Positions 1 to 64,000 of a stretch of 64,000 bases of DNA are shown here, piece by piece; the first letter of the stretch is position 1; every line of letters begins with the position of its first letter. A model generated the notes under the pieces. The model had not been told where the DNA came from. It was given only the letters and a program-made list of their open reading frames with translations, and made no database searches. Position numbers and translations under genes: made by a program. The stretch is from contig NZ_CP136920.1 of NCBI RefSeq assembly GCF_033100135.1, positions 4,273,001 to 4,337,000 on the forward strand, read 5' to 3'. Source of the DNA: Rubellicoccus peritrichatus (GTDB taxonomy: Bacteria; Verrucomicrobiota; Verrucomicrobiia; Opitutales; Cerasicoccaceae).

Positions 1-3000
1 TCAAAACTACGGCCAACCACACCATCCCGATATGTGCCACGGGATAATCCAGCTTCGTTATCATGAATCAGTTCTGCGGTGCTTTCATTTCCCGTCCACC
101 AGGCAACAATCGAATCATCTGTCTGCGTCATGCAGCTTTGCCCGACTTGAACTTGCATGATGTCCGATGCGACGACTTCACCATCACTAGCCGATAGTTT
201 GAGCATGTATACTCCCTCAATGGTGAAGGAAACTTCAGTCTGTGGATCGGTTGTATCAGCAAAAACCGCTTCACCAGGCCCGGATTGCAGAGCCCAAACA
301 GTTTTCAACGGCGTACGTGGTTCGCCATCGTCGCTGGCGGTTCCCTGTAACGTAACTGCTTGTCCCGTTGAGTTAATCGCCAGGTCAGGACCCGCATTAA
401 CCAATGGGGGCGTATTACCTGGCAAAAGGCATTTGCCTGATAGAGAAGCGTCATAGATCGCCCATATGTCTTCAGGGTCTAGTGCGCGAGAATAGAATGT
501 CAGTTCATCAATTGCTCCATCAATGTAGCCACGATCACCCTTGCCGATTTGCAAATCTCCCTGAGTGTCCATCTCCAAATCACCAACCTCCCACTGATTC
601 CAATACTGTGCGTTCAGGTAAAAGCGCAGCATTCCCGTCTGCCGACTGTAAGTGATTGTTACATGACGCCAGCTTCCATAATAAAGCGCATCGGAACTTT
701 CGTAAAAACGGTCTTCGCCTGTGGGTGATCGCAAGTTGACCCATAGCTTTCTGCCCAAATAACTTGATCGGCCAAAAGACACACCTTCAACGCCTTGATC
801 AATCCATGAGACGAATGTTCCTGAGCTATCACCATCGTCCAAGTAAGTCCAAAACTCTACCGTAAAGCCTTCATCAAAAGCATTTATATCGACATTGGGA
901 TGTCCATAGCTGAGGAAGAAATCGTTTGAGCCATCGAAAGAAAAAGCCTGTCCGATTTGTCCCGTTCGGTAGGCAGCATCGTTCTGAGAGATAGCGTCGT
1001 TATCTCGGATGATTTCGCTGGCCACACTGTTGGCAGGATACCAGGCCGAAATGCTTTCATCTGGTATTACGCTGCAAGTCATGGCCACCCGAATTTCCAC
1101 GGTGTCGGTGAAGGTGAGCTCGGTGTCGTCCGCTGTTAGTTCCAACACATAGATTCCGGGTTGTGAAAATGTGGCCTCGGTAATTAACGAAGCAGAATCT
1201 ACGAACGAAACATCTCCCGGTCCTTCTTTCTTGCTCCAGAGCGTCGTGACAGCCACCCCTTCTGGTAAACCATCATCGAAGACCTGGCCTTCTAGCAGGG
1301 CCAAATCTGTGATGGCGTCCAGATAGATGGTATCGCCAGCCTCTACCCAAGGCGCTTGATTTAATGGAATGACATGAATAGGCACTTGAGCCGTGCGAAT
1401 TTCACTGTCTCGCACAGCCAGTAGTTCGATGATATAATCACCTGGCCCTTCAAATTCAATTTCAGTCAGCGCAGCCGTATCATCGGAGAAAGTGGCCGAA
1501 CCCGGACCGGATAAAAGCGACCATTGTAAAGTGACGTTGTCGTTATCAGTATAGGCACCATTGTTACAAACCCGGCCCGTAAAGATTCCGGGGTTCGGCC
1601 ATTCGACTTCCAGATTTTCCGGCGCATCGATACCAACACTCCAATCTGGAACTGATGGCGTGGGCAAGCCGTAGCCCACAGTTCCTACGGTCAAATCGTA
1701 TAGGCGCGGAGATACACCATCGTCATCAAGCACGAAATTGACAGTCACACGAATGTAGCGCCCCTGTGCGCTTGGGGTTGGATCGGAAGCGGTGATGGGC
1801 TCAGGTGGGGTAAAATTATCACCATCATCACTAAGCTCGACCATGATTTCTAATCCTGAGGCACCGCAGAAATCAGCAGTCCATTGCAGCGGGCCCCAGT
1901 CAGCATTCGGAATGCTTGAATCATAGACTGTACTCCAGCGTCGCACCTGATTGAAGCTCTGCAGTGTGCTCCCCGTCATGTCGCTATAGGTGTAAAGGTT
2001 GTTCGAGCCGAGATGACGTGTGGTCAGCTCTACAACGCCAATTGGTGTAACCCCATCGGCGCCGATTGGTCCAATGTTCGGATTGATGCGCGTCAACGTG
2101 CCTCCGGAGCGATTCGTCACCCATATTTTGCCGTTAGCGTCCAGAGCCACGCCCGCAGGCCCTCTACCGCAACTGACATTACCAATGAATGTCCCGTCAT
2201 TAAGCAAATGTCCTACGGTGCCCCCATCGGAGTGCGCCACCCAAATATGATCGTTGAAGTCGGCAGCCACACCGCGGGCGCGACCACGATTACCATGTGA
2301 ATAGACGCCAATTGGATCGCCATTGGGATCAAACTTGCGCACGACACCGCCACCATACTGACTGATCCAAACATTGCCTTGAGAATCAATTCCAGAGCCA
2401 TAACTATCGAACGGATAGGTGCGCCAACTACCACCCTCCGGCCCAGCCAGGGGCTGCGTCGTGTCCCATCGCAAAATAGGACGGGTAGACCAAAGCACAT
2501 CATCAGGAGTCACCAATCCGCCATATCCGCCTCTTCCAACCGAGCCTTCCGAACGAATGATTTCTCCGGTTTCCCCATCAATGAGGTCAAACCGGCGACC
2601 ACTTGTACCACTCACCCAGACGTTATTGTCGTTATTAACGCTGACATGGCGTATGCCCGATGAGTTAACCTTGACGTAATGCTGAATCAGTTCGTCCTCT
2701 GCGGTAGAGACGCCACCAGTAGCATCGGCATTGTTTGTATTTGGCCAGGGCAAGATATCACCGAGACCCGTCGACGTATTCAAGAGTCCGTCTCCATTGC
2801 GGTCGATTATATTAGGATCCAAGGGAGAGATTACATGGACCACGCCATTTCCGCCGCGGTTACCCACCCAGACACCGCCCCGGGCATCCACAGTAGTACG
2901 GGACGGGCTCAGCGGTTGACCCTCTGGAGCCGTCCGATACTCACCCAGAATTTCTCCGGTATTAATATCGATGCGAACGACGGTCCCTTTATCCGTTTTG

Positions 3001-6000
3001 GCAACCCAGATATAATTAAAAACTGAAATATCGTTTTTGCCGTACAACTCACCCGGAACGTTGGTTAGCAACGCTAGGAGATCGCCTTCTTCAAAATCAG
3101 CGCTTGTCGTATAAGTACGCCCTCGGGCTTCTGGATAAACAGTAATCAAGAAAGTTACCGCATCAGAAGCATCCACGCCACCGTTGTCCGTACCGCCGTC
3201 ATCACGGACCACCACCGAAACAAGACATTCGCCAAAAGCATCGGCTGCCGGTTCAAAGCTAATTGAACCATCTAACGCAATGGCAGGTGCTACCGCAAAA
3301 AGAGTCGGATTCGACAAATTAGTCACAGTGTAGCTTAGCGGCTGCTGTGTTAGTTCGTTAGTCGGACCAGGATTGAAGTTCGCCCAATTGGCAAAACTAT
3401 GCGGACCGGAGTCTTCCTGAACTGACAATTCGGTCGCGTAGGTAAAGTAAGGCGCGTCATTGACCGGAGCTAAATTCAATGTGACATTCGCTGGCTCTGA
3501 GTTCAGGAAGCCGTCATTGATGCGATATTGGAAAGATACTACACCAACATAGTCCGCAAGCGGCGTGACCGTAACAGTCCCGTCCTGATTCAGTTGAACG
3601 TCGCAATTGACGGAATTAAAAACGTCGGTAACAGCAACCGCAGCACCTTCTGGATCGCTGTCATTGGCAGTAATATCCCAGAAAGTAGCTACGTCCTCAA
3701 ATGAGTCTAAAGTATCATCAACTGCTACGGGCGGCTGGGTATCAACTACACGAATACTTACCAAACCTGTACTGATTGCGCCGTGAACGTCTTGTAGAGT
3801 ATATGTAAACTCTCCTTCAAGCTCCAATCCAGCATGCGTATAACTTACCAAACCGTTGCCCAAGTCCGTCAAACTGCCGATGGTCGGAGCGCTCACCTCT
3901 GCGACCGTGAAAGCATCGCCCTCCGGATCAAAATCGTTCGCAATAATGTTAAACGAGGGCTCGGTGCCGCCCTGTTCGATGTAGAGTGTATCAGCCACTG
4001 CTACCGGCGCGTCATTGACTGGCGTGATCGTCACGACGACTGTGGCTGTAGAAGATTCGCCCTGCTCATCTTCAATGCTATAAGTAAAACTATCACTCAA
4101 GCTTTCGCTGCTGTCGTGACTGTATGTCAACTGGTTGTCCAGGGTCTGGGAAACTGCTCCATAAGCCCCGGAAGTGAAACCCGTAATGATAAAACCTGCA
4201 CTGTCGACATCCGAATCGTTCGCCAGTACATCAACCGTAACCATGCCAGCTTCCGCAACCGTGATCGTGTCATCCAAGGCTGTAGGCGCATCATTAACCG
4301 CTTGCACAGTAAGCGTAAAGCTTGCCTCAACCGAAGCATTCTTTTCGTCAGTGACCTTCACTGTTATTAAGGCGACGCCGGACGCGTTTGGCGCAAGCGG
4401 CAATTCCAATTCACCCGTCGAAATATTCACTACCGGCGAAACCAGCGTATCATTGGTATTGCCAGTGACTTCATAAAGCAACGCCTCGTCAGCCGTCTCT
4501 ATATCGTCAAATGAAGCGAAGAGGTCAACGGCGACTGAACTCTCATCCTCCAGGGCGTTGATGTCAGCGATGGCGCCGATAGGATCGTAATTATCGAATT
4601 CGACGCGGATCAGAATTACCTCAATTCCATACAACTCCGTATCATACCCATAGAGAAAAATCTCGTAATCACCGGGTGTATCGAAGGTCGCCTCGACCGA
4701 TACATCGCTGTCTGGTGGAATGGAAGACTCCGTGGTTGAGAACTGAACATTACCCGGCCCTGAAAACTGGAACCAACCCGCAGACAAGTCATTAAGCGGT
4801 AATCCGTCATCAGTCACAAAACCGCTCAGAGTTACCGCCGGACTGGACATCAGTACGGTGATCTCATTCTCATCGACTACAACGAACGGCGCCGAATTCA
4901 CACTATCAGGAATGACGTCGATCTTAACGATCGCCGTGGCCGTTTTTTCACCCAAGGATGAATTATCGCTAATGGTGTAGGCAAAAGTATCTTCGTAGTA
5001 AAAGTCGGGATTCGGCGTATACGTCACACTGCGCGCATCAGAGCTCAGTGTTAGCTCGCCGTAGAGCGGCTGGCTAAAGTCAATAATTGTGAGTATGTCT
5101 TCAAGGTCCGCATCGGTATCATTGTCGAGCGGACTAAAGGTCACTGATCCGTTTTCCGCTACGTTGATGATATCATCCACCGCAACCGGAGTGAAATTGA
5201 CCGCATTGACAATAATGCTCACCGTAGCGGGCACCGAAGAGATAATGCCATCCGTTACGGTATAGGTGAATGTGTCAGTCCCAGAAAAACCGTAATCCGG
5301 CTCGTATCTCAGGATGCCCCCACTGACGCTGGTTACCGTTCCGTTTGCTGGTTGTGTAAACTGATCAATAGAAATCGGGTCCAGATCCGGATCGGAGTCG
5401 TTAGCCAAGACAGGTAGATCGACAGAAGCATTCTCGTTGATGGTGGAGGAATCGGCAACCGCCACCGGCGCATCATTCACTGGTTCCACCAGAATATTTA
5501 CTGTCTCCGGACTCGAGTCGAGTTCTCCGTCCGTAACGTAAAAAGCTAAATGATCACTACCATAATAATCCGCATTGGGGCTATAGCGGTACTGCTGATT
5601 GCCCAAGTTTTCCAAGGTTCCGTTAACAGGCGCATTCTGGATAACTGTGGTAGTAGCAGGCGAGTCGACGTCCGTGCCAGTCAACGTAATCACCACCGAA
5701 TCATCCTCGGCCACGACCTGCATCGGAACCGCTGTGGCCACCGGCGCATCGTTGATCGGTGTGACGGTAATGCTAAATGTCTGAGAGGCAGGCAAGGCGC
5801 CATCTTCCCCGCCATCGGTAACGGTTACGGTTACGTCATCAGCCGATAGAACACCTTCCAAGGGCGTCCATTCGATCAAGCCCGTGGTCGACACGATCAT
5901 CCCGGTTGGAGCATTCGCAAGCGAGAAATTCAAATCGGCGCCGTTGTTCGCGTCATCGACATCATCAACCGTAACCAAGTAAGTATAAGTTTGATCCTCG

Positions 6001-9000
6001 GTGGCAGTAAGGAGTGGACTCGACGTAATCACCGGCGCATCATTCACTGAAGTAACGGTGACAGCGAATGTGACTTCGGTCGTCAGGTTACTGCTGTCCG
6101 TTGCAGATACCGTGATGCTCGTCGAACCAAAAGCGTCTGGCAGGTATGCGATTTGCAAAATCAGGTCACCACTAGAGCTATCAGTAAGCAACTGCAGATC
6201 AATTAAAGCCGCGTCACCTGGAGAGAGTATCTGGTAACTCATGACGTTATCGGCGTCAATATCATCGGAAAAGGCTGAATAGAGATTGATTTGCGTCGGT
6301 GATTGGTCTTCTGCAGCCACTACATCTGCAATCGTCCCAACTGGTGGATCGCTAACGGGGAACACTGTAACTTGAAAGCTCGTGTCGTAATCTAGCTCCC
6401 CATCCGAAGCCCTGACCGTAATCTGGGCGTTTCCGGTAGCGTCGGGGGCGAAAACCAGGCTTAAAATGCCGGTAAGATTGTCGGCGCTAGCAGTGAGTAG
6501 TGATTCGTCCGTGTTGCCTATCACAGAGAAGTTCAAGGCATCCATAGGATCATCCACATCGCTGATAACAGCGCGTAAATCAATTGTAAATGGCGCGCTA
6601 TCTTCGTCTACTTCAACGTCAGCAATGACTCCGCTGGGTGCATCATTTACTGGGGTTACCGTAACTGTGACGACGGCAAAAAGCGAAACTGCCGCCGGAT
6701 CGTGATCATCCTGCACTCGGTAGCGAAAACTGTCGTCACCGTAGAAATCCTCATTCGGTGTATAGCGTAGCGTGCCATCGCCATTGAGGCTTACTGCTCC
6801 ATACTGCGCTTGATTATAATCATAAATACTAAGGGTCGCTTGAGACTCTACATCAACATCATTAGCAATGACGTCAATATCAACTGGCTGATCCTCAGCG
6901 GTTGTCACACTGTCTGCCACGGAAACAGGAATATCATTTACTGGAAGCACATCCAGTGACACAGTAATCTCTTCGGAATTCAGCTCTCCATCCGTCAAAT
7001 AGAATGTAAAACTGTCCGGACCAGAATATTCCGCCTCGGGTTGATACTCCCAAGTCAGACCAGCATAGGGAGACACGCTGCCATGCGAAGGCTGACTCGT
7101 GATCACTGGGAGTAAAACACTGTTGTCCACATCACTCCCGATAAAAGTGATGCGAATCGATTCATCTTCATTGACCATTTGCACAGGCAAAGGACTCGCC
7201 ACGGGCGGGTCATTGACTGGGGTAACCGCGATGCTGAACGTCTGAGTGGCAGCCTGAGCATTATCTTCACCACCATCTGCCACGCTCACAGTGATGTCTG
7301 GCGCACTCAAGATTCCCTCCTCAGGAGTCCAGGAAATTAGCCCAGTTGCACTGATGACCATTCCGTCAGGAGTATTGCTTAAGGCAAAGCTCAGATCTGT
7401 CCCATTGTTGGAGTCTTCCGGGTCCGTAACTTCGACCTGATAGGTGTAAGGCGTTTCTTCCACCGCCGTCGTCACAGCGGCAGAGATGATTTGCGGACCA
7501 TCATTAACCGGAATAACGGCGACAGCGAAAGTAAGTTCCGTTGAGAGCGGATTCGAGCTATCGTCATCCGTAACGCGTAAAGTCAGGGACGCATTGCCAT
7601 TGGCATTTTGCGCAAAAGCCAGAACCAGAAAGCCAGATACGGCATCAACCGAAAAAACTGGATTGATCAAGCTCGAATCGGTATTCTCAACCAGCGTAAA
7701 ACTAAGGTTTGAATCAGCTGTCTCTTCATCGCTGAAACTCTGATACAAATCGATCGGATATTGCGCAGCATCTTCTAGCACCTGTATGTCCGCAATCACC
7801 CCGAATGGCGCATCATTGACCGGGACGATTGTCACACTAACAATCGCAGGCGCCGAGATCACAGTCCCATCAGAGACTATGAAACTGAAGCTATCCGCTC
7901 CGTGGAAATTCGTGTTCGGAACGTATTCAAAACTGCCGTCAGCATTAACCGTAACGTTCCCGTCTGAAGCATTCTCCATCAAAGCAAAAGTCAGAGAATC
8001 GCCGTCATCGTCCGAACCTGTCAACTGACCGGAAAAGGCATTATCTTCATCCGTGGTGAAGCTTGCCGCTATGGCCACTGGCGTATCGTTGACGTTATTC
8101 ACTCTGATGGTGAAAGCCTGTATGGCAGCATCTCCGGCCAAATCAGTCGCCGTCAGCACGACTTCATGAGTGCCGACTTCAGCGTTCGTTGGCATACCGG
8201 TTAGAATCGTCCCATCGAAGCTCAACCAGGCAGGCAAAGTATCCGCTGTGATTGTCACGATATCGCCAGCATCCACATCTGATGCCGTCACCGAGTAAGT
8301 ATAAAGCTCGTCTTCATTGATCGATGTGATGGCTACACTGGTTATCTCGGGGGCGTCATTAACCGCATTGACAACTAACGTAGCTGTAACCAGCGCCGAG
8401 TCTAATTGTCCGTCATTGACGCGGTAAGTAAATGAATCGCTGCCATTGTAGTTTGCGTTTGGCGTGTAAGTCATGTCCGGCGCGATCCCACTGAGAGTTC
8501 CATTCACTGGAGCATCAACAACGGTAAAGCTCAATGAATCGCCATCAATATCGCTCGCGAAGAGCAAGACATCCACCGCACTGTCTTCATCGACTACTAG
8601 ACTTAACGCAGCGGCGATCGGAGCGTCATTGACTGGTGTTACCGTGAGATTAACCATGGCGGCGGCTGACGTTAATACGTCATCGCTGACCGTGAAAGAA
8701 AAGCTATCTGGCCCATTATAGTTTTCATCTGGGCTATAGGTAAATGACCCATCAGCGTTGACTGTAACACTTCCATTTGAAGCATTGCCGACCAGAGCAA
8801 AGCTAAGCAAATCTCCATCGTCATCCGAACCAGCCAGTTGATCAGTCAGCGTGATATCCTCAGCCGTAGCAAAGCTTGCCGCTGCGGCCACCGGCGCATC
8901 GTTGACGTTGTTCACTGTGACAGTAAACCCCTGTGTCACGGAATCGCCGGTCGGATCAGTTGCAGTCAGCAATACATCATGGACTCCAACCTCAGCATTG

Positions 9001-12000
9001 GTTGGCGTGCCAGACAAAGCCAACCCATCAAAATTCAGCCAAACAGGCAGAATATCTGCGTTGATCGTCACAACATCGCCAGCGTCCACATCTTCAGCGG
9101 TAATAAGATATGTGTAAGCCACATCTTCATCCACATTCGTGACTGCCGTGCTGGTGAAAAACGGCGCATCATTGACCGGGTTAACCGTGATAGAAACAAT
9201 GGCAGGATCTGATGTTTCAACACCATCATTCACACTGAAGGTAAAGCTGTCGCTACCGTTAAAATTCTCCGCCGGTGTGTAAGTCATATTGGGAAGTATT
9301 CCCGAAAGCGTCCCGTTAGAAGGCGCATCAACGATTGCAAAGGTTAGCGCATCGCCATCAATATCCAAGCCACTGAGCGTAATGGCTACGGCAATATCTT
9401 CGTCAGTCACTGCGGAGTCAACGTTAGCAATTGGCGTATCGTTAACCGCATTGATCGTAAAATTCTCCGACAAGGTCGCAACACCGCCGTTGCCGTCATT
9501 AATTTCGACGACAAACGAGGCTGGTCCAAAATAATTTTCGTCAGGATTAAAGATGAAACCATTTGATAGATCGCCGCTCAAGAGGCCACCGCTGAACGAA
9601 ATAATGCTCGCCGACAATGAATCCGAATCTGCATCGCTCGCACTGATCATAATCGCGGTTGCCGTGTCTTCTTCAACAATGAAAGGCAAAATATCAGCGA
9701 CCGGCAGATCGTTAACCGGTGATATGCCCAAGGAGACTACCGCTACCTCCGAAGACAATGAACCATCCGAAACGGTAAAGCTAAATGAATCGACACCGTG
9801 GTAATTGGCGCCTGGAGTATAACTGAAAGAGCCATCGCTATTAAGCACCAGCGAGCCCTGTGTTGGCACTTCGGCTATTTCGAAGCTTAGATCATCTCCA
9901 TCGACATCAGTTCCAGCTAAGCTACTCGTGAGCTCCGTATCTTCTTGTGTCGTGAAACTGCTGGAAATCGCAATTGGCGCATCGTTAATCGAGTTAACGG
10001 TAATGTCGACTGTTGCTGCGACCGAAGTAGCGACACCATCATTAACATCAAACGTAAAACTATCCGATCCATTATAGTTTGCATTGGGCGTATATGAAAA
10101 TGAACCGTCCGCATTGAGCGATAGGACGCCATTTCCCGGAAGTGTTTCAACCGAAAATGTTAGGGCATCACTGTCTTCATCAGAGCCCGTCAGTTGACTG
10201 GATAGCGTAGTGTCTTCATCTGTAGCAAAACTTGCCGCTACAGCGACTGGCGCATCATTGACGTTGCTCACTGTGATCGTAAAAGTCTGCGAGTCAGAAG
10301 CACCGGCCAAATCGGTCGCTGTCAGCACAACATTATGAGCGCCAACCTCCGCATTTACTGGTGTGCCGGCCAAAGTCGCCCCATCGAAACTCAACCAGGC
10401 AGGTAAGGTATCCGCTACGACAGTGACGAGATCACCTGTATCTACGTCCGAGATCGTCACCGTGTAAGAATAAAGCTCATCCTCATTGACTGAAGTGATG
10501 GCGACACTGGTAATCTTAGGAGCATCGTTAATTGCATTGACCGTTAAAGCGACCGTGACTGGCGCTGAGTCCAATTGACCGTCATTGACTCGGTAAGTGA
10601 ATGAATCGCTGCCATTGTAATTGGAGTTTGGCATATAGACCAAGTCTGGCGCAACTCCACTGAGCGTTCCATTTGACGGAGAATCAATGACCGTAAAACT
10701 CAGCAAGTCACCGTCGATATCACTCGCCGAAAGAAGAACATCTACTGGGCTGTCTTCATTGGTTCCAATATTTAACGCCGCGGCGACTGGAACGTCATTG
10801 ACCGGCGCGATCGTGAGACTAACCGTAGCGGTGGCGGAAGTTAATGCGCCATCATAAACAGTGAAAGTAAAACTATCCGATCCATTATAGTTTTCATTGG
10901 GCGCATATGAGAATGAACCGTCTGCATTGAGGGTAACAGCTCCGTTCGAAGCATTGATGCCCAAAGCGAAACTCAGCGAATCGCCATCATCATCCGCACC
11001 TGATAGCTGACCAGTCAGTGCCATGTCCTCGTCCGTGCTGAAGCTTGCAGCAGTCGCTACCGGCGCGTCATTGACATTATTCACAGAGATAGTGAAACTT
11101 TGCGTGACGAAATCCCCCGCCAAATCGGTCGCAGTCAGCACAACAGTATGAACGCCGACCTCGGCATTCGTTGGCGTGCCCGCCAGCGTCACGCTATCGA
11201 AACTCAACCAGGCAGGTAAAGTATCGGCAGTAACAGTCACAACATCGCCAGTATCTACATCCAGTGTCGTCACTGTGTAAACATATAGCTCGTCTTCTCT
11301 GACCGCAGTGATGGCAGGACTGGTAAACTCGGGAGCATCGTTAACGGGAATAATGCTGAATGACTCGTCGACAAGTGCCTCACCACCTTTTCCATCTATA
11401 ACCCTCAAAGAAAAAGAAGCCGGACCGTTAAAATTGGCCGTTGGAGTGAAAACAAAACCGTTAGTAAGATCACCCGTCAACTTGCCTCCCGAGGCGCTGA
11501 GAATCGAAGCTGCTAGAGTATCTCCATCTAAGTCGGTAGCTGAGATATTCAGGCTCGTTGCGATGTCTTCAAGAACACTGAAGGCTTCCACAGCGGCAGT
11601 TGGCGCATCGTTAACGGGAGCAATCGACAAGCTCACTATTGCGGCCGCTGATGTCTCAGACTCATCGCTCACCGTAAAGCTAAAGCTGTCATTACCATGA
11701 AAATCAGTATTGGGTGTGTAACTAAAAGTGCCATCGCTAATAAGAGACAGCACTCCGTTGACCGGCTCTTGGACTAATGCGAAGGTCAACGGATCGCCAT
11801 CAGGATCGTTTCCGCTTAAATTTGCCTGCAAAATGGTGTCTTCATCGATTGAGAAACTTGCTGCGGTAGCGCTTGGCGGCTGGTTTTGATTACCACCGCT
11901 ATCTGGAAAGACCAGATCTCGGCCGATGACTTGTCCCCCGCTGTTCAAGGTAAAATATTTGCTCGAACTCCCGCCATTAAGCACGGTATTGCCGTTGACA

Positions 12001-12815
12001 GTAACCCGCCCGTTTGGAGCGATGACTAATCCATCTAGTCTGCTACCACTGTTGAGCGTAAAGTCACCATTGGGCATATGCAGAGTTAACCATTCAGGAT
12101 GAGACGGATTTCCGATTGTTCCATTTGCGTGCAAGGAGTTTTTTAATCGTATCTCAACCGGGCCAACTAGCTGGATACTGGTGCCACTATTCAGATTGAT
12201 CCGCTGAAAGTGGTAGACTGACGACTCGGCAGCTCCCGCCTCACCCAAGACAATGCTGTTAGGTTGATTTATTGTGAAATCACCGTAAGCGCCAGGGGGG
12301 ATACTCACCTCTCCCACTTGATTTTGAATCGTCAAATTACGTAATGTGGCGAAATCGCCGGGTGAGTCTGAAGAAGAATTAAGGTGTGCCGTCCGGCTAC
12401 CCGTAGGCGACTGCGCCGAGCTAGCGGCTAAGAGGCTCGTCGGATCGATTTGAGTACGCAGGTAGCCAAGCATTACCCCACTATTTATCGTCCACCAGTA
12501 GCCACTGGGTGATGAACTTCCATCGCCTGCTTCAACGCCGCTATAATCAGGTGCACCGTTAAAATTGAAGTTTGGCGTCCCAGGAAATAACCAATCACCA
12601 TTCAGTGTAAAGCCACTATTGATGTTCCCTCCCTGACCGCTAAGCTGCCATAAATCGCCAGTGACAGTTCCTCCGTTAACCGAAGGAGCCTTATCAACCA
12701 GAACCGATACCGTCCCAGCAGAGACAGAGCTTGCGGTTGCCAGCATGGCTAGAACAATGAGCTTTTGCCGACAGAATATTCCCGGCAGAGCGTACGAAAA
12801 TGGCGATAATTTCAC
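1..12815 (-). CDS. Giant multidomain surface protein, cadherin-like repeats (C-terminus beyond window)
   Basis: An uninterrupted reading frame runs from a GTG at 12815 through position 1, at least 4,270 residues; the C-terminus lies off the left edge. The GTG start gives a good signal peptide (VKLSPFSYALPG, then KLIVLAMLATASSVSA); an internal ATG at 12746 would remove most of it. No clear Shine-Dalgarno is visible. Domain order read from the translation: beta-rich, beta-helix-like region (about residues 37-310); about 29 cadherin-like/tandem-95 repeats of roughly 90 residues, each marked by a VNDAP-type motif (about 311-3230); an NHL/WD-type beta-propeller with repeated WV and GVA.D motifs (about 3240-3605); a discoidin-like sandwich; two PKD/Ig-like domains; a LamG domain (about 3905-4130); another PKD-like domain; and the start of a second LamG. 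Such proteins are usually exported adhesins or matrix proteins; the binding target cannot be read from sequence. The export or anchoring signal would be in the missing C-terminus. Confidence 0.9.
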   Translation of the reverse strand, partial: MKLSPFSYALPGIFCRQKLIVLAMLATASSVSAGTVSVLVDKAPSVNGGTVTGDLWQLSGQGGNINSGFTLNGDWLFPGTPNFNFNGAPDYSGVEAGDGSSSPSGYWWTINSGVMLGYLRTQIDPTSLLAASSAQSPTGSRTAHLNSSSDSPGDFATLRNLTIQNQVGEVSIPPGAYGDFTINQPNSIVLGEAGAAESSVYHFQRINLNSGTSIQLVGPVEIRLKNSLHANGTIGNPSHPEWLTLHMPNGDFTLNSGSRLDGLVIAPNGRVTVNGNTVLNGGSSSKYFTLNSGGQVIGRDLVFPDSGGNQNQPPSATAASFSIDEDTILQANLSGNDPDGDPLTFALVQEPVNGVLSLISDGTFSYTPNTDFHGNDSFSFTVSDESETSAAAIVSLSIAPVNDAPTAAVEAFSVLEDIATSLNISATDLDGDTLAASILSASGGKLTGDLTNGFVFTPTANFNGPASFSLRVIDGKGGEALVDESFSIIPVNDAPEFTSPAITAVREDELYVYTVTTLDVDTGDVVTVTADTLPAWLSFDSVTLAGTPTNAEVGVHTVVLTATDLAGDFVTQSFTISVNNVNDAPVATAASFSTDEDMALTGQLSGADDDGDSLSFALGINASNGAVTLNADGSFSYAPNENYNGSDSFTFTVYDGALTSATATVSLTIAPVNDVPVAAALNIGTNEDSPVDVLLSASDIDGDLLSFTVIDSPSNGTLSGVAPDLVYMPNSNYNGSDSFTYRVNDGQLDSAPVTVALTVNAINDAPKITSVAITSVNEDELYSYTVTISDVDTGDLVTVVADTLPAWLSFDGATLAGTPVNAEVGAHNVVLTATDLAGASDSQTFTITVSNVNDAPVAVAASFATDEDTTLSSQLTGSDEDSDALTFSVETLPGNGVLSLNADGSFSYTPNANYNGSDSFTFDVNDGVATSVAATVDITVNSINDAPIAISSSFTTQEDTELTSSLAGTDVDGDDLSFEIAEVPTQGSLVLNSDGSFSYTPGANYHGVDSFSFTVSDGSLSSEVAVVSLGISPVNDLPVADILPFIVEEDTATAIMISASDADSDSLSASIISFSGGLLSGDLSNGFIFNPDENYFGPASFVVEINDGNGGVATLSENFTINAVNDTPIANVDSAVTDEDIAVAITLSGLDIDGDALTFAIVDAPSNGTLSGILPNMTYTPAENFNGSDSFTFSVNDGVETSDPAIVSITVNPVNDAPFFTSTAVTNVDEDVAYTYLITAEDVDAGDVVTINADILPVWLNFDGLALSGTPTNAEVGVHDVLLTATDPTGDSVTQGFTVTVNNVNDAPVAAAASFATAEDITLTDQLAGSDDDGDLLSFALVGNASNGSVTVNADGSFTYSPDENYNGPDSFSFTVSDDVLTSAAAMVNLTVTPVNDAPIAAALSLVVDEDSAVDVLLFASDIDGDSLSFTVVDAPVNGTLSGIAPDMTYTPNANYNGSDSFTYRVNDGQLDSALVTATLVVNAVNDAPEITSVAITSINEDELYTYSVTASDVDAGDIVTITADTLPAWLSFDGTILTGMPTNAEVGTHEVVLTATDLAGDAAIQAFTIRVNNVNDTPVAIAASFTTDEDNAFSGQLTGSDDDGDSLTFALMENASDGNVTVNADGSFEYVPNTNFHGADSFSFIVSDGTVISAPAIVSVTIVPVNDAPFGVIADIQVLEDAAQYPIDLYQSFSDEETADSNLSFTLVENTDSSLINPVFSVDAVSGFLVLAFAQNANGNASLTLRVTDDDSSNPLSTELTFAVAVIPVNDGPQIISAAVTTAVEETPYTYQVEVTDPEDSNNGTDLSFALSNTPDGMVISATGLISWTPEEGILSAPDITVSVADGGEDNAQAATQTFSIAVTPVNDPPVASPLPVQMVNEDESIRITFIGSDVDNSVLLPVITSQPSHGSVSPYAGLTWEYQPEAEYSGPDSFTFYLTDGELNSEEITVSLDVLPVNDIPVSVADSVTTAEDQPVDIDVIANDVDVESQATLSIYDYNQAQYGAVSLNGDGTLRYTPNEDFYGDDSFRYRVQDDHDPAAVSLFAVVTVTVTPVNDAPSGVIADVEVDEDSAPFTIDLRAVISDVDDPMDALNFSVIGNTDESLLTASADNLTGILSLVFAPDATGNAQITVRASDGELDYDTSFQVTVFPVSDPPVGTIADVVAAEDQSPTQINLYSAFSDDIDADNVMSYQILSPGDAALIDLQLLTDSSSGDLILQIAYLPDAFGSTSITVSATDSSNLTTEVTFAVTVTSVNDAPVITSSPLLTATEDQTYTYLVTVDDVDDANNGADLNFSLANAPTGMIVSTTGLIEWTPLEGVLSADDVTVTVTDGGEDGALPASQTFSITVTPINDAPVATAVPMQVVAEDDSVVITLTGTDVDSPATTTVIQNAPVNGTLENLGNQQYRYSPNADYYGSDHLAFYVTDGELDSSPETVNILVEPVNDAPVAVADSSTINENASVDLPVLANDSDPDLDPISIDQFTQPANGTVTSVSGGILRYEPDYGFSGTDTFTYTVTDGIISSVPATVSIIVNAVNFTPVAVDDIINVAENGSVTFSPLDNDTDADLEDILTIIDFSQPLYGELTLSSDARSVTYTPNPDFYYEDTFAYTISDNSSLGEKTATAIVKIDVIPDSVNSAPFVVVDENEITVLMSSPAVTLSGFVTDDGLPLNDLSAGWFQFSGPGNVQFSTTESSIPPDSDVSVEATFDTPGDYEIFLYGYDTELYGIEVILIRVEFDNYDPIGAIADINALEDESSVAVDLFASFDDIETADEALLYEVTGNTNDTLVSPVVNISTGELELPLAPNASGVALITVKVTDEKNASVEASFTLTVQAVNDAPTALDDTITVAEAGMVTVDVLANDSDVDSAGFIITGFTSGAYGAVSQTLDNQLTYSHDSSESLSDSFTYSIEDEQGESSTATVVVTITPVNDAPVAVADTLYIEQGGTEPSFNIIANDFDPEGDAFTVAEVSAPTIGSLTDLGNGLVSYTHAGLELEGEFTYTLQDVHGAISTGLVSIRVVDTQPPVAVDDTLDSFEDVATFWDITANDSDPEGAAVAVTDVFNSVNCDVQLNQDGTVTVTPLADYVGVVSFQYRINDGFLNSEPANVTLNLAPVNDAPYFTYATELSVQEDSGPHSFANWANFNPGPTNELTQQPLSYTVTNLSNPTLFAVAPAIALDGSISFEPAADAFGECLVSVVVRDDGGTDNGGVDASDAVTFLITVYPEARGRTYTTSADFEEGDLLALLTNVPGELYGKNDISVFNYIWVAKTDKGTVVRIDINTGEILGEYRTAPEGQPLSPSRTTVDARGGVWVGNRGGNGVVHVISPLDPNIIDRNGDGLLNTSTGLGDILPWPNTNNADATGGVSTAEDELIQHYVKVNSSGIRHVSVNNDNNVWVSGTSGRRFDLIDGETGEIIRSEGSVGRGGYGGLVTPDDVLWSTRPILRWDTTQPLAGPEGGSWRTYPFDSYGSGIDSQGNVWISQYGGGVVRKFDPNGDPIGVYSHGNRGRARGVAADFNDHIWVAHSDGGTVGHLLNDGTFIGNVSCGRGPAGVALDANGKIWVTNRSGGTLTRINPNIGPIGADGVTPIGVVELTTRHLGSNNLYTYSDMTGSTLQSFNQVRRWSTVYDSSIPNADWGPLQWTADFCGASGLEIMVELSDDGDNFTPPEPITASDPTPSAQGRYIRVTVNFVLDDDGVSPRLYDLTVGTVGYGLPTPSVPDWSVGIDAPENLEVEWPNPGIFTGRVCNNGAYTDNDNVTLQWSLLSGPGSATFSDDTAALTEIEFEGPGDYIIELLAVRDSEIRTAQVPIHVIPLNQAPWVEAGDTIYLDAITDLALLEGQVFDDGLPEGVAVTTLWSKKEGPGDVSFVDSASLITEATFSQPGIYVLELTADDTELTFTDTVEIRVAMTCSVIPDESISAWYPANSVASEIIRDNDAISQNDAAYRTGQIGQAFSFDGSNDFFLSYGHPNVDINAFDEGFTVEFWTYLDDGDSSGTFVSWIDQGVEGVSFGRSSYLGRKLWVNLRSPTGEDRFYESSDALYYGSWRHVTITYSRQTGMLRFYLNAQYWNQWEVGDLEMDTQGDLQIGKGDRGYIDGAIDELTFYSRALDPEDIWAIYDASLSGKCLLPGNTPPLVNAGPDLAINSTGQAVTLQGTASDDGEPRTPLKTVWALQSGPGEAVFADTTDPQTEVSFTIEGVYMLKLSASDGEVVASDIMQVQVGQSCMTQTDDSIVAWWTGNESTAELIHDNEAGLSRGTYRDGVVGRSF
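3452..11885 (-). repeat. Array of about 29 tandem ~270-bp cadherin-like coding repeats with higher-order periodicity
   Basis: VNDAP-type junctions (plus-strand ggcgcatcattgac and variants) recur near 4009, 4286, 5189, 5468, 5742, 6032, 6341, 6639, 6929, 7204, 7494, 7804, 8082, 8350, 8620, 8896, 9162, 9434, 9704, 9975, 10246, 10518, 10790, 11061, 11332 and 11604, i.e. every 265-310 bp. Domain subtypes also recur at longer periods. The segment near 5742-6060 resembles 7204-7510 (offset about 1,462 bp, five domains). The dystroglycan-type domain recurs at 8082, 8896, 10246 and 11061 (offsets about 814, 1,350 and 815 bp), including a near-identical stretch reading ctcaaccaggcaggtaa or close variants. 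This points to growth by unequal crossover of multi-domain blocks. Confidence 0.85.
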
Positions 12816-13341
12816 AGGCGATTAAGGAGATGCTGTTATCTGTTTCAAGTCGCTTCGGGGATAAATACCCGATAATCAACCCACACACTCCTTAGCTATT
12901 TAATGTTGAGATCAATAAATCAATAAAAAATATGCAAAAAAATCTATCATTAAGAAAAACAAATCCTCAACCCCATTAATTTAGGGTTAATAAACATTGA
13001 CAGCGTCTTGACCCATTTTAGCGACCTTGAAATTATATTATACATTATAGAAATTTAATGCACTAATACAATTTAGCAATGCCCGTCAAAAACTAGCCCT
13101 AAACAGCTACGTAGCCTGAGATGCCAAGCGTGACTAATTTCGGATTGCTTTGAAAAGATTATCGGCCCAGCTATTAATTTGCGAACTGACTCATCTACTT
13201 AAAACCTCAGAATCAAATCGACACAACACTATCAATATATTTATTTTAGATTTTAAAAAATAATATTTACTTCCGAATATCCAGAACAGTCGCTAGCTTC
13301 AACCAAGACCCTACAGACAAACCTACTATCATAGACTTCAG
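12816..13341. promoter_or_regulatory. AT-rich divergent intergenic region
   Basis: This 526-bp, very AT-rich spacer separates the giant minus-strand gene from the plus-strand SIR2 gene and should hold both promoters. TTGACA/TTGACC-like hexamers near 12997-13015 followed by a TATATTATACATTATA stretch look like sigma-70 elements, but spacing does not single out one promoter. I see no gene, tRNA or clear operator here. Confidence 0.4.
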
Positions 13342-15506
13342 ATGAATACCCCAATCTCAACGAACCCCAAAAAAATCAACAGATTTGACGAAGAGATTAA
13401 ATCCGAAGTAGACAAAGGCCTCGGATTGATTCCGTTTGTCGGAAGTGGCATCTCCGCGAATTCCGGAATACTCATGAGCAAGGAATTCGATAACTATCTA
13501 GCCTATTGCATCTGGAAGGTCCTCGGATCCCCCAAAATTCTAAAGGAAAAATCAGATTCGGAACATAATACTGCTACTACTGGTAACGCCGGAATCGAGC
13601 AAAAAGAAACGACTCCTTCAGCACCAGAGCGATACCCTGACGAACACTTCGAGAGCGGCACCAATAAACCTTGGAACATTAAGAAAATGGGTTGGCCTCC
13701 GTTCCCTCAAGAAGAAGATTTGGAGCATACGCGCATTTATATAAGGGCTTGCTTAAACGAGAATCTGCGAATTGTGGCAGGCACCGTTTCGCCCAGAAAA
13801 TCTAATGACCCAGGGGTCGAATCACAGACCTATCCCCTCAAACCTGAAGACGAGCACACTAAAGTAGTGGACATCCTCTCCTCGTACAGACCGATGATAG
13901 AAAAATCCGATCAAGTTGAAGGGATTGGAATTCACGAGCGAAAGATCATGAAAGACCCTGTCACATTCGATCTTCGACGCGCAATTGTTCCCAACATCAT
14001 TCCTCAGGAAACAAATTTTGGCGCGGCCGAGGAAAAGCTTTATCGCGATAAAATTGCTAGCGGAATAGAAAACGTCCCATGGGGCTTGCAGAACTCAACC
14101 ACTTCGCAGCGCTATATTCGTCAATCGGCTCTGCATAGCTTAAGTCATTGGACTACCGCGTTGGAATTCATGTCGCAAACACGAGTGACTCGATATGGAA
14201 GACTTTATCTAGCCGATCCTGATTCATCGATTATCGATGATTTTAATCAGCACATCATTCGCGACAAGCACCCCAACTTCATTCATAATATGCTTGCTCG
14301 CTTGACGCGCTCGCTTCGCTCACGCCTCATCCTAACAACGAACTTTGATAATCTTCTAGAGAAAGCTTTTCGCGCTCAAGGTGAACCTCTGCGAACGATT
14401 GCAGTTAGCCATAAGGGTGGCATGCCACCTTATTCCTCTGTCCGCAGTCAGGATTGCTTGGTCAAGCTACACGGCGACATCATGGAAACACGCGCTGATA
14501 GTTCTATTCATAAACCAGCCAGCACATCAGATAAGAAACATTTTTATCAGTATTTGTTTGGGCCAAACCTGCCTACTGCTAAACAACTCGAGAGTTTTAC
14601 CCGCAATCACCTTCTTGTTCTCGGCTACTCCGCAAGAGACAACCGTTGTGTAGACATGATTAAACATGCTCTAGATTCATCGCAGGAATTACGGGTATTT
14701 TGGGTCTGTCACACAGAATCAGATAAAGCTCATGTCGAAAGCATTTTTGACGAATACATCGACAAAAAGACCCCTGACAGTAAACTGCAAATCCAGATAT
14801 TGGTTACGAACCGAACTGACTTGCTTCTCTGGGAGCTATACCAATTGCTCAATCTATCTCTTCCTGGAGGGGGATACAGCTTTCGCTTTTCACACAACGT
14901 TCCGCCAGTGCACTACACCGACTTCAATGGTGATTCAATGATGCGTGAGAACGACTCACTAATGAGTAACCTAAAGGATCTCTCAACGAAGATTTCAGAT
15001 AAAATTAAACAAAACTCTTTTCATAAGTTCGACAGAGACACCGGCACTTCAGAAACATTTAAGTATCACTATTATCAAGTTGCCGGCAGAAAAAACACCA
15101 TCTGGCTCGAGTTGGAAGACTACACTGACCCAACAATTCTCGTGTGGGATATTCTCATGACAATGTCTATCCGCAAAGGCGCCTTTAGAGGAGAAGCAAT
15201 CAACGTACTCCCGGAGTCATATTTAACACTACATTCTCGCTATAATGGATGGTTCAAACATAAGGCAAACGAGAAAGATTTCTTGAATGACCTAATGACA
15301 AAATCCAGAATTACTATGGAGAAATTTGGCGCTACCCCCAAAGACTGGTGTGTATTTCTCTACGGCAGAAATGGTCTTGGCGGTTGCTCAAATCTGGAGA
15401 CAACGGAAATCAGTGAGGTAATCGACCGCTGGGATCCATCTAGATATGAGCGCGAAAAAAATCTAGCAAATTACACAAAAGCAAGACCCATAGTGTCATC
15501 TCGAAA

Positions 15507-16094
<588 letters not shown>

Positions 16095-16148
16095 TTAGCG
16101 TCTACTCGGATATCGTAGCAATTACATGCCCTACTCATCCATCTCTGT

Positions 16149-17048
16149 TCAGTCAGCAAAAGCTCTTCGCGCTAGAAAATCTCGGATCTTGTCAATGATC
16201 TGCACGGCATCTTCCTCTAGAGCAAAATGTCCGGTATCGAACATATAGAAATCAATCTCTTTGAGATCCTTTCGGTATGCTTCGGCACCTGCAGGAACGA
16301 ATATCGGGTCATTGCTCCCCCAAGCAACCAAAGTAGGTGGCTGGCGCTCACGAAGATAAGCCTGCCACTCCGGGTATGATTTAACATTATTCTGGTAGTC
16401 GTAAAAAAGGTCTAACTGTACTTTTTCTTGGCCTGGACGATCAATCCGGGCGAAATCCAACACCCAGTTGTCAGGATTGATCCCCTCCGGTTTTCTTGTG
16501 CCTTCAACATACATCCACTTGATGCCTTCCAGGCTCATCAATTGTGTGGCAATAGCAGCTTCCTTTTCAGCAGTGCGCTCATTCCAGAAGTCTCTTACCG
16601 GCGCTGAAGTCTCTGGGTGGAAGCCCTCTTCATACGCGTTGCCGTTCATCACAATCAGACCTTTGACCCGATCCGGATACTTCGTTGCCAAACGATAGCC
16701 AACCGGTGCTCCGTAGTCCTGCATCCCTAACACAAATTCAGTGATACCTTTCTGATCGAGGAATTTGTCAATCGTTCTCGCCAGGTTATCGAATGTATAT
16801 TCGTAATCCTTAGGATCTGGAAAGCCGCTATTGCCAAAACCTGGATAGTCCGGGGCAATTAGAAACCAGTCCGCGCCCAGTGCTACGAGAACATCCCGAT
16901 ACATGTGCGATGAAGCTGGATAGCCATGCAGTAATACCACTGCCCGTTTCTGGGGAATTCCAGACTCTCGATAGAAGATGTTGATACCATCGACTACTTC
17001 GGTCCCATATCGCACTTCTACTAAAGTTTTCGCTGATTCAGTTGTCAT
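16149..17048 (-). CDS. Alpha/beta-fold hydrolase, haloalkane dehalogenase / epoxide hydrolase type
   Basis: The product has the alpha/beta-hydrolase signatures LLHGYPASSHMYRDVL (oxyanion-hole region) and LIAPDYPGFGNSGFPD. The nucleophile elbow MQDYGAPVG carries Asp instead of Ser, as in haloalkane dehalogenases and epoxide hydrolases. An acid region VAWGSNDPIFVP and a DTGHFALEE catalytic His follow near the C-terminus. I chose the ATG at 17048 (MTTESAKTLVEVRYG); the frame is open to a TTG at 17135, but the extra 29 residues do not resemble the family. No signal peptide, so probably cytoplasmic. It is divergent from the NemR-like tetR gene at 17593, so joint control is likely. Substrate unknown. 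Confidence 0.85.
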   Translation of the reverse strand: MTTESAKTLVEVRYGTEVVDGINIFYRESGIPQKRAVVLLHGYPASSHMYRDVLVALGADWFLIAPDYPGFGNSGFPDPKDYEYTFDNLARTIDKFLDQKGITEFVLGMQDYGAPVGYRLATKYPDRVKGLIVMNGNAYEEGFHPETSAPVRDFWNERTAEKEAAIATQLMSLEGIKWMYVEGTRKPEGINPDNWVLDFARIDRPGQEKVQLDLFYDYQNNVKSYPEWQAYLRERQPPTLVAWGSNDPIFVPAGAEAYRKDLKEIDFYMFDTGHFALEEDAVQIIDKIRDFLARRAFAD

Positions 17049-17165
17049 ATTTCTGCTATTGTTAAAACTACTCTCAAGTTTTGACCATTCATTCCAAACT
17101 AGGGCGAAGTTAGGTTTGTTGAAAACCGCTGTCAATGATCCAAAATCACTAAAGTCCTCGGCCTA

Positions 17166-17592
17166 GTGAAATACTTGACTATTTTGGCTAGCCTTCTCCG
17201 TCGAAATAATGCGCCAAAAATTAAAATATCTAATGTGTGCCATTAGAAAAACAGAACTTCGCTCATGCACGGGAAAGATTTGGCACGGAATCGGGCGCAA
17301 ACTCCCAGAAGGATCTGCATGCTAGTTGTTGATCTATCCCTCTGTCTACAAGTAATTTAAGGCAAGTATGTATGTAAGAAATATGAAACTGGTTCAAAAT
17401 AACGTTAATTTCGCTCATTCGGTCTAGCTAGTCTTTCCTATCGAGCGTGTCGGAGTAGCATCTTCTAGGGTATTTGCGACAAAATCGTTACTCTTTCTGT
17501 TGAGCTTTACTCAAGATTATTAGAGGATCACCGATTACCAAAATTGGAAAAATGAATTTCGGACATCATCAAGGAGTTAGACCCAGTTAGTT
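17166..17592. promoter_or_regulatory. Divergent regulatory region between hydrolase and tetR
   Basis: This 427-bp spacer lies between two diverging genes. It contains isolated half-sites matching the NemR-box arms, GGTCTA near 17420 and TAGACC near 17577 just before the tetR start, but no full 16-mer as good as those at 18224, 22798 and 23497. No coding sequence is evident. Confidence 0.4.
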
Positions 17593-18171
17593 ATGCCCTG
17601 GGAAAAATCATTCAATGTCGAGAAGGCAGTCGACAATGCAATGCTCTTGTTTTGGAAGAAGGGTTACAACGATTCCTCAATGGCCGAATTATTGAAAGTA
17701 ACCGGATTGACGAAAGGAAGCTTCTATAATGCCTTTGGCAGTAAGCGGGATCTGTTTATCAAGACTTTCACGAAGTATGACCAGGAGTCTCGTGTAGCAC
17801 TTCACCAGCTAACTGCGATGGACTCTCCCAAGGAGGCAATACGGGCTTTTTTTGATTGGCTTGTAGAGGCGACTGCGTCCGATCAGGAGAAGAAGGGATG
17901 CTTCACCGTGAATATGCTGATATGCATAAAATCTTTTGATGAGGAAATCCAGGGGCTCGTGAGAGGTTCCCAACAAAGTGTCGAGACGTTCTTCAAGCAA
18001 ATGATTGAGCTTGGCCAAATCCGTGGAGAAATCTCGAAGGAATTGCATGCCGAAAAGACTGCGAAGCTATTAGTTGGAGCGATGGTCAGTGTTCGCGTCC
18101 TTGGGCGAGGCACTTTTGACTCCGACGGACTTCGAATGCTCGCCGACCAGGCAGTGAGTATCATCGAATAA
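17593..18171 (+). CDS. TetR/AcrR-family repressor, NemR-like (copy 1)
   Basis: The 192-residue protein has an N-terminal TetR helix-turn-helix (residues about 10-50: FWKKGYNDSSMAELLKVTG, then LTKGSFYNAFGSKRDLF) and an all-helical ligand-binding C-terminal half including the GCFTVNMLICIKSFDEEI stretch, which could carry a redox- or electrophile-sensitive Cys. It is closely paralogous to the protein at 22867, sharing the start MPWEKSFNVE. It precedes the RND efflux pair, with a NemR-box-like operator at 18224 between them, and diverges from an alpha/beta hydrolase. By analogy with NemR it probably represses the pump and itself until a reactive compound is sensed; the inducer is unknown. Confidence 0.9.
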   Translation: MPWEKSFNVEKAVDNAMLLFWKKGYNDSSMAELLKVTGLTKGSFYNAFGSKRDLFIKTFTKYDQESRVALHQLTAMDSPKEAIRAFFDWLVEATASDQEKKGCFTVNMLICIKSFDEEIQGLVRGSQQSVETFFKQMIELGQIRGEISKELHAEKTAKLLVGAMVSVRVLGRGTFDSDGLRMLADQAVSIIE

Positions 18172-18223
18172 TTTCCGACTGTTTAGGAAATTACTTGAAA
18201 CCAGGAATTATTTGGATCAAATC

Positions 18224-18239
18224 TAGACCGATCAGTACA
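18224..18239. promoter_or_regulatory. NemR-box-like TetR operator upstream of RND pump genes
   Basis: TAGACC-GATC-AGTACA fits TAGACC-N4-GGTCTA with a perfect left arm and a weaker right arm. It lies 54 bp before the adaptor start, just after the tetR copy 1 gene. Two related 16-mers occur at 22798 and 23497. Confidence 0.55.
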
Positions 18240-18292
18240 GATTTACCGAGAAAATCCAAAAACTCCTGCGTTTAAAATCAACAGATTCTCCC

Positions 18293-19444
18293 ATGAATAG
18301 GCCACTAGGTATTTCGGCAATAGCCAGTACGATACTACTGCTTAATGCGTGCAGCAAAGAGGAACAGCAAGCTGCCCCACAAGCCCTACCAGTAGTGGTG
18401 GCAACTCCCATTGAAGAAAGGATTATTGAATATTCCGAATTCACCGGTCGTCTTGAGGCAGTCGAAATGGTGGAGGTACGTCCTCGGGTAAATGGCTACA
18501 TTCAATCGATCCATTTTGAGGAGGGCGAAAAAGTCAATCAAGGTGACCTGCTATATGTTATCGATCCAGCTCCGTTTGAAGCTCAAGTCAACCGGAGGCA
18601 AGCTCAGCTGGAACAGGAGCAAGCAGCACTATCCTTAGCGAAGGCTAACCTGGATCGCGCCGAACGTCTCGTCGATGCAGACGCCATCAGCAAGGAGGAA
18701 GCGGATATACGACGTAGTGAAGCGCTGCAGGCAGCAGCCGATGTCAAGGCTGCCGAGGCGGAACTTCAAATAGCGAAACTAGACTTGGGCTACACCCGGG
18801 TAACTGCTCCGATTAACGGCATAGCAGATCGGCATCAGGTAACTATCGGCAATCTTGTTAGTGGAGAACAAGCCAACGCGACACTACTCACTACCATCGT
18901 CCCACACGACCCCATCTATGCTTACTACGAGGTTGATGAACGATCATTTCTTCGAGGTGTTCGGCAGTTCCTCGAAGGGGAAACTCCAGGGCGTGGTTCT
19001 GATGTGTCCATTCCCGCTTATCTTGGACTAGACGATGAAACCGGATTCCCTCACGAAGGTGAAATTGATTTCGCAAGCAACCAAATAGATCCTGATACGG
19101 CTACGATGACGGTGCGGGCAATCTTTGAAAATGATGACGAGTTTCTTACTCCAGGACTATTTGCAAGGATCAGGGTGCCTGCATCCAAGGAAAAAGATCA
19201 ATTACTCATTCCTGAGGCAGCGATCGGCACAGACCAGACTCACCTGTTCGTCTGGGTGGTACGCGATGACAATACCGTCGAACAGAGACGCATTGAGATA
19301 GGACCGAAGCATCACAATCTCCGAGTGGTCCGTAATGGACTGGAGCCAGATGACCGCATTGCAACTGCGGGTATTCAGTTTCTTCAGCCAGGCATGCTAG
19401 TCGATCCGCAACCGGGAGCGATCGAACTAGCCGCCTCCAACTGA
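18293..19444 (+). CDS. RND efflux periplasmic adaptor lipoprotein (MFP, AcrA-like)
   Basis: This 383-residue membrane fusion protein begins with a lipoprotein signal (ILLLNAC, Cys at residue 20). The order is the usual one: barrel-sandwich hybrid half (VRPRVNGYIQSIHFEEGEKV), an alpha-hairpin rich in Ala/Glu/Gln (about residues 100-160), the second lipoyl half (LGYTRVTAPINGIADRHQV), then beta-barrel and membrane-proximal domains. It would link the inner membrane transporter encoded 24 bp downstream to an outer membrane channel. No TolC-type gene follows, so the channel is encoded elsewhere. An operator-like site upstream suggests control by the NemR-like regulator. Confidence 0.95.
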   Translation: MNRPLGISAIASTILLLNACSKEEQQAAPQALPVVVATPIEERIIEYSEFTGRLEAVEMVEVRPRVNGYIQSIHFEEGEKVNQGDLLYVIDPAPFEAQVNRRQAQLEQEQAALSLAKANLDRAERLVDADAISKEEADIRRSEALQAAADVKAAEAELQIAKLDLGYTRVTAPINGIADRHQVTIGNLVSGEQANATLLTTIVPHDPIYAYYEVDERSFLRGVRQFLEGETPGRGSDVSIPAYLGLDDETGFPHEGEIDFASNQIDPDTATMTVRAIFENDDEFLTPGLFARIRVPASKEKDQLLIPEAAIGTDQTHLFVWVVRDDNTVEQRRIEIGPKHHNLRVVRNGLEPDDRIATAGIQFLQPGMLVDPQPGAIELAASN

Positions 19445-19468
19445 ACAGAAGCTTGAGTTGCCGCTGCT

Positions 19469-22400
19469 ATGAATATTTCAGCATTTTTCATCAATCGTCC
19501 ACGATTCGCGATCGTTGTTTCAATTGTCATCACGATCTTAGGTATACTGGCCTACCCAAGACTTCCAGTAGCGCAGTTTCCTGAAGTCGCTCCACCAACT
19601 GTGGTAGTGAGAGCTAGCTACCCCGGAGCAACACCCGAAACGATCGCGCAAACCGTCGCATCGCCCCTAGAGCAGGAAATAAATGGTGTCGAAGGAATGC
19701 TCTACATGTCTTCACAGGCAACGACCGATGGAGCCTTAGCGATAACGATTACATTCAAACTAGGCACCGACCTGGATAATGCACAGGTTCTAGTACAAAA
19801 TCGCGTTGCGATCGCTGAACCAAGGCTACCGGAAGAGGTGCAACGAATCGGTGTTACCGTCGCCAAAAGTTCGCCCGACCTGCTATTGGCGGTGCAGATG
19901 ATTTCGCCAGAAGAAACCTATGATAATCTTTACATCAGCAACTACGCGTTGACCCGAGTCCTGGAAGAACTGCGACGCATTGAAGGGGTTGGCGATATAC
20001 TTCTTCTGGGAGCGCGTGAATACTCAATGCGCGTGTGGCTGAACCCTGAGAAGCTATCATCCCTATCTTTGATTCCCGATGATGTCGTTGCTGCTCTGCG
20101 CGAACAAAACGTTCAGGTAGCTGCCGGCATTTTCGGCCAGAACCCCACTTCCAGGGGGAATGCATTTCAGTACAGCGTGAGCGCCTTAGGGCGACTGAAC
20201 GATGTGTCTCAGTTCGAAGATATCGTGGTCAAGACAGGCAACAATGGGCAAGTCGTTCGACTAAAGGATGTAGCGCGTGTAGAGCTTGGCGCTCAGGACT
20301 ATGGAGTCATAAGTTACGCAACCGAGCTTCCGGCGCTGACCATGCCCATCTTTCAGCGTCCAGGCTCCAACGCATTAGAAACGTCCGCCACCATTCGAGC
20401 CGTTATGGATGAACTCGCCAAGGATTTTCCAGATGACCTGGAGTATCGCATTAACTACAACCCAACGCAGTTCATTCAGCAGTCAATCGATGCGGTTCGC
20501 AATACGCTTTTCCAAGCAATTCTGTGCGTCATTTTAGTTATCATTCTATTCCTGCAGTCGTGGCGCGCGGCGATCATCCCTCTATTAGCGATACCAATCT
20601 CGCTGATTGGAACGTTCGCGGTAATGGCAATCCTTGGTTTTTCCATCAATAACCTGACGCTCTTCGGACTGGTTCTCGCCATCGGAATTGTGGTCGATGA
20701 TGCGATTGTCGTAGTTGAGAACATTCAACGGAATATTGATGAAGGAAAAGCACCCAAAGAAGCGGCGTTTCTTGCGATGAGAGAAGTTACTGGAGCTATT
20801 ATCGCAACCTCTCTTGTGATGATCGCGATCTTTATTCCCACCAGTTTTATACCTGGGATATCTGGACAGTTCTATTCTCAGTTTGCACTCACGATTGCCG
20901 GTTCCGTCATCATATCCACTTTTGTGTCGCTAAGCCTAAGCCCGGCACTCGGTGCAATCCTGCTTCGATCGTCAAATGCCCAAGCAGACTGGTTTTCAAA
21001 GATTTACATGTTTCTATTTGGATGGTTTTTCCGCGGCTTCAATTGGGTATTCGATCGAGTTATCCGAGGATACACAGGCATCGTTCGCAGAGTTGTCCGC
21101 CTTGGATTCGCCGCAATGATTGTATACTTGGGCCTTTTGGCCGCAACCTGGTTTGGTTTCTTTAAAACTCCAGTCGGCTTTATCCCAGAACAAGATCAAG
21201 GATATGCGATTGTCGTCGCACAACTCCCCGATGGAGCCTCACTCGAAAGAACTGATGAGCTAGTGCGCGAAATCGTCGATATCATCAAGGACATCAACGG
21301 TATTGAGGGTGCGGTGGCGTTCGCTGGTTTCAATGGTGCAACTTTCGCCAATAGTCCCAATTCCGCTGCGATATTCACACCATATGATTCGTTCGACAAA
21401 CGAATTAAAGCTGGACGAGACTCCAACACCATCATGGCAGAGATACGGCAGAAGCTATCTGGTATCCAAGAAGCAATGGTGTTTGTTATTCCTCCCCCTG
21501 CTGTTCGCGGCATCGGAAATGGCGGCGGTTTCAAGATGCAACTGCTTGATAAAGTTGGGTATGGTCCGCAGGTCCTGGAACAGACTGCCTGGCAAATTGC
21601 GATAGCGGCAAACCAAGAGCCATCAGTTTCACAGGCTTTCACAATTTATCGGTCATCCGTACCTCAGTTTCATGCTGAAGTAAATCGCACTAAAGCCAAG
21701 ATGCTCGATGTTCCCTTGGATCGTGTATTCAGCACAATGCAGATCTATTTAGGTTCACTGTTTGTCAACGATCTGAACCTGCTTGGTCGGACTTATCGGG
21801 TAACTGCTCAAGCGGATATACCTTATCGCGATGATCCCGAGGATTTGTATCGCCTCAAAACTCGAAGCAATAGTGGGGACATCGTTCCTCTTGCTTCGCT
21901 CGTTGAGTTAGAGCGTAGTGTGGGACCAGACCGTTACGTTCGCTACAACCTATATGGTTCTGCAGCAGTTCAGGGGGCGACAACATCTGGATTTTCTACA
22001 GGTGAATCGATAGCTACCATGGAACGACTAGCCGAAGAGATCCTACCGGCAGGCCTGGACTACGTATGGACGGAACTTGCCTACCAACAGCAGAACGCAG
22101 GTGGTGGCAGTTGGGTTTTTCCACTTGCCGTATTGTTTGTGTTTTTGGTCCTTGTCGCTCAATACGAGAACTGGTCCCTACCCTTAGCGATTATGTTGAT
22201 CGTCCCCCTTAGCCTAACGGGAGCAATTGGGTTCATTTTAGTGCGGGGATTCGACAACAATATTTTAACCCAGATCGGTTTCGTCGTCCTGATTGGATTA
22301 GCGGCCAAAAACGCCATTCTCATTGTCGAATTTGCGAAACAAAAAGAAGATGAGGGCATGGATCGCTTTGATGCTGCCATCGAAGCCTCCAAGCTGAGGC

Positions 22401-22621
22401 TTCGCCCCATCCTAATGACATCATTCTCTTTTGTCCTTGGTGTCGTTCCATTAGTCATTGCGAGTGGAGCAGGTGCTGAGATGCGCCAAGCACTCGGAAC
22501 TGCAGTTTTTGGAGGAATGCTTGGGGTCACTATTTTCGGAATATTTCTAACCCCTATCTTCTATGTCATAATCCGAAAGTTTTCGAGTGACCTGAAACAG
22601 AACAAAGGAACGCTCACCTGA
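19469..22621 (+). CDS. RND multidrug efflux transporter, inner membrane subunit (HAE1, AcrB-like)
   Basis: A full-length 1,050-residue hydrophobe/amphiphile efflux RND protein. The N-terminus is typical (MNISAFFINRPRFAIVVSIV, then YPRLPVAQFPEVAPP). Proton-relay residues are present: the Asp pair in GIVVDDAIVVVEN and the Lys in GLAAKNAILIVEFAKQ. Twelve transmembrane segments and two large periplasmic loops follow the AcrB layout. It forms an operon with the adaptor. Substrates cannot be told from sequence, but the flanking NemR-like regulators and the nearby peroxiredoxin/SDR operon suggest toxic electrophiles or aromatic compounds. Confidence 0.96.
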   Translation: MNISAFFINRPRFAIVVSIVITILGILAYPRLPVAQFPEVAPPTVVVRASYPGATPETIAQTVASPLEQEINGVEGMLYMSSQATTDGALAITITFKLGTDLDNAQVLVQNRVAIAEPRLPEEVQRIGVTVAKSSPDLLLAVQMISPEETYDNLYISNYALTRVLEELRRIEGVGDILLLGAREYSMRVWLNPEKLSSLSLIPDDVVAALREQNVQVAAGIFGQNPTSRGNAFQYSVSALGRLNDVSQFEDIVVKTGNNGQVVRLKDVARVELGAQDYGVISYATELPALTMPIFQRPGSNALETSATIRAVMDELAKDFPDDLEYRINYNPTQFIQQSIDAVRNTLFQAILCVILVIILFLQSWRAAIIPLLAIPISLIGTFAVMAILGFSINNLTLFGLVLAIGIVVDDAIVVVENIQRNIDEGKAPKEAAFLAMREVTGAIIATSLVMIAIFIPTSFIPGISGQFYSQFALTIAGSVIISTFVSLSLSPALGAILLRSSNAQADWFSKIYMFLFGWFFRGFNWVFDRVIRGYTGIVRRVVRLGFAAMIVYLGLLAATWFGFFKTPVGFIPEQDQGYAIVVAQLPDGASLERTDELVREIVDIIKDINGIEGAVAFAGFNGATFANSPNSAAIFTPYDSFDKRIKAGRDSNTIMAEIRQKLSGIQEAMVFVIPPPAVRGIGNGGGFKMQLLDKVGYGPQVLEQTAWQIAIAANQEPSVSQAFTIYRSSVPQFHAEVNRTKAKMLDVPLDRVFSTMQIYLGSLFVNDLNLLGRTYRVTAQADIPYRDDPEDLYRLKTRSNSGDIVPLASLVELERSVGPDRYVRYNLYGSAAVQGATTSGFSTGESIATMERLAEEILPAGLDYVWTELAYQQQNAGGGSWVFPLAVLFVFLVLVAQYENWSLPLAIMLIVPLSLTGAIGFILVRGFDNNILTQIGFVVLIGLAAKNAILIVEFAKQKEDEGMDRFDAAIEASKLRLRPILMTSFSFVLGVVPLVIASGAGAEMRQALGTAVFGGMLGVTIFGIFLTPIFYVIIRKFSSDLKQNKGTLT

Positions 22622-22797
22622 CACAAAATCCCCTAAGCGTACCCGCTTCAGCCATTAAGCGATGATGGGAACCCTCCACAAAGACAAGAGGTTAAAGCAG
22701 CGTTGTGAATCACATCTCACGGCAGAAATGCCCAGGTTAGTTCTCTAAATCTCACCCCTACATTTCTTTCTTGATAAAGGAAAAAAATGACATAGAT

Positions 22798-22813
22798 TAT
22801 ACCGATCGGTTTA
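22798..22813. promoter_or_regulatory. NemR-box-like TetR operator upstream of tetR copy 2
   Basis: TATACC-GATC-GGTTTA contains the perfect 10-bp palindrome ACCGATCGGT (22801-22810). It lies 54 bp before the chosen ATG of the second tetR gene, the right place for autoregulation. A TTGATA hexamer about 25 bp upstream could be the -35 element. Confidence 0.6.
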
Positions 22814-22866
22814 AACAAAGAATAACACCGCTAGGAAAATCTAAGAACATCAAGGAAGGAAAAACC

Positions 22867-23451
22867 ATGCCCTGGGAAAAATCATTTAACGTCGAACAAG
22901 CAATCGACAGTGCAAAGCTCCAATTTTGGAAAAACGGTTACAGCGATTCGCCTATGTCCGATCTTCTAAAGGTCACCGGATTGACTAAAGGCAGCTTCTA
23001 CAACGCTTTTGGAAGCAAAAGGAATCTCTTCATCAGAACTTTCAAGAAATACGATCGGGAATCTCAAGCATTTCTGCATCAATTGATTGCGATGGACTCC
23101 CCTAAGGAGGCCATAAGAACCTTCTTTGATGGGCTCGTCGAGACGACTATATACGATCAGGACAAGAAGGGATGCTTTACTGTAAACATGCTGATTTGCA
23201 TAAAATCCTACGACGAAGAGATTCAAAATCTCGTTAGAGGCTCAGTTTTAAGCGTTGAGACATTCTTGAAGCAAATGGTTGAACTTGGTCAGACTCGTGG
23301 AGAGATACCAGCAGATTTAGTCCCCGAGATGGCCGCAAAGTTTCTTGTAGGAGCAATGGTAAGTATTCGTGTCCTGGGACGGGGAACATACGATCCCAAG
23401 GAAGTTCGGGAACTTGCTGATCAGGCATTCAGTATCGTTCAAAAAGATTAA
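22867..23451 (+). CDS. TetR/AcrR-family repressor, NemR-like (copy 2)
   Basis: A 194-residue paralogue of the regulator at 17593, starting MPWEKSFNVEQAID and carrying the same helix-turn-helix (LTKGSFYNAFGSKRNLF) and the conserved GCFTVNMLICIKSYDEEI segment. I chose the ATG at 22867 because it aligns with the paralogue and follows AAGGAAGGA; the frame is open from 22771, but that extension spans the operator. Downstream sit an operator copy at 23497 and the peroxiredoxin / AhpD-like / SDR operon, so it probably controls itself and that operon, perhaps with cross-talk to copy 1. Confidence 0.9.
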   Translation: MPWEKSFNVEQAIDSAKLQFWKNGYSDSPMSDLLKVTGLTKGSFYNAFGSKRNLFIRTFKKYDRESQAFLHQLIAMDSPKEAIRTFFDGLVETTIYDQDKKGCFTVNMLICIKSYDEEIQNLVRGSVLSVETFLKQMVELGQTRGEIPADLVPEMAAKFLVGAMVSIRVLGRGTYDPKEVRELADQAFSIVQKD

Positions 23452-23496
23452 TTTTTTTGAAAAATTACTTGATTATTATTTTTTTTGAACCATGTT

Positions 23497-23512
23497 TAGA
23501 ACGATTGGTTTA
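23497..23512. promoter_or_regulatory. NemR-box-like TetR operator upstream of peroxiredoxin operon
   Basis: TAGAAC-GATT-GGTTTA matches TAGACC-N4-GGTCTA at most positions in both arms. It lies 37 bp before the chosen peroxiredoxin start and shares the GGTTTAAACAA extension with the site at 22798. The AAATTACTTGA sequence preceding it recurs before the 18224 site. Confidence 0.55.
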
Positions 23513-23548
23513 AACAATAGAAACAGTAAATTTAAAAAAAGAAAAACA

Positions 23549-24211
23549 ATGAAATTAAAAAATGAACTCAACGCCTTCAGAGCCGAATTTTCGAATAAGG
23601 TTGATGAAGAAACAGTATCTATAATCGATCGAGCTTCAGCGGAGCTGGAAGTAGATTTCCAATCACGGAACCCATCGGGTGTAGGAGACAAAGCCCCTGA
23701 TTTCACTCTTCCATCAGCAAACGGCGCATCCGTTAGCCTATCGGAAAAGTTACAAGAAGGACCTGTAATTATTACCTTCTACCGGGGAGACTGGTGCCCT
23801 TATTGCAATTTGGAGCTACGTGCCTATCAGCGAATCCTTCCTGAAATTAAAGAGGCAGGTGGTTCGTTGATTGCGATATCACCACAAACACCCGATTCTT
23901 CGCTCACAACTGCCGAAAAGAATAACCTGGAGTTTGATGTCCTTTCTGACGTCGGTTCAAAGGTCGCACAAGGCTTTGGTATTTCCTTTAAATTGCCGGA
24001 GTATCTACAAGAACTTTATAATAAACTCGGCGGCAGCCTTCCGGAGTATAACGGAACCAATGACTGGACCTTGCCAGTTCCTGCCACCTTCGTCGTTGAC
24101 CGTGAGTCTCGCATCGTTTTGGCCCATGTTGATACGGAATACCAAAACCGTTTGGAACCAAACGAAGCCTTAGTCGCAATTAACGCTATTAATAGCGTAA
24201 AATCAGTTTAG
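23549..24211 (+). CDS. Peroxiredoxin-like thiol peroxidase (AhpC/TSA family)
   Basis: A 220-residue AhpC/TSA-fold protein. The motif YRGDWCPYCNLELRAYQ gives a CxxC pair at the peroxidatic site, and P.TFVVD.ESRIVLAHVD is typical of the C-terminal strands. The preceding helical N-terminus (about 65 residues) is usual for this peroxiredoxin-like subgroup. Reduction of peroxides via a thiol cycle is the expected activity. The start ATG at 23549 (MKLKNELNAFRAEF) is preferred to a frame-open codon at 23492 that lies in front of the operator at 23497. First gene of a three-gene operon with an AhpD-like protein and an SDR. Confidence 0.88.
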   Translation: MKLKNELNAFRAEFSNKVDEETVSIIDRASAELEVDFQSRNPSGVGDKAPDFTLPSANGASVSLSEKLQEGPVIITFYRGDWCPYCNLELRAYQRILPEIKEAGGSLIAISPQTPDSSLTTAEKNNLEFDVLSDVGSKVAQGFGISFKLPEYLQELYNKLGGSLPEYNGTNDWTLPVPATFVVDRESRIVLAHVDTEYQNRLEPNEALVAINAINSVKSV

Positions 24212-24267
24212 GCAAGCAACGAGAAAAAAATTTAAACATTACTAAATAACTAAAACAGAGAAAACCA

Positions 24268-24831
24268 ATGATAGACTATAGAATACACACCGTTGAAACA
24301 GCACCTGAAGCTTCCAAGCCAATTTTGGAAACGGTCAAAAAGAACTTCGGTTTCGTACCGAACCTTATGGCAACCATGTCTGAGTCGCCCGTGCTGGTGG
24401 AAAGCTATCTGACGATGATGCGCTTGTTTGAAAAAGCCAAACTTAGCCCAACGGAACGCGAGATTATATTGATGACCAATAATCGTTTGAATGGCTGCAC
24501 CTATTGCATGGCTGCTCATTCTACGGTGGCTAAAATGGCCGGAGTCGATGCTGGCGTGATTGAAGCCTTACGCAGTGGCACGTCCATTGATGACCCCAAG
24601 CTCGAAGCCTTGCGCACATTCGCGGTTATCATTCATGAAACCCACGGAAGACCCACTGAACAACAAGTAGACGAGTTTCTTGCAGCGGGCTACACCAAGG
24701 AAACGATTCTGGAAGTGATTGTTGGGACAAGCCTGAAAGTGCTTTCCAACTATACCACTCCGATCACCGTGCCCGAACTCGACAAAGCTTTTGAGCCTAT
24801 GGCATGGAGCAAGGAAGGCGCTTCCGCTTAA
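24268..24831 (+). CDS. Carboxymuconolactone decarboxylase-family, AhpD-like peroxidase-related protein
   Basis: The 187-residue protein has the AhpD/CMD core: LSPTEREIILMTNNRLNGCT followed by YCMAAHS, giving the E...CxxC...H redox site near residues 60-80, and a second helical half. AhpD-type proteins act as thiol reductants or weak alkyl hydroperoxidases, which fits the peroxiredoxin encoded 56 bp upstream. It is cytoplasmic, with no signal peptide. The leader before its ATG resembles the leader before the SDR gene. Confidence 0.9.
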   Translation: MIDYRIHTVETAPEASKPILETVKKNFGFVPNLMATMSESPVLVESYLTMMRLFEKAKLSPTEREIILMTNNRLNGCTYCMAAHSTVAKMAGVDAGVIEALRSGTSIDDPKLEALRTFAVIIHETHGRPTEQQVDEFLAAGYTKETILEVIVGTSLKVLSNYTTPITVPELDKAFEPMAWSKEGASA

Positions 24832-24877
24832 ACACCAAAAACAATCTATAATTTAATAACTACAAAAAGAGAACACT

Positions 24878-25600
24878 ATGAAAATTGCAAACAGCACAAT
24901 TCTTGTTACAGGCGCTAATCGCGGCATCGGCCTAGCATTGGTCGAGAAAGCACTGGAAAAAGGAGCCGCAAAGGTCTATGCCACCTATCGCTCTGAAAGT
25001 AATCGTTCAACGCTTGAAGCACTTGGTGAACGGGTTGTTCCCATTCATCTTGATCTCAGCAACCAAGCGACGATTGCAGATCTTTCTCAGTCAGTGCCCT
25101 CGCTGGATATTCTCATCAATAACGCGGGGATTTTTACAGCCGCCGATGTGCTGGAGAATACTGGAGAACAACTACGTAACGACGTAGAGACCAACTTCTT
25201 CGGAACACTCTCGGTCACCAAAGCTGTGCTGCCTGCGCTCAAGAAGGCTGGTTCCGGCGCGATAGCGAATATTTCGAGTATCGCTGGTCTTGCCGCAATG
25301 CCAAGCTTTGGCGGGTATTCCGCTTCAAAAGCTGCGCTGCACTCATTGACGCAGTCTATTCGCGGGAAGTTGAAAGCTAACGGTATCTCTGTGCATGGAG
25401 CTTACCCCGGTCCGGTGGCAACGCGCATGACTGAAGGTATGCAAATGGATACAACGCCCGCTCCGGTCGTTGCTGATAATATTCTCACTAACATCGAAAA
25501 CGGTGTTGAGGAAATTTTCCCAGATGGGATGTCACAGCAAGTTGGGCCGCTCTTCTTCACCTCGCCTAAACAGTTGGAACAGAACTTTGCTGCATTTTAA
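24878..25600 (+). CDS. Short-chain dehydrogenase/reductase (SDR)
   Basis: The 240-residue classical SDR has the TGANRGIG cofactor loop at residues 12-19, DILINNAGIF, a catalytic Ser in ANISSIAG, and the YSASKAA Tyr/Lys pair, then an AYPGPVATRM loop. It would reduce or oxidise a carbonyl/alcohol with NAD(P)H; the YATYRSES segment after beta-2 leans toward NADPH. It is last in the peroxiredoxin operon, consistent with detoxifying reactive carbonyls. A 10-bp inverted repeat follows its stop codon directly. Confidence 0.92.
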   Translation: MKIANSTILVTGANRGIGLALVEKALEKGAAKVYATYRSESNRSTLEALGERVVPIHLDLSNQATIADLSQSVPSLDILINNAGIFTAADVLENTGEQLRNDVETNFFGTLSVTKAVLPALKKAGSGAIANISSIAGLAAMPSFGGYSASKAALHSLTQSIRGKLKANGISVHGAYPGPVATRMTEGMQMDTTPAPVVADNILTNIENGVEEIFPDGMSQQVGPLFFTSPKQLEQNFAAF

Positions 25601-25644
25601 TTCATAGGCTATGTAGCAAATCAAAGCACTAAAAAGCCTATGAA
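25601..25644 (+). terminator. Long inverted repeat after the SDR operon
   Basis: TTCATAGGCT (25601-25610) and AGCCTATGAA (25635-25644) are perfect 10-bp complements separated by 24 nt, starting just after the SDR stop codon. There is no T-run, so it may be a Rho-independent-like terminator variant, an mRNA 3' stabiliser or an operator. Confidence 0.4.
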
Positions 25645-25665
25645 CTAGCATAGGAGAAATTAAAA

Positions 25666-25827
25666 ATGAACTCACAGATAAAGCTTATCAATGCAAACCA
25701 CGGAAACTCGGCTGCCGACCAATCGGCAGTCGAGTTCAGCGTGGATGACAGTTTGCTCTCATACTACTGGCCATGTTATTGGCCTGATCAGATTGAAATT
25801 GATTGCGACTGCGCAGCGCTGCATTAA
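25666..25827 (+). CDS. Possible 53-residue protein of unknown function
   Basis: An ATG at 25666 preceded by TAGGAGAAATTAAAA (a good GGAG ribosome site) opens a 53-codon frame beginning MNSQIKLINANHG and ending IDCDCAALH. I do not recognise it. A strong hairpin (25705-25736) lies inside it. It may be a real small protein, the head of a decayed gene, or a leader peptide for the downstream cassette. Confidence 0.35.
   Translation: MNSQIKLINANHGNSAADQSAVEFSVDDSLLSYYWPCYWPDQIEIDCDCAALH
25705..25736 (+). repeat. Strong 14-bp stem, 4-nt loop hairpin
   Basis: AACTCGGCTGCCGA (25705-25718) and TCGGCAGTCGAGTT (25723-25736) pair over 14 bp with one G-T pair around a CCAA loop. No T-run follows. It sits within a possible small ORF, between the SDR operon and the metallopeptidase cassette. 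Terminator, attenuator and mobile-element scar are all possible. Confidence 0.6.
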
Positions 25828-25935
25828 CCTTCCCGGAGCAAATCTGCCTCTGGGAAAATTGCAGAATATGCCAGACTCGCTGCCACTACAATCTGGATCG
25901 CTCGCATAGCTAGTTGTATTCATCGATCGATAAAA

Positions 25936-26310
25936 ATGATTTTCCCGAACTTATTGGATCGCATTATGCCGTATGATCATGATGAATTCATAGTCATGAA
26001 AGAATACAAATTTGAGATACTCCCTAACGACGGTGCTGACATTTATCCTATTCTTGAAGCCCTAGAGGAATTTGAAATTGCTGAACAAACCAGTTTTGAT
26101 GGCAAACGCTTTCTTGAGGCGATTGTCGAATTCGCAGGGCAAAACTACACGAAATTTAAAGAGGCGATTATGGCATTGGCCCACGCTAACCGAATAAAGG
26201 AGATCGTTGTTCGGAAAGGTGAGAAAGAAGTTATTGTCAGATCAGTTAGGAAAGAAGAATTACAAACTGTAGAGGAATTTATATCAAAAGCCTTAGATAA
26301 TCTGGAATGA
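25936..26310 (+). CDS. Small alpha/beta protein paired with HExxH metallopeptidase (unknown function)
   Basis: The longest frame gives 124 residues; alternative ATGs at 25966 and 25996 (MKEYKFEILPNDG) are equally plausible, and the last removes a weak N-terminus. No named family is recognised. Predicted order by eye: strand (YKFEIL), helix (IYPILEALEEF), strand, long helical region (FLEAIVEFAGQNYTKFKEAI), two strands (IKEIVVRKGEKEVIVRSV) and a final helix. That layout resembles the effector-associated constant components (EACC1-type) found next to peptidase effectors in bacterial conflict islands; this is only a topological resemblance. Its stop overlaps the start of the next gene by 4 bp (ATGA), indicating translational coupling. 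Confidence 0.65.
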   Translation: MIFPNLLDRIMPYDHDEFIVMKEYKFEILPNDGADIYPILEALEEFEIAEQTSFDGKRFLEAIVEFAGQNYTKFKEAIMALAHANRIKEIVVRKGEKEVIVRSVRKEELQTVEEFISKALDNLE

Positions 26311-27413
26311 AGTCACTCATTCAATTGCTCAGAAAGCTAAAGGCCGATAACCCCGACTGTCATGTAGCTGGAGAATTTACAGATAGATTTGAACTATCGG
26401 AGTACGGTGTAAATTTCGATCTAACTTTTCATTCCATTTGGGATGCCCGATCAATACCAAGAGGATTACGCTCCAAAAAGACATGTGCGTTAATTAACAA
26501 TACCTATTTCTCTGCTATCGCCGATCATTTAGCACAGCACTCCATTCTGCGAGAGCGCGATGTTACTGGATTGGATCTGGACTGGGCAGCCACTCTTACG
26601 TTCAAAAAAGCAATTACAGAATGCATGTTTCGCTGGCATCCCTGCCGAACATCAATCGCTACTATGATCGAATACTTGATGGAATCAGAGTCGCTGAACC
26701 TTTGCATTTATGAAGAACTGATCAAGAGTCAGGAAGATGTATCTTTAATCACTCACATTAAGTCGACCGCAACCTACGTTGTTGCAGGACATGAATTGGC
26801 TCATTTTCTGTATAACCTGGAAGGTTTCAGAGAGAAATTTTTTCCTGATTTGGATTCAATTAAAATCCCATTCAATACGGACTCTGGCATCAAACTTCAT
26901 GAGGAAGTTTTCTGTGATACTTTCGGCTTAGTATATGTCGCCTTAGGGGCCGCACAAATGGGATTTACAGTAGATTCAGCAATTACTGTGGCAAAGCACA
27001 CTTTATATGGCGCTCTCATAACAATAGTATGCCAGGAGAGTGCGAAGAAATTCATCTTAGATAATGAAGATGGGAACTTTGAATTCACCGCCAATATTGA
27101 AGATAAGTTATCACAAATTGTGTTTCGTTTTCAGCATGCAAGTGAACGAGCAGAAGAACTGATTCGACTAGAATGGGAAGGCCCCGATCACACAGGTATA
27201 ACCCTACCGTTCGAATTTTCAGAAATTTCATTTAACCGCGCATTCGTAGCAGCCGCTGAGATGCCTTGTCGAGACATAGGAATCAGGAGGATTAGTGGAC
27301 TGATGGCAGACGCTTATGTGCTCGCTGGACCAGATTCATTTCGACACGTTGCCAACAACGCGCATCAATTCTCAAAAATCTCAGAAGATAGTTTTCGTGG
27401 CTTAAAAATGTAG
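26307..27413 (+). CDS. Putative zinc metallopeptidase with HExxH motif (unknown family)
   Basis: The 368-residue protein has no signal peptide or membrane segment. Its centre carries VVAGHELAHFLYN (H162-E163-x-x-H166) and, about 30 residues later, LHEEVFCDTFGLVY, where E199/E200 or D204 could be the third zinc ligand; this is the HExxH + E..D arrangement of gluzincin/M78-like peptidases. The first 150 and last 110 residues match nothing I recognise. Translationally coupled to the small upstream protein, and its 3' side faces tRNA-His. A toxin, defence effector or regulated protease role is inference from organisation. Confidence 0.7.
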   Translation: MKSLIQLLRKLKADNPDCHVAGEFTDRFELSEYGVNFDLTFHSIWDARSIPRGLRSKKTCALINNTYFSAIADHLAQHSILRERDVTGLDLDWAATLTFKKAITECMFRWHPCRTSIATMIEYLMESESLNLCIYEELIKSQEDVSLITHIKSTATYVVAGHELAHFLYNLEGFREKFFPDLDSIKIPFNTDSGIKLHEEVFCDTFGLVYVALGAAQMGFTVDSAITVAKHTLYGALITIVCQESAKKFILDNEDGNFEFTANIEDKLSQIVFRFQHASERAEELIRLEWEGPDHTGITLPFEFSEISFNRAFVAAAEMPCRDIGIRRISGLMADAYVLAGPDSFRHVANNAHQFSKISEDSFRGLKM

Positions 27414-27588
27414 TAGTTTTAAAAGCGTAGGGTTCGCACACCCAGGACACTACAGACTGTTGAATAAGCCATTTGCTCTCTCTGAGCATTCTGAGAGAAA
27501 TGGAAGTAATTTTCAGAATAAGCGTTCTTTATCCGCTCGATCAATTTACTCAGAATCGAACCGGAGAAAGTAAGGATTTTCCAAGCGG

Positions 27589-27622
27589 TTTCGTAAGTCT
27601 TTGCTCACAGCGACTTACGAAA
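27589..27622. repeat. Perfect 11-bp inverted repeat between metallopeptidase gene and tRNA-His
   Basis: TTTCGTAAGTC (27589-27599) pairs perfectly with GACTTACGAAA (27612-27622) around a 12-nt loop. On the minus strand it lies about 70 bp past the tRNA 3' end and may be a transcript end. The rest of 27414-27690 shows only a smaller imperfect hairpin (CTCTCTCTGAGCATTCTGAGAG near 27476) and no gene. Confidence 0.5.
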
Positions 27623-27691
27623 AACCCGAGAACTTCACCTCTCGATCCGGACTGTTGCCTAAAAGGACGCAGTTTCGGTATAAGAAATTTA

Positions 27692-27769
27692 TGGGGTGGC
27701 TAACCGGGTTCGAACCGGCGACCCCCGGTACCACAAACCGGTGCTCTAACCAACTGAGCTATAGCCACC
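27692..27769 (-). tRNA. tRNA-His (anticodon GTG)
   Basis: Read on the minus strand: acceptor GGTGGCTA pairing with TAGCCACC, including an encoded G-1 opposite C73, the histidine identity element; a D-arm with AGCTCAGTTGGTTAGAGC; an anticodon stem CCGGT/ACCGG with loop TTGTGGT (anticodon GTG); and a T-arm with GGTTCGAACC. The 3' CCA is encoded. Its 3' end points toward the metallopeptidase cassette, a common position for integrated islands, although no clear attachment repeat was found. Confidence 0.95.
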
Positions 27770-27862
27770 AAAAAAGGAAGAAAGGAAGAAAGGCTATCGC
27801 ATGGAGCTTGTCAACACCCTGTTTAAGCAATCATCAAAAATTGCTGAGCAGGTCACTGCAAA

Positions 27863-28495
27863 CTAAAGGCTGCGAACCACTGCTTTGACAATTCCCTGGA
27901 TGACGAGCTCTGAAACGGGATGTAATGTCGGGTAAGCAACATTTTCAGCCTTAAGGAACGGCGGACGTGATCCCTCTTGGATAAAGCGTTTCAAAGTAGT
28001 CTCATTGTCAATCAAAGCAGCCACGATATCCTCCGACTTCGGTAGGCCAGGCTCAACAATGACAATATCGCCATCAAAAATCCCTGCATCGATCATGCTT
28101 TCACCGCGAACTTTGAGGGCAAATGCGCGGCGTGAACGGCGCACACCTGCAGTTCCAACATCAATTTGCAAGCGACCGATCTCACCACCGGTTTCAACGC
28201 CATCCGGATAACCAGCGGCAATGCTGCCATAGACTGGGATATCGATCACTTCAGTGGCATCCTCCGGTTTCTCATCATTCGGGTCATAGGTGACTCGGAA
28301 TGCCCTGGCCTGACCTGATACACGACTGATATAACCTTTGCGTTCCAAAGCGCGCAAATGGCCCATGACTGCATTTGTGCTTTTGAAACCAAAGTGACTT
28401 TGAATCTCCCGAATACTGGGCCAATAGCTTTGTTGCCGGAAATGTAATTGAACAAATCCTAGAATCTCGTGTTGTCGTGTGGTTAGTCCTTTCAT
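27863..28495 (-). CDS. lexA: LexA, SOS-response repressor and self-cleaving S24 peptidase
   Basis: The 210-residue protein has an N-terminal winged helix (LTTRQHEILGFVQ and PSIREIQSHFGFKSTNAVMG) and a C-terminal S24 domain with the Ala-Gly cleavage site in GSIAAGYP, catalytic Ser in RGESMIDAGI and catalytic Lys in ETTLKRFI. It represses DNA-damage genes until RecA filaments trigger autocleavage. I chose the ATG at 28495 (MKGLTTRQ); the frame is open to 28534, but that would cover the likely operators. Two GAAC/GTTC-type elements lie immediately upstream. Confidence 0.95.
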   Translation of the reverse strand: MKGLTTRQHEILGFVQLHFRQQSYWPSIREIQSHFGFKSTNAVMGHLRALERKGYISRVSGQARAFRVTYDPNDEKPEDATEVIDIPVYGSIAAGYPDGVETGGEIGRLQIDVGTAGVRRSRRAFALKVRGESMIDAGIFDGDIVIVEPGLPKSEDIVAALIDNETTLKRFIQEGSRPPFLKAENVAYPTLHPVSELVIQGIVKAVVRSL

Positions 28496-28498
28496 TAT

Positions 28499-28525
28499 GA
28501 ACACCTGTCTATTGACCAAATGTTC
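28499..28525. promoter_or_regulatory. Tandem LexA-box-like elements upstream of lexA
   Basis: GAAC-ACCT-GTCT (28499-28510) and GACC-AAAT-GTTC (28514-28525) each resemble GAAC-N4-GTTC, with two and one mismatches and the conserved arms facing outward, centred 15 bp apart directly before the lexA start. Autoregulation is expected of LexA; the exact motif used in this lineage is uncertain. Confidence 0.4.
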
Positions 28526-28588
28526 ACACGTCAAGTAAATTTTACTACTGTTTTAAAGCTCACACCTCTCAATGATATTGAGATCAAC

Positions 28589-29851
28589 CTAAAACGCCCA
28601 TGCAACCTGGGCACTGATAATATTAGCCGAAGTATCGTAATTTCCAACCAACTGATGCCCTTGAGCATCGGTATTATTAATTGGAGCATTCACGAAGAAA
28701 ATATGGGCATAGGTCAGGGCAAAGGTCATACTCTCAGTCAGACGACCGCTCAACCCTGTGGTCAGCCAGTAACGGTCAGAATCGGGAAAACGTGGAGAGC
28801 GTCTCACTGAATTTGGAACCGGTGACTCATCATAAGCAAAGCCCAGTGAAGCAATGAAGCTTTCATAAAAGTTCCATCGTGTTCCGATCGATGCCCGCCA
28901 GGTATTCTTCCAATCCTGTGTAATACTTACAGTGGGAGAGGAATCAAACTCGACATCGAAGCTTTCAAAGCGGCTCCACTCTGTCCAAGTCACTCCAGCC
29001 AGAACTTCCCAATCGTTCAGTTGTTGGGTGATCCCAACAGTCACCATGTTGGGCAGATTCAGTGTGGTGCTGTTACCCTGTTCTGCTGGAAGAACCGGAA
29101 TGGCACCGGTGTAATCCGCAGTTCCGGTCAATTTCAAATCGATGGCACTCCTGTATGTGATGCCAAAAGTCGTCTCAGAGGCGAGCTTCACAATAGCTCC
29201 AATATTGGCACCGACTCCCCAACCATTGGAAGTTTGGTCAATTGATCCATCCGGTAAGGTTCCTGGCAGATCAACTGCGTTACTAATATGGGCATCACCA
29301 TACAAAACCATTACCCCACCACCAATGCTTAACCAATCGTTTGGACTCCAAGAGATTGTTGGCTGAAGATTGATTGTTGTTAAGCGTGTCCTCAGAGCCT
29401 GATAACGCCCAGCCCAATTACCTGGATAATTGCTGTTCACACCGAACGGGGAATTAAGGGCAAGACCAAGCCCCACATCTTCGTTCAATTGATAAGTAGT
29501 ATAAAAATTGGGGATGGCCACGATCTCCGCAATGTTTCCGGGGTCCGCTCCACTGACATTTGATCCGGTATCCTCGAATCTCGATTCGGGCAACACCAGG
29601 TTGGCTCCAGCAGCAACCTGGTCCCCTACTTCGCCAGTCCCGGCAGGATTGAAGAATACTGTAGAGGCATTGCTATCATCAGCAGCATTGCCAGCAAATG
29701 CGACTCCCATTCCATCAACGCTCTGTTCTTGAATAAAAAAACCAGCACCATGGCCAAGCGAAGCCGCCAACAGAATGAATGAACAGCAGTAGTTTAAAGT
29801 TTTAGAAAATAAGTAAGGTCGTAGTTCAGTCAGGTTATTCGAGGTACTCAT
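28589..29851 (-). CDS. Outer membrane transport protein, OMPP1/FadL/TodX family
   Basis: The 420-residue protein has a signal peptide followed by the FadL hallmark just after cleavage (AGFFIQEQSVDGMGVAFAGN) and an NPAG loop (STVFFNPAGTGEVG), then a beta-barrel with repeated aromatic strands ending in F (ISAQVAWAF). FadL-type channels take up long-chain fatty acids or other hydrophobic compounds across the outer membrane. Its ATG lies inside the 3' end of the upstream kinase gene (17-bp overlap), so the two are co-transcribed and may be functionally linked. Confidence 0.92.
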   Translation of the reverse strand: MSTSNNLTELRPYLFSKTLNYCCSFILLAASLGHGAGFFIQEQSVDGMGVAFAGNAADDSNASTVFFNPAGTGEVGDQVAAGANLVLPESRFEDTGSNVSGADPGNIAEIVAIPNFYTTYQLNEDVGLGLALNSPFGVNSNYPGNWAGRYQALRTRLTTINLQPTISWSPNDWLSIGGGVMVLYGDAHISNAVDLPGTLPDGSIDQTSNGWGVGANIGAIVKLASETTFGITYRSAIDLKLTGTADYTGAIPVLPAEQGNSTTLNLPNMVTVGITQQLNDWEVLAGVTWTEWSRFESFDVEFDSSPTVSITQDWKNTWRASIGTRWNFYESFIASLGFAYDESPVPNSVRRSPRFPDSDRYWLTTGLSGRLTESMTFALTYAHIFFVNAPINNTDAQGHQLVGNYDTSANIISAQVAWAF

Positions 29852-31664
29852 AAAGAAATGGTCTCAGTTGTTCGATTTTCAGGGGCTTTGAGACAAAACC
29901 TTCCATGCCTGCTTCCAGGCATCTCTGCCTTATTTCTGTAGTCGTGTTTGCCGTCAATGCAATGACGATTACCTCAGCAGATGTAGCGGAATCTTCAGGA
30001 AGCATTCGGATCCGGCGGGTAGTCTCGAATCCATCCATACCAGGCATTTGTAAATCCATTAAAACCAACTCCACCTTCTCCCGTTCCAGAATTTCAAGCC
30101 CTGCCTTCCCATCACTAGCATTGAGTATGGCTAAGCCTTCACGGGTCAAAAGCATATTCATTACCCTTTGACTTACGGGATCGTCTTCAAACAGTAAAAC
30201 ACGGCCAGAGAGTTGAGTTGTCTCGGTGGATTTAGATACATCCTCACTCAATTCTTCGTTGGCACTGCCCTTTGCAACTTCAGCAGGAAGTTTAAGGGTA
30301 AACTTCGATCCCATTCCCAGTTCTGTTGACAATGAGATGCTTCCCCCCATGGCCTTTGCCAGACTTTCGCAAATGGCAAGACCAAGCCCACTGCCTCCGA
30401 ATTTTCGACTCATGGAACTATCCGCTTGGCGAAATGGTTCAAAAATCAGCCGCTTGTATTCCTGGGCAATTCCAGTCCCTGTGTCACTGCAAACGATCTT
30501 CCAGGTCTTTCCAGCGGAATCGTAGTCAGCGGTTATTGAAATTTCACCTTTGTGGGTAAATTTGAGCGCATTTCCGATTAGATTAATCAGGATTTGGCGA
30601 ATGCGACCTGGATCTCCTACCAATCGACGAGGGATACTCGGAGAAACATTTAAGGTAAATGCCAATCCACGCTTTTCCGCTTCCGCCTTGTAGAGCATGT
30701 GAACTTCAAAGATGGGTCTGACTGGATTAAAGGGCACGTGCTCCACTTCCATCTTGCCATCTTCAATTTTTGAAAAGTCGAGGATGTCACTGACAATGGA
30801 AAGCAAACTCTGCGAACTAAGCTCAAGCAACTCGACAGCCTCCTCCAACTGAGGGGTGACTTTTTCGTTACGTATCAATTGCACGCCACCAACCAAGCTG
30901 TTTAGTGGAGTTCGAATCTCATGCGACATCGTCGCAACAAAATCAGTTTTGGCCCGACTCGCACTCTCGGCACGCTCCTTCTCAGCACGCAGCATATCTT
31001 CCGTCTTGCGATGATCATCAATCTCCCGTCCCAGGTCCTTGATGAGTTTGTCTTTATCTGAGGTTAAGCGAAACCGCTCCCAGAGCACATCTCGATACCG
31101 GACCGCCTGGCGAATCATGAAGAAAATATAGAAGCTCATCACGAGCCCCATAAACTTACCGGCGAAGGCTGGTTCTATAAAAAAACGAACTGTAATCGGA
31201 GCCAGACAAGTAATAATGAAAACGGCATAAATCTGTCTGGATGCTGCCATCAGAGGAATGGCTCCAGCCGTCACGCCACCAAGAATAAAAATAGTAAAAG
31301 ATGAAATTGTCGTGTCGTGAAGCGCCCAGAAATAGAATCCTGCCGCCCCCCAGGGAACACCAGTGATCAAAGTGTTTAGGACTAACCAACGGTGCGCAGT
31401 TTTGTTTGAGTCAAGATTCAGGTGTCCCTTTTTCAGAGCACCCCAGATCAACATGCGTAGCGCAGATGCCACGACCATAAGCCCAAGCCACACCACAACC
31501 GGCGGCCAAGTGGACTCAAATCCAACGACTACCGCAAAAAAACAGGCCAGAAGCCATGAAAGCAACATGTTGCTTGGCTGGCCTTTTAGTATGGTTCGAT
31601 TGACTTCGGATTCCCATTGCTGCAACAGCCAGGAGTGGGACTCTGTGTCAGATTTGGAAACCAT
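29835..31664 (-). CDS. Hybrid sensor histidine kinase with C-terminal receiver
   Basis: The 609-residue protein has an N-terminal membrane region of about six or seven hydrophobic helices (residues 30-185) without a large periplasmic loop, a coiled coil (about 195-235), HisKA with H-box ATMSHEIRTPLNSL, a HATPase domain (NLIGNALKF, DTGTGIA, GGSGLGLAI) and a C-terminal receiver with phospho-acceptor Asp in LVLMDLQMPGMDG. No output domain or partner regulator is adjacent. The membrane-embedded sensor and the overlapping FadL gene make a lipid-soluble signal an attractive but untested guess. Confidence 0.93.
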   Translation of the reverse strand: MVSKSDTESHSWLLQQWESEVNRTILKGQPSNMLLSWLLACFFAVVVGFESTWPPVVVWLGLMVVASALRMLIWGALKKGHLNLDSNKTAHRWLVLNTLITGVPWGAAGFYFWALHDTTISSFTIFILGGVTAGAIPLMAASRQIYAVFIITCLAPITVRFFIEPAFAGKFMGLVMSFYIFFMIRQAVRYRDVLWERFRLTSDKDKLIKDLGREIDDHRKTEDMLRAEKERAESASRAKTDFVATMSHEIRTPLNSLVGGVQLIRNEKVTPQLEEAVELLELSSQSLLSIVSDILDFSKIEDGKMEVEHVPFNPVRPIFEVHMLYKAEAEKRGLAFTLNVSPSIPRRLVGDPGRIRQILINLIGNALKFTHKGEISITADYDSAGKTWKIVCSDTGTGIAQEYKRLIFEPFRQADSSMSRKFGGSGLGLAICESLAKAMGGSISLSTELGMGSKFTLKLPAEVAKGSANEELSEDVSKSTETTQLSGRVLLFEDDPVSQRVMNMLLTREGLAILNASDGKAGLEILEREKVELVLMDLQMPGMDGFETTRRIRMLPEDSATSAEVIVIALTANTTTEIRQRCLEAGMEGFVSKPLKIEQLRPFLYEYLE

Positions 31665-31810
31665 ATCGGTCGTTCTTAATACCAGACACTAGCAAATGGA
31701 ATTTTAAAGGATTTTCCAATCTATTATTTCAAGGGTCATTCAGCGCCAAACTCATGCCAGCGAATAGACACCCTGATCGTCCTGATCTATCCAGCTTTGG
31801 AGTAATTGAA

Positions 31811-32842
31811 TCAACATTGGCTCCCAACCAGAGCCTTCCTTACTACGGAAGCCACACGTTCGACGGATAGCTGCTGCAAATCACAGCCTGGAGCAGTCAG
31901 CACAAAATGCCCGGGCGCAGTCAAAGGATAAGGCCCAAAGCGCTCCGGATTGGTTGGGCCAAAGACAGCGACTATCTTTTTCCCCATCGCAGCAGCGAGA
32001 TGCATTGGCCCGCTGTCATTACAGACAACAATTGATGCTCGCTGGATCAACTCGACCATATCCATGAGTGAAGTCTTGCCAGATAAATCCGTAAAGTGAT
32101 CCTGTGGCAAATCCGGAGCAGGGATTGTTTTCGAATCCGACCAGACGAGATTAAGGCCATCTTCAAGCACCAGAGTAGAGGCAAGTTCCTTAAAGAATGG
32201 CCACTCCTTCTCAGCGCGCCGACTTGATGGAAAAAGCACAACCGCTCCCTCATGCCTATCCAAAGATCTCCCCACATCGCGTGCTTTGAAGCTGAGCTCT
32301 CCATCAATACGTTTCTCCAAACCAAGCGCAGGCAGAAATTCAAGGAGAATATCAACCGCATGCGCATTAGCACCACCCTGCTCTGCTCCACTTGGATGAT
32401 ACTCTCCTTCTGAATCCAGTGCCTCAGCGGGGTGTTCAAGCTCAGCAGGAGCTTTTATCAATGGCGGCAAAGGGACCTTCCTCCCGTAAGCAAAACCGGA
32501 TAACTCGCGCGCATCGGAGCGACCAAGCTTATTTGCCCGCGGGCAATCAGCTGCCATCGCCATCAAACCACTACGTGCCAGCCCCTGCATGTCCAGAACC
32601 CAATCAAAGTGCCTTGACTTGATTTCAGCCAAAAGCCTTCGGAATGCAGACAGGCCGGACTTGCGTTCAAAAACCAAAACCTCATCGACTGTTTCACATG
32701 CTTCAACCAATTGCGCAAACGTGTCACGCACCACCCAGGTGATCTTTACATCTGGCATCTGTCGTCGCAACGACTCCACAACCTGTAAGGCGTGTGTGAT
32801 ATCCCCAAGGGACGAAGGCTTTATAACGAGAATCGAAGGCAT
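31811..32842 (-). CDS. ADP-heptose:LPS heptosyltransferase-type glycosyltransferase (GT9)
   Basis: The 343-residue protein starts MPSILVIKPSSLGDITHALQ, the N-terminal signature of GT9 heptosyltransferases, and has the donor-binding VCNDSGPMHLAAAMGK and VFGPTNPERFGPY motifs near the C-terminus. It would transfer heptose to LPS inner core on the cytoplasmic face. I chose ATG 32842; a TTG two codons upstream is also open. A cluster of palindromes lies upstream (32939-32991). Confidence 0.9.
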   Translation of the reverse strand: MPSILVIKPSSLGDITHALQVVESLRRQMPDVKITWVVRDTFAQLVEACETVDEVLVFERKSGLSAFRRLLAEIKSRHFDWVLDMQGLARSGLMAMAADCPRANKLGRSDARELSGFAYGRKVPLPPLIKAPAELEHPAEALDSEGEYHPSGAEQGGANAHAVDILLEFLPALGLEKRIDGELSFKARDVGRSLDRHEGAVVLFPSSRRAEKEWPFFKELASTLVLEDGLNLVWSDSKTIPAPDLPQDHFTDLSGKTSLMDMVELIQRASIVVCNDSGPMHLAAAMGKKIVAVFGPTNPERFGPYPLTAPGHFVLTAPGCDLQQLSVERVASVVRKALVGSQC

Positions 32843-32938
32843 TGCCAAAGCAAGCTATTCGACACCACTTTCCCCGGACAAAGCAAATGGAATTTCCAGA
32901 GCTAAAAATGCTGCTTAGTGCAATAAATATACCTCATA

Positions 32939-32991
32939 TCGGATCGCATATGTGATGTATCCGATGACATATGCGACAGATGTGATCTGTC
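32939..32991. repeat. Cluster of three overlapping/adjacent palindromes
   Basis: TCGGAT (32939-32944) pairs with ATCCGA (32959-32964); TCGCATATGT (32944-32953) pairs perfectly with ACATATGCGA (32967-32976); GACAGAT (32975-32981) pairs with ATCTGTC (32985-32991) around GTG. The cluster lies between the heparinase-like stop codon and the heptosyltransferase start. It lacks a T-run, so an operator set or folded RNA is more likely than a simple terminator. Confidence 0.7.
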
Positions 32992-33032
32992 AGCCGTCAT
33001 TCACTGGATACGAAGCTTTCGACAAACACCTC

Positions 33033-36000
33033 CTAAGGAGTCACCGTAAACCGAAAAAACAGCCGTTCTCCCGATGCCCCGGAAACAACAAACCCGCTCT
33101 CGGTGCGAGTGACGCCATCCGAACTCCATTCAACAAGATTAAGCGACCATTCGAGGTCCAGTTGAACGTCCTCAGGGACTGGCAAGTTGCTGAGAACGAT
33201 TTCGCCTGTCGCCAAATCAAAAGTATAAGTCTCTTGTGTTCCGGAAAGATCTCCCCCCAAGGCATATTCTGCAATGAGTTCCATTCCATCCATGTCGTCA
33301 TCTGAGAACAGGTCTACTCCAATTTGACCATTGGCCAAACGCCAGGCATCCATCGGAACATCAATTACCGTGATCAAAGAAGACTGCCCGGATGCGATCT
33401 TGTAGTGAGGATCATCCAACGGCGTAAGGGTAAAACTTTCCGTGCCTTCGGGTAAGCTGTCATCATTTGCCTCAATCATCAGTTGAGTTTCAGTCAAGCC
33501 AGCTGCAATATTCACGACTCCTCCATCATATCCTGAAATCTCATCTATTTCAGCCGAGCCGGACCATCGAAGCCTCACCGGAACAGTATAGGAAACAGCG
33601 CGATCCAACTGAAGGACCGTCAAACTCCGATCAAGTGAAGACGCCAACTCCGCAGTCTCTGCATCCGGTGTCGCCATAGTCAGAACCGGAAGGCCGTATT
33701 GCCCAGTAAAATCGATTTCATTGTCTGACCAACCATCTGGCGTTCCTGTGCCTCCGGACACTCCAACGACTGCATCGTTGGCATCAACCCGGAGATAGCT
33801 GAAGCGAATGATATTGGAACCATCATCAAAGATTTCGACCTGCACGGTATTATCATTACCAGCACTAAACTCCGGCACATCCTCATAAGTAATAACTGCG
33901 CGATCACCAGCTATGAATTTATAGTAAACCGTGCCGGATTGATTTGGGCTGAGATCATCCCACAGTGGACTCAGTTGTCTTCTTGAAAAGTGCGTAGTAA
34001 CACTCTCCGTATAAGTTCCGGAGCCAGCCTCAAAAGTAATCAAACCATTGGAACCGATATGAATAGTGGACACACTGGTTCCGCCAATTACCGGAGCCGA
34101 TGTCCACGCCGGATTCTGCGTCCAAAACGAGTCATCCCGTGGATTTTCCAGGGCATCGTTAGACACATGAGTATAAGGTAATGACGTGATCGTATCCGTC
34201 ATAACAACGTAATCACTGCCATTCGGGACAAAGGTGATCTGCTTGAAATCAAGATCGACCGTATCTCCTCCAGAGAAAACTTCAGTAGGCACACTATCCG
34301 GCGGAACTGGCTCCCACGTCACGCCAACATTCACGGTTCGAGTAAGCGTATTAGGTGTATCCTGTATTTGTATTTCAGCGATGTGTTCACCAATCGACAA
34401 AGACGAAACCGCAGGAAGAAAAGAAACACTCAAAGCAATGTTCTCCCCCACACCAAGCGTTCCACTGGAAGGCGTGACATGCAGCCAACTCTGATCCAAT
34501 GAAGTAGACCAATCAAGTGGCGCTGCCTGATTATTTGTTAAGATAACCGAGTGATTCTGTGGCGCAAGCGGCTCGCCCATAATCCCTGATGACACGACCG
34601 AAGAGGAACCAAGCGAAAAGGCTGGAGGAGTTCCGTTGACATCCACAAGTGTCCGTCCATCGGAATCTTCGCTGAAGACAAGCAAATCGGTGGAGCCATC
34701 AGGAAGTCCGATCGTCAAAACATCGCCTGCCAGACTCGTCGTCGGCAGAGTTACGCCAGGCTGATATGGAAAAAGTAAAACCTTAAACTTTGGCGAAATT
34801 GAGTTCACACTGAACTGGAGCACATTGGAATCATAGTTAGTCAATGCTGTGGTGCTCAATGACGCCGTGATTGTTGTCGGAGTGACACCTGTCGTATCGA
34901 CTGCCTCCACAATGCGAACAAGGAGTTTTGCACCAGCAGGGTCAGCACTTCGTCCTAGGATTATATCGCGACCACTTTGCGAATCGATCTGCACATCATC
35001 AGGAAGTGCCATCTGCCATCGATAGTCGTGCGATGTGTTGTCCTTCTGCACATCGTCAATCATCAATAGATATGGATTCACTCCACGCGCCATCAAGGAT
35101 GAGCGAAAGACTTTGACAACAGGGTTATAGGGTTGGCGGTGCATGTAGCTTCCAATGTAGCCAATGCCTGTCTCACCATGTATTTTGCTGGGCAACCAAC
35201 TTGGATCATCCGGCCAGCCGAGATCGCGCGGATCAGAAAGTTCCTGTTCCCAGGGAGCAGGATAACTGGTGCCTGAGTTTGGCCATGGAGGGCTCCATTG
35301 CCACGAGTAAGCGTAAGACAGATCACTTGCCGCTTTCACATACTGGCCGTCGTCACTATGCTCCAGAAAGTCCACACTTGCAGCCTTCCAGGGCTGAGCA
35401 AGGCCATCAATATGAACAAGAGACTGATATTGACTGTCACGCGCAACATTCCAAGGAGGATTTACCGCCCAAGGTTCGTTCAGAGCAGTCAGGTAAAAGT
35501 TTCCTCGGTCTACTTTATCATGCCCAATCATGAAAGCATCAGGGCGCGCATCCAGTTGAAAATAAAGTGCATCCTGCGACCAGTCACTGCGTGTGATTAA
35601 TTTGCCACGCCGTGGGTAGAACTGTGTCAGCGGCAACCCGGAGCCTTCAAGGGTATTGAGCGTGGAAAATGAGCTGTTCACGTCCAATCCAAACATACAA
35701 TATTCAGAGACACTTTGAACCTTTATAACATTGGAATGATTGTCTCCAATCACCCAACGCCAGATATAATCAGCAACGGGGTCATTGGGGAGAAAGTATT
35801 TCAGTAAAATCAAGCTAGTGGGATAAATGTGCGCAACAGACGTCGGATGATTGCCCAAGTCAGTACCGGATGCACCACCCATGAGGTATCCTCCTTCGCG
35901 CGGTTCAATCTGCTGAGCAGTAGCATTGGCAAACTTTTTTAATTTATCTGTAATGAATATATTATCATCTGCGTCATTACGTGCCAGAGCCATCAAACCT

Positions 36001-36944
36001 CGCATCCCTTCCCGAAACCCAAGGTTCGGCCCATAAGTATCTTCATGGCAAATCCCTTCGGGCGTCAGGCCAATTTCCCAGTAATCAAGGAGTACTTGGC
36101 GAATCCTGCTGAAAGAACCGGCATCGAAACCCGTTTCGTCTTTTATGGCCAACAGCATCACAGCCATCTCTCCGTGATAACCGTAGTGATTACTGATCGC
36201 ACGCCCCTTGGGCATGTTTGCTCCATAAGAATAACGATCTGTTGTAGCAACGGCAAGCGCCGCACGCACGACATCACGCTCTGCATCCGTCATGTCGTTG
36301 TAGAGCACATCATAGGATAGCGCCAAACCCGCACCTCCGAATATCCATTGCTCAGTCACGCTCCAATCACCATAGTAGATTGAGTCAATCAGATCATTTC
36401 GGTAAAAGACACTTTGCACAGTGGAATAAAAACTACTGCTCACCACATTGGATGCATAGACTCCATCGGCCAGGTCTTTTGCATAGAGGATGATTCGCGC
36501 ATAATTGGTAATAATCTTGATCATCTGATCCTTCAAAGCATCGTCATCCGTCAGCCAAGCTTCCGTACTCGCAATACCCCAGGATTGATTGCGGCCTTCA
36601 CTCGCAACAAATGTGCTTTCGATGAAAGTCCAATCCGGAGTCGTCAAATCGATATCGGCCAGAGCATCATAAGTGCTGTTAGCCGCATTAACCGTACTAG
36701 TAATTCGTGGTGCTGCCACAGCGGAGTAATATGCTGAACCGGTTCGACGCGCCAACATGGCAGCCTTATCAGATTGACCAAAATAGAGCCTTGGATGCTC
36801 ATATGCAGCCCCGGCAAGACCAATATCCCTAGCACCGCCAGGTAGGATTGTTCCCTGACCATATACATGGATCGAGACTTGCAGGAGTAGAATTACAAAG
36901 ATCCCTTTGTAAGTTTTTTTGTAGGGGGTGAGCAACCTCATCAT
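33033..36944 (-). CDS. Secreted heparinase II/III-like polysaccharide lyase with C-terminal accessory domains
   Basis: A 1,303-residue protein with a signal peptide (GIFVILLLQVSIHVYGQG). The N-terminal 350 residues form an alpha/alpha-toroid-like region with SNHYGYHGEMAVMLLAIK and CHEDTYGPNLGFREG; the following beta-sandwich contains LDARPDAFMIGHDKVDRGNF. Both blocks, with conserved Tyr/His/Asp, are shared with the protein at 42993 and fit the heparinase II/III superfamily. C-terminal additions: a BACON-like domain (about 800-905), a nidogen-like sandwich (about 915-1100), a Calx-beta-like domain (about 1110-1220) and a tail resembling other verrucomicrobial secreted proteins. The substrate is unknown; fucose genes nearby suggest a fucosylated, perhaps uronate-containing glycan. 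Confidence 0.8.
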   Translation of the reverse strand: MMRLLTPYKKTYKGIFVILLLQVSIHVYGQGTILPGGARDIGLAGAAYEHPRLYFGQSDKAAMLARRTGSAYYSAVAAPRITSTVNAANSTYDALADIDLTTPDWTFIESTFVASEGRNQSWGIASTEAWLTDDDALKDQMIKIITNYARIILYAKDLADGVYASNVVSSSFYSTVQSVFYRNDLIDSIYYGDWSVTEQWIFGGAGLALSYDVLYNDMTDAERDVVRAALAVATTDRYSYGANMPKGRAISNHYGYHGEMAVMLLAIKDETGFDAGSFSRIRQVLLDYWEIGLTPEGICHEDTYGPNLGFREGMRGLMALARNDADDNIFITDKLKKFANATAQQIEPREGGYLMGGASGTDLGNHPTSVAHIYPTSLILLKYFLPNDPVADYIWRWVIGDNHSNVIKVQSVSEYCMFGLDVNSSFSTLNTLEGSGLPLTQFYPRRGKLITRSDWSQDALYFQLDARPDAFMIGHDKVDRGNFYLTALNEPWAVNPPWNVARDSQYQSLVHIDGLAQPWKAASVDFLEHSDDGQYVKAASDLSYAYSWQWSPPWPNSGTSYPAPWEQELSDPRDLGWPDDPSWLPSKIHGETGIGYIGSYMHRQPYNPVVKVFRSSLMARGVNPYLLMIDDVQKDNTSHDYRWQMALPDDVQIDSQSGRDIILGRSADPAGAKLLVRIVEAVDTTGVTPTTITASLSTTALTNYDSNVLQFSVNSISPKFKVLLFPYQPGVTLPTTSLAGDVLTIGLPDGSTDLLVFSEDSDGRTLVDVNGTPPAFSLGSSSVVSSGIMGEPLAPQNHSVILTNNQAAPLDWSTSLDQSWLHVTPSSGTLGVGENIALSVSFLPAVSSLSIGEHIAEIQIQDTPNTLTRTVNVGVTWEPVPPDSVPTEVFSGGDTVDLDFKQITFVPNGSDYVVMTDTITSLPYTHVSNDALENPRDDSFWTQNPAWTSAPVIGGTSVSTIHIGSNGLITFEAGSGTYTESVTTHFSRRQLSPLWDDLSPNQSGTVYYKFIAGDRAVITYEDVPEFSAGNDNTVQVEIFDDGSNIIRFSYLRVDANDAVVGVSGGTGTPDGWSDNEIDFTGQYGLPVLTMATPDAETAELASSLDRSLTVLQLDRAVSYTVPVRLRWSGSAEIDEISGYDGGVVNIAAGLTETQLMIEANDDSLPEGTESFTLTPLDDPHYKIASGQSSLITVIDVPMDAWRLANGQIGVDLFSDDDMDGMELIAEYALGGDLSGTQETYTFDLATGEIVLSNLPVPEDVQLDLEWSLNLVEWSSDGVTRTESGFVVSGASGERLFFRFTVTP

Positions 36945-36975
36945 ATAAAGCTACCACTACAATAACTATACTACA

Positions 36976-36985
36976 CCCTATAATA
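36976..36985 (-). promoter_or_regulatory. Possible -10 element shared by both heparinase-like genes
   Basis: Minus-strand TATTATAGGG lies about 32 bp before the start of the 33033-36944 gene. The identical 10-mer occurs at 45411-45420 upstream of its paralogue. It resembles a -10 box with a downstream G-run; no convincing -35 was fixed. Confidence 0.3.
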
Positions 36986-37097
36986 AACATGAAAGAAGCA
37001 GATGATCCAAAAAAGGATCATAAGGGAACGATTCCTTTCAAGATCTGCAAATCGAGACGCCCCATAGGAGTCCCAAACTACTTCCTCCGAAGTATGT

Positions 37098-37134
37098 ATA
37101 AAAAAATTCCGAAGCTGTCACTCAGCTCCGGAAT
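37098..37134 (-). terminator. Rho-independent terminator of the fucose-oxidation operon
   Basis: On the minus strand ATTCCGGAGCTG-AGTGA-CAGCTTCGGAAT (a 12-bp stem with one mismatch) is followed by a run of seven T. It lies 34 bp beyond the zinc alcohol dehydrogenase stop codon. Confidence 0.85.
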
Positions 37135-37167
37135 CGTAAAAGTTGATTAGTTCGAATCCAGTCCCGC

Positions 37168-38184
37168 CTAAAGCTCGACCTGAATTTTCGTCACGACAGA
37201 TGGATTATCCGACCATGCTTGCATTGCCTCACCTGCTTCATCCAGCGAAACTGTTTTAGTCAATGCCAGGTCGACAGGAAACCGGCCATTTTCAAGCATG
37301 GTTATAACAGCCTGGAAATCCTTGGGAGTTGCATTTCGTGATCCGAGGACATCAAGCTCCTTTTGAACGAAAAGCTTGGTTTCATATTCGACTGGTGCCT
37401 TGGCATAACCTACATAGACGACGCGCCCAGCAAAGCAGACCAACTCGACTGCGGCTTGAAAAGTCTGCGGCAATCCAATGGCTTCAATCACGACATCAAC
37501 ACCATCGTCATTAGTAAGGCGTGTGACCTCATCGGCAAGTGACTGCTCGGCAGAATTAATAACCTCTTTCGCTCCAGCTTTTAGCGCAAGGTCGAGCTTA
37601 GCAGCATCAATATCAACCGCAACTACACGCGCACCGCGCTCCGCAGCACCAGCAATCACACCAAGACCAATCGCTCCACAACCAAAAACCAGTACAGTAT
37701 CCTTAGCTTCAACCCGTGCACGGTCCACAGCATGAAACCCTACTGTCAAAGGCTCAACCAGGGCCAACTCATGGAAGTCCAGGACCGTTGATGTCATCAA
37801 CTTTTCCGCAGGCACAGCGATATACTCCGCCAAGCCACCTTCACGCTGTACACCCAGGGTTTGATTGTAGCGACAGGTGTTAAACCGCCCCTGACGACAA
37901 GCACTGCATTTGCCGCAACTGGTGTATGGCAATACCAATGCCTTATCGCCAATCTTCCAATCTCCTGAAACTGCAGAACCGATTACTGTAATCGTACCGG
38001 CCAATTCATGCCCCGGAACACGCGGATAAGAAACAAGCGGATTAAGCCCCCGAAAAGTACTCAAATCTGAACCACAGTAGCCAACTCGCTTAACCTTAAG
38101 CAGTACTTCATTGTCTTCTAATGCAGGCTCTGGAACATCAATCAGGCAGGTTTCGCCAGGTGTGGTAATTTGTAAAGCTCTCAT
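37168..38184 (-). CDS. Zinc-dependent medium-chain alcohol/polyol dehydrogenase
   Basis: The 338-residue MDR-family enzyme has the catalytic-zinc motifs [12 protein letters not shown] and PGHELAG, the structural-zinc four-Cys loop ([15 protein letters not shown]) and a Rossmann segment [15 protein letters not shown] followed by VAVDID, whose Asp points to NAD. It resembles threonine/sorbitol/L-galactonate-type dehydrogenases. As last gene of the fucose operon it may oxidise a pathway intermediate such as a 2-keto-3-deoxy acid or L-galactonate-like compound; the exact step is inference. ATG 38184 ([11 protein letters not shown]) is preferred over an in-frame TTG at 38193. Confidence 0.88.
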
Positions 38185-38239
38185 ATGGATCAATAGATTT
38201 TAAGAAACATTATGTAGAAAGCAACTGCATCAATTCTAC

Positions 38240-39187
38240 TTATTCGCAGTGCTCAGGGCGACCACGAGTAAAGTAATTATTGTGAATTGGTTTCAATACT
38301 TCCATCACTCCCGCTAGCAATTCCTCGTTGATAGGTTCATCAACCCAGGCAATATTGTTGCGCATGTTCTCGGGGTTTGCAGATCCCACGAGTGTCGTTG
38401 GAATGTCCGGATGCGCACAGGCAAACTGAACAGCGAGCTTTGCAATCGACTCACCGCGTTCCATGCAATATTCAACTGCCTTGCGGCAACCTTCTTTGAT
38501 CTCATCCGATGCAGGGTGCCAATCGGGTGCTCCTCTTTCTGTCAACAGACCCATACCAACAGGAGATGCGTTGATGACACCAACTTCTTTTTCCTTCAAG
38601 TATGGAAGCATGTCAGCCAAAGCGGTGTCATTCAGTTCGTAACGGCAAAATGATAGAATAGCTGACACAACACCTTTATCAACCCGGTCCAGAATTGATG
38701 GAAAAATCTTCAAGGGCAAACCAGTGATCCCGATGTAACGTAATTTCCCCTCTTCCTTTAAAGCCTGAAGTGCTGGCAATGTCTCCTCAACTATGACATT
38801 ATGATCGGCATATTCGATATCGTGACAGTGAACAATATCAAGATAGTCCGTCCCCAGGCGTTCCAGACTATCATGGACACTCTGACGTGTCCTGGCCGCT
38901 GAGTAATCATAGTCATCTGCAGAAGGGCGATAACTGCCAACTTTGGTCGCCAAATAATAACGATCACGCGCGATCCCTTTGAGGCTGATTCCCAGGTTTT
39001 TTTCTGCCAGTGTTTCACCATAGGCTGGTGATACATCCAGCAGGTTTATGCCACCATCAAGAACAGTACGAACGGTCTCGATACAATCCTCGATCCGAAC
39101 CTCACGGAAAACAGAACCAAGCGGCGACGCCCCATAAGAGAGTACCGAAACGTCCATGTCTGTATTGCCTAATTTTCGATATTTCAT
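38240..39187 (-). CDS. L-fucose / L-galactose dehydrogenase, aldo-keto reductase family
   Basis: The 315-residue aldo-keto reductase closely follows the plant L-galactose dehydrogenase pattern: LSYGASPLGSVFREV, DVSPAYG with catalytic Asp/Tyr, Lys in LATKVGSYRP, HCHDIEYAD with the active-site His, GITGLPLKIFPSILDRV and INASPVGMGLLTERGAPDWH. L-fucose is 6-deoxy-L-galactose, and this subgroup oxidises the anomeric carbon of either sugar with NAD(P)+. Position between the lactonase and the alcohol dehydrogenase supports L-fucose to L-fuconolactone as the reaction. Confidence 0.9.
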   Translation of the reverse strand: MKYRKLGNTDMDVSVLSYGASPLGSVFREVRIEDCIETVRTVLDGGINLLDVSPAYGETLAEKNLGISLKGIARDRYYLATKVGSYRPSADDYDYSAARTRQSVHDSLERLGTDYLDIVHCHDIEYADHNVIVEETLPALQALKEEGKLRYIGITGLPLKIFPSILDRVDKGVVSAILSFCRYELNDTALADMLPYLKEKEVGVINASPVGMGLLTERGAPDWHPASDEIKEGCRKAVEYCMERGESIAKLAVQFACAHPDIPTTLVGSANPENMRNNIAWVDEPINEELLAGVMEVLKPIHNNYFTRGRPEHCE

Positions 39188-39201
39188 AAGTTTTTCCTAT
39201 T

Positions 39202-40023
39202 TTATAATTGATAAAAGCTTTTCGAATTACCGGACCAAATTGCGGTCTGCTCATCAGGGCTAAGCTGAGAAAGCCACCCTTCAACAATTCCACACCATTT
39301 AACGTACTCAGCCCGCGAAAGGCAAACCGGCCAATCGGAACCAAAGAGCAAACGTTGTGGCCCAAAGCAATTCAGCACATGCTCCCAATAAGGCTTAAGA
39401 ACCTCAGCATCCCATTGTTCGTCACGAATTTCGGTGACCATTCCGGACACCTTGCATTGCACATGTTCCATACCAGCCAATGTCTCCATATGCCTGGCCC
39501 ATTCATGATCGAAACCAGCTGATGTGATCGTCGGTTTTGCACAATGATCGAGAACAAACTTCTGCTCCGGATGACGTTTAACAAAAGGTATGTAAGGCGC
39601 CAATTGATCGCCAGTTAGAAGCAAGTCACAGGTCAATCCATTGGCATGCAATGAGGCAACATTCCAGTTGACCATTTCATCCTCCAAGAGCGAAGGATCC
39701 CGCCCTTGAGTGGCAAGGCGAATACCTTTCAGCCACTCACGCCCACGCATTTGATCCAAGTGGCTCAATGCACCAGCCTCAGCCATGGGCACCCAACCGA
39801 CAACTCCCATGACATAGGCATGCTGCGTTGCGAGTTCAAGAAGCCAAAAAGTCTCTTCCAGACTTTCCCGGGCCTGCACCGAAACGGCACCATTGATGCC
39901 AGCCTGCTTCAATGTCTGCTCAAAAGTATCTGGAAGAAAATCATGACGAATAATGTCGTCCTCAATCCAGCCGAACTCACTAGGATTATAGCGCCAAAAG
40001 TGATGATGAGAATCTATCTTCAT
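39202..40023 (-). CDS. Amidohydrolase-family L-fucono-lactonase-like enzyme
   Basis: The 273-residue protein is an amidohydrolase of the COG3618 type: N-terminal MKIDSHHHFWRYNPSEFGWI, a barrel with GIRLATQG and FVLDHCAKP, and C-terminal LFGSDWPVC with the conserved Asp. Members with this start act as sugar 1,5-/1,4-lactonases such as L-fuconolactonase. The ATG overlaps the stop of the FucU-like gene by 4 bp and 14 bp separate it from the dehydrogenase, so the product of one enzyme is passed to the next within a tight operon. Confidence 0.88.
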   Translation of the reverse strand: MKIDSHHHFWRYNPSEFGWIEDDIIRHDFLPDTFEQTLKQAGINGAVSVQARESLEETFWLLELATQHAYVMGVVGWVPMAEAGALSHLDQMRGREWLKGIRLATQGRDPSLLEDEMVNWNVASLHANGLTCDLLLTGDQLAPYIPFVKRHPEQKFVLDHCAKPTITSAGFDHEWARHMETLAGMEHVQCKVSGMVTEIRDEQWDAEVLKPYWEHVLNCFGPQRLLFGSDWPVCLSRAEYVKWCGIVEGWLSQLSPDEQTAIWSGNSKSFYQL

Positions 40024-40409
40024 GCTGACTCCAGAATGATGTTTCCGTAAGGTGTGGAATCGCCGGTACGGATTAAACCAATACTTAACGGAACACGCTT
40101 TTTAAATTCCACATGAGGCTCATAGGTAATATTCATTCCTCCAAGGAGTTGTTTATATTCTCCAGCTACCGTATCGTCATTGTGCTGCCAGAACTCTTCT
40201 GCCATCCACGCATTACCAATTGAGAGGCGTCCCTCGGTCGCACGCAAAACGTCTCTAACCGTCGGAATGTCCGCAGTAAGGCTGATGTCGATAGTTGGAA
40301 CTTCCGGCCAGAATGGAAAGCCGAGATCGGAGATCACAATATAATTTGTATGCCGAAAACGCGCCAATAGAGCAGCCAGCTCCGGGTTAAGTATTTTTGA
40401 CTGATACAT
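40020..40409 (-). CDS. RbsD/FucU-family sugar mutarotase
   Basis: The 129-residue protein shows the RbsD/FucU fold: ELAALLARFRHTNYIVISDLGFPFW near the N-terminus (His and Asp of the active site) and RTGDSTPYGNIIL at the C-terminus, where the conserved Tyr lies. FucU interconverts alpha- and beta-L-fucose; RbsD interconverts ribose pyranose forms. With the fucose dehydrogenase and lactonase downstream, L-fucose mutarotation is the likely role. It is first in the operon 40409-37168, divergent from the AraC regulator. Confidence 0.88.
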   Translation of the reverse strand: MYQSKILNPELAALLARFRHTNYIVISDLGFPFWPEVPTIDISLTADIPTVRDVLRATEGRLSIGNAWMAEEFWQHNDDTVAGEYKQLLGGMNITYEPHVEFKKRVPLSIGLIRTGDSTPYGNIILESA

Positions 40410-40511
40410 GGGTAAGAAATTCGATTTAGCTGAATGCGAGAAAATGGAAGGCTACGTTTCCGTAGCTCTCATAAGTTTAGCAACAATGCTTCTTATAATA
40501 CATAAAAAGCG

Positions 40512-40527
40512 CCTATATGGACATAGG
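40512..40527. promoter_or_regulatory. Candidate operator in the fuc operon / araC divergent region
   Basis: CCTAT-ATGGAC-ATAGG is a 5-bp-arm inverted repeat in the 158-bp spacer between the FucU-like gene and the AraC-family gene. Nearby minus-strand TATTAT/TATAAG sequences (about 40490-40500) could be the operon -10. A site for the divergent regulator is plausible. Confidence 0.35.
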
Positions 40528-40567
40528 AATACTTGACTAAAACCTTTCAATATATGACTTTTTCATA

Positions 40568-41428
40568 ATGGAGCTGAAAGCCCAAAGTGTCCCTGTCGAT
40601 CCAACCCGGTCCCGTTATTGCTTCTTTGATATCAAAGACCCGCCAGCTGACAAAGGAATATCACTCGCCTTGGCAGGCTATGAAAAGACCCTTCCCAATT
40701 ATAGCATAGAGAGAAAGAGTTTTCCCTGTCTGGGCATAGAATTTGTCGTCGGAGGTCAAGGTCAACTGGATCTTGAGAATGACAAACATGACCTGGAGAT
40801 CGGATCAGTCTTCTGCTATGGGCCATCAACTTATCATCGAATCGTCACCAACACCGAAAAGCCTTTGGAAAAATACTTCATCGATCTTTACGGCAAAGCA
40901 GCCGAGGCGGCAGTAAAAGCAGCGGGCCTATCCGAAGGAAGCTGCCTCCAACGCACACCGACTTCGCGCATTGCCCCTCTTATCGACGGTATCATCCAGG
41001 ACGCAGCAGACGGGGTGATTTCCGATAGCATTTTGGAATCATCCCTGAATCTCATCCTACTCCTGACACAACGGACGCAAGGTCCGCAATCAGGACAATC
41101 GGGAATGGCGTATGAAACATTTCGAAAAGCAAAAACCTATTTAGAGCAGCACTACACTGAACCTGGAAGTGTTATTGATTTCGCAAATAATCTCCACCTT
41201 GACAGTGCATATCTGACCCGACTGTTCCAGCGTTTCGCCAACGAAACTCCGCACCGTTTTCTTACACGTTTGCGGCTTTCACGTGCCAGCCAATTGCTCC
41301 TGCACCATGACCTTCAGATACAGGAAGTCGCATTTGCTGTCGGCTTCCAGGATGCCTTCCATTTCTCAACGCGTTTCAGAAAACACTACGGTGTCTCGCC
41401 AAAGCAATTCCGTCAGAAGTTTGATTAA
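40568..41428 (+). CDS. AraC-family transcriptional regulator (cupin-type sensor)
   Basis: The 286-residue protein has an N-terminal cupin-like ligand domain (GIEFVVGGQGQLDLEND, IGSVFCYGPSTYHRI) and a C-terminal AraC DNA-binding domain with two helix-turn-helices (VIDFANNLHLDSAYLTRLF; IQEVAFAVGFQDAFHFSTRF, then KHYGVSPKQFRQ). It is divergent from the fucose-oxidation operon and upstream of the convergent fucosidase gene, so it probably activates these genes on sensing fucose or a fucosyl sugar. Confidence 0.92.
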   Translation: MELKAQSVPVDPTRSRYCFFDIKDPPADKGISLALAGYEKTLPNYSIERKSFPCLGIEFVVGGQGQLDLENDKHDLEIGSVFCYGPSTYHRIVTNTEKPLEKYFIDLYGKAAEAAVKAAGLSEGSCLQRTPTSRIAPLIDGIIQDAADGVISDSILESSLNLILLLTQRTQGPQSGQSGMAYETFRKAKTYLEQHYTEPGSVIDFANNLHLDSAYLTRLFQRFANETPHRFLTRLRLSRASQLLLHHDLQIQEVAFAVGFQDAFHFSTRFRKHYGVSPKQFRQKFD

Positions 41429-41465
41429 CCTACGGATCAAATACTTTGTAAAGTCACACGATAGC

Positions 41466-42956
41466 TCACATCTGAATCTTCAACAACCAAGCATAATCAC
41501 AAGGGCGCTCATTTGGCAAAGTAACAAGAACCCCTTCCTCATGCCGACCGGTCCGCGAAAAGCCAATTTCTCCATGCCCAACGAGTTCTACTGATCTTAC
41601 GACCTTAGGCGCATTGTCGGTATTCAATGACTTTAGTTTCACTATGCCATCAGTTGGCCATCCCAGAAAAAACGCATAAAGCACATCTCCTTTACGCGTA
41701 AATCGGATATCCTCCGCTGTAAATGCCTTCTTCTCACGCTCTGCAAACAAACCGGCTTCTAATCGTGTTGGACCTTCACCAAAACGCTCCCATGGGCGAG
41801 TCCCATAGATGCCTTCACTATTCATTGACATCCATTTACCTATCTCTTCAGCAATCCAGATCTCTTCTTCATCAAGCGTCCCATCAGGCTTAACAGGAAA
41901 GTTCAGTAAAAGGTTTCCGTTCTTACTCACAATATCAATAAGCATCGTGATAATTTCCGCTGGAGACTTATAGGTGCATTGTGCCTGATAATACCATTCG
42001 CCAACACATGTGTCAGTTTGCCAAGGGTTCGCCTGTATCCCATCCGTCACACCACGCTCAACATCCAGGACACCAATACCTTCACGATATTCTCCGTGAT
42101 TTCCATAATGCTTAAGGTGCTCGTGATCTTTAAGCGCATAGACCGCCTCAAGGCTTCCACGGCGCTCGATGTTGCGGTTATACAGTTCCGCCATGACCTC
42201 CAAGCCGATTTCACCAAAGGGAACAGCACCATCCGTATAAAACAAATCCGGGTCATACTGATCAATAAGGTCAAACATACGTGCCTGCCAATGGCGCATC
42301 CAACTCTCAGGAGCCGTCTGTGGATATGCCGATGAGGTTTCCGCATGCGGTTCAAAATAAAAGTCCGCATATTTCGGATCGTTCCCATCGTAAGGAACAC
42401 CAGCATAAGGTCCCGTTCGATCAGCACCCTTATTGGTATTAAACCAAGACCAGGCCCGTTCAAGGTGGTCAGTAACACCGAACTTCAAACCTGCTCCGCG
42501 GGCAGCCTTAGCGAACATACCAACAATGTCTTTACCAGGTCCTACGTTCACAGAGTTCCAGGAATGGTGCTTTGAATTCCAGCAATCAAAATTATCGTGG
42601 TGTGCCCCACAGGACACAAAATATTTCGCCCCAACGCGTTTGTACAAATCGACAATCTTTTCCGGATCAAAATTCTCAGCCTTCCAGAGTTTGACCAAAT
42701 CCTTGTAGCCAAACTTGGATGGATGACCATAAACACGGCAATGATGTTCATACATCGGATTACCCTGAACATACATATTCCGGGCATACCAATCCCCCAC
42801 CATAGGTACTCCCTGAGGCCCCCAATGGGCCCAAATACCAAACTTCGCGTCCCGAAACCAATCCGGGCACTTATATTGCTGTAATGATTCCCAGGTTGGC
42901 TCGAATCGTTTCACGGTTTTACTTGGCTTCTGCGGTGGTAATACTGTCGAATCCAT
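41466..42956 (-). CDS. Alpha-L-fucosidase, glycoside hydrolase family 29
   Basis: The 496-residue enzyme has the GH29 features WFRDAKFGIWAHWGPQGVP, GAKYFVSCGAHHDNFDCWNS, LKFGVTDHLERAWSW and the nucleophile Asp in PDLFYTDGAVPFG, followed by GNLLLNFPVKPDG and a short C-terminal beta domain. It hydrolyses terminal alpha-L-fucose with retention. No signal peptide is visible, so it probably acts in the cytoplasm (or leaves by a non-Sec route) on imported oligosaccharides. Its 3' end converges on the AraC gene; the heparinase-like paralogue lies 36 bp upstream on the same strand, suggesting co-transcription. Confidence 0.93.
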   Translation of the reverse strand: MDSTVLPPQKPSKTVKRFEPTWESLQQYKCPDWFRDAKFGIWAHWGPQGVPMVGDWYARNMYVQGNPMYEHHCRVYGHPSKFGYKDLVKLWKAENFDPEKIVDLYKRVGAKYFVSCGAHHDNFDCWNSKHHSWNSVNVGPGKDIVGMFAKAARGAGLKFGVTDHLERAWSWFNTNKGADRTGPYAGVPYDGNDPKYADFYFEPHAETSSAYPQTAPESWMRHWQARMFDLIDQYDPDLFYTDGAVPFGEIGLEVMAELYNRNIERRGSLEAVYALKDHEHLKHYGNHGEYREGIGVLDVERGVTDGIQANPWQTDTCVGEWYYQAQCTYKSPAEIITMLIDIVSKNGNLLLNFPVKPDGTLDEEEIWIAEEIGKWMSMNSEGIYGTRPWERFGEGPTRLEAGLFAEREKKAFTAEDIRFTRKGDVLYAFFLGWPTDGIVKLKSLNTDNAPKVVRSVELVGHGEIGFSRTGRHEEGVLVTLPNERPCDYAWLLKIQM

Positions 42957-42992
42957 ATCGTCTATTATGTAAGTTTTCAGATTTTAGTAAAG

Positions 42993-45299
42993 TTAATCAA
43001 TTTTAATCAAAAGGCCTTTTTCATCATCCGGACGGAAGTAAACCTTATTGCTCTGATCCGCCCAGGAAACAGTGAGTTCACCAGGCTTATACTGAGTTTT
43101 AGGCAATAACTCTCCGACCTTGAACGGAAGTAACATGATGCGAAAATGTGGCTCAACAGAATCAACACCAAGGATCAGGCGTTTGGCCTTGGTCTCTATG
43201 TTCCTTCTCTGGTCAACATGCGCAACATAGTCCTCTACTCTGACATCGACTTCATTCGGCGTACGGCCTGATTCATCTTCGGCTCTCAATACCCGAACGA
43301 GCAGACAGCGGCTTCCCGGCGCAGGATTACCATCAACCATCTCAGCATCTATCTCGCCCAGAATAATATCGAGACCAGCTTGTTTTTTAATCTCAAGATC
43401 TACTGGAAGTTGCATATACCATTCATACTTGTGAGGCTTGCTGTCTTTGCGGAATTCATCTGCAACGATGACAAATGGATGCTCACCGCGAACAGACACT
43501 GTTGCGCGCACAGCTTTCTCCATTGGATTATATGGGCGTTTGCGCAAACCATTAGTGTGAGAATAACCCGTTTCGCTTCCAAACAAATGCTGTGGCAACC
43601 AAGAAGGCGCCAGATCTGCCGGCCATCCCAATTCCACAGGACTCGCCATCTCTTTTTCCCAGGAAGCAAATGCCGGGGTATCCATCTTAGGCCATGGTGG
43701 TGTCCACTGCCAGTCATAAGCATACTTCAAATCCGCAACGGCGATTGACCCTTTTTCATCATCGCTCTGCCAGAGGAATTTTGCCGACGGTGCTTTCCAT
43801 GCTTCAGACTTACCATCGATATGAACGAGAGAATGTTCGTCACCCGTTTGAAAAAGACGAAAGTCTCCCGTAAATGCCCACATGCGTCCCAAGGCACTCA
43901 AGGTAAAATTGCCACGATCGACGCTATCATGCCCGATCATAAATGCATCCGGACGCGCATCCAGTGTAAATTGCAACGCCTCTTCTGACCAATCACTTCG
44001 AGAGACCTGTTTTCCTCGCACTGGATAATAAACCGTCAGTGGCAAGCCCGACTCTTCAAGCATATCCTCGCGACTTGACGGTCCTTTCCAGTCCCCTCCA
44101 TAAATCATAAAATCAAGAAAACCCTGCCAACGAAAGCCACGTTCGTAATCATCCCCAAGCATATAGCGATAGACATAATTAGCAGCCGGATTCTCGGGAT
44201 ACATGTAACGAACCAATAGCGTACAAGTCGGATAGAGAACATCATATGGTCCACCTGATGCACCTCCGATAAACATCCCAGCTGGAAATGGCTCATACTC
44301 CAAGGCAAAGTAATCAATAAAGTTACGAAACTTCTGGGTTTCAAAAATATTATATCCACGTCTGGCCAAGGCCATATAACCACGCCCCCCTGCACGCAGT
44401 CCTAGATTTGGCCCATAGCCATCCTCATGACATGCGCCGGCATCTGTAAATCCGACATCCCAATAATCTCTCAAGACTTGGAAGATATTGTCGTAAGTCT
44501 CTTTATCATACCATTCCTCACCTTCAATTGCGCAAAGTAGAACAGCCAGGTCACCATGGTAGCCATAATGATTACTCCCAGCAAATCCCAGAGGCATCCC
44601 CATACCATATGATCGCCGCCCCTTTGTAGCGACTCCGATTGCTTTTCCAACGATAGCCCTCTCCTCTGGTGTCATATCGTTAAAAAGCACATCGTAACTG
44701 ACAGCAAAACCGGCTGCCCCAATCGTCCAGCTAACTGAGACATCGTAACCATCATGAGTCCAGATGTTGAACTGTTTGTTGAGTTCCAATCCGGTTCCTC
44801 CACGGACGTCACCACCAACAATTCGCTCTCTTGAGGCTAACAACAGACGCGCATAATTAACAATCACATCGATCATCATCTGCTTGAGTTCTTCATCTTC
44901 GTAAAGAACTGCATAAAGCGATGTCATCCCCCATCGAACGTTACGTCCTTCATCAGACTTCACATACTGAATCAGTTGCTCGTCAGTCGGGTCAGAAAAG
45001 TCCATAAAAGCGAAATCACCCCACTGATTCCTCATCTGCTGAATAGTCTGGACGATAACTCTTTCGTATTTTTTTCCAAATTCCGTATTCTCCAGCCGAT
45101 GCTTAATTGCAGGCAAATCCTCCGCTGTAAAGAAGACGCGCGGATGCACCCCAGGAGGAGGAAGCTGAGACAATTCACGCGAACCGTTTTCGTCCAAAAC
45201 AGGTGCAGATGCAGAGGCGTTATTTAGAAGGCCTATCCAGCCAACCAAAGTGACTAGGTAAACAAAAGCCGAAGAGATATAATTTTTCATGTTTTTCAC
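42993..45299 (-). CDS. Secreted heparinase II/III-like protein, putative polysaccharide lyase
   Basis: The 768-residue protein has a signal peptide (YLVTLVGWIGLLNNASASAP) and, like the 33033-36944 protein, a helical toroid region (PGVHPRVFFTAEDLPAIKHR, SNHYGYHGDLAVLLCAIEG, CHEDGYGPNLGLRAGGRG) followed by a beta-sandwich with LDARPDAFMIGHDSVDRGNF and a C-terminal GELTVSW tail. It lacks the accessory domains of its paralogue. It lies just upstream of the GH29 gene. Lyase activity is inferred from fold; the polysaccharide is unknown. Confidence 0.8.
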   Translation of the reverse strand: MKNMKNYISSAFVYLVTLVGWIGLLNNASASAPVLDENGSRELSQLPPPGVHPRVFFTAEDLPAIKHRLENTEFGKKYERVIVQTIQQMRNQWGDFAFMDFSDPTDEQLIQYVKSDEGRNVRWGMTSLYAVLYEDEELKQMMIDVIVNYARLLLASRERIVGGDVRGGTGLELNKQFNIWTHDGYDVSVSWTIGAAGFAVSYDVLFNDMTPEERAIVGKAIGVATKGRRSYGMGMPLGFAGSNHYGYHGDLAVLLCAIEGEEWYDKETYDNIFQVLRDYWDVGFTDAGACHEDGYGPNLGLRAGGRGYMALARRGYNIFETQKFRNFIDYFALEYEPFPAGMFIGGASGGPYDVLYPTCTLLVRYMYPENPAANYVYRYMLGDDYERGFRWQGFLDFMIYGGDWKGPSSREDMLEESGLPLTVYYPVRGKQVSRSDWSEEALQFTLDARPDAFMIGHDSVDRGNFTLSALGRMWAFTGDFRLFQTGDEHSLVHIDGKSEAWKAPSAKFLWQSDDEKGSIAVADLKYAYDWQWTPPWPKMDTPAFASWEKEMASPVELGWPADLAPSWLPQHLFGSETGYSHTNGLRKRPYNPMEKAVRATVSVRGEHPFVIVADEFRKDSKPHKYEWYMQLPVDLEIKKQAGLDIILGEIDAEMVDGNPAPGSRCLLVRVLRAEDESGRTPNEVDVRVEDYVAHVDQRRNIETKAKRLILGVDSVEPHFRIMLLPFKVGELLPKTQYKPGELTVSWADQSNKVYFRPDDEKGLLIKID

Positions 45300-46064
45300 T
45301 GTTTCTGATCTAAGAATTGCCCGCCGTAGTGAATAACAACCAAGCCTTTCCTATCTTAAACTCTTGGGATCTCAGAACATATACGCCGAATGCACATCTT
45401 CCCTATAATACCCCAATAAAGAAGGAGTATCCCGATCCACAGATAAAAAGTCAATTAATATAATTATCTATATAATTACTAAAACAGGATTTGCTTGCGA
45501 CATTGCAGAATCTTCCAGATTCGATGATCTAAAATACTTGAGAAATGAACAAACAATAGCGGAAAATCGCCATCGAGAATCAATCACGCACTCTCGATCT
45601 CATATAAAAACTATTAATAATCAGCCCCTTACCAAATCAAAACAGTTAATCCCAAATAAGCTCAATAATCGGAATGAGATGACGGCAAATTGGGTTTGCT
45701 CATTGAGCATAGACTCCGAATAGAGTAATCCATAAAGCCTCATCTAAGCATAAAAACGCCTTGCAATGCTACATGCGATTCGATAGCGTTACAGTTAACA
45801 GCTGAATCATTCATATAAATCACCCCTTATTAGACTGTTTTGGAGAAAAATGGCTTTTCGCGGAATGGTTACGCAATTACCCCTTAAAATTGAGTATTTC
45901 ACACAAAAACAATTGGAGAAAATATCTCGTTACTGACCATTCAACACATTTACCCTCTGGCCCTTCGTTGATATGAATTTACGGCGAAATCGAACTTTAC
46001 CCTGCTAACTGTAATTCGATACAATAATAATCCTTCTAACCTCGTACTCTAAATCCACTTAAGA
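45300..46064. promoter_or_regulatory. 765-bp AT-rich divergent intergenic region
   Basis: This spacer lies between the lyase-fucosidase unit (minus) and a PEP-CTERM gene (plus). The minus-strand TATTATAGGG at 45411-45420, shared with the other heparinase-like gene, is the only element I can single out. The 61-codon TTG-initiated frame at 45538 has no convincing coding character. I see no RNA gene or large repeat. Confidence 0.35.
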
Positions 46065-47270
46065 ATGAAACTACTGAGCAATGTAAAGAAGCTAGCCGCA
46101 TTCTCGGCTGCAACTACCCTACCCATTTTTTCATTAACAGCAGCCAACTGGGCGCAAGACGCTACCGGGACTTTTAACTGGGAAGATGCTGTCAACTGGT
46201 CGACAAACCCCAGTCCAGCTCCAGGTGACACTGGAGCCGCAACAGGAGAAATAGCGAACATCCTGTCTGGCAGCTTACAAAATCGAAATTTAGTCGTCGA
46301 TATTAACTCAAATCTTCCAGTAGCCACTGGCAACGTAAGGATAGATGCTTCCCAAGGAGCAACAGCATCCAATGTTCTAAATATAAATAATGGCGGTACG
46401 CTAAATGCAAATAATACCACGACAACACTCCTCACTCTCAACGAAGGAGGCACCAACAACCCGGGAGCAAGTGCGACCATAAATGTCTTTACCGGCGGCA
46501 CACTGAATGCGTCGCAAATCCGCCTTGCACGTGACGAAGGAACTTCCTCAGTGAATGTTAACGGCGGCGCAGTCAACTGGACAGGCGGAGGCGGTGGGGC
46601 TCCCTTTGCAATGCGTACTGATTCAGCTAACGCGACTGCAGAACTGAACATCAGTAATGGAGGTACATTCACTTCAGATAATAATGGTGCGCAGTTTCTG
46701 ATGGGCTCAGCAACCTCGCTAGTCACCGTATCAGGAAGCAGCACTTTTCAAATGCTAGGTAATTCCGGCGTAGGCGGAAGAGCTATCTTAAACATGAATA
46801 CTCCCAACGCAGTCGCCACTGATACCAAGATAAGTCTGGATGGCAGCTCTGCTACCTTCGTCGTTGAAGACATTAATCTCTTCAGCCAAACAGTCTCAGG
46901 AAGTATGGCGACTCTGGAACTCACTGCCGATTCGGCAGGTGTTTCCACTGTAGACATAATCAATAGTGGTAATATTAATCTAAGTAGCGATGGAACTACG
47001 AACTCTATTCTTGATCTGGACCTCACCAATTACAATTTAGCAAACGGCACCAGTCTCGTTATTGCCGATTATACAAATGGGAATTACAATGGCGGAACCT
47101 TTGACACAATTAATGTAACTGGTGCCAATTTTGACAGCATTGACTATCTGACAGGCAGCTTGATCACCGTAAATGTGACAGCTGTCCCAGAACCAGCAGC
47201 TTACGCTTTGCTCTTTGGAGTAACTGGTTTAGTATTCGGAGTAATTCAGCGTCGCAAGAGCAGTAAGTAA
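46065..47270 (+). CDS. PEP-CTERM sorted exported protein, beta-helix-like
   Basis: The 401-residue protein has a signal peptide (KLAAFSAATTLPIFSLTAANW), then a low-complexity Asn/Thr/Gly-rich passenger with NNGG and GGTLNA/GGTFTS repeats typical of a right-handed beta-helix (autotransporter-like strand-rich repeats). It ends with VPEPAAYALLFGVTGLVFG and then IQRRKSSK: the PEP motif, a membrane helix and a basic tail recognised by exosortase. Probably anchored or released at the outer envelope or in extracellular matrix. A strong terminator follows. Confidence 0.9.
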   Translation: MKLLSNVKKLAAFSAATTLPIFSLTAANWAQDATGTFNWEDAVNWSTNPSPAPGDTGAATGEIANILSGSLQNRNLVVDINSNLPVATGNVRIDASQGATASNVLNINNGGTLNANNTTTTLLTLNEGGTNNPGASATINVFTGGTLNASQIRLARDEGTSSVNVNGGAVNWTGGGGGAPFAMRTDSANATAELNISNGGTFTSDNNGAQFLMGSATSLVTVSGSSTFQMLGNSGVGGRAILNMNTPNAVATDTKISLDGSSATFVVEDINLFSQTVSGSMATLELTADSAGVSTVDIINSGNINLSSDGTTNSILDLDLTNYNLANGTSLVIADYTNGNYNGGTFDTINVTGANFDSIDYLTGSLITVNVTAVPEPAAYALLFGVTGLVFGVIQRRKSSK

Positions 47271-47296
47271 GTCCAACTGCAAAACTTTCACTTTCT

Positions 47297-47329
47297 GTCG
47301 CAATGCTCATAAAGCGTTGCGACTTTTTT
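47297..47329 (+). terminator. Rho-independent terminator after PEP-CTERM gene
   Basis: GTCGCAATGCT-CATAA-AGCGTTGCGAC forms an 11-bp stem with one G-T pair, followed directly by TTTTTT, 26 bp past the stop codon at 47270. Confidence 0.9.
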
Positions 47330-47490
47330 GTACATTCAGCAATCAATGCGATGCTTTGCTGAGGGTTTAAATCTGAAATGCCAAGCATATTTGATGAACC
47401 GATTATTTAATAGTTAAGCACTATTCAGGATACAAAAACGCTAGACATAAACCGTAAAAATAACATTTATAAATCAAACAATCACTCATC

Positions 47491-48309
47491 ATGCCACAAA
47501 AGAAATCGAGTAAACCAAAGACACGCTACCAAAAGTTCATGGCGCAATTGCGCAGAAATCAACGTGACGGCAAAGGGCGCCCGCTCGTATTGTCGGAAGG
47601 TGACTCGTGGTTCGCATTCCCCAAGGAGCTAAGGCCCAGCACCATTGATGTCGTGGACAAAGAACTCGACTTGGTCTTAATGAGGCTTGAAGCAAACGGC
47701 GATGAGGTTAGCGCGATGCTAACTGGTAAGCAACGCCAGCGCCTAAAGTGGTATCTGAAACGCTGGCCGTTTGATATTCTTCTCTTTAGTGGAGGCGGAA
47801 ATGATGTCGTTGGAGACAAACTCTATCCGCTGATCAATACCGTTTCTAATTCCGCCCCTTGGGAGGAAGCCATCAATAAAGAAGCGATGGATGCAGCATT
47901 TACATTAATTGAATTCCATTACCGCGAGTTAATCGATATTCGCAATACACTACGCCCAAACTGCCAGATCATAACACACTGTTATGACTATCCCATTCCA
48001 CGAGAAGATGGCTCAATCCAATGTCTCAATCAAGGACTGATCGGACCGTGGATATGGCCGGCACTTAATGAAAAAGGATTAACTGATCCGCAAAAGCAAA
48101 GAAAGTTCGCCAAGTGGCTTCTTCAGCAACATCGAAAAGTCCTGAAGAAAATAGAGGCGCAACATCCCAATTTTCATCTAGTGGACACTGCTGGAACTCT
48201 GGCTGATGATGAATGGGGCGATGAAATCCATCCAACTAAAAACGGCTTCAAAAAAGTTGCTGGTCTGATCGGCGAGGAAGTCATCAAGCACTTCCCCACG
48301 GCAAAATGA
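47491..48309 (+). CDS. SGNH/GDSL-type hydrolase-like protein
   Basis: The 272-residue protein shows the SGNH blocks: block I LSEGDSWFAFP (catalytic Ser in GDSW), block III LLFSGGGNDVVG (Gly/Asn oxyanion residues) and block V DEIHPTKNG with the Asp-x-x-His dyad. The N-terminus is strongly basic (KKSSKPKTRYQKFMAQLRRN) with no signal peptide, so it is cytoplasmic. SGNH enzymes act on esters or acyl groups; the substrate is not indicated. It converges on the acetyl esterase gene with a 24-bp gap. Confidence 0.85.
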   Translation: MPQKKSSKPKTRYQKFMAQLRRNQRDGKGRPLVLSEGDSWFAFPKELRPSTIDVVDKELDLVLMRLEANGDEVSAMLTGKQRQRLKWYLKRWPFDILLFSGGGNDVVGDKLYPLINTVSNSAPWEEAINKEAMDAAFTLIEFHYRELIDIRNTLRPNCQIITHCYDYPIPREDGSIQCLNQGLIGPWIWPALNEKGLTDPQKQRKFAKWLLQQHRKVLKKIEAQHPNFHLVDTAGTLADDEWGDEIHPTKNGFKKVAGLIGEEVIKHFPTAK

Positions 48310-48333
48310 TCATAGGATCTAAATCAACTCAAC

Positions 48334-49299
48334 TTACAGCCACTCGCTAAGAAATTTAAAAACCCGGTCATCCCAATCAGGGAGTGCTTCGTGACCGTGA
48401 TCATAATAGATCGTGGCGTCCTTAGGAGCTGTAATCTTGTTGTAAGCCGCAAATTGAGTCGAAGGTGGGCAGACCTGATCCATCAAGGTGATTCCCATGT
48501 GGGTCTGCGCCTTGATCCGAGGAGCAAGATACTGCACGTCAATATAGCCCAGTGTTTCAAAAATCTCATGCTCGCGTTGATGCGTGGGATCTATCTGCCG
48601 GAAAAAAGTGCGAATCTCTTCGTAGGCTCGCTCAGCAAGGTCCATTTGCCAGACACGATAGTAGTCCGACAAAAACGGAAAACATGGCGCAGCCTTGGCG
48701 ATTCGTGGTTCGAGCGCGGCGCAGGCAAGCGTTAATGCCCCACCCTGACTTCCTCCCTGCACTGCGACACGAGAGGCATCAACTTCAGGCATATCCATGA
48801 CCAAACCAGCCAATTGGGCGGTATCAAGAAAGATGGAGCGGAAGTTAAGTTTCTCAGGACCATCACGAAGCCCTCGAATAATGTGACCATTGTGCGTGCT
48901 TAGCGTGGCGGTCGCTGCCTCCTCCGAGAGACCTGCCTGCCCACGGCAATCCATCGCCGCCACAACAAAACCAGACGAGGCCAGTGCTAACAAACCAGTC
49001 CATTGGCCACTGGAACCCGTATATCCGTGAAAATTGACCGACGCGGGACACCCACCATTGGGGATGCTCTTAGGAATCAGAAGCTTGGCATAAACCCGTG
49101 CTCCACCAACACCCGTAAAACGATAATCATAACAATCAACCACAGGCGACGAGAAATCGGCCGCAGTCCGTTCGGGAGCAGCATCAACTGCGTGCATCTC
49201 AGCGAGTGCCTTATCCCAATAGGCGTCAAAGTCACCGGGCCTTGGGTTCTGGCCTTGATACGTTTTCAGTTCTTCAAGTGGGTAATCAAATGCTGGCAT
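48334..49299 (-). CDS. Acetyl xylan esterase / cephalosporin-C deacetylase (CE7) family
   Basis: The 321-residue protein begins MPAFDYPLEELKTYQGQNPR, like CE7 esterases, and has the RGQ motif in AMDCRGQAG, the nucleophile elbow VQGGSQGGALTL, and a C-terminal YYDHGHEALPDW with the catalytic His. It removes acetyl groups from carbohydrates or short esters and is cytoplasmic (no signal). I use ATG 49299; an in-frame codon at 49314 would add five residues. It fits the polysaccharide-use theme of the region. Confidence 0.92.
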   Translation of the reverse strand: MPAFDYPLEELKTYQGQNPRPGDFDAYWDKALAEMHAVDAAPERTAADFSSPVVDCYDYRFTGVGGARVYAKLLIPKSIPNGGCPASVNFHGYTGSSGQWTGLLALASSGFVVAAMDCRGQAGLSEEAATATLSTHNGHIIRGLRDGPEKLNFRSIFLDTAQLAGLVMDMPEVDASRVAVQGGSQGGALTLACAALEPRIAKAAPCFPFLSDYYRVWQMDLAERAYEEIRTFFRQIDPTHQREHEIFETLGYIDVQYLAPRIKAQTHMGITLMDQVCPPSTQFAAYNKITAPKDATIYYDHGHEALPDWDDRVFKFLSEWL

Positions 49300-49420
49300 A
49301 TGCTCACCGATCAAAATAGCTCAATCCAACTCGGCAAACATATTTGTGGATAAATGGGAAATGATCACATGACGTTCAAGCTTGCGCCCTAGGAGCAATT
49401 TTTAGTGTGATCCCGGTGCT

Positions 49421-50806
49421 TTGTTAACCGAAAACACTTATATCCATCGCCTTATTCTTTGCGGTCTTCTAATCATGCTGGGCAGTGCCTGTGTAGAAGC
49501 TGCGCCGCGCCACGCACGTTCTTCATTCACAGTTGAGAAAACCGAACCGGGATTCCAGAATCTACTCAACTCAGTGGTCCGGCTGGATGTCTGGGAAACC
49601 GTCTTCAAAGCCGGAAGAGAACAGACGGCACATGGCGTTGGCAGTGGTGTTATTATGACGGATGAGGGCTACATACTGACCAATGCCCACGTTGTGAACC
49701 CTTACGCTGAACGCATCTGGGCTACCTTAAACAATCTGGAGCGCGTACCAGCAACACTGGTAGGCTGGGATCATTGGACGGATTTGGCCGTGATTAAACT
49801 CGATGTCGATGAGCTTAAGGCCAAAGACATGGATTTCTCCTGGGGAAAATTCGGAGATTCTTCAAAGCTCATTCCGGGCGAAACCGTCTACGCTGTGGGA
49901 ACTCCAAACGGCCTCGCTCGAACCGTAACGCGAGGCATTATATCCAACACCAATCGTTTTTTCGAAGGAGCGCAAGTGGGTCGCGGTTATGAAACCGGAT
50001 ATTTCAACACCTGGCTTCAGACTGACGCTGCGATCAATCCCGGAAACAGTGGTGGCCCGCTGGTTTTACCCGATGGCGACGTCATCGGCATCAACACTCG
50101 CGGTTATCTTGGAGCCAACAATCTTGGTTTTGCCGTTCCTTCCAACATAGCCAAACGAGTCATGGAGGAGCTGATTGAAAAGGGCTCAGTTACTCGTAGC
50201 TACACCGGCATTGTTCCGGGTCCAATGCAGGATCTTGAAGAATTTTTTGATGTCGAGTTGAACAAAGGCATGCTTGTTCAAAGCATCGACCCAGGGTCAC
50301 CAGCCGAAGATGCCGGTCTGCGCCCAAGTGACATTATATTGACAATAGACGGCACATCAGTCGATGGACGTTTTCCTGAACAGCTTCCCGAAATCCAAAA
50401 AAGGATAGCCGAACGCCCCGTCGGTTCAACGATTCTGATTGATGTTAAGCGCGGCGATGAAGTGCTGCCTCTGGTCGTCACGACAGAGGAGCTGCAAAGT
50501 CGCGTTGGGCACGAAGCTGCTCTTGAAGACTGGGGTATCAGTGTCCAGAAAGTCTCAAGAGCCGTTGCCCGTGAACAGCAATTAAAGTCCTCCGATGGCG
50601 TCTATGTCGTAGGCACTCAACGCGCCTTCCCTGCAGCAGAAGCCGGCATCCGGTCGGGCGACATCATCACCTCAGTCAACCGGAAGCCAATAGTCACTCT
50701 AGAAGACCTCGAAGCTGCATATGAACAATACGTTGAAAACCCCGATCGGGTCCTGATGGAGATCACGCGCAACCACCAGGTCAGCTTTGTGGTGATGAAA
50801 CCCTAG
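49421..50806 (+). CDS. HtrA/DegP-like periplasmic serine protease with two PDZ domains
   Basis: The 461-residue protein starts at TTG 49421 (a stop lies six codons upstream and no ATG precedes the signal peptide LILCGLLIMLGSACVEAAP; a weak lipobox may instead make it a lipoprotein). The trypsin-like domain holds His in LTNAHVV, Asp in WTDLAVIKLD and Ser in INPGNSGGPL; two PDZ domains follow (about residues 255-350 and 370-455, with GMLVQSIDPGSPAEDAGL and GVYVVGTQRAFPAAEAGI). It would degrade or refold damaged envelope proteins. A hairpin-bearing repeat array follows. Confidence 0.94.
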   Translation: MLTENTYIHRLILCGLLIMLGSACVEAAPRHARSSFTVEKTEPGFQNLLNSVVRLDVWETVFKAGREQTAHGVGSGVIMTDEGYILTNAHVVNPYAERIWATLNNLERVPATLVGWDHWTDLAVIKLDVDELKAKDMDFSWGKFGDSSKLIPGETVYAVGTPNGLARTVTRGIISNTNRFFEGAQVGRGYETGYFNTWLQTDAAINPGNSGGPLVLPDGDVIGINTRGYLGANNLGFAVPSNIAKRVMEELIEKGSVTRSYTGIVPGPMQDLEEFFDVELNKGMLVQSIDPGSPAEDAGLRPSDIILTIDGTSVDGRFPEQLPEIQKRIAERPVGSTILIDVKRGDEVLPLVVTTEELQSRVGHEAALEDWGISVQKVSRAVAREQQLKSSDGVYVVGTQRAFPAAEAGIRSGDIITSVNRKPIVTLEDLEAAYEQYVENPDRVLMEITRNHQVSFVVMKP

Positions 50807-50840
50807 GCTTGGCCTCTAAGGTGTGTCAAAATGTCCGCAG

Positions 50841-50970
50841 GCTTGGTGCGTCAGAGTAAGCCGCTTACACTGCCTATACAAGCTGGCTTGGTGCGACGCA
50901 ACAAGCCCCTTACTCTGTCTCTTCAAGCGGCTTAGTCTGTCAAAGTAAGCCGCTTGCACAGGCAGGTTTG
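50841..50970. repeat. Three imperfect 44-45-bp tandem repeats with an 11-bp perfect hairpin
   Basis: Units start with GCTTGGTGCG (50841), GCTTGGTGCG (50886) and GCTTAGTCTG (50930), each continuing with an AAGCC-C-CTT block. In the last, CAAGCGGCTTA (50924-50934) and TAAGCCGCTTG (50946-50956) form a perfect 11-bp stem. A further degenerate unit may begin near 50807. There is no T-run. The array fills the first half of the 365-bp gap between the protease and the VOC gene; the rest (50976-51171) shows nothing distinct. Confidence 0.7.
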
Positions 50971-51171
50971 CTAATTCTGTACAATTCGCATTAGCACGAT
51001 CAGTAAAAACAACTTTAGTTTCTCTCAATTGAAAAACCACATAGGATAATGGAGAACCCTTTTGTTTTTGCTCAAATGATTGCCTTCGTCTCACAATATT
51101 GAGTATCTCTAATAGATAACTTTCAACAAACCATTCAGGACTCACATATAGAAATTTCAAAACCCACAACC

Positions 51172-51639
51172 ATGCCAGCACCACAAAACTTACCCAAGGG
51201 ACACCACTCAGTAAACGCGTCACTCAATTTCAATTCCACCAAGGACGCCCTCGCCTTCTATCAAAATGCATTCGGCGCGGAGCAACTTGCCTGCGTCGAA
51301 GTCGGTGGAAAAGTCATGCATGCAGAGATTCTTATTGGTGACTCAGCTGTGATGATGTCAGATGAATCAATCGAAATGGGTGCACCGAGTGCAGCTACGG
51401 TAGGTGCTTCGCCAACGATGCTTCGAATCCAAACAGATGACGTTGATAAAATGTTCCAGCAGGCAGTCGATGCTGGTGCCAACGCATTAATGCCGCCAAC
51501 GGACATGTTCTGGGGAGATCGCATCTCGAGTATTGCAGACCCATTTGGCTACCGCTGGAATATCGTCACGAAAATCAAGGACGTTCCTCCTGAAGAAATC
51601 CAGCAAATGGCCGAACAATTCTTTGGCGGCGGAGCTTAA
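51172..51639 (+). CDS. VOC-superfamily (glyoxalase/PhnB-like) protein
   Basis: The 155-residue protein is a single VOC domain pair: SLNFNSTKDALAFYQNAFGA, then VMHAEILIGDSAVMMSDE, and DMFWGDRISSIADPFGYRWN, the last block being characteristic of PhnB-like proteins. VOC proteins bind a metal and act on small carbonyl, aromatic or antibiotic compounds, but many PhnB-type members have no known substrate. Its stop overlaps the stop of the convergent nucleoside-phosphorylase-like gene by 4 bp. Confidence 0.9.
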   Translation: MPAPQNLPKGHHSVNASLNFNSTKDALAFYQNAFGAEQLACVEVGGKVMHAEILIGDSAVMMSDESIEMGAPSAATVGASPTMLRIQTDDVDKMFQQAVDAGANALMPPTDMFWGDRISSIADPFGYRWNIVTKIKDVPPEEIQQMAEQFFGGGA

Positions 51640-52451
51640 AGCTTTTCAAGCAATCCTCCCAATAGTTCGGCCCGTTCATGCTTGTGGGATGGTTTTGATT
51701 TGAGTGCTTGATCCAATTGCTCTTTGGGGAAACAGGCACTTGTCCATTTTGCCAAAGCCACTGCATTTTCCAATTGAACTTTCTGCGTCGCAGTCAGTCG
51801 CCAGGTCTCAACCAAACGATCGATCAATGTGCTTTCATCTTTGGATAGTCCGGTGACTTCTCGAGCTGTAACAGAATTGGCTCGCTCGACGACATTTAGC
51901 ACCTGCTCCAATGAAGCTTCGATCCAGGATTCGCAGTTGGACAGGCTGAGCTTGTTTCCTTCCAAATGATCGGAAACAACCTTTAAGCTAAGTATTCGAT
52001 GTGAAGGCAAGAAGGCAGAAGCCGCTTGGTAAAAACCGGCAACTTCCATATCAATTAACTCAGAAGAAACCTCTCCAGCGAAATCCTTCACGGGTTTTGG
52101 GTGAGTCACACAGGTTGCTTCTGGCAAGTCATGGCGAAATAGAATTTCGGGGAAGAATTCACGCCCAGATGACGCATCAATAATACGGTTGATCAAAAAC
52201 AGGCTGCCGCACTCAATTGACTTGTCGCAACACCCTGCCAATCCAAGGTTTACGGCTATACTATCAGGCCCAGCAAGGGTCAGTAAATGACTCGTAGCTG
52301 TAGCTGAAGCGTTCGCACCGACCCCGCAAATCGCTAAAGAAGTATTTTCCCCGCTGAATACAGAGAAACGCACATCTGTCTGCATCTGCTTTAGCCTCAA
52401 ACGGCGAGCAAGTGGCCTTCCTTCTACAGGGAGTGCAGTAACGAAAATCAT
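51636..52451 (-). CDS. Nucleoside phosphorylase / MTA-SAH nucleosidase-superfamily protein
   Basis: From ATG 52451 (MIFVTALPVEGRPLARRLRL) the 271-residue product has the PNP_UDP_1 pattern: AICGVGANASATATSHLL, INLG-like segment AVNLGLAGCC, and ELIDMEVAGFYQAASAF, in which the Met-Glu pair binds ribose and a downstream Ser-Asp (VVSDHLEG) serves as the base contact. Upstream frame extension to 52721 overlaps the divergent histone-deacetylase-like gene and is rejected. The last 60 residues are an extra helical tail. The nucleoside or futalosine-like substrate cannot be assigned. Confidence 0.8.
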   Translation of the reverse strand: MIFVTALPVEGRPLARRLRLKQMQTDVRFSVFSGENTSLAICGVGANASATATSHLLTLAGPDSIAVNLGLAGCCDKSIECGSLFLINRIIDASSGREFFPEILFRHDLPEATCVTHPKPVKDFAGEVSSELIDMEVAGFYQAASAFLPSHRILSLKVVSDHLEGNKLSLSNCESWIEASLEQVLNVVERANSVTAREVTGLSKDESTLIDRLVETWRLTATQKVQLENAVALAKWTSACFPKEQLDQALKSKPSHKHERAELLGGLLEKL

Positions 52452-52556
52452 ATTTGGCACATTAATAGCAAGAAACTCTGCATGAATGACGTCAAGTGTA
52501 GTGAAAGGTTGATGGCGACTTGCCTTTCTCTCGCCTGATGCAAAATTCAAAAAAAC

Positions 52557-53459
52557 ATGCGCTGCTTCTATCACCCAGATTACTTTCTTCCATTGCCGGA
52601 AGGACATCCCTTTCCGATGGAAAAATTCCCGGAGGCACATGATATCATTGTCAACAAATGCGCAGAGATTGAAGTTATCCATGTCGAACCAGCATCGATG
52701 GAGCAATTGCTTTGTGTGCATGACAGAAAATACCTTGAGGCCATTCGCGATGGAAAACTGACGCGTTATGACCGCAATCGACTGGGGTTACCGCACGATC
52801 CACGTCTTCTCGAGCGATCGGCTATGGAAACCTCTGGAACTATCCAAGCAGCAGAAGCAGCATTGAAAGATGGTATTGCTGCGAATCTTGCCGGAGGCAC
52901 TCACCATGCATTTGCCAACCGCGGATTGGGCTTTTGCGTTCTGAATGACATAGCCGTGTCAATAGTCAACCTGCGTCATCGAGATCCGGAATTGCATGTA
53001 ATGGTCATCGATACAGATGCTCATCAAGGCAATGGCACCCACGCCCTGCTGCGCGAAGACCTTTTTGCTTTCACCTACTCTATCCATGTTGGAAAGAATT
53101 ATCCTGCCCAAAAGGAACCAGGTGACTATGATGTTCCTTTGCCGCGTTGGGTTGAAGGGGCTGAGTATCTTCGTAGCCTGGAAAAAACACTTCCAGAAAC
53201 CTTCCATCGTGCGGAGCCTGACTTGATCTATTGGATCGCTGGAGCCGATCTGCACATCGACGATCGCTTCGGCCAAATGAAACTCACCGAAGCAGACATG
53301 GCGACACGTGACGCATTTGTGCTCGATCTTGTTCGCTGCTGGGAAATACCGGTCGTGATCCTCTACGGTGGTGGTTACAATCGCTCAGCAGGCATGACAG
53401 CCCGACTACATGCGAATACCGTCCTCATGGCTCAACAGTTTACGATGAGCCCACAATAA
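52557..53459 (+). CDS. Histone deacetylase-like amidohydrolase
   Basis: The 300-residue protein has the arginase/deacetylase layout of class I/II HDAC relatives: CVHDRKYLEAIRDGK, AGGTHHAFANRGLGFCVLND (active-site His pair), VIDTDAHQGNGT with Asp and His zinc ligands, AGADLHIDDRFG with the second Asp, and a GGGYN loop with the transition-state Tyr position. Bacterial members deacetylate acetylated proteins, polyamines or metabolites. It is divergent from the nucleosidase-like gene with 105 bp between starts. Confidence 0.92.
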   Translation: MRCFYHPDYFLPLPEGHPFPMEKFPEAHDIIVNKCAEIEVIHVEPASMEQLLCVHDRKYLEAIRDGKLTRYDRNRLGLPHDPRLLERSAMETSGTIQAAEAALKDGIAANLAGGTHHAFANRGLGFCVLNDIAVSIVNLRHRDPELHVMVIDTDAHQGNGTHALLREDLFAFTYSIHVGKNYPAQKEPGDYDVPLPRWVEGAEYLRSLEKTLPETFHRAEPDLIYWIAGADLHIDDRFGQMKLTEADMATRDAFVLDLVRCWEIPVVILYGGGYNRSAGMTARLHANTVLMAQQFTMSPQ

Positions 53460-53478
53460 CCTGCTTTGAATTGAACTC

Positions 53479-53871
53479 TTAACCGGCTACTTCCTTAACC
53501 TCATCTTCTTCGTCAAATAACTCTGTAACGGCAGACCTTAATTCACGAATCGAAAAAGGTTTCTGCAGGACACAAGTGGCCCCAGCCTCAAGTGCTTTTT
53601 GCAGCAAGCCCAATCCGTGCCCACTGAAAGCGAGTATACGCATATCATTATCGCAGTAGCGAATTTGACGAATAAGTTCGATACCTGTCATCGTAGGCAT
53701 CACCAAATCAGTAACAACCGCTTGAAATCGACTTGGATTCTCATGAATCAAAGCCAGTGCTTCGTTTGCATCGGTTGCTGCTTCAACGTGGAAACCCGAT
53801 CTTTCGAGAATTCCTCGCATCATTTCAACCAGCGTAGAGTTATCCTCAACGACTAGAATCGTATGTTGCAT
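53479..53871 (-). CDS. Stand-alone receiver-domain response regulator
   Basis: The 130-residue protein is only a CheY-like receiver: acidic pair in LVVEDNSTLVEMM, phospho-acceptor Asp in AVVTDLVMPTMTG, Ser/Thr position in ILAFSGHG and the conserved Lys in VLQKPFSIREL, with a short acidic tail. No output domain or adjacent kinase is present, so it may be the phosphate acceptor of a distant hybrid kinase. It converges on the HDAC-like gene with 19 bp between stops. Confidence 0.93.
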   Translation of the reverse strand: MQHTILVVEDNSTLVEMMRGILERSGFHVEAATDANEALALIHENPSRFQAVVTDLVMPTMTGIELIRQIRYCDNDMRILAFSGHGLGLLQKALEAGATCVLQKPFSIRELRSAVTELFDEEDEVKEVAG

Positions 53872-54087
53872 ATTAGTAGTAAGGGTATGATTAGGTTTAG
53901 CAAGTATGTGGTATGCAAAAAGACATAACCACTCTATCGAAATTCTCCAGCTATAATTGCAACATACCCACTTTTATAAGAGATTTCACAATTGCTTTAC
54001 CATTCAGGGCATTCCCCTAGATGCTCAAGGGGCAAATTTGTAGTTTAAATGGAAGATAATACCGAATAAGACTCTGCCTGGAGGCAC

Positions 54088-54124
54088 AAAAAAAGCGGCA
54101 GCGATATGAATAAATCGCTGCCGC
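54088..54124 (-). terminator. Rho-independent terminator after gnd
   Basis: On the minus strand GGCGGCAGCGAT-TTATTC-ATATCGCTGCCGC is followed by seven T. It ends the 6-phosphogluconate dehydrogenase transcript about 20 bp past the stop codon. Confidence 0.92.
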
Positions 54125-54142
54125 CCTAAAAAGACAAAGAAA

Positions 54143-55645
54143 CTAGGCTTCCAACTGCGGCCGATCAGCTTCTGGCCAGTCAATATGATAAAACTGCCCA
54201 CGTGGCTTGTCAGTTCGCTCATAGGTATGGGCACCAAAAAAGTCGCGCTGAGCCTGAAGCAGGTTCTGTGGTAAATACTCTGAACGATAGCTATCAAAGT
54301 ATGCCAATGCACTGGAGAAACATGGCAGTGGAACACCAGACTTAACGCCTACTGCCACAACTTCGCGCCAGTTTTCCTCAAGATCGGTAACAGTTTGCTT
54401 GAAATATGGATCGAGAAGGAGATTCGCCAATTCAGCATCAGCATCATAGGCTTCCGTGATCTTCTGAAGGAACCCTGCACGAATAATGCAACCGCCACGC
54501 CAGATTTGTGCAATTTCACCAAAGTTCAGGGTCCACTTAAACTCGTTCTGAGCTTCACGCATAAGCTGGAAGCCTTGAGCATAGGAACAGATCTTCGAGC
54601 AATAAAGTGCATCGTGAATCTGCTGAATCAAGGCCTGCTTGTCACCGGAAAATTCCTTAACCGGGCCAGTCAGAATCTTTGAAGCGGCTACGCGCTCCTC
54701 TTTCACTGCACTTACACAGCGAGAAAATACCGCTTCTGCCACCGTCGGAGCAGGCACACCCATGTCAAGTGCACTAATACTGGTCCATTTACCTGTGCCC
54801 TTTTGGCCGGCTGTATCGAGCACAATATCCACAAAATCCTTGCCTGTCTCAGGATCCTTCTGAGCCAGAACTTCTGCAGTAATTTCAATAAGGAAACTAT
54901 CGAGCAAACCAGTATTCCACTGCTTGAAAACGTCAGCAATCTCAGGTGCAGACATACCGAGGAGGCGACGCATGAGATCGTAAGCCTCGCAAATCATCTG
55001 CATATCACCATATTCGATGCCATTGTGCACCATCTTGACGTAGTGCCCTGCCCCATCACTGCCAATGTAAGCAGTGCAAGGAACGCCACCTTCGACAGGC
55101 TTTCCTGGAGCAGCTCCTTCTAAGGGCTTACCAGTTTCAGCATCAACCTTGGCTGCAACTGCTTCCCAGATAGGCTTGAGGTGATCCCAAGCTTCCTGTG
55201 TACCACCAGGCATCAGGCTAGGCCCAAAGCGTGCCCCTTCTTCACCGCCGGAAACACCGCTCCCAATAAAGCGTAGTCCCTTTTCAGTAAGGTCATTTTC
55301 GCGACGAATGGTGTCGTGCCAATAAGCATTACCACCATCAATAATAATGTCTCCCTCCTCCAGCAGAGGAACCAAACCGTCGATAACAGCGTCAGTTGCA
55401 CGACCTGCCTGGACCAAGATGATAATCTTGCGCGGGCGCTTCAAACTGGCGACAAACTCCTCCAGCGTTGGGCATCCGACGACTCCGCCAGGTGTATTCG
55501 GGTTTTCAGCGACGAACTCCTCCATTTTGGAAGTCGTTCGGTTGTAGACCGAGATTTTGTAGCCGTGGTCGGCTATATTAAGGGCGAGGTTTTGACCCAT
55601 AACGGCGAGGCCGATGAGTCCGATATCGGAAGTAGCTTCAGACAT
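54143..55645 (-). CDS. gnd: 6-phosphogluconate dehydrogenase, decarboxylating (long NADP-type form)
   Basis: The 500-residue enzyme has the N-terminal [20 protein letters not shown] loop with VYNRTTSK after beta-2 (Arg/Thr/Ser, typical of NADP use), [44 protein letters not shown] with catalytic Lys, and QKGTGKWT. It converts 6-phosphogluconate to ribulose 5-phosphate, CO2 and NADPH in the pentose phosphate pathway. An insertion of about 20 residues (around [16 protein letters not shown]) precedes the conserved [13 protein letters not shown] second, short-form enzyme lies about 1 kb away. Confidence 0.96.
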
Positions 55646-56025
55646 AATAACTTACACGTGTTGGATTTTCTCAAAAGAAGAAAACAAGTGACCTGCAGAC
55701 GACAAGCATTTTCTTTGAAAAGGCATCTTTAGCTTCTTCACGAAACTTCAATATAATAGCCACTTTGATTCCGAATAAGCGAAGCATGACATATATTGTG
55801 TGAGTAATCCTGAGCTTCTTAGTTATAGTAAATAGAAACAAACTTTGAGGAAATCACCTTAAGTATTTGAGCCATTGGACGTAAAATAAGAATGAATTTA
55901 GCATATATTTTACACTTCAAAGCTATTTTAAAGGATTCCTACTCTAAGAATTAAGGTTTTTTTGATTTGCACATGGGGTCGAATATGTCATAAACATGTT
56001 AAAAATACAATCACACTACCATACT
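55646..56025. promoter_or_regulatory. Divergent AT-rich spacer between gnd and a PEP-CTERM gene
   Basis: This 380-bp spacer is expected to contain both promoters. I found no convincing operator, and no sigma-54 element of the TGGCAC-N5-TTGC type known from some PEP-CTERM genes. The reading frame of the PEP-CTERM gene is open back to an ATG at 55996. Confidence 0.3.
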
Positions 56026-56634
56026 ATGAAAATTAAAATTTTTACAGCTATAGCTGTGTTAACGCTGACCCTAAACACTGGCTTTGGTGCAATACAAATA
56101 GGTAGCTTAACGACAGACAATACTGGAGCTGGAACGTTAACTATAGATACTGAGATCGTTCTTATTAATTTAAATATAGCGCCAGTGCCCACAAATTCTG
56201 CTGGTTTCATTGCAATCACAGCCGGATTTACCGGGGACTCAAGTGGTGGATCATTTGGACAAACAGGCCCAGCACTAACTTTTGCAGGTGGTATTAGCGG
56301 CAGCAAACCTTACACTAGATCCTTTATTGGCGCTTCATTAGGAGATATAACGACAGATATGGTTGTCATTAATTTTGCAGGCGGCAGCATACCTTCTCTG
56401 AATCTTGCCGACAGCGCGAGGCTTTTGGTAGGAGATTACAGCGTGCAATATTTCGAAACCAGTGGCCAAAATCTTAATCTGATTCTAACTCCCGAGAACA
56501 TTCTTTACACAGATCCAGGCGGCACAGCTTATGATGTGTTGGCTGTTGTCGTGCCTGAGCCAAGTATTTATGCAGGCATATTGGGAGCTTCAGCATTGGC
56601 ATTTATAGCCATCAAACGCAGACTAAAAGTCTAA
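56026..56634 (+). CDS. PEP-CTERM sorted exported protein (short)
   Basis: From ATG 56026 the 202-residue product has a signal peptide (MKIKIFTAIAVLTLTLNTGFGA), a Gly/Thr/Ser-rich beta-type passenger of about 150 residues, and the sorting tail VVPEPSIYAGILGASALAF followed by IAIKRRLKV. An upstream in-frame ATG at 55996 would add ten non-hydrophobic residues. The passenger matches no family I recognise. It would be processed by an exosortase encoded elsewhere. Confidence 0.88.
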   Translation: MKIKIFTAIAVLTLTLNTGFGAIQIGSLTTDNTGAGTLTIDTEIVLINLNIAPVPTNSAGFIAITAGFTGDSSGGSFGQTGPALTFAGGISGSKPYTRSFIGASLGDITTDMVVINFAGGSIPSLNLADSARLLVGDYSVQYFETSGQNLNLILTPENILYTDPGGTAYDVLAVVVPEPSIYAGILGASALAFIAIKRRLKV

Positions 56635-56681
56635 ACACCTGCTAGCACACAGAGTTAAAAAGCAATTTTTATAATGAAAAC

Positions 56682-56716
56682 AAAACCCCGAGATAATACC
56701 TCGGGGTTTTATTTTT
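56682..56716. terminator. Bidirectional Rho-independent terminator
   Basis: AAAACCCCGAG-ATAATAC-CTCGGGGTTTT has an 11-bp perfect stem with A-run and T-run on opposite sides, so it can end both the PEP-CTERM transcript (plus) and the short 6-phosphogluconate dehydrogenase transcript (minus). Confidence 0.95.
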
Positions 56717-56749
56717 GCATAAGGAAAGAAATTGAAAATTAAGAATATC

Positions 56750-57760
56750 CTAATCCTGTTTCTCCAAGTGACCACCAAACTGGAAACGCATAGCTGAGCA
56801 AACCTTGTCAGCGAAAGCATGATCCTTGCGTGATCGAAAGCGCTCATAGAGGGCACTAGTCAAAACCGGAGCAGGGACCGCTTCTTCAATGGCTGCCTCG
56901 ATAGTCCAACGCCCCTCTCCTGAATCAGACACCCTTCCGGAAAATTTATCCAAGTCGGGATCACCAACGAAAGAGGTTGCAGTAAGATCAAGCAACCACG
57001 AGGCAATCACTGACCCTCGACGCCAGACTTCAGATACCTCTCCAAGGTCTAGATCATAGTCATGGTCACCATGTAATGATGGTGCTGTTTCTGCATCAAT
57101 ATCCTTAGCCGCCGTGTCACAATTAGCGTTCTTCAATATGTCGAGTCCCTCTGCATATGCAGCCATAATGCCATACTCAATGCCATTATGAACCATCTTG
57201 ACAAAGTGACCAGCTCCAGCAGGCCCACAATGTAAATAGCCATTTTGAGCAGTACCAACACCATCAGGGCGACCTGGAGTTTTTTCAATATTCCCCTCGC
57301 CTGGGGCTATCGTAGCGAAAATAGGATCAAGATGTTGAACCGGTTTCTTTTCTCCGCCAATCATTAAACAGTAACCTCGTTCCAACCCCCAGACGCCACC
57401 TGAAGTCCCACAATCGATGTAATGTATGCCCTTAGGTTTAAGCTCTCCGGCGCGACGGCGGTCATCACGAAAATATGAGTTCCCACCATCGATAATAATG
57501 TCATCTTCCTCCATCAAATCAGCAAGCTGAGAAACGACTTTGTCTGTAATTGCTGCAGGAATCATAACCCAGGCAGCCTTTGGCTTCTCAAGTTTACTGA
57601 CGAAATCCTCAAGTGAGGTCGACCCAATCGCACCGTCTTTCACAAGTTCAGCGACGGTTTCAGGATTGGTATCGTAGACAACACATGTGTGCCCGTTATT
57701 CATGAGACGGCGTACAATATTAGCACCCATTCGGCCGAGGCCTACCATTCCAAGTTGCAT
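56750..57760 (-). CDS. 6-phosphogluconate dehydrogenase, short form (GndA/YqeC-like, probable NAD-type)
   Basis: The 336-residue protein starts [19 protein letters not shown] and has [11 protein letters not shown] after beta-2, where Asp in place of the NADP-binding Arg points to NAD+ use. It shares [27 protein letters not shown] and [18 protein letters not shown] with the long form but lacks its C-terminal domain, as in the short NAD-dependent enzymes. It would oxidise 6-phosphogluconate to ribulose 5-phosphate with a different cofactor from the neighbour at 54143. Confidence 0.92.
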
Positions 57761-58030
57761 AGTGATTCCCTAGTTTTAGGTTAGTGATTAAGTCGAAGTA
57801 GTAACTTCATAGTTTGCACCTTAAATTACCACTGCCAAACCTTTTATTGGTCACAACTCGATTGCCATAAAATCTATAGCCATTTTCCATTATTTTTCAC
57901 ATCTTCGAGCAAATGTCTGAATAATCCAGCATACCCTTGAAAACCGCCATCGACCTTGTCCCTTTGTGCATTATTAATGAGTTGTTAATTCTGCACATGT
58001 TAAATATGGAAGATGCTTAACGTACAGTGT
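57761..58030. promoter_or_regulatory. Divergent spacer before the two-component genes
   Basis: A 270-bp spacer between the short 6-phosphogluconate dehydrogenase and the OmpR-type regulator. It is AT-rich with no ORF or repeat that I can support; TTAATGAGTTGTTAATTC near 57970 is a possible direct-repeat regulator site. Confidence 0.25.
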
Positions 58031-58687
58031 ATGAAAATATTGGTAGTTGAAGACGATTCTGATGTCCGTAATAGTCTCAGGCAAACGCTGGAAGATGAGA
58101 ATTTCGTAGTCGATACCGTCGACAATGGTGCAGAAGGGCTCTACCGCGCATCCGAGTGGCAATATGATGTCATACTGCTTGATGTCATGCTGCCAGAGCT
58201 TGACGGGTGGCATATCTTAAATAAATTACGCGATCAGAAAATCCAGACTCCGGTCCTCATGCTGACTGCTTTGGATGACCTCGATGATCGAGTGCGAGGC
58301 CTAACCACTGGAGCCGATGATTACATGGTTAAACCATATCATGAACGTGAGCTTCTCGCCCGCATTCAAGCCCTACATCGCAGATCTCTCGGTCTAACCC
58401 AAAATGTAATCAAAATCGGCCGTGTGGAAATCAATACCGCGCAGCGCACGGTTAAACTAAACGGTGAGCTGATCAGCTTGACTGCATATCGATATCGGAT
58501 CCTTGAATATCTCGCAACACGTAGAGGTGAAGTTATCTCTCAAAGTGAATTAGCCGAAGCCATTGTGGGTGAGGATGAAACCGCGCTATCCAATGTCATC
58601 GATGTGCAAATCCACCATATCCGCAGGCAACTAGGCAAAGACTTCGTTAGAAATCGCCGTGGCCTAGGATATGTAATCCCGGATTAG
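58031..58687 (+). CDS. OmpR/PhoB-family response regulator
   Basis: From ATG 58031 (MKILVVEDDSDVRNSL) the 218-residue protein has a receiver with phospho-acceptor Asp in VILLDVMLPELDGW, conserved Thr in VLMLTALDD and Lys in YMVKPYHERELLARI, then a winged-helix DNA-binding domain (LTAYRYRILEYLATRRGEVISQ in two parts, DVQIHHIRRQLG, RRGLGYVI). The frame is open six codons upstream. It precedes its cognate histidine kinase by 26 bp. The signal and targets are unknown. Confidence 0.95.
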   Translation: MKILVVEDDSDVRNSLRQTLEDENFVVDTVDNGAEGLYRASEWQYDVILLDVMLPELDGWHILNKLRDQKIQTPVLMLTALDDLDDRVRGLTTGADDYMVKPYHERELLARIQALHRRSLGLTQNVIKIGRVEINTAQRTVKLNGELISLTAYRYRILEYLATRRGEVISQSELAEAIVGEDETALSNVIDVQIHHIRRQLGKDFVRNRRGLGYVIPD

Positions 58688-58713
58688 TACACCTGCCATA
58701 CTCTCGAATAACG

Positions 58714-60282
58714 ATGCCGCTTTCACTGAAATGGAAAATACAACTCTGGTATTCCATAATTCTTGGAGTGGTTTTGTTCGTTTTAGGAGTTGGCTTTTAT
58801 TTCTACGAAAAGTCCCAACGCCTTGCAGTAATCGATCAACAACTGGATCAGAAGATACATCCATTAATCGGACCATTCACACATTTTGAAAGGACTCAAA
58901 AGCCCGGCTTGAACGCAAGCCCAGAGAGACAGCAGGCACCCAGAAATGCAAATCCTACAACAACAATAGTAAGGGAGTTCAAAACACTACCGGAACCTCA
59001 GCAAGAGTGGCCCGAAGGTTGGCGCAAACGGATATCGACGCGACAATTACACCCATCCGGTTCTACATGGCCGGGCCCGCTCAATAAACTCGCCCGCCCG
59101 CATATCATCTTCGAAGAGTTCTGGGTGCCGAAAGGTTTCTATGCAGGAGCAGAGCTCAAAAGTGATCCGAACAAACAATATACCTCTTCGAATTTCCCCG
59201 ACATCGAATTACCCTCCGAGTTGACCGACGGTTTCTTTGACCGTTTCCGCGATAGCCAATTCCGCGAGATTTATCACGAAACCGAGACCTTTCGTGTCCT
59301 GATCGGGTTGGATTTAACGAACTACTACGCTGGACTCACACTACTCAAGCTTCAACTTACGGCAGCCTTATCCGGAATCTTTATACTCGGCCTTTCAGTA
59401 GGCTACTTCCTTGTTACCCGCTCGATTAAACCCTTAATCCGAATCGAAGAGGCATCGGAGAAAATTGCTCAGGGCCAACTTTCCGCACGCATCCCTGAAG
59501 GAAGCCGATCAGATGCGAACGAGTTAACGAAATTGGCGACGCATCTAAACCGCACTTTCACAAAGATGGAATCGCTCTTTCATCGACAGATTCGGTTTAC
59601 CGCCGATGCTTCCCACGAGCTGCGCACCCCGCTTACGACTCTGATCGCACAAATAGAATACGGCCTCAAGCAACCTCAAATAGCGAAAGAATACGCACAT
59701 GTGCTCTCTATCTGCGGACGATCTGCTTACCGCATAGAGAAAATCACCGAGCAACTAATCGAACTATCTCGCTATGATTCAGGACGGGTCGAAATGGAAT
59801 TCGAGGAAATTGCTCTGGACAGCCTACTCATTTCACTGTCTGAAGAACTCACCCCTTTCGTTAAAGATCAAGGCTGTCACCTGGTAACCGACTTTCAAGC
59901 CGGTCCTGTAGTCTGCGATCCCTTTCGCCTCGAACAAGTGATCACAAACCTCGTCAATAATGCCATTCAGCATAATAAAGAACCCATTACGATAACGATT
60001 CATTCCAAGATTATGGCTGAGGCATTTTCTATTTCTGTGATCGACGATGGAAAAGGAATCCAACCTGGAAATCTCGATAAACTCTTCGACCGTTTCTTTC
60101 AGGAAAACGCCTCAAGAGCAAACGACGAGAAACGACACAATTTTGGCCTGGGCTTAGCCATCTCACAGGCCATCGTGGAAGCTCACGACGGAACAATTCG
60201 GGTAAGCAGCAAGCCTGCCGAAAGCACTGTATTCGAAATATGGATACCACACCGATCCAGCGCTGAAACAGATAAATATTGA
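58714..60282 (+). CDS. Two-component sensor histidine kinase
   Basis: The 522-residue kinase has a first transmembrane helix (SIILGVVLFVLGVGFYFYE), a periplasmic sensor region of about 175 residues, a second helix (LQLTAALSGIFILGLSVGYF), a HAMP domain, HisKA with H-box DASHELRTPLTTL, and a HATPase domain (NLVNNAIQHN, DDGKGIQ, NFGLGLAISQAI). The periplasmic domain is not recognised. It would phosphorylate the regulator encoded immediately upstream. Confidence 0.95.
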   Translation: MPLSLKWKIQLWYSIILGVVLFVLGVGFYFYEKSQRLAVIDQQLDQKIHPLIGPFTHFERTQKPGLNASPERQQAPRNANPTTTIVREFKTLPEPQQEWPEGWRKRISTRQLHPSGSTWPGPLNKLARPHIIFEEFWVPKGFYAGAELKSDPNKQYTSSNFPDIELPSELTDGFFDRFRDSQFREIYHETETFRVLIGLDLTNYYAGLTLLKLQLTAALSGIFILGLSVGYFLVTRSIKPLIRIEEASEKIAQGQLSARIPEGSRSDANELTKLATHLNRTFTKMESLFHRQIRFTADASHELRTPLTTLIAQIEYGLKQPQIAKEYAHVLSICGRSAYRIEKITEQLIELSRYDSGRVEMEFEEIALDSLLISLSEELTPFVKDQGCHLVTDFQAGPVVCDPFRLEQVITNLVNNAIQHNKEPITITIHSKIMAEAFSISVIDDGKGIQPGNLDKLFDRFFQENASRANDEKRHNFGLGLAISQAIVEAHDGTIRVSSKPAESTVFEIWIPHRSSAETDKY

Positions 60283-60479
60283 CCACCAAACGCACAGAGT
60301 GCGCTAAAACATAATGGAGAAAATTATTAAATTCTGTTTCCTGAGCGAACACTTCGGTTTGAAAAATGTGAATAAGGAAAAACCCAGGGATCCTCCTGTC
60401 ACTAATCCTGTATTTCTTCGCTTCATTAATCTCTCGTTAATTCTTACCTAACTACAATTCGCACCAGTTTACACTCTAA

Positions 60480-61070
60480 ATACGAGAAAGCGAACTGATA
60501 CGACGAATTAACACACTCACATATATCACCCTTGGCTCACTAACCTTAGGTCTCAGCCTCTCCCCTGCTTCATCACTCAAGCTGGTGGGGATGCCTTTGA
60601 ATTGGATGAAGAATTCACGGTTTCTTTCACCACGAACAGTAATATAGGCGCACCGAACGATGCGAACACCAACAGGTAACGAAGTCTTCTCAGGCTTGGA
60701 ATCAGAAGACGGCAACTTCCTATATTCCTGGGCAGCCACCGATTCCATAACAACGAGCCTAGGACTTTTTCGTGGCGGCGAGGAAATCTACGTTATCAAT
60801 ATTGGCTCAAGCACAGATTCAATTCATGCTAACTATTTAGGCAACATTTCCGTCCGTCCCGAAAACACCTTTTATAATGGGACTTACGATTTGAGCCCAA
60901 GTGGTTTCTCGGACATATTTACGGAGGATTTTAGCATTTCGTATACAGTGAATTTTACCAGCTTGACGATCACTGGAGGCATCATTCCCGAACCGCAGAC
61001 CTACGGTTTAATAATAGGGATCACCGCAATCGCATCAGTTGCTTACCGGCAACGCAAAATCAAGTCATAG
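60480..61070 (+). pseudogene. Decayed PEP-CTERM protein gene (start lost, two compensating frameshifts)
   Basis: Frame a (from 60480) encodes a signal-peptide-like stretch LIRRINTLTYITLGSLTLG then LSLSPASS without any ATG/GTG/TTG start (CTG at 60495 is where ATG would be expected). Near 60578 the likely coding frame shifts: the next segment reads AGGDAFELDEEFTVSFTTN, then GAPNDANTNR and a stop. It then returns to the first frame, continuing GNEVFSGLESEDGNFLYSW and ending with the exosortase tail IIPEPQTYGLIIGITAIAS, then VAYRQRKIKS. Taken together this is one PEP-CTERM gene with a lost start and two indels. The 411-bp frame at 60660 is only its 3' part. Confidence 0.65.
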
Positions 61071-61166
61071 AGCCTAGATTTAGACCTGTTAATCATTCCT
61101 GATGTAACGAGTTACCTCGCTCAGCTCACTTCAACGATTCTTGCAGCTTCCAACGCACTGACAAAC

Positions 61167-62129
61167 TCACACGCACTTTTCTCCGAGCTCATAAATTTCT
61201 TTTGATGAGCCAATGATAAGTGGGTCGATATCCCTCAAGTGCTTCTCAATTTTGCCATCATAGGGAATACTCCGAAGCAGAAACTTAATTGTGTTGAGGC
61301 GGGCTCGCTTCTTACAGTCCGAACGAATAATCGTCCAGGGCGCGTCTGCGGTGTCCGTGTAGAAAAGCATCGCGTCTCTCGCCTCCGTGTATGCATCCCA
61401 ACGTCCGAGTGACTCGACATCCATGGGGCTCAGTTTCCATTGCTTTAGAGGATCTTGGGCGCGAGCGATAAAACGCCTTAACTGCTCAGCGCGGCTTACG
61501 GAAAACCAGAACTTGAAAAGCCTGATACCACTGCGAACCAGCATGCGTTCGAACTCGGGAGCTTGCCGCATGAATTCCAAGTATTCTTTGGGATTGCAGA
61601 AGCCCATGACGTGCTCAACACCAGCGCGGTTATACCAGGATCGATCAAAGAAAACGATTTCTCCCTTCGTTGGCATATGCTCAACGTAACGCTGAAAGTA
61701 CCATTGCCCCGATTCGGTTTCCGAAGGTTTAGCCAAGGCAGTCACCCGAGCTCCCCGTGGATTGAGGTGTTCTGTAAAGCGCTTGATTGTGCCTCCCTTA
61801 CCGGCCGCATCCCTTCCTTCGAAAATCGCAACGATGCGTTCGCCGGTTTTATTGGCCCAGGCCTGCATCTTAACCAGTTCGATATGGAGCAGTTTTATTT
61901 CCTCGTCGTAAAGCGAGCCCTTCATCATTCGCTCATACGGATAATTTGAACTGATGATCTGTTTTTTATCAGTCGCCTTATTGACCCGTTCGGCCAGCTC
62001 AGAAGGTATGGTGGCCTTTATCTGTTTCTCGATGGCTGCTGCCAGAGGAAAAGGCGTGTTTGCCGCAGCTTTATTCGATTTGGATGTCGAACTGTTTTTA
62101 TCCCGAACTTGAGCATGCTTCCTTTTCAT
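61167..62129 (-). CDS. ppk2: Polyphosphate kinase 2 (PPK2)
   Basis: The 320-residue protein has Walker A FEGRDAAGKGGTIKRF, the lid segment TALAKPSETESGQWYFQRY, Walker B VFFDRSWYNRAGVEHVMGF, and the C-terminal RWDAYTEARDAML region of PPK2-type kinases. It uses polyphosphate to phosphorylate nucleotides (GDP/ADP or NMP) or the reverse. A basic, low-complexity N-terminal extension (about 60 residues, Lys/Ser/Ala-rich) precedes the core. Cytoplasmic; no operon partner is evident. Confidence 0.94.
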   Translation of the reverse strand: MKRKHAQVRDKNSSTSKSNKAAANTPFPLAAAIEKQIKATIPSELAERVNKATDKKQIISSNYPYERMMKGSLYDEEIKLLHIELVKMQAWANKTGERIVAIFEGRDAAGKGGTIKRFTEHLNPRGARVTALAKPSETESGQWYFQRYVEHMPTKGEIVFFDRSWYNRAGVEHVMGFCNPKEYLEFMRQAPEFERMLVRSGIRLFKFWFSVSRAEQLRRFIARAQDPLKQWKLSPMDVESLGRWDAYTEARDAMLFYTDTADAPWTIIRSDCKKRARLNTIKFLLRSIPYDGKIEKHLRDIDPLIIGSSKEIYELGEKCV

Positions 62130-62258
62130 AACAGGATTTTAGTTCGGAATTTAAGAGCCACTCAATGTCGAAATTGAAACGCATTTAAGGCAAAAGAAGC
62201 ATAGTTTAATCTGTGCAGGAAATTCTGTCTAAAAAATAATGGCGCCATATAGGCAGCT

Positions 62259-63092
62259 CTAACTCTCTTTCCGGCTTTCCAGAACTTTTAGGCGTTCGAG
62301 GAAGTCCTTGGTGCTCCAGCGTGAACCGTCTTTGCGGTAAATGATTTTGCTGTTCTTATCGATAATGAGCGTGGCCATGGTGTGGTTCAAAGTATCGTCC
62401 TCCGGAATCACCAACACTCCAAGCTGCTTGATGATGTTCTTGATCGCAGTCGGGTCACCCGTCAGCAATGTGTAGTTGGCAAAATCGAGGCCACGCTGCT
62501 CACCATAAAGTCGCATCACACCGGGAGTATCGTACTCCGGATCAAAGGAAAAGGTAACCAGCTCGACATCCTTCAGGTCGCTTTCCTTAATCTCACGCTG
62601 TAGTCTTGACATACGTGCAATCGAAGCCGGACACATCGTGGCCACGGCACAGCGGGTAAAGATAAAGTTCATAACAAGGTTTTTGCCTTTCAAGCTATTG
62701 GCTGTCACAAGATCTCCGTCTTGGTTGTATAGGGCAAAATTGGGGATATTTTCGCCGACAGCACGGAAAGCCTTTCGCCCGCGAACCACCGTATCGCGAT
62801 GAAGCTGTTTGTTGATATCATTCGCCACCTGAACATCAACGGGATCATCAGGCCAGATAAAGTCCAAACGCTTTGAGTCTCCCTCCTCAACCAAATCACC
62901 TTTAATCTGTCTTCCAATATAGCCAATCTGTGCGTCGCCGAGGGAAACACTCACAACAGTGTCATCTTCCAGAGTCAGGGTGCGTGCGGTCGGATCAGCG
63001 CTTTTCACCGTCGTCACTATCTCCTTGGCCGAGAGAAATGGAATTCCAATGAAGAATAAGAGAGAAATGGATATACGTGTGTAGGTTTGCAT
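62259..63092 (-). CDS. SCO1/SenC-family copper chaperone with N-terminal extension
   Basis: The 277-residue protein has a signal peptide (ISISLLFFIGIPFLSAKE), an extra N-terminal beta region (about residues 25-105: TLTLEDDTVVSVSLGDAQ), then a thioredoxin-like SCO domain: IPNFALYNQDGDLV, FIFTRCAVATMCPASIARM and the copper-ligand His in DDTLNHTMATLIID. The Cys pair is C-x5-C rather than the classical C-x3-C. It probably delivers copper to cytochrome oxidase and is divergent from heme A synthase 51 bp away. Confidence 0.88.
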   Translation of the reverse strand: MQTYTRISISLLFFIGIPFLSAKEIVTTVKSADPTARTLTLEDDTVVSVSLGDAQIGYIGRQIKGDLVEEGDSKRLDFIWPDDPVDVQVANDINKQLHRDTVVRGRKAFRAVGENIPNFALYNQDGDLVTANSLKGKNLVMNFIFTRCAVATMCPASIARMSRLQREIKESDLKDVELVTFSFDPEYDTPGVMRLYGEQRGLDFANYTLLTGDPTAIKNIIKQLGVLVIPEDDTLNHTMATLIIDKNSKIIYRKDGSRWSTKDFLERLKVLESRKES

Positions 63093-63143
63093 TTTACTAA
63101 AAGCTTAATAAGGTCCCACAACTTTTAGGATTTTCAACATTAG

Positions 63144-64000
63144 ATGCGTATTCGCAATCGAACAACCAATTATAAACCACTTTTCTTCGCATTTTCCGTC
63201 TTTGCGATGCTATGGGTGACCCTGCTTTTGTATGCCGGGGCCTACACGACCAGTATCCAGGCCGGAATGGCTTTTCTTGACTGGCCATTGTCCAACTCAT
63301 CGGTCAATCCCGACGGCTGGCTGACCAATGAAGACATGCGGGCGGAGCACAGCCACCGGTTGCTTGGAGCAAAACTGGGCATGCTCGCGATTGCCATGGT
63401 CATCTGGACCCAGCTGCGGGAAGCACGCGTTGGCGTCAGACGGCTGGCCATCACCATACTGGTGGTCATTGTTCTCCAAGGCTTACTCGGCGGAATGAGA
63501 GTCTTATTTGACCAGCTGAATACAGGGTGGGACCACAATATCGTGGCGAGAACCTTTGCCGTGTTCCATGCCTGCGGAGCCCAAATTACTGTCTGCATGC
63601 TGGTTGCAATGGCTGCAATCAATTCGCGGGCCTGGATTGAACGCCAGGCAGGGCTCAAAGCGCCGGTTTCGCAGAACATCCGCCGCTGGGGTTATGCATC
63701 CGTTGCCGTGCTCTTTGTTCAGATCATCCTTGGTGCTGTCATGCGTCACTCGGGGGCTGGACTGGCGATACCAACCTTTCCACTCACTCCAGATGGCAGC
63801 ATTTTTCCAGCTTTCTGGAATTTCCCAATTACTATCAACTGGCTCCACCGCGCTGGAGCCGTCGCTGCGACTATTGTGCTGGTTATTTTCGTTGGAAAAA
63901 TCCTTGGTTCTTCGATCACCCGAAAACCACTGGGCTGGCTGGGCTGGACAGTCTGTGCATTGCTCGTAATCCAGATATTTCTGGGGGCTGCGACCATTTG
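63144..64000 (+). CDS. ctaA: Heme A synthase, COX15/CtaA family (C-terminus beyond window)
   Basis: The first 285 residues are present; the gene runs off the right edge. After a short basic N-terminus it has a first transmembrane helix and the loop AGAYTTSIQAGMAFLDWP, then the heme-ligand His in EHSHRLLG, QGLLGGMRV, a helix pair with AVFHACGAQITV, QIILGAVMRHSGAGLAIPTF, WLHRAGAVAA and QIFLGAATIW. The enzyme oxidises heme O to heme A for aa3-type oxidases. Divergence from the SCO gene supports a cytochrome oxidase assembly locus. Confidence 0.93.
   Translation, partial: MRIRNRTTNYKPLFFAFSVFAMLWVTLLLYAGAYTTSIQAGMAFLDWPLSNSSVNPDGWLTNEDMRAEHSHRLLGAKLGMLAIAMVIWTQLREARVGVRRLAITILVVIVLQGLLGGMRVLFDQLNTGWDHNIVARTFAVFHACGAQITVCMLVAMAAINSRAWIERQAGLKAPVSQNIRRWGYASVAVLFVQIILGAVMRHSGAGLAIPTFPLTPDGSIFPAFWNFPITINWLHRAGAVAATIVLVIFVGKILGSSITRKPLGWLGWTVCALLVIQIFLGAATI

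Follow-up and report, generated by a model that had tools for sequence, protein, structure and literature searches.

Two sister TetR-family regulators and three putative operators of one clade at a predicted electrophile and oxidative-stress locus of Rubellicoccus peritrichatus

We analysed a stretch of 64,000 nucleotides of the Rubellicoccus peritrichatus genome (the window), in which two TetR-family regulator genes lie among genes for an RND pump, a peroxiredoxin-like protein, an AhpD-like protein and a short-chain dehydrogenase/reductase (SDR). The features are given below in their order along the window; box scores and ranks come from a matrix trained on external loci, described further on.

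16149..17048, minus strand: alpha/beta hydrolase (Pfam Abhydrolase_1, 8e-34), divergent from tetR1
17081..17096, no strand assigned: weak candidate fourth operator TTGACCATTCATTCCA (14.0 bits, rank 4), 32 bp before the hydrolase start
17593..18171, plus strand: tetR1, TetR-family regulator of 192 aa (TetR_N 5.9e-10, TetR_C_13 2e-07)
18224..18239, no strand assigned: putative operator 1, TAGACCGATCAGTACA, before the pump operon (19.9 bits, rank 2 in the window)
18293..19444, plus strand: RND pump periplasmic adaptor (RND_mfp, 273 bits; best model MexE, 385 bits, below its cut-off of 714)
19469..22621, plus strand: RND multidrug efflux permease (NF000282, 1327.8 bits, cut-off 1250)
22771..22800, plus strand: promoter-like TTGATA-N18-GATTAT (9/12 consensus positions), its end overlapping operator 2
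22798..22813, no strand assigned: putative operator 2, TATACCGATCGGTTTA, before tetR2 (21.6 bits, rank 1; perfect TNNACC-N4-GGTNNA core)
22867..23451, plus strand: tetR2, TetR-family regulator of 194 aa (TetR_N 8.2e-08, TetR_C_13 1.1e-07)
23497..23512, no strand assigned: putative operator 3, TAGAACGATTGGTTTA, before the peroxiredoxin operon (18.4 bits, rank 3)
23549..24211, plus strand: peroxiredoxin-like AhpC/TSA protein with CPYC (AhpC-TSA 5.5e-31, computed on the longer ORF)
24268..24831, plus strand: AhpD-like CMD-family protein with CTYC (CMD 7.6e-11; a solved relative named AhpD, 6e-36)
24878..25600, plus strand: SDR (adh_short 6.7e-45)

The hydrolase is of the haloalkane dehalogenase / epoxide hydrolase class, with HGYP and GMQDYGAP motifs, and its best-scoring solved relatives are haloalkane dehalogenases (best 60 of 103 matches). 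Solved relatives of the peroxiredoxin are thiol peroxidases and peroxiredoxins; its start at 23549 is a chosen ATG, not a proven one, and the longer ORF from 23492 would overlap operator 3. No outer-membrane channel gene lies alongside the pump adaptor and permease (18293-22621), the next gene being tetR2. Before the hydrolase, the ORF at 13342-15597 (751 aa) presumably encodes a SIR2-domain protein, judging from its motifs.

The first-pass annotation had placed 16-mers with the TAGACC-N4-GGTCTA layout of NemR at 18224, 22798 and 23497, before the pump, tetR2 and the peroxiredoxin operon. Their coordinates are correct, and 53, 53 and 36 bp separate their ends from the start codons of the pump adaptor (ATG at 18293), tetR2 (ATG at 22867) and the peroxiredoxin (ATG at 23549), respectively. 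The NemR consensus itself fails to single them out, as 15 sites with up to three mismatches are found in the 64-kb window against a shuffle mean of 14.76, which is chance. A consensus built from the boxes gave 5 sites in the window with 2.35 expected (a count of 5 was attained in 13 of 100 shuffles). Over the whole genome, at up to three mismatches, it gave 94+91 sites against 138+150 for the reversed control, so there is no excess. The layout by itself carries no significance; the ranking by the external matrix does.

For this matrix we used 67 loci from GTDB genomes, retrieved with an alignment of TetR1 and TetR2. The loci are not independent (L104 and L109 are near-identical, as are L077 and L083), and many come from metagenome bins, whose organism labels may be wrong. 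Box counts cover all 67 loci, with the distantly related L117-L120 and the truncated L116 among them. Starting from the NemR consensus, box-like sites were seen adjoining tetR in most loci, after which the core TNNACC-N4-GGTNNA was fixed. In the 300 bp upstream and the 200 bp downstream of tetR this core has 59 sites in 33.4 kb (41 of the 67 loci), compared with 14 in the remaining 714 kb, a density 90-fold that found elsewhere in the same loci; seven control cores (reversed, re-spaced or permuted) gave 0 or 1 site, and control cores overall 0-2. With up to one mismatch allowed, 60/67 loci have a core site, compared with 5-25/67 for seven control cores. No such core site was found beside tetR in L058, L081, L092, L112, L117, L119 and L120; L081 carries strong boxes farther from tetR, before peroxiredoxin and GST genes.

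The symmetrised matrix was refined on the external loci (158 sites), and the window was excluded from all training. Scanning the 64 kb with it returned the boxes at 22798, 18224 and 23497 as ranks 1, 2 and 3 (21.6, 19.9 and 18.4 bits), when a Markov null of 6 Mb held one site of at least 18.4 bits and none of at least 19.9 bits. In E. coli MG1655 its top site is TAGACCGACTGGTCTA (19.7 bits), which lies 14 bp upstream of the annotated nemR start; the next best site in 6 kb reaches 9.3 bits. Because the external matrix ranks the three boxes first to third and also finds the nemR site, they are very probably operators of this TetR clade, with half-sites of the NemR type. That they are chance palindromes, or the sites of an unrelated regulator, is very improbable: the chance-level count of the NemR consensus in the window and the lack of a genome-wide excess would fit such an origin, but the clade-wide footprint and the external ranking contradict it, and a degenerate pattern derived from these sites matches, in the whole 5.8 Mb genome, the three boxes and one other place only, inside a coding frame.

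In the relatives (L054-L120) boxes near tetR are often paired: in 48 cases two sites lie no more than 80 bp from each other, at a spacing of 29-30 bp in 15 of these and of 33-35 bp in 18, which suggests two dimers per promoter. The three boxes of the window have no paired partner site. Steric block would be the natural reading of how repression works, given that box 2 overlaps the end of the promoter-like element at 22771; over the full scan, promoter-like matches are no more frequent than chance predicts (9 against 12.0 expected).

Upstream of tetR1 (17049-17592), none of the 20 best matrix sites of the window lies between the 17081 site and tetR1, so that TetR1 apparently lacks autoregulation by such a box. 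A half-site look-alike at 17578 was rejected as a tetR1 box, as it scores -9.1 bits. Sites as strong as the one at 17081 (14.0 bits) are expected 0.34 times per 64 kb, and we treat it as a candidate only. The two adjacent tetR copies thus differ, one being without an operator and one having it, as in a constitutive and an autoregulated copy side by side.

Both regulators score above the cut-offs of PF00440 and PF16925 and are members of the TetR family. They are 74% identical to each other. Their helix-turn-helix residues 33-52 agree at 20/20 positions, and outside the HTH they differ at 36/130 residues, the ligand domain being 72% identical (94/130). In a tree of 67 rows TetR1 and TetR2 are sisters (support 100/92); nearest to the pair is a protein from a Calditrichia MAG (100/99), and several phyla are represented around them. 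A search of 88 genomes (the own genome plus 87 from the same family and order) gave some match in 28, with identities outside the own genome of at most 32% among the matches listed. The L054 genome has a single copy at 71% identity, its next match being at 27%. The multi-phylum tree, the low identities in kin of the same order and the single copy in L054 together speak for horizontal spread of the clade and for a duplication in this lineage. Near-identical tetR genes occur in L104 and L109, in bins of one metagenome labelled Pirellulales and Chromatiales, which reflects either a recent transfer or a binning error. Relatives of the TetR proteins are found in 676 plasmid records, all below 60% identity, and in 12 phage records; none were found with PADLOC.

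The AlphaFold model of TetR2 (pLDDT 90.9, pTM 0.84) matches many TetR structures, with 3qbm first, NemR (4yze) fourth and CifR (6nsn) fifth. A sequence profile against solved structures puts CifR first (3.4e-28), with NemR at 2.9e-13; with TetR2 as the sole query, first place goes to an uncharacterised protein of Rhodococcus (2i10), which is nearer than CifR.

The NemR layout proposed in the first-pass annotation is borne out by the E. coli site, so "NemR-box-like" stands for the half-sites; it does not stand for kinship in the narrow sense, as CifR is nearer by profile and TetR1 and TetR2 share 21-23% identity with NemR over 123-130 aa, other structures also scoring higher. The motif of the clade is moreover broader than the NemR consensus. 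Like the two window proteins, NemR is a TetR repressor, and it has its TAGACC-N4-GGTCTA box before its own gene; the box at 22798, with 2 mismatches to that consensus, likewise lies before the gene of TetR2, whereas TetR1 has no such box. A cysteine in a GC motif (NemR Cys106) is conserved, and the modelled fold matches 4yze with a TM of 0.84-0.86. Unlike in NemR, Lys175 is not conserved. The targets also differ: E. coli NemR controls nemA (old yellow enzyme) and gloA, the putative targets in the window are the pump, peroxiredoxin, CMD and SDR genes, and no gene of the nemA or gloA type is among the eight window genes scanned. From their sequences, TetR1 and TetR2 do not appear to be orthologues of NemR.

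CifR of Pseudomonas, the epoxide-responsive repressor of cif, is the best profile match among solved structures, its Cys107 aligns with Cys103 of the window proteins, and an alpha/beta hydrolase lies in both neighbourhoods (PMC8244358). Identity in the structure alignment is nevertheless 19%. CifR controls a Cif-type epoxide hydrolase; the window hydrolase, divergent from tetR1 and with a weak candidate box, may or may not be of that type, its best solved matches being haloalkane dehalogenases (among the best 60 of 103). Another TetR repressor, the NemR-related thiosulfinate sensor AltR of Pantoea, is described with an essential conserved Cys100 and with boxes at its own promoter and elsewhere within a redox-defence cluster, but the AltR box is CAATCTAC-N6-GTAGATTG instead of TNNACC-N4-GGTNNA (PMC13178969). 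The openly licensed part of the literature gave no recognised description of this TetR clade or its box. In the main text of a paper on a TetR regulator and oxidative stress in Acidovorax (PMC4204640), the terms alkylhydroperoxidase, peroxidase, carboxymuconolactone and glutathione S-transferase do not occur, and a literature search on NieR/NieAB gave nothing usable. By analogy, TetR1 and TetR2 would operate like NemR and CifR, with a different kit of genes.

To describe the neighbouring genes of the relatives we grouped ORFs within up to 6 kb on each side by single-linkage BLAST; such clusters may merge paralogues or unlinked genes, and the counts are over the 67 external loci, leaving aside the window and the paralogue from its own genome. 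Of the clusters to which the window's own genes belong, CMD is present in 31/67 loci, SDR in 17/67, hydrolase in 8/67, peroxiredoxin of the window's type in 4/67 and the RND permease with its adaptor in 3/67; further clusters are a second AhpC/TSA group (17/67), HAD (10/67) and GST (9/67). AhpD-like CMD, peroxiredoxin, SDR, GST, hydrolase and RND pump genes recur beside a TetR gene and a box across phyla. In L068 a hydrolase 69% identical to that of the window sits within a tetR-box-peroxiredoxin-hydrolase cluster, and in L054 the SDR behind tetR is 80% identical to the one at 24878..25600. In L059 the permease comes first, followed by the adaptor, a further ORF, CMD, the box and tetR, the genes before the box being on the opposite strand; pump and CMD share one box there and are split over two arms in the window.

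There are 113 strong boxes (at least 16 bits), of which 63 lie before tetR and 53 before CMD, where a single box may count twice; 4 fall solely inside coding frames, and 7 have no start nearby. Eight strong boxes are far from tetR and precede CMD (2), SDR (2), peroxiredoxin (1), GST (1), an unclustered ORF (1) or nothing (1). Since six of these eight precede a CMD, peroxiredoxin, GST or SDR gene, they are the best sign that the boxes associate with detoxification genes and not with tetR alone. The regulon of three operators and two regulators proposed in the first-pass annotation agrees with the clade-wide operators, the sister tetR genes and the recurring families; that proposal overlooked the lack of a box at tetR1, the weak fourth site and the broader motif.

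Elsewhere in the genome, the site at 2915054, TTGACCAATTGGTTCA (19.2 bits), was rejected as a target, as it lies inside an open frame of 778 codons, which by its motifs looks like a helicase. A third TetR (L003/L121), 31% identical, lies near an AhpC/TSA gene (L121:4396-6321). With up to three mismatches L121 has 12 sites where 5.8 are expected (2 of 200 shuffles reach 12), and both sites with 2 mismatches are far from the third tetR. The near-palindrome TTGAATAATTGTTCAA, with 3 mismatches, ends 24 bp before the third tetR start; we do not count it as the same operator, and this regulator and its near-palindrome may form a related system whose operator has shifted. Among the matches listed are also two palindromes 50 bp apart, TTAACCATATGGTTAA and TTAACCAAATGGTTAA (G000:C1:650196-650261), perhaps the operators of another TetR.

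Residues 33-52 are identical in TetR1 and TetR2, and one matrix fits all three boxes. Either protein would bind the boxes, with cross-binding between the two sets, and one regulon common to the two sister repressors is likely. The same operators could instead be divided, TetR1 serving the pump box only and TetR2 its own and the peroxiredoxin boxes only, with separate inducers. Each tetR gene directly precedes "its" box and operon, box 1 is the most divergent (AGTACA, the others having GGTTTA) and the ligand domains are 72% identical, all of which would suit such a division of work; we consider it rather unlikely in view of the shared recognition region and matrix, and it conflicts with a common regulon only on cross-binding. 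Within a common regulon, TetR1 and TetR2 may still answer different inducers, given their 36 differences outside the HTH.

Cys103 is present in both window proteins and in 64/66 sequences, the remaining two having Asn and a gap; this count leaves out the four distant rows L117-L120, which also carry Cys. It aligns with NemR Cys106 and with CifR Cys107 (6nsn; C107S mutant 6nsm). The residue of TetR1 aligned with NemR Lys175 is Gly171, beside the invariant Arg172, in a region where the alignment is weak. NemR Cys106 is described as responding to reactive chlorine, with a Cys106-Lys175 sulfenamide (PMC5297802), CifR as releasing DNA with certain epoxides (PMC8244358) and AltR as requiring Cys100 for thiosulfinates (PMC13178969); RclX, an AhpD-family protein, guards P. 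aeruginosa against HOCl (PMC7950407). By analogy with NemR, CifR, AltR and RclX, the inducer is likely to be an electrophile or oxidant, and it would likely be sensed through Cys103. An electrophile/oxidative-stress regulon is a good inference from the AhpD-like CxxC protein, the peroxiredoxin, the SDR and the aligned cysteine.

As the cysteine is found in all four distant rows and appears common in the wider family, Cys103 may on the other hand be structural. TetR regulators usually work by reversible ligand binding in a pocket, and the same operators and repressors could answer a reversibly bound small molecule such as a drug, a phenol or a lipid-like compound. The presence of an RND pump among the putative targets, the lack of conservation of the NemR lysine and the cysteine of the distant rows are consistent with this inducer, which we consider unlikely because box-adjacent enzymes in the relatives are mostly of the peroxide and electrophile type (AhpD-like, AhpC/TSA, GST, SDR) and, of the characterised relatives with a solved structure, the nearest, CifR and NemR, are described as responding to an electrophile or oxidant (PMC8244358, PMC5297802).

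Our preferred explanation, with a probability of roughly two in three, is that of two sister repressors with one shared operator and a detoxification regulon switched by an electrophile or oxidant at Cys103. TetR1 and TetR2 would share the palindromic operator TNNACC-N4-GGTNNA before the pump operon, tetR2 and the peroxiredoxin-CMD-SDR operon, and in resting cells TetR dimers would occupy the boxes and block transcription. A quinone, epoxide, reactive chlorine, hydroperoxide or similar compound would modify Cys103 and release the dimer. The pump would then export the compound, the peroxiredoxin and the AhpD-like protein would reduce peroxides and the SDR carbonyls, and the divergent hydrolase would perhaps open epoxides or dehalogenate. 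TetR2 would repress its own gene, a feedback that TetR1 seems to be without, and the pair would stem from the duplication of one regulator of this module.

A wider reading, which we hold tentatively and at a little short of even odds, is that of a regulon as yet without a name that has spread horizontally among Pseudomonadota, Planctomycetota, Calditrichota, SAR324 and other lineages. It would combine one TetR clade (N-terminus MPWEKSF) and one operator code with a changing kit (AhpD-like protein, peroxiredoxin, SDR, GST, hydrolase and RND pump), and its cysteine switch would do without the lysine of NemR; here, the duplication would have divided the kit between an export arm and an enzyme arm. 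A motif first guessed by eye becomes a clade-wide operator code, from which regulons can be predicted in dozens of bacteria, most of them uncultured. It also suggests that sensing as in NemR and CifR reaches well past the examples known so far, with another set of enzymes. Should the cysteine switch work in the absence of the NemR lysine, the evolution of such switches could be tested simply, by comparison. The duplicated regulator is a small natural experiment in the splitting of a regulon.
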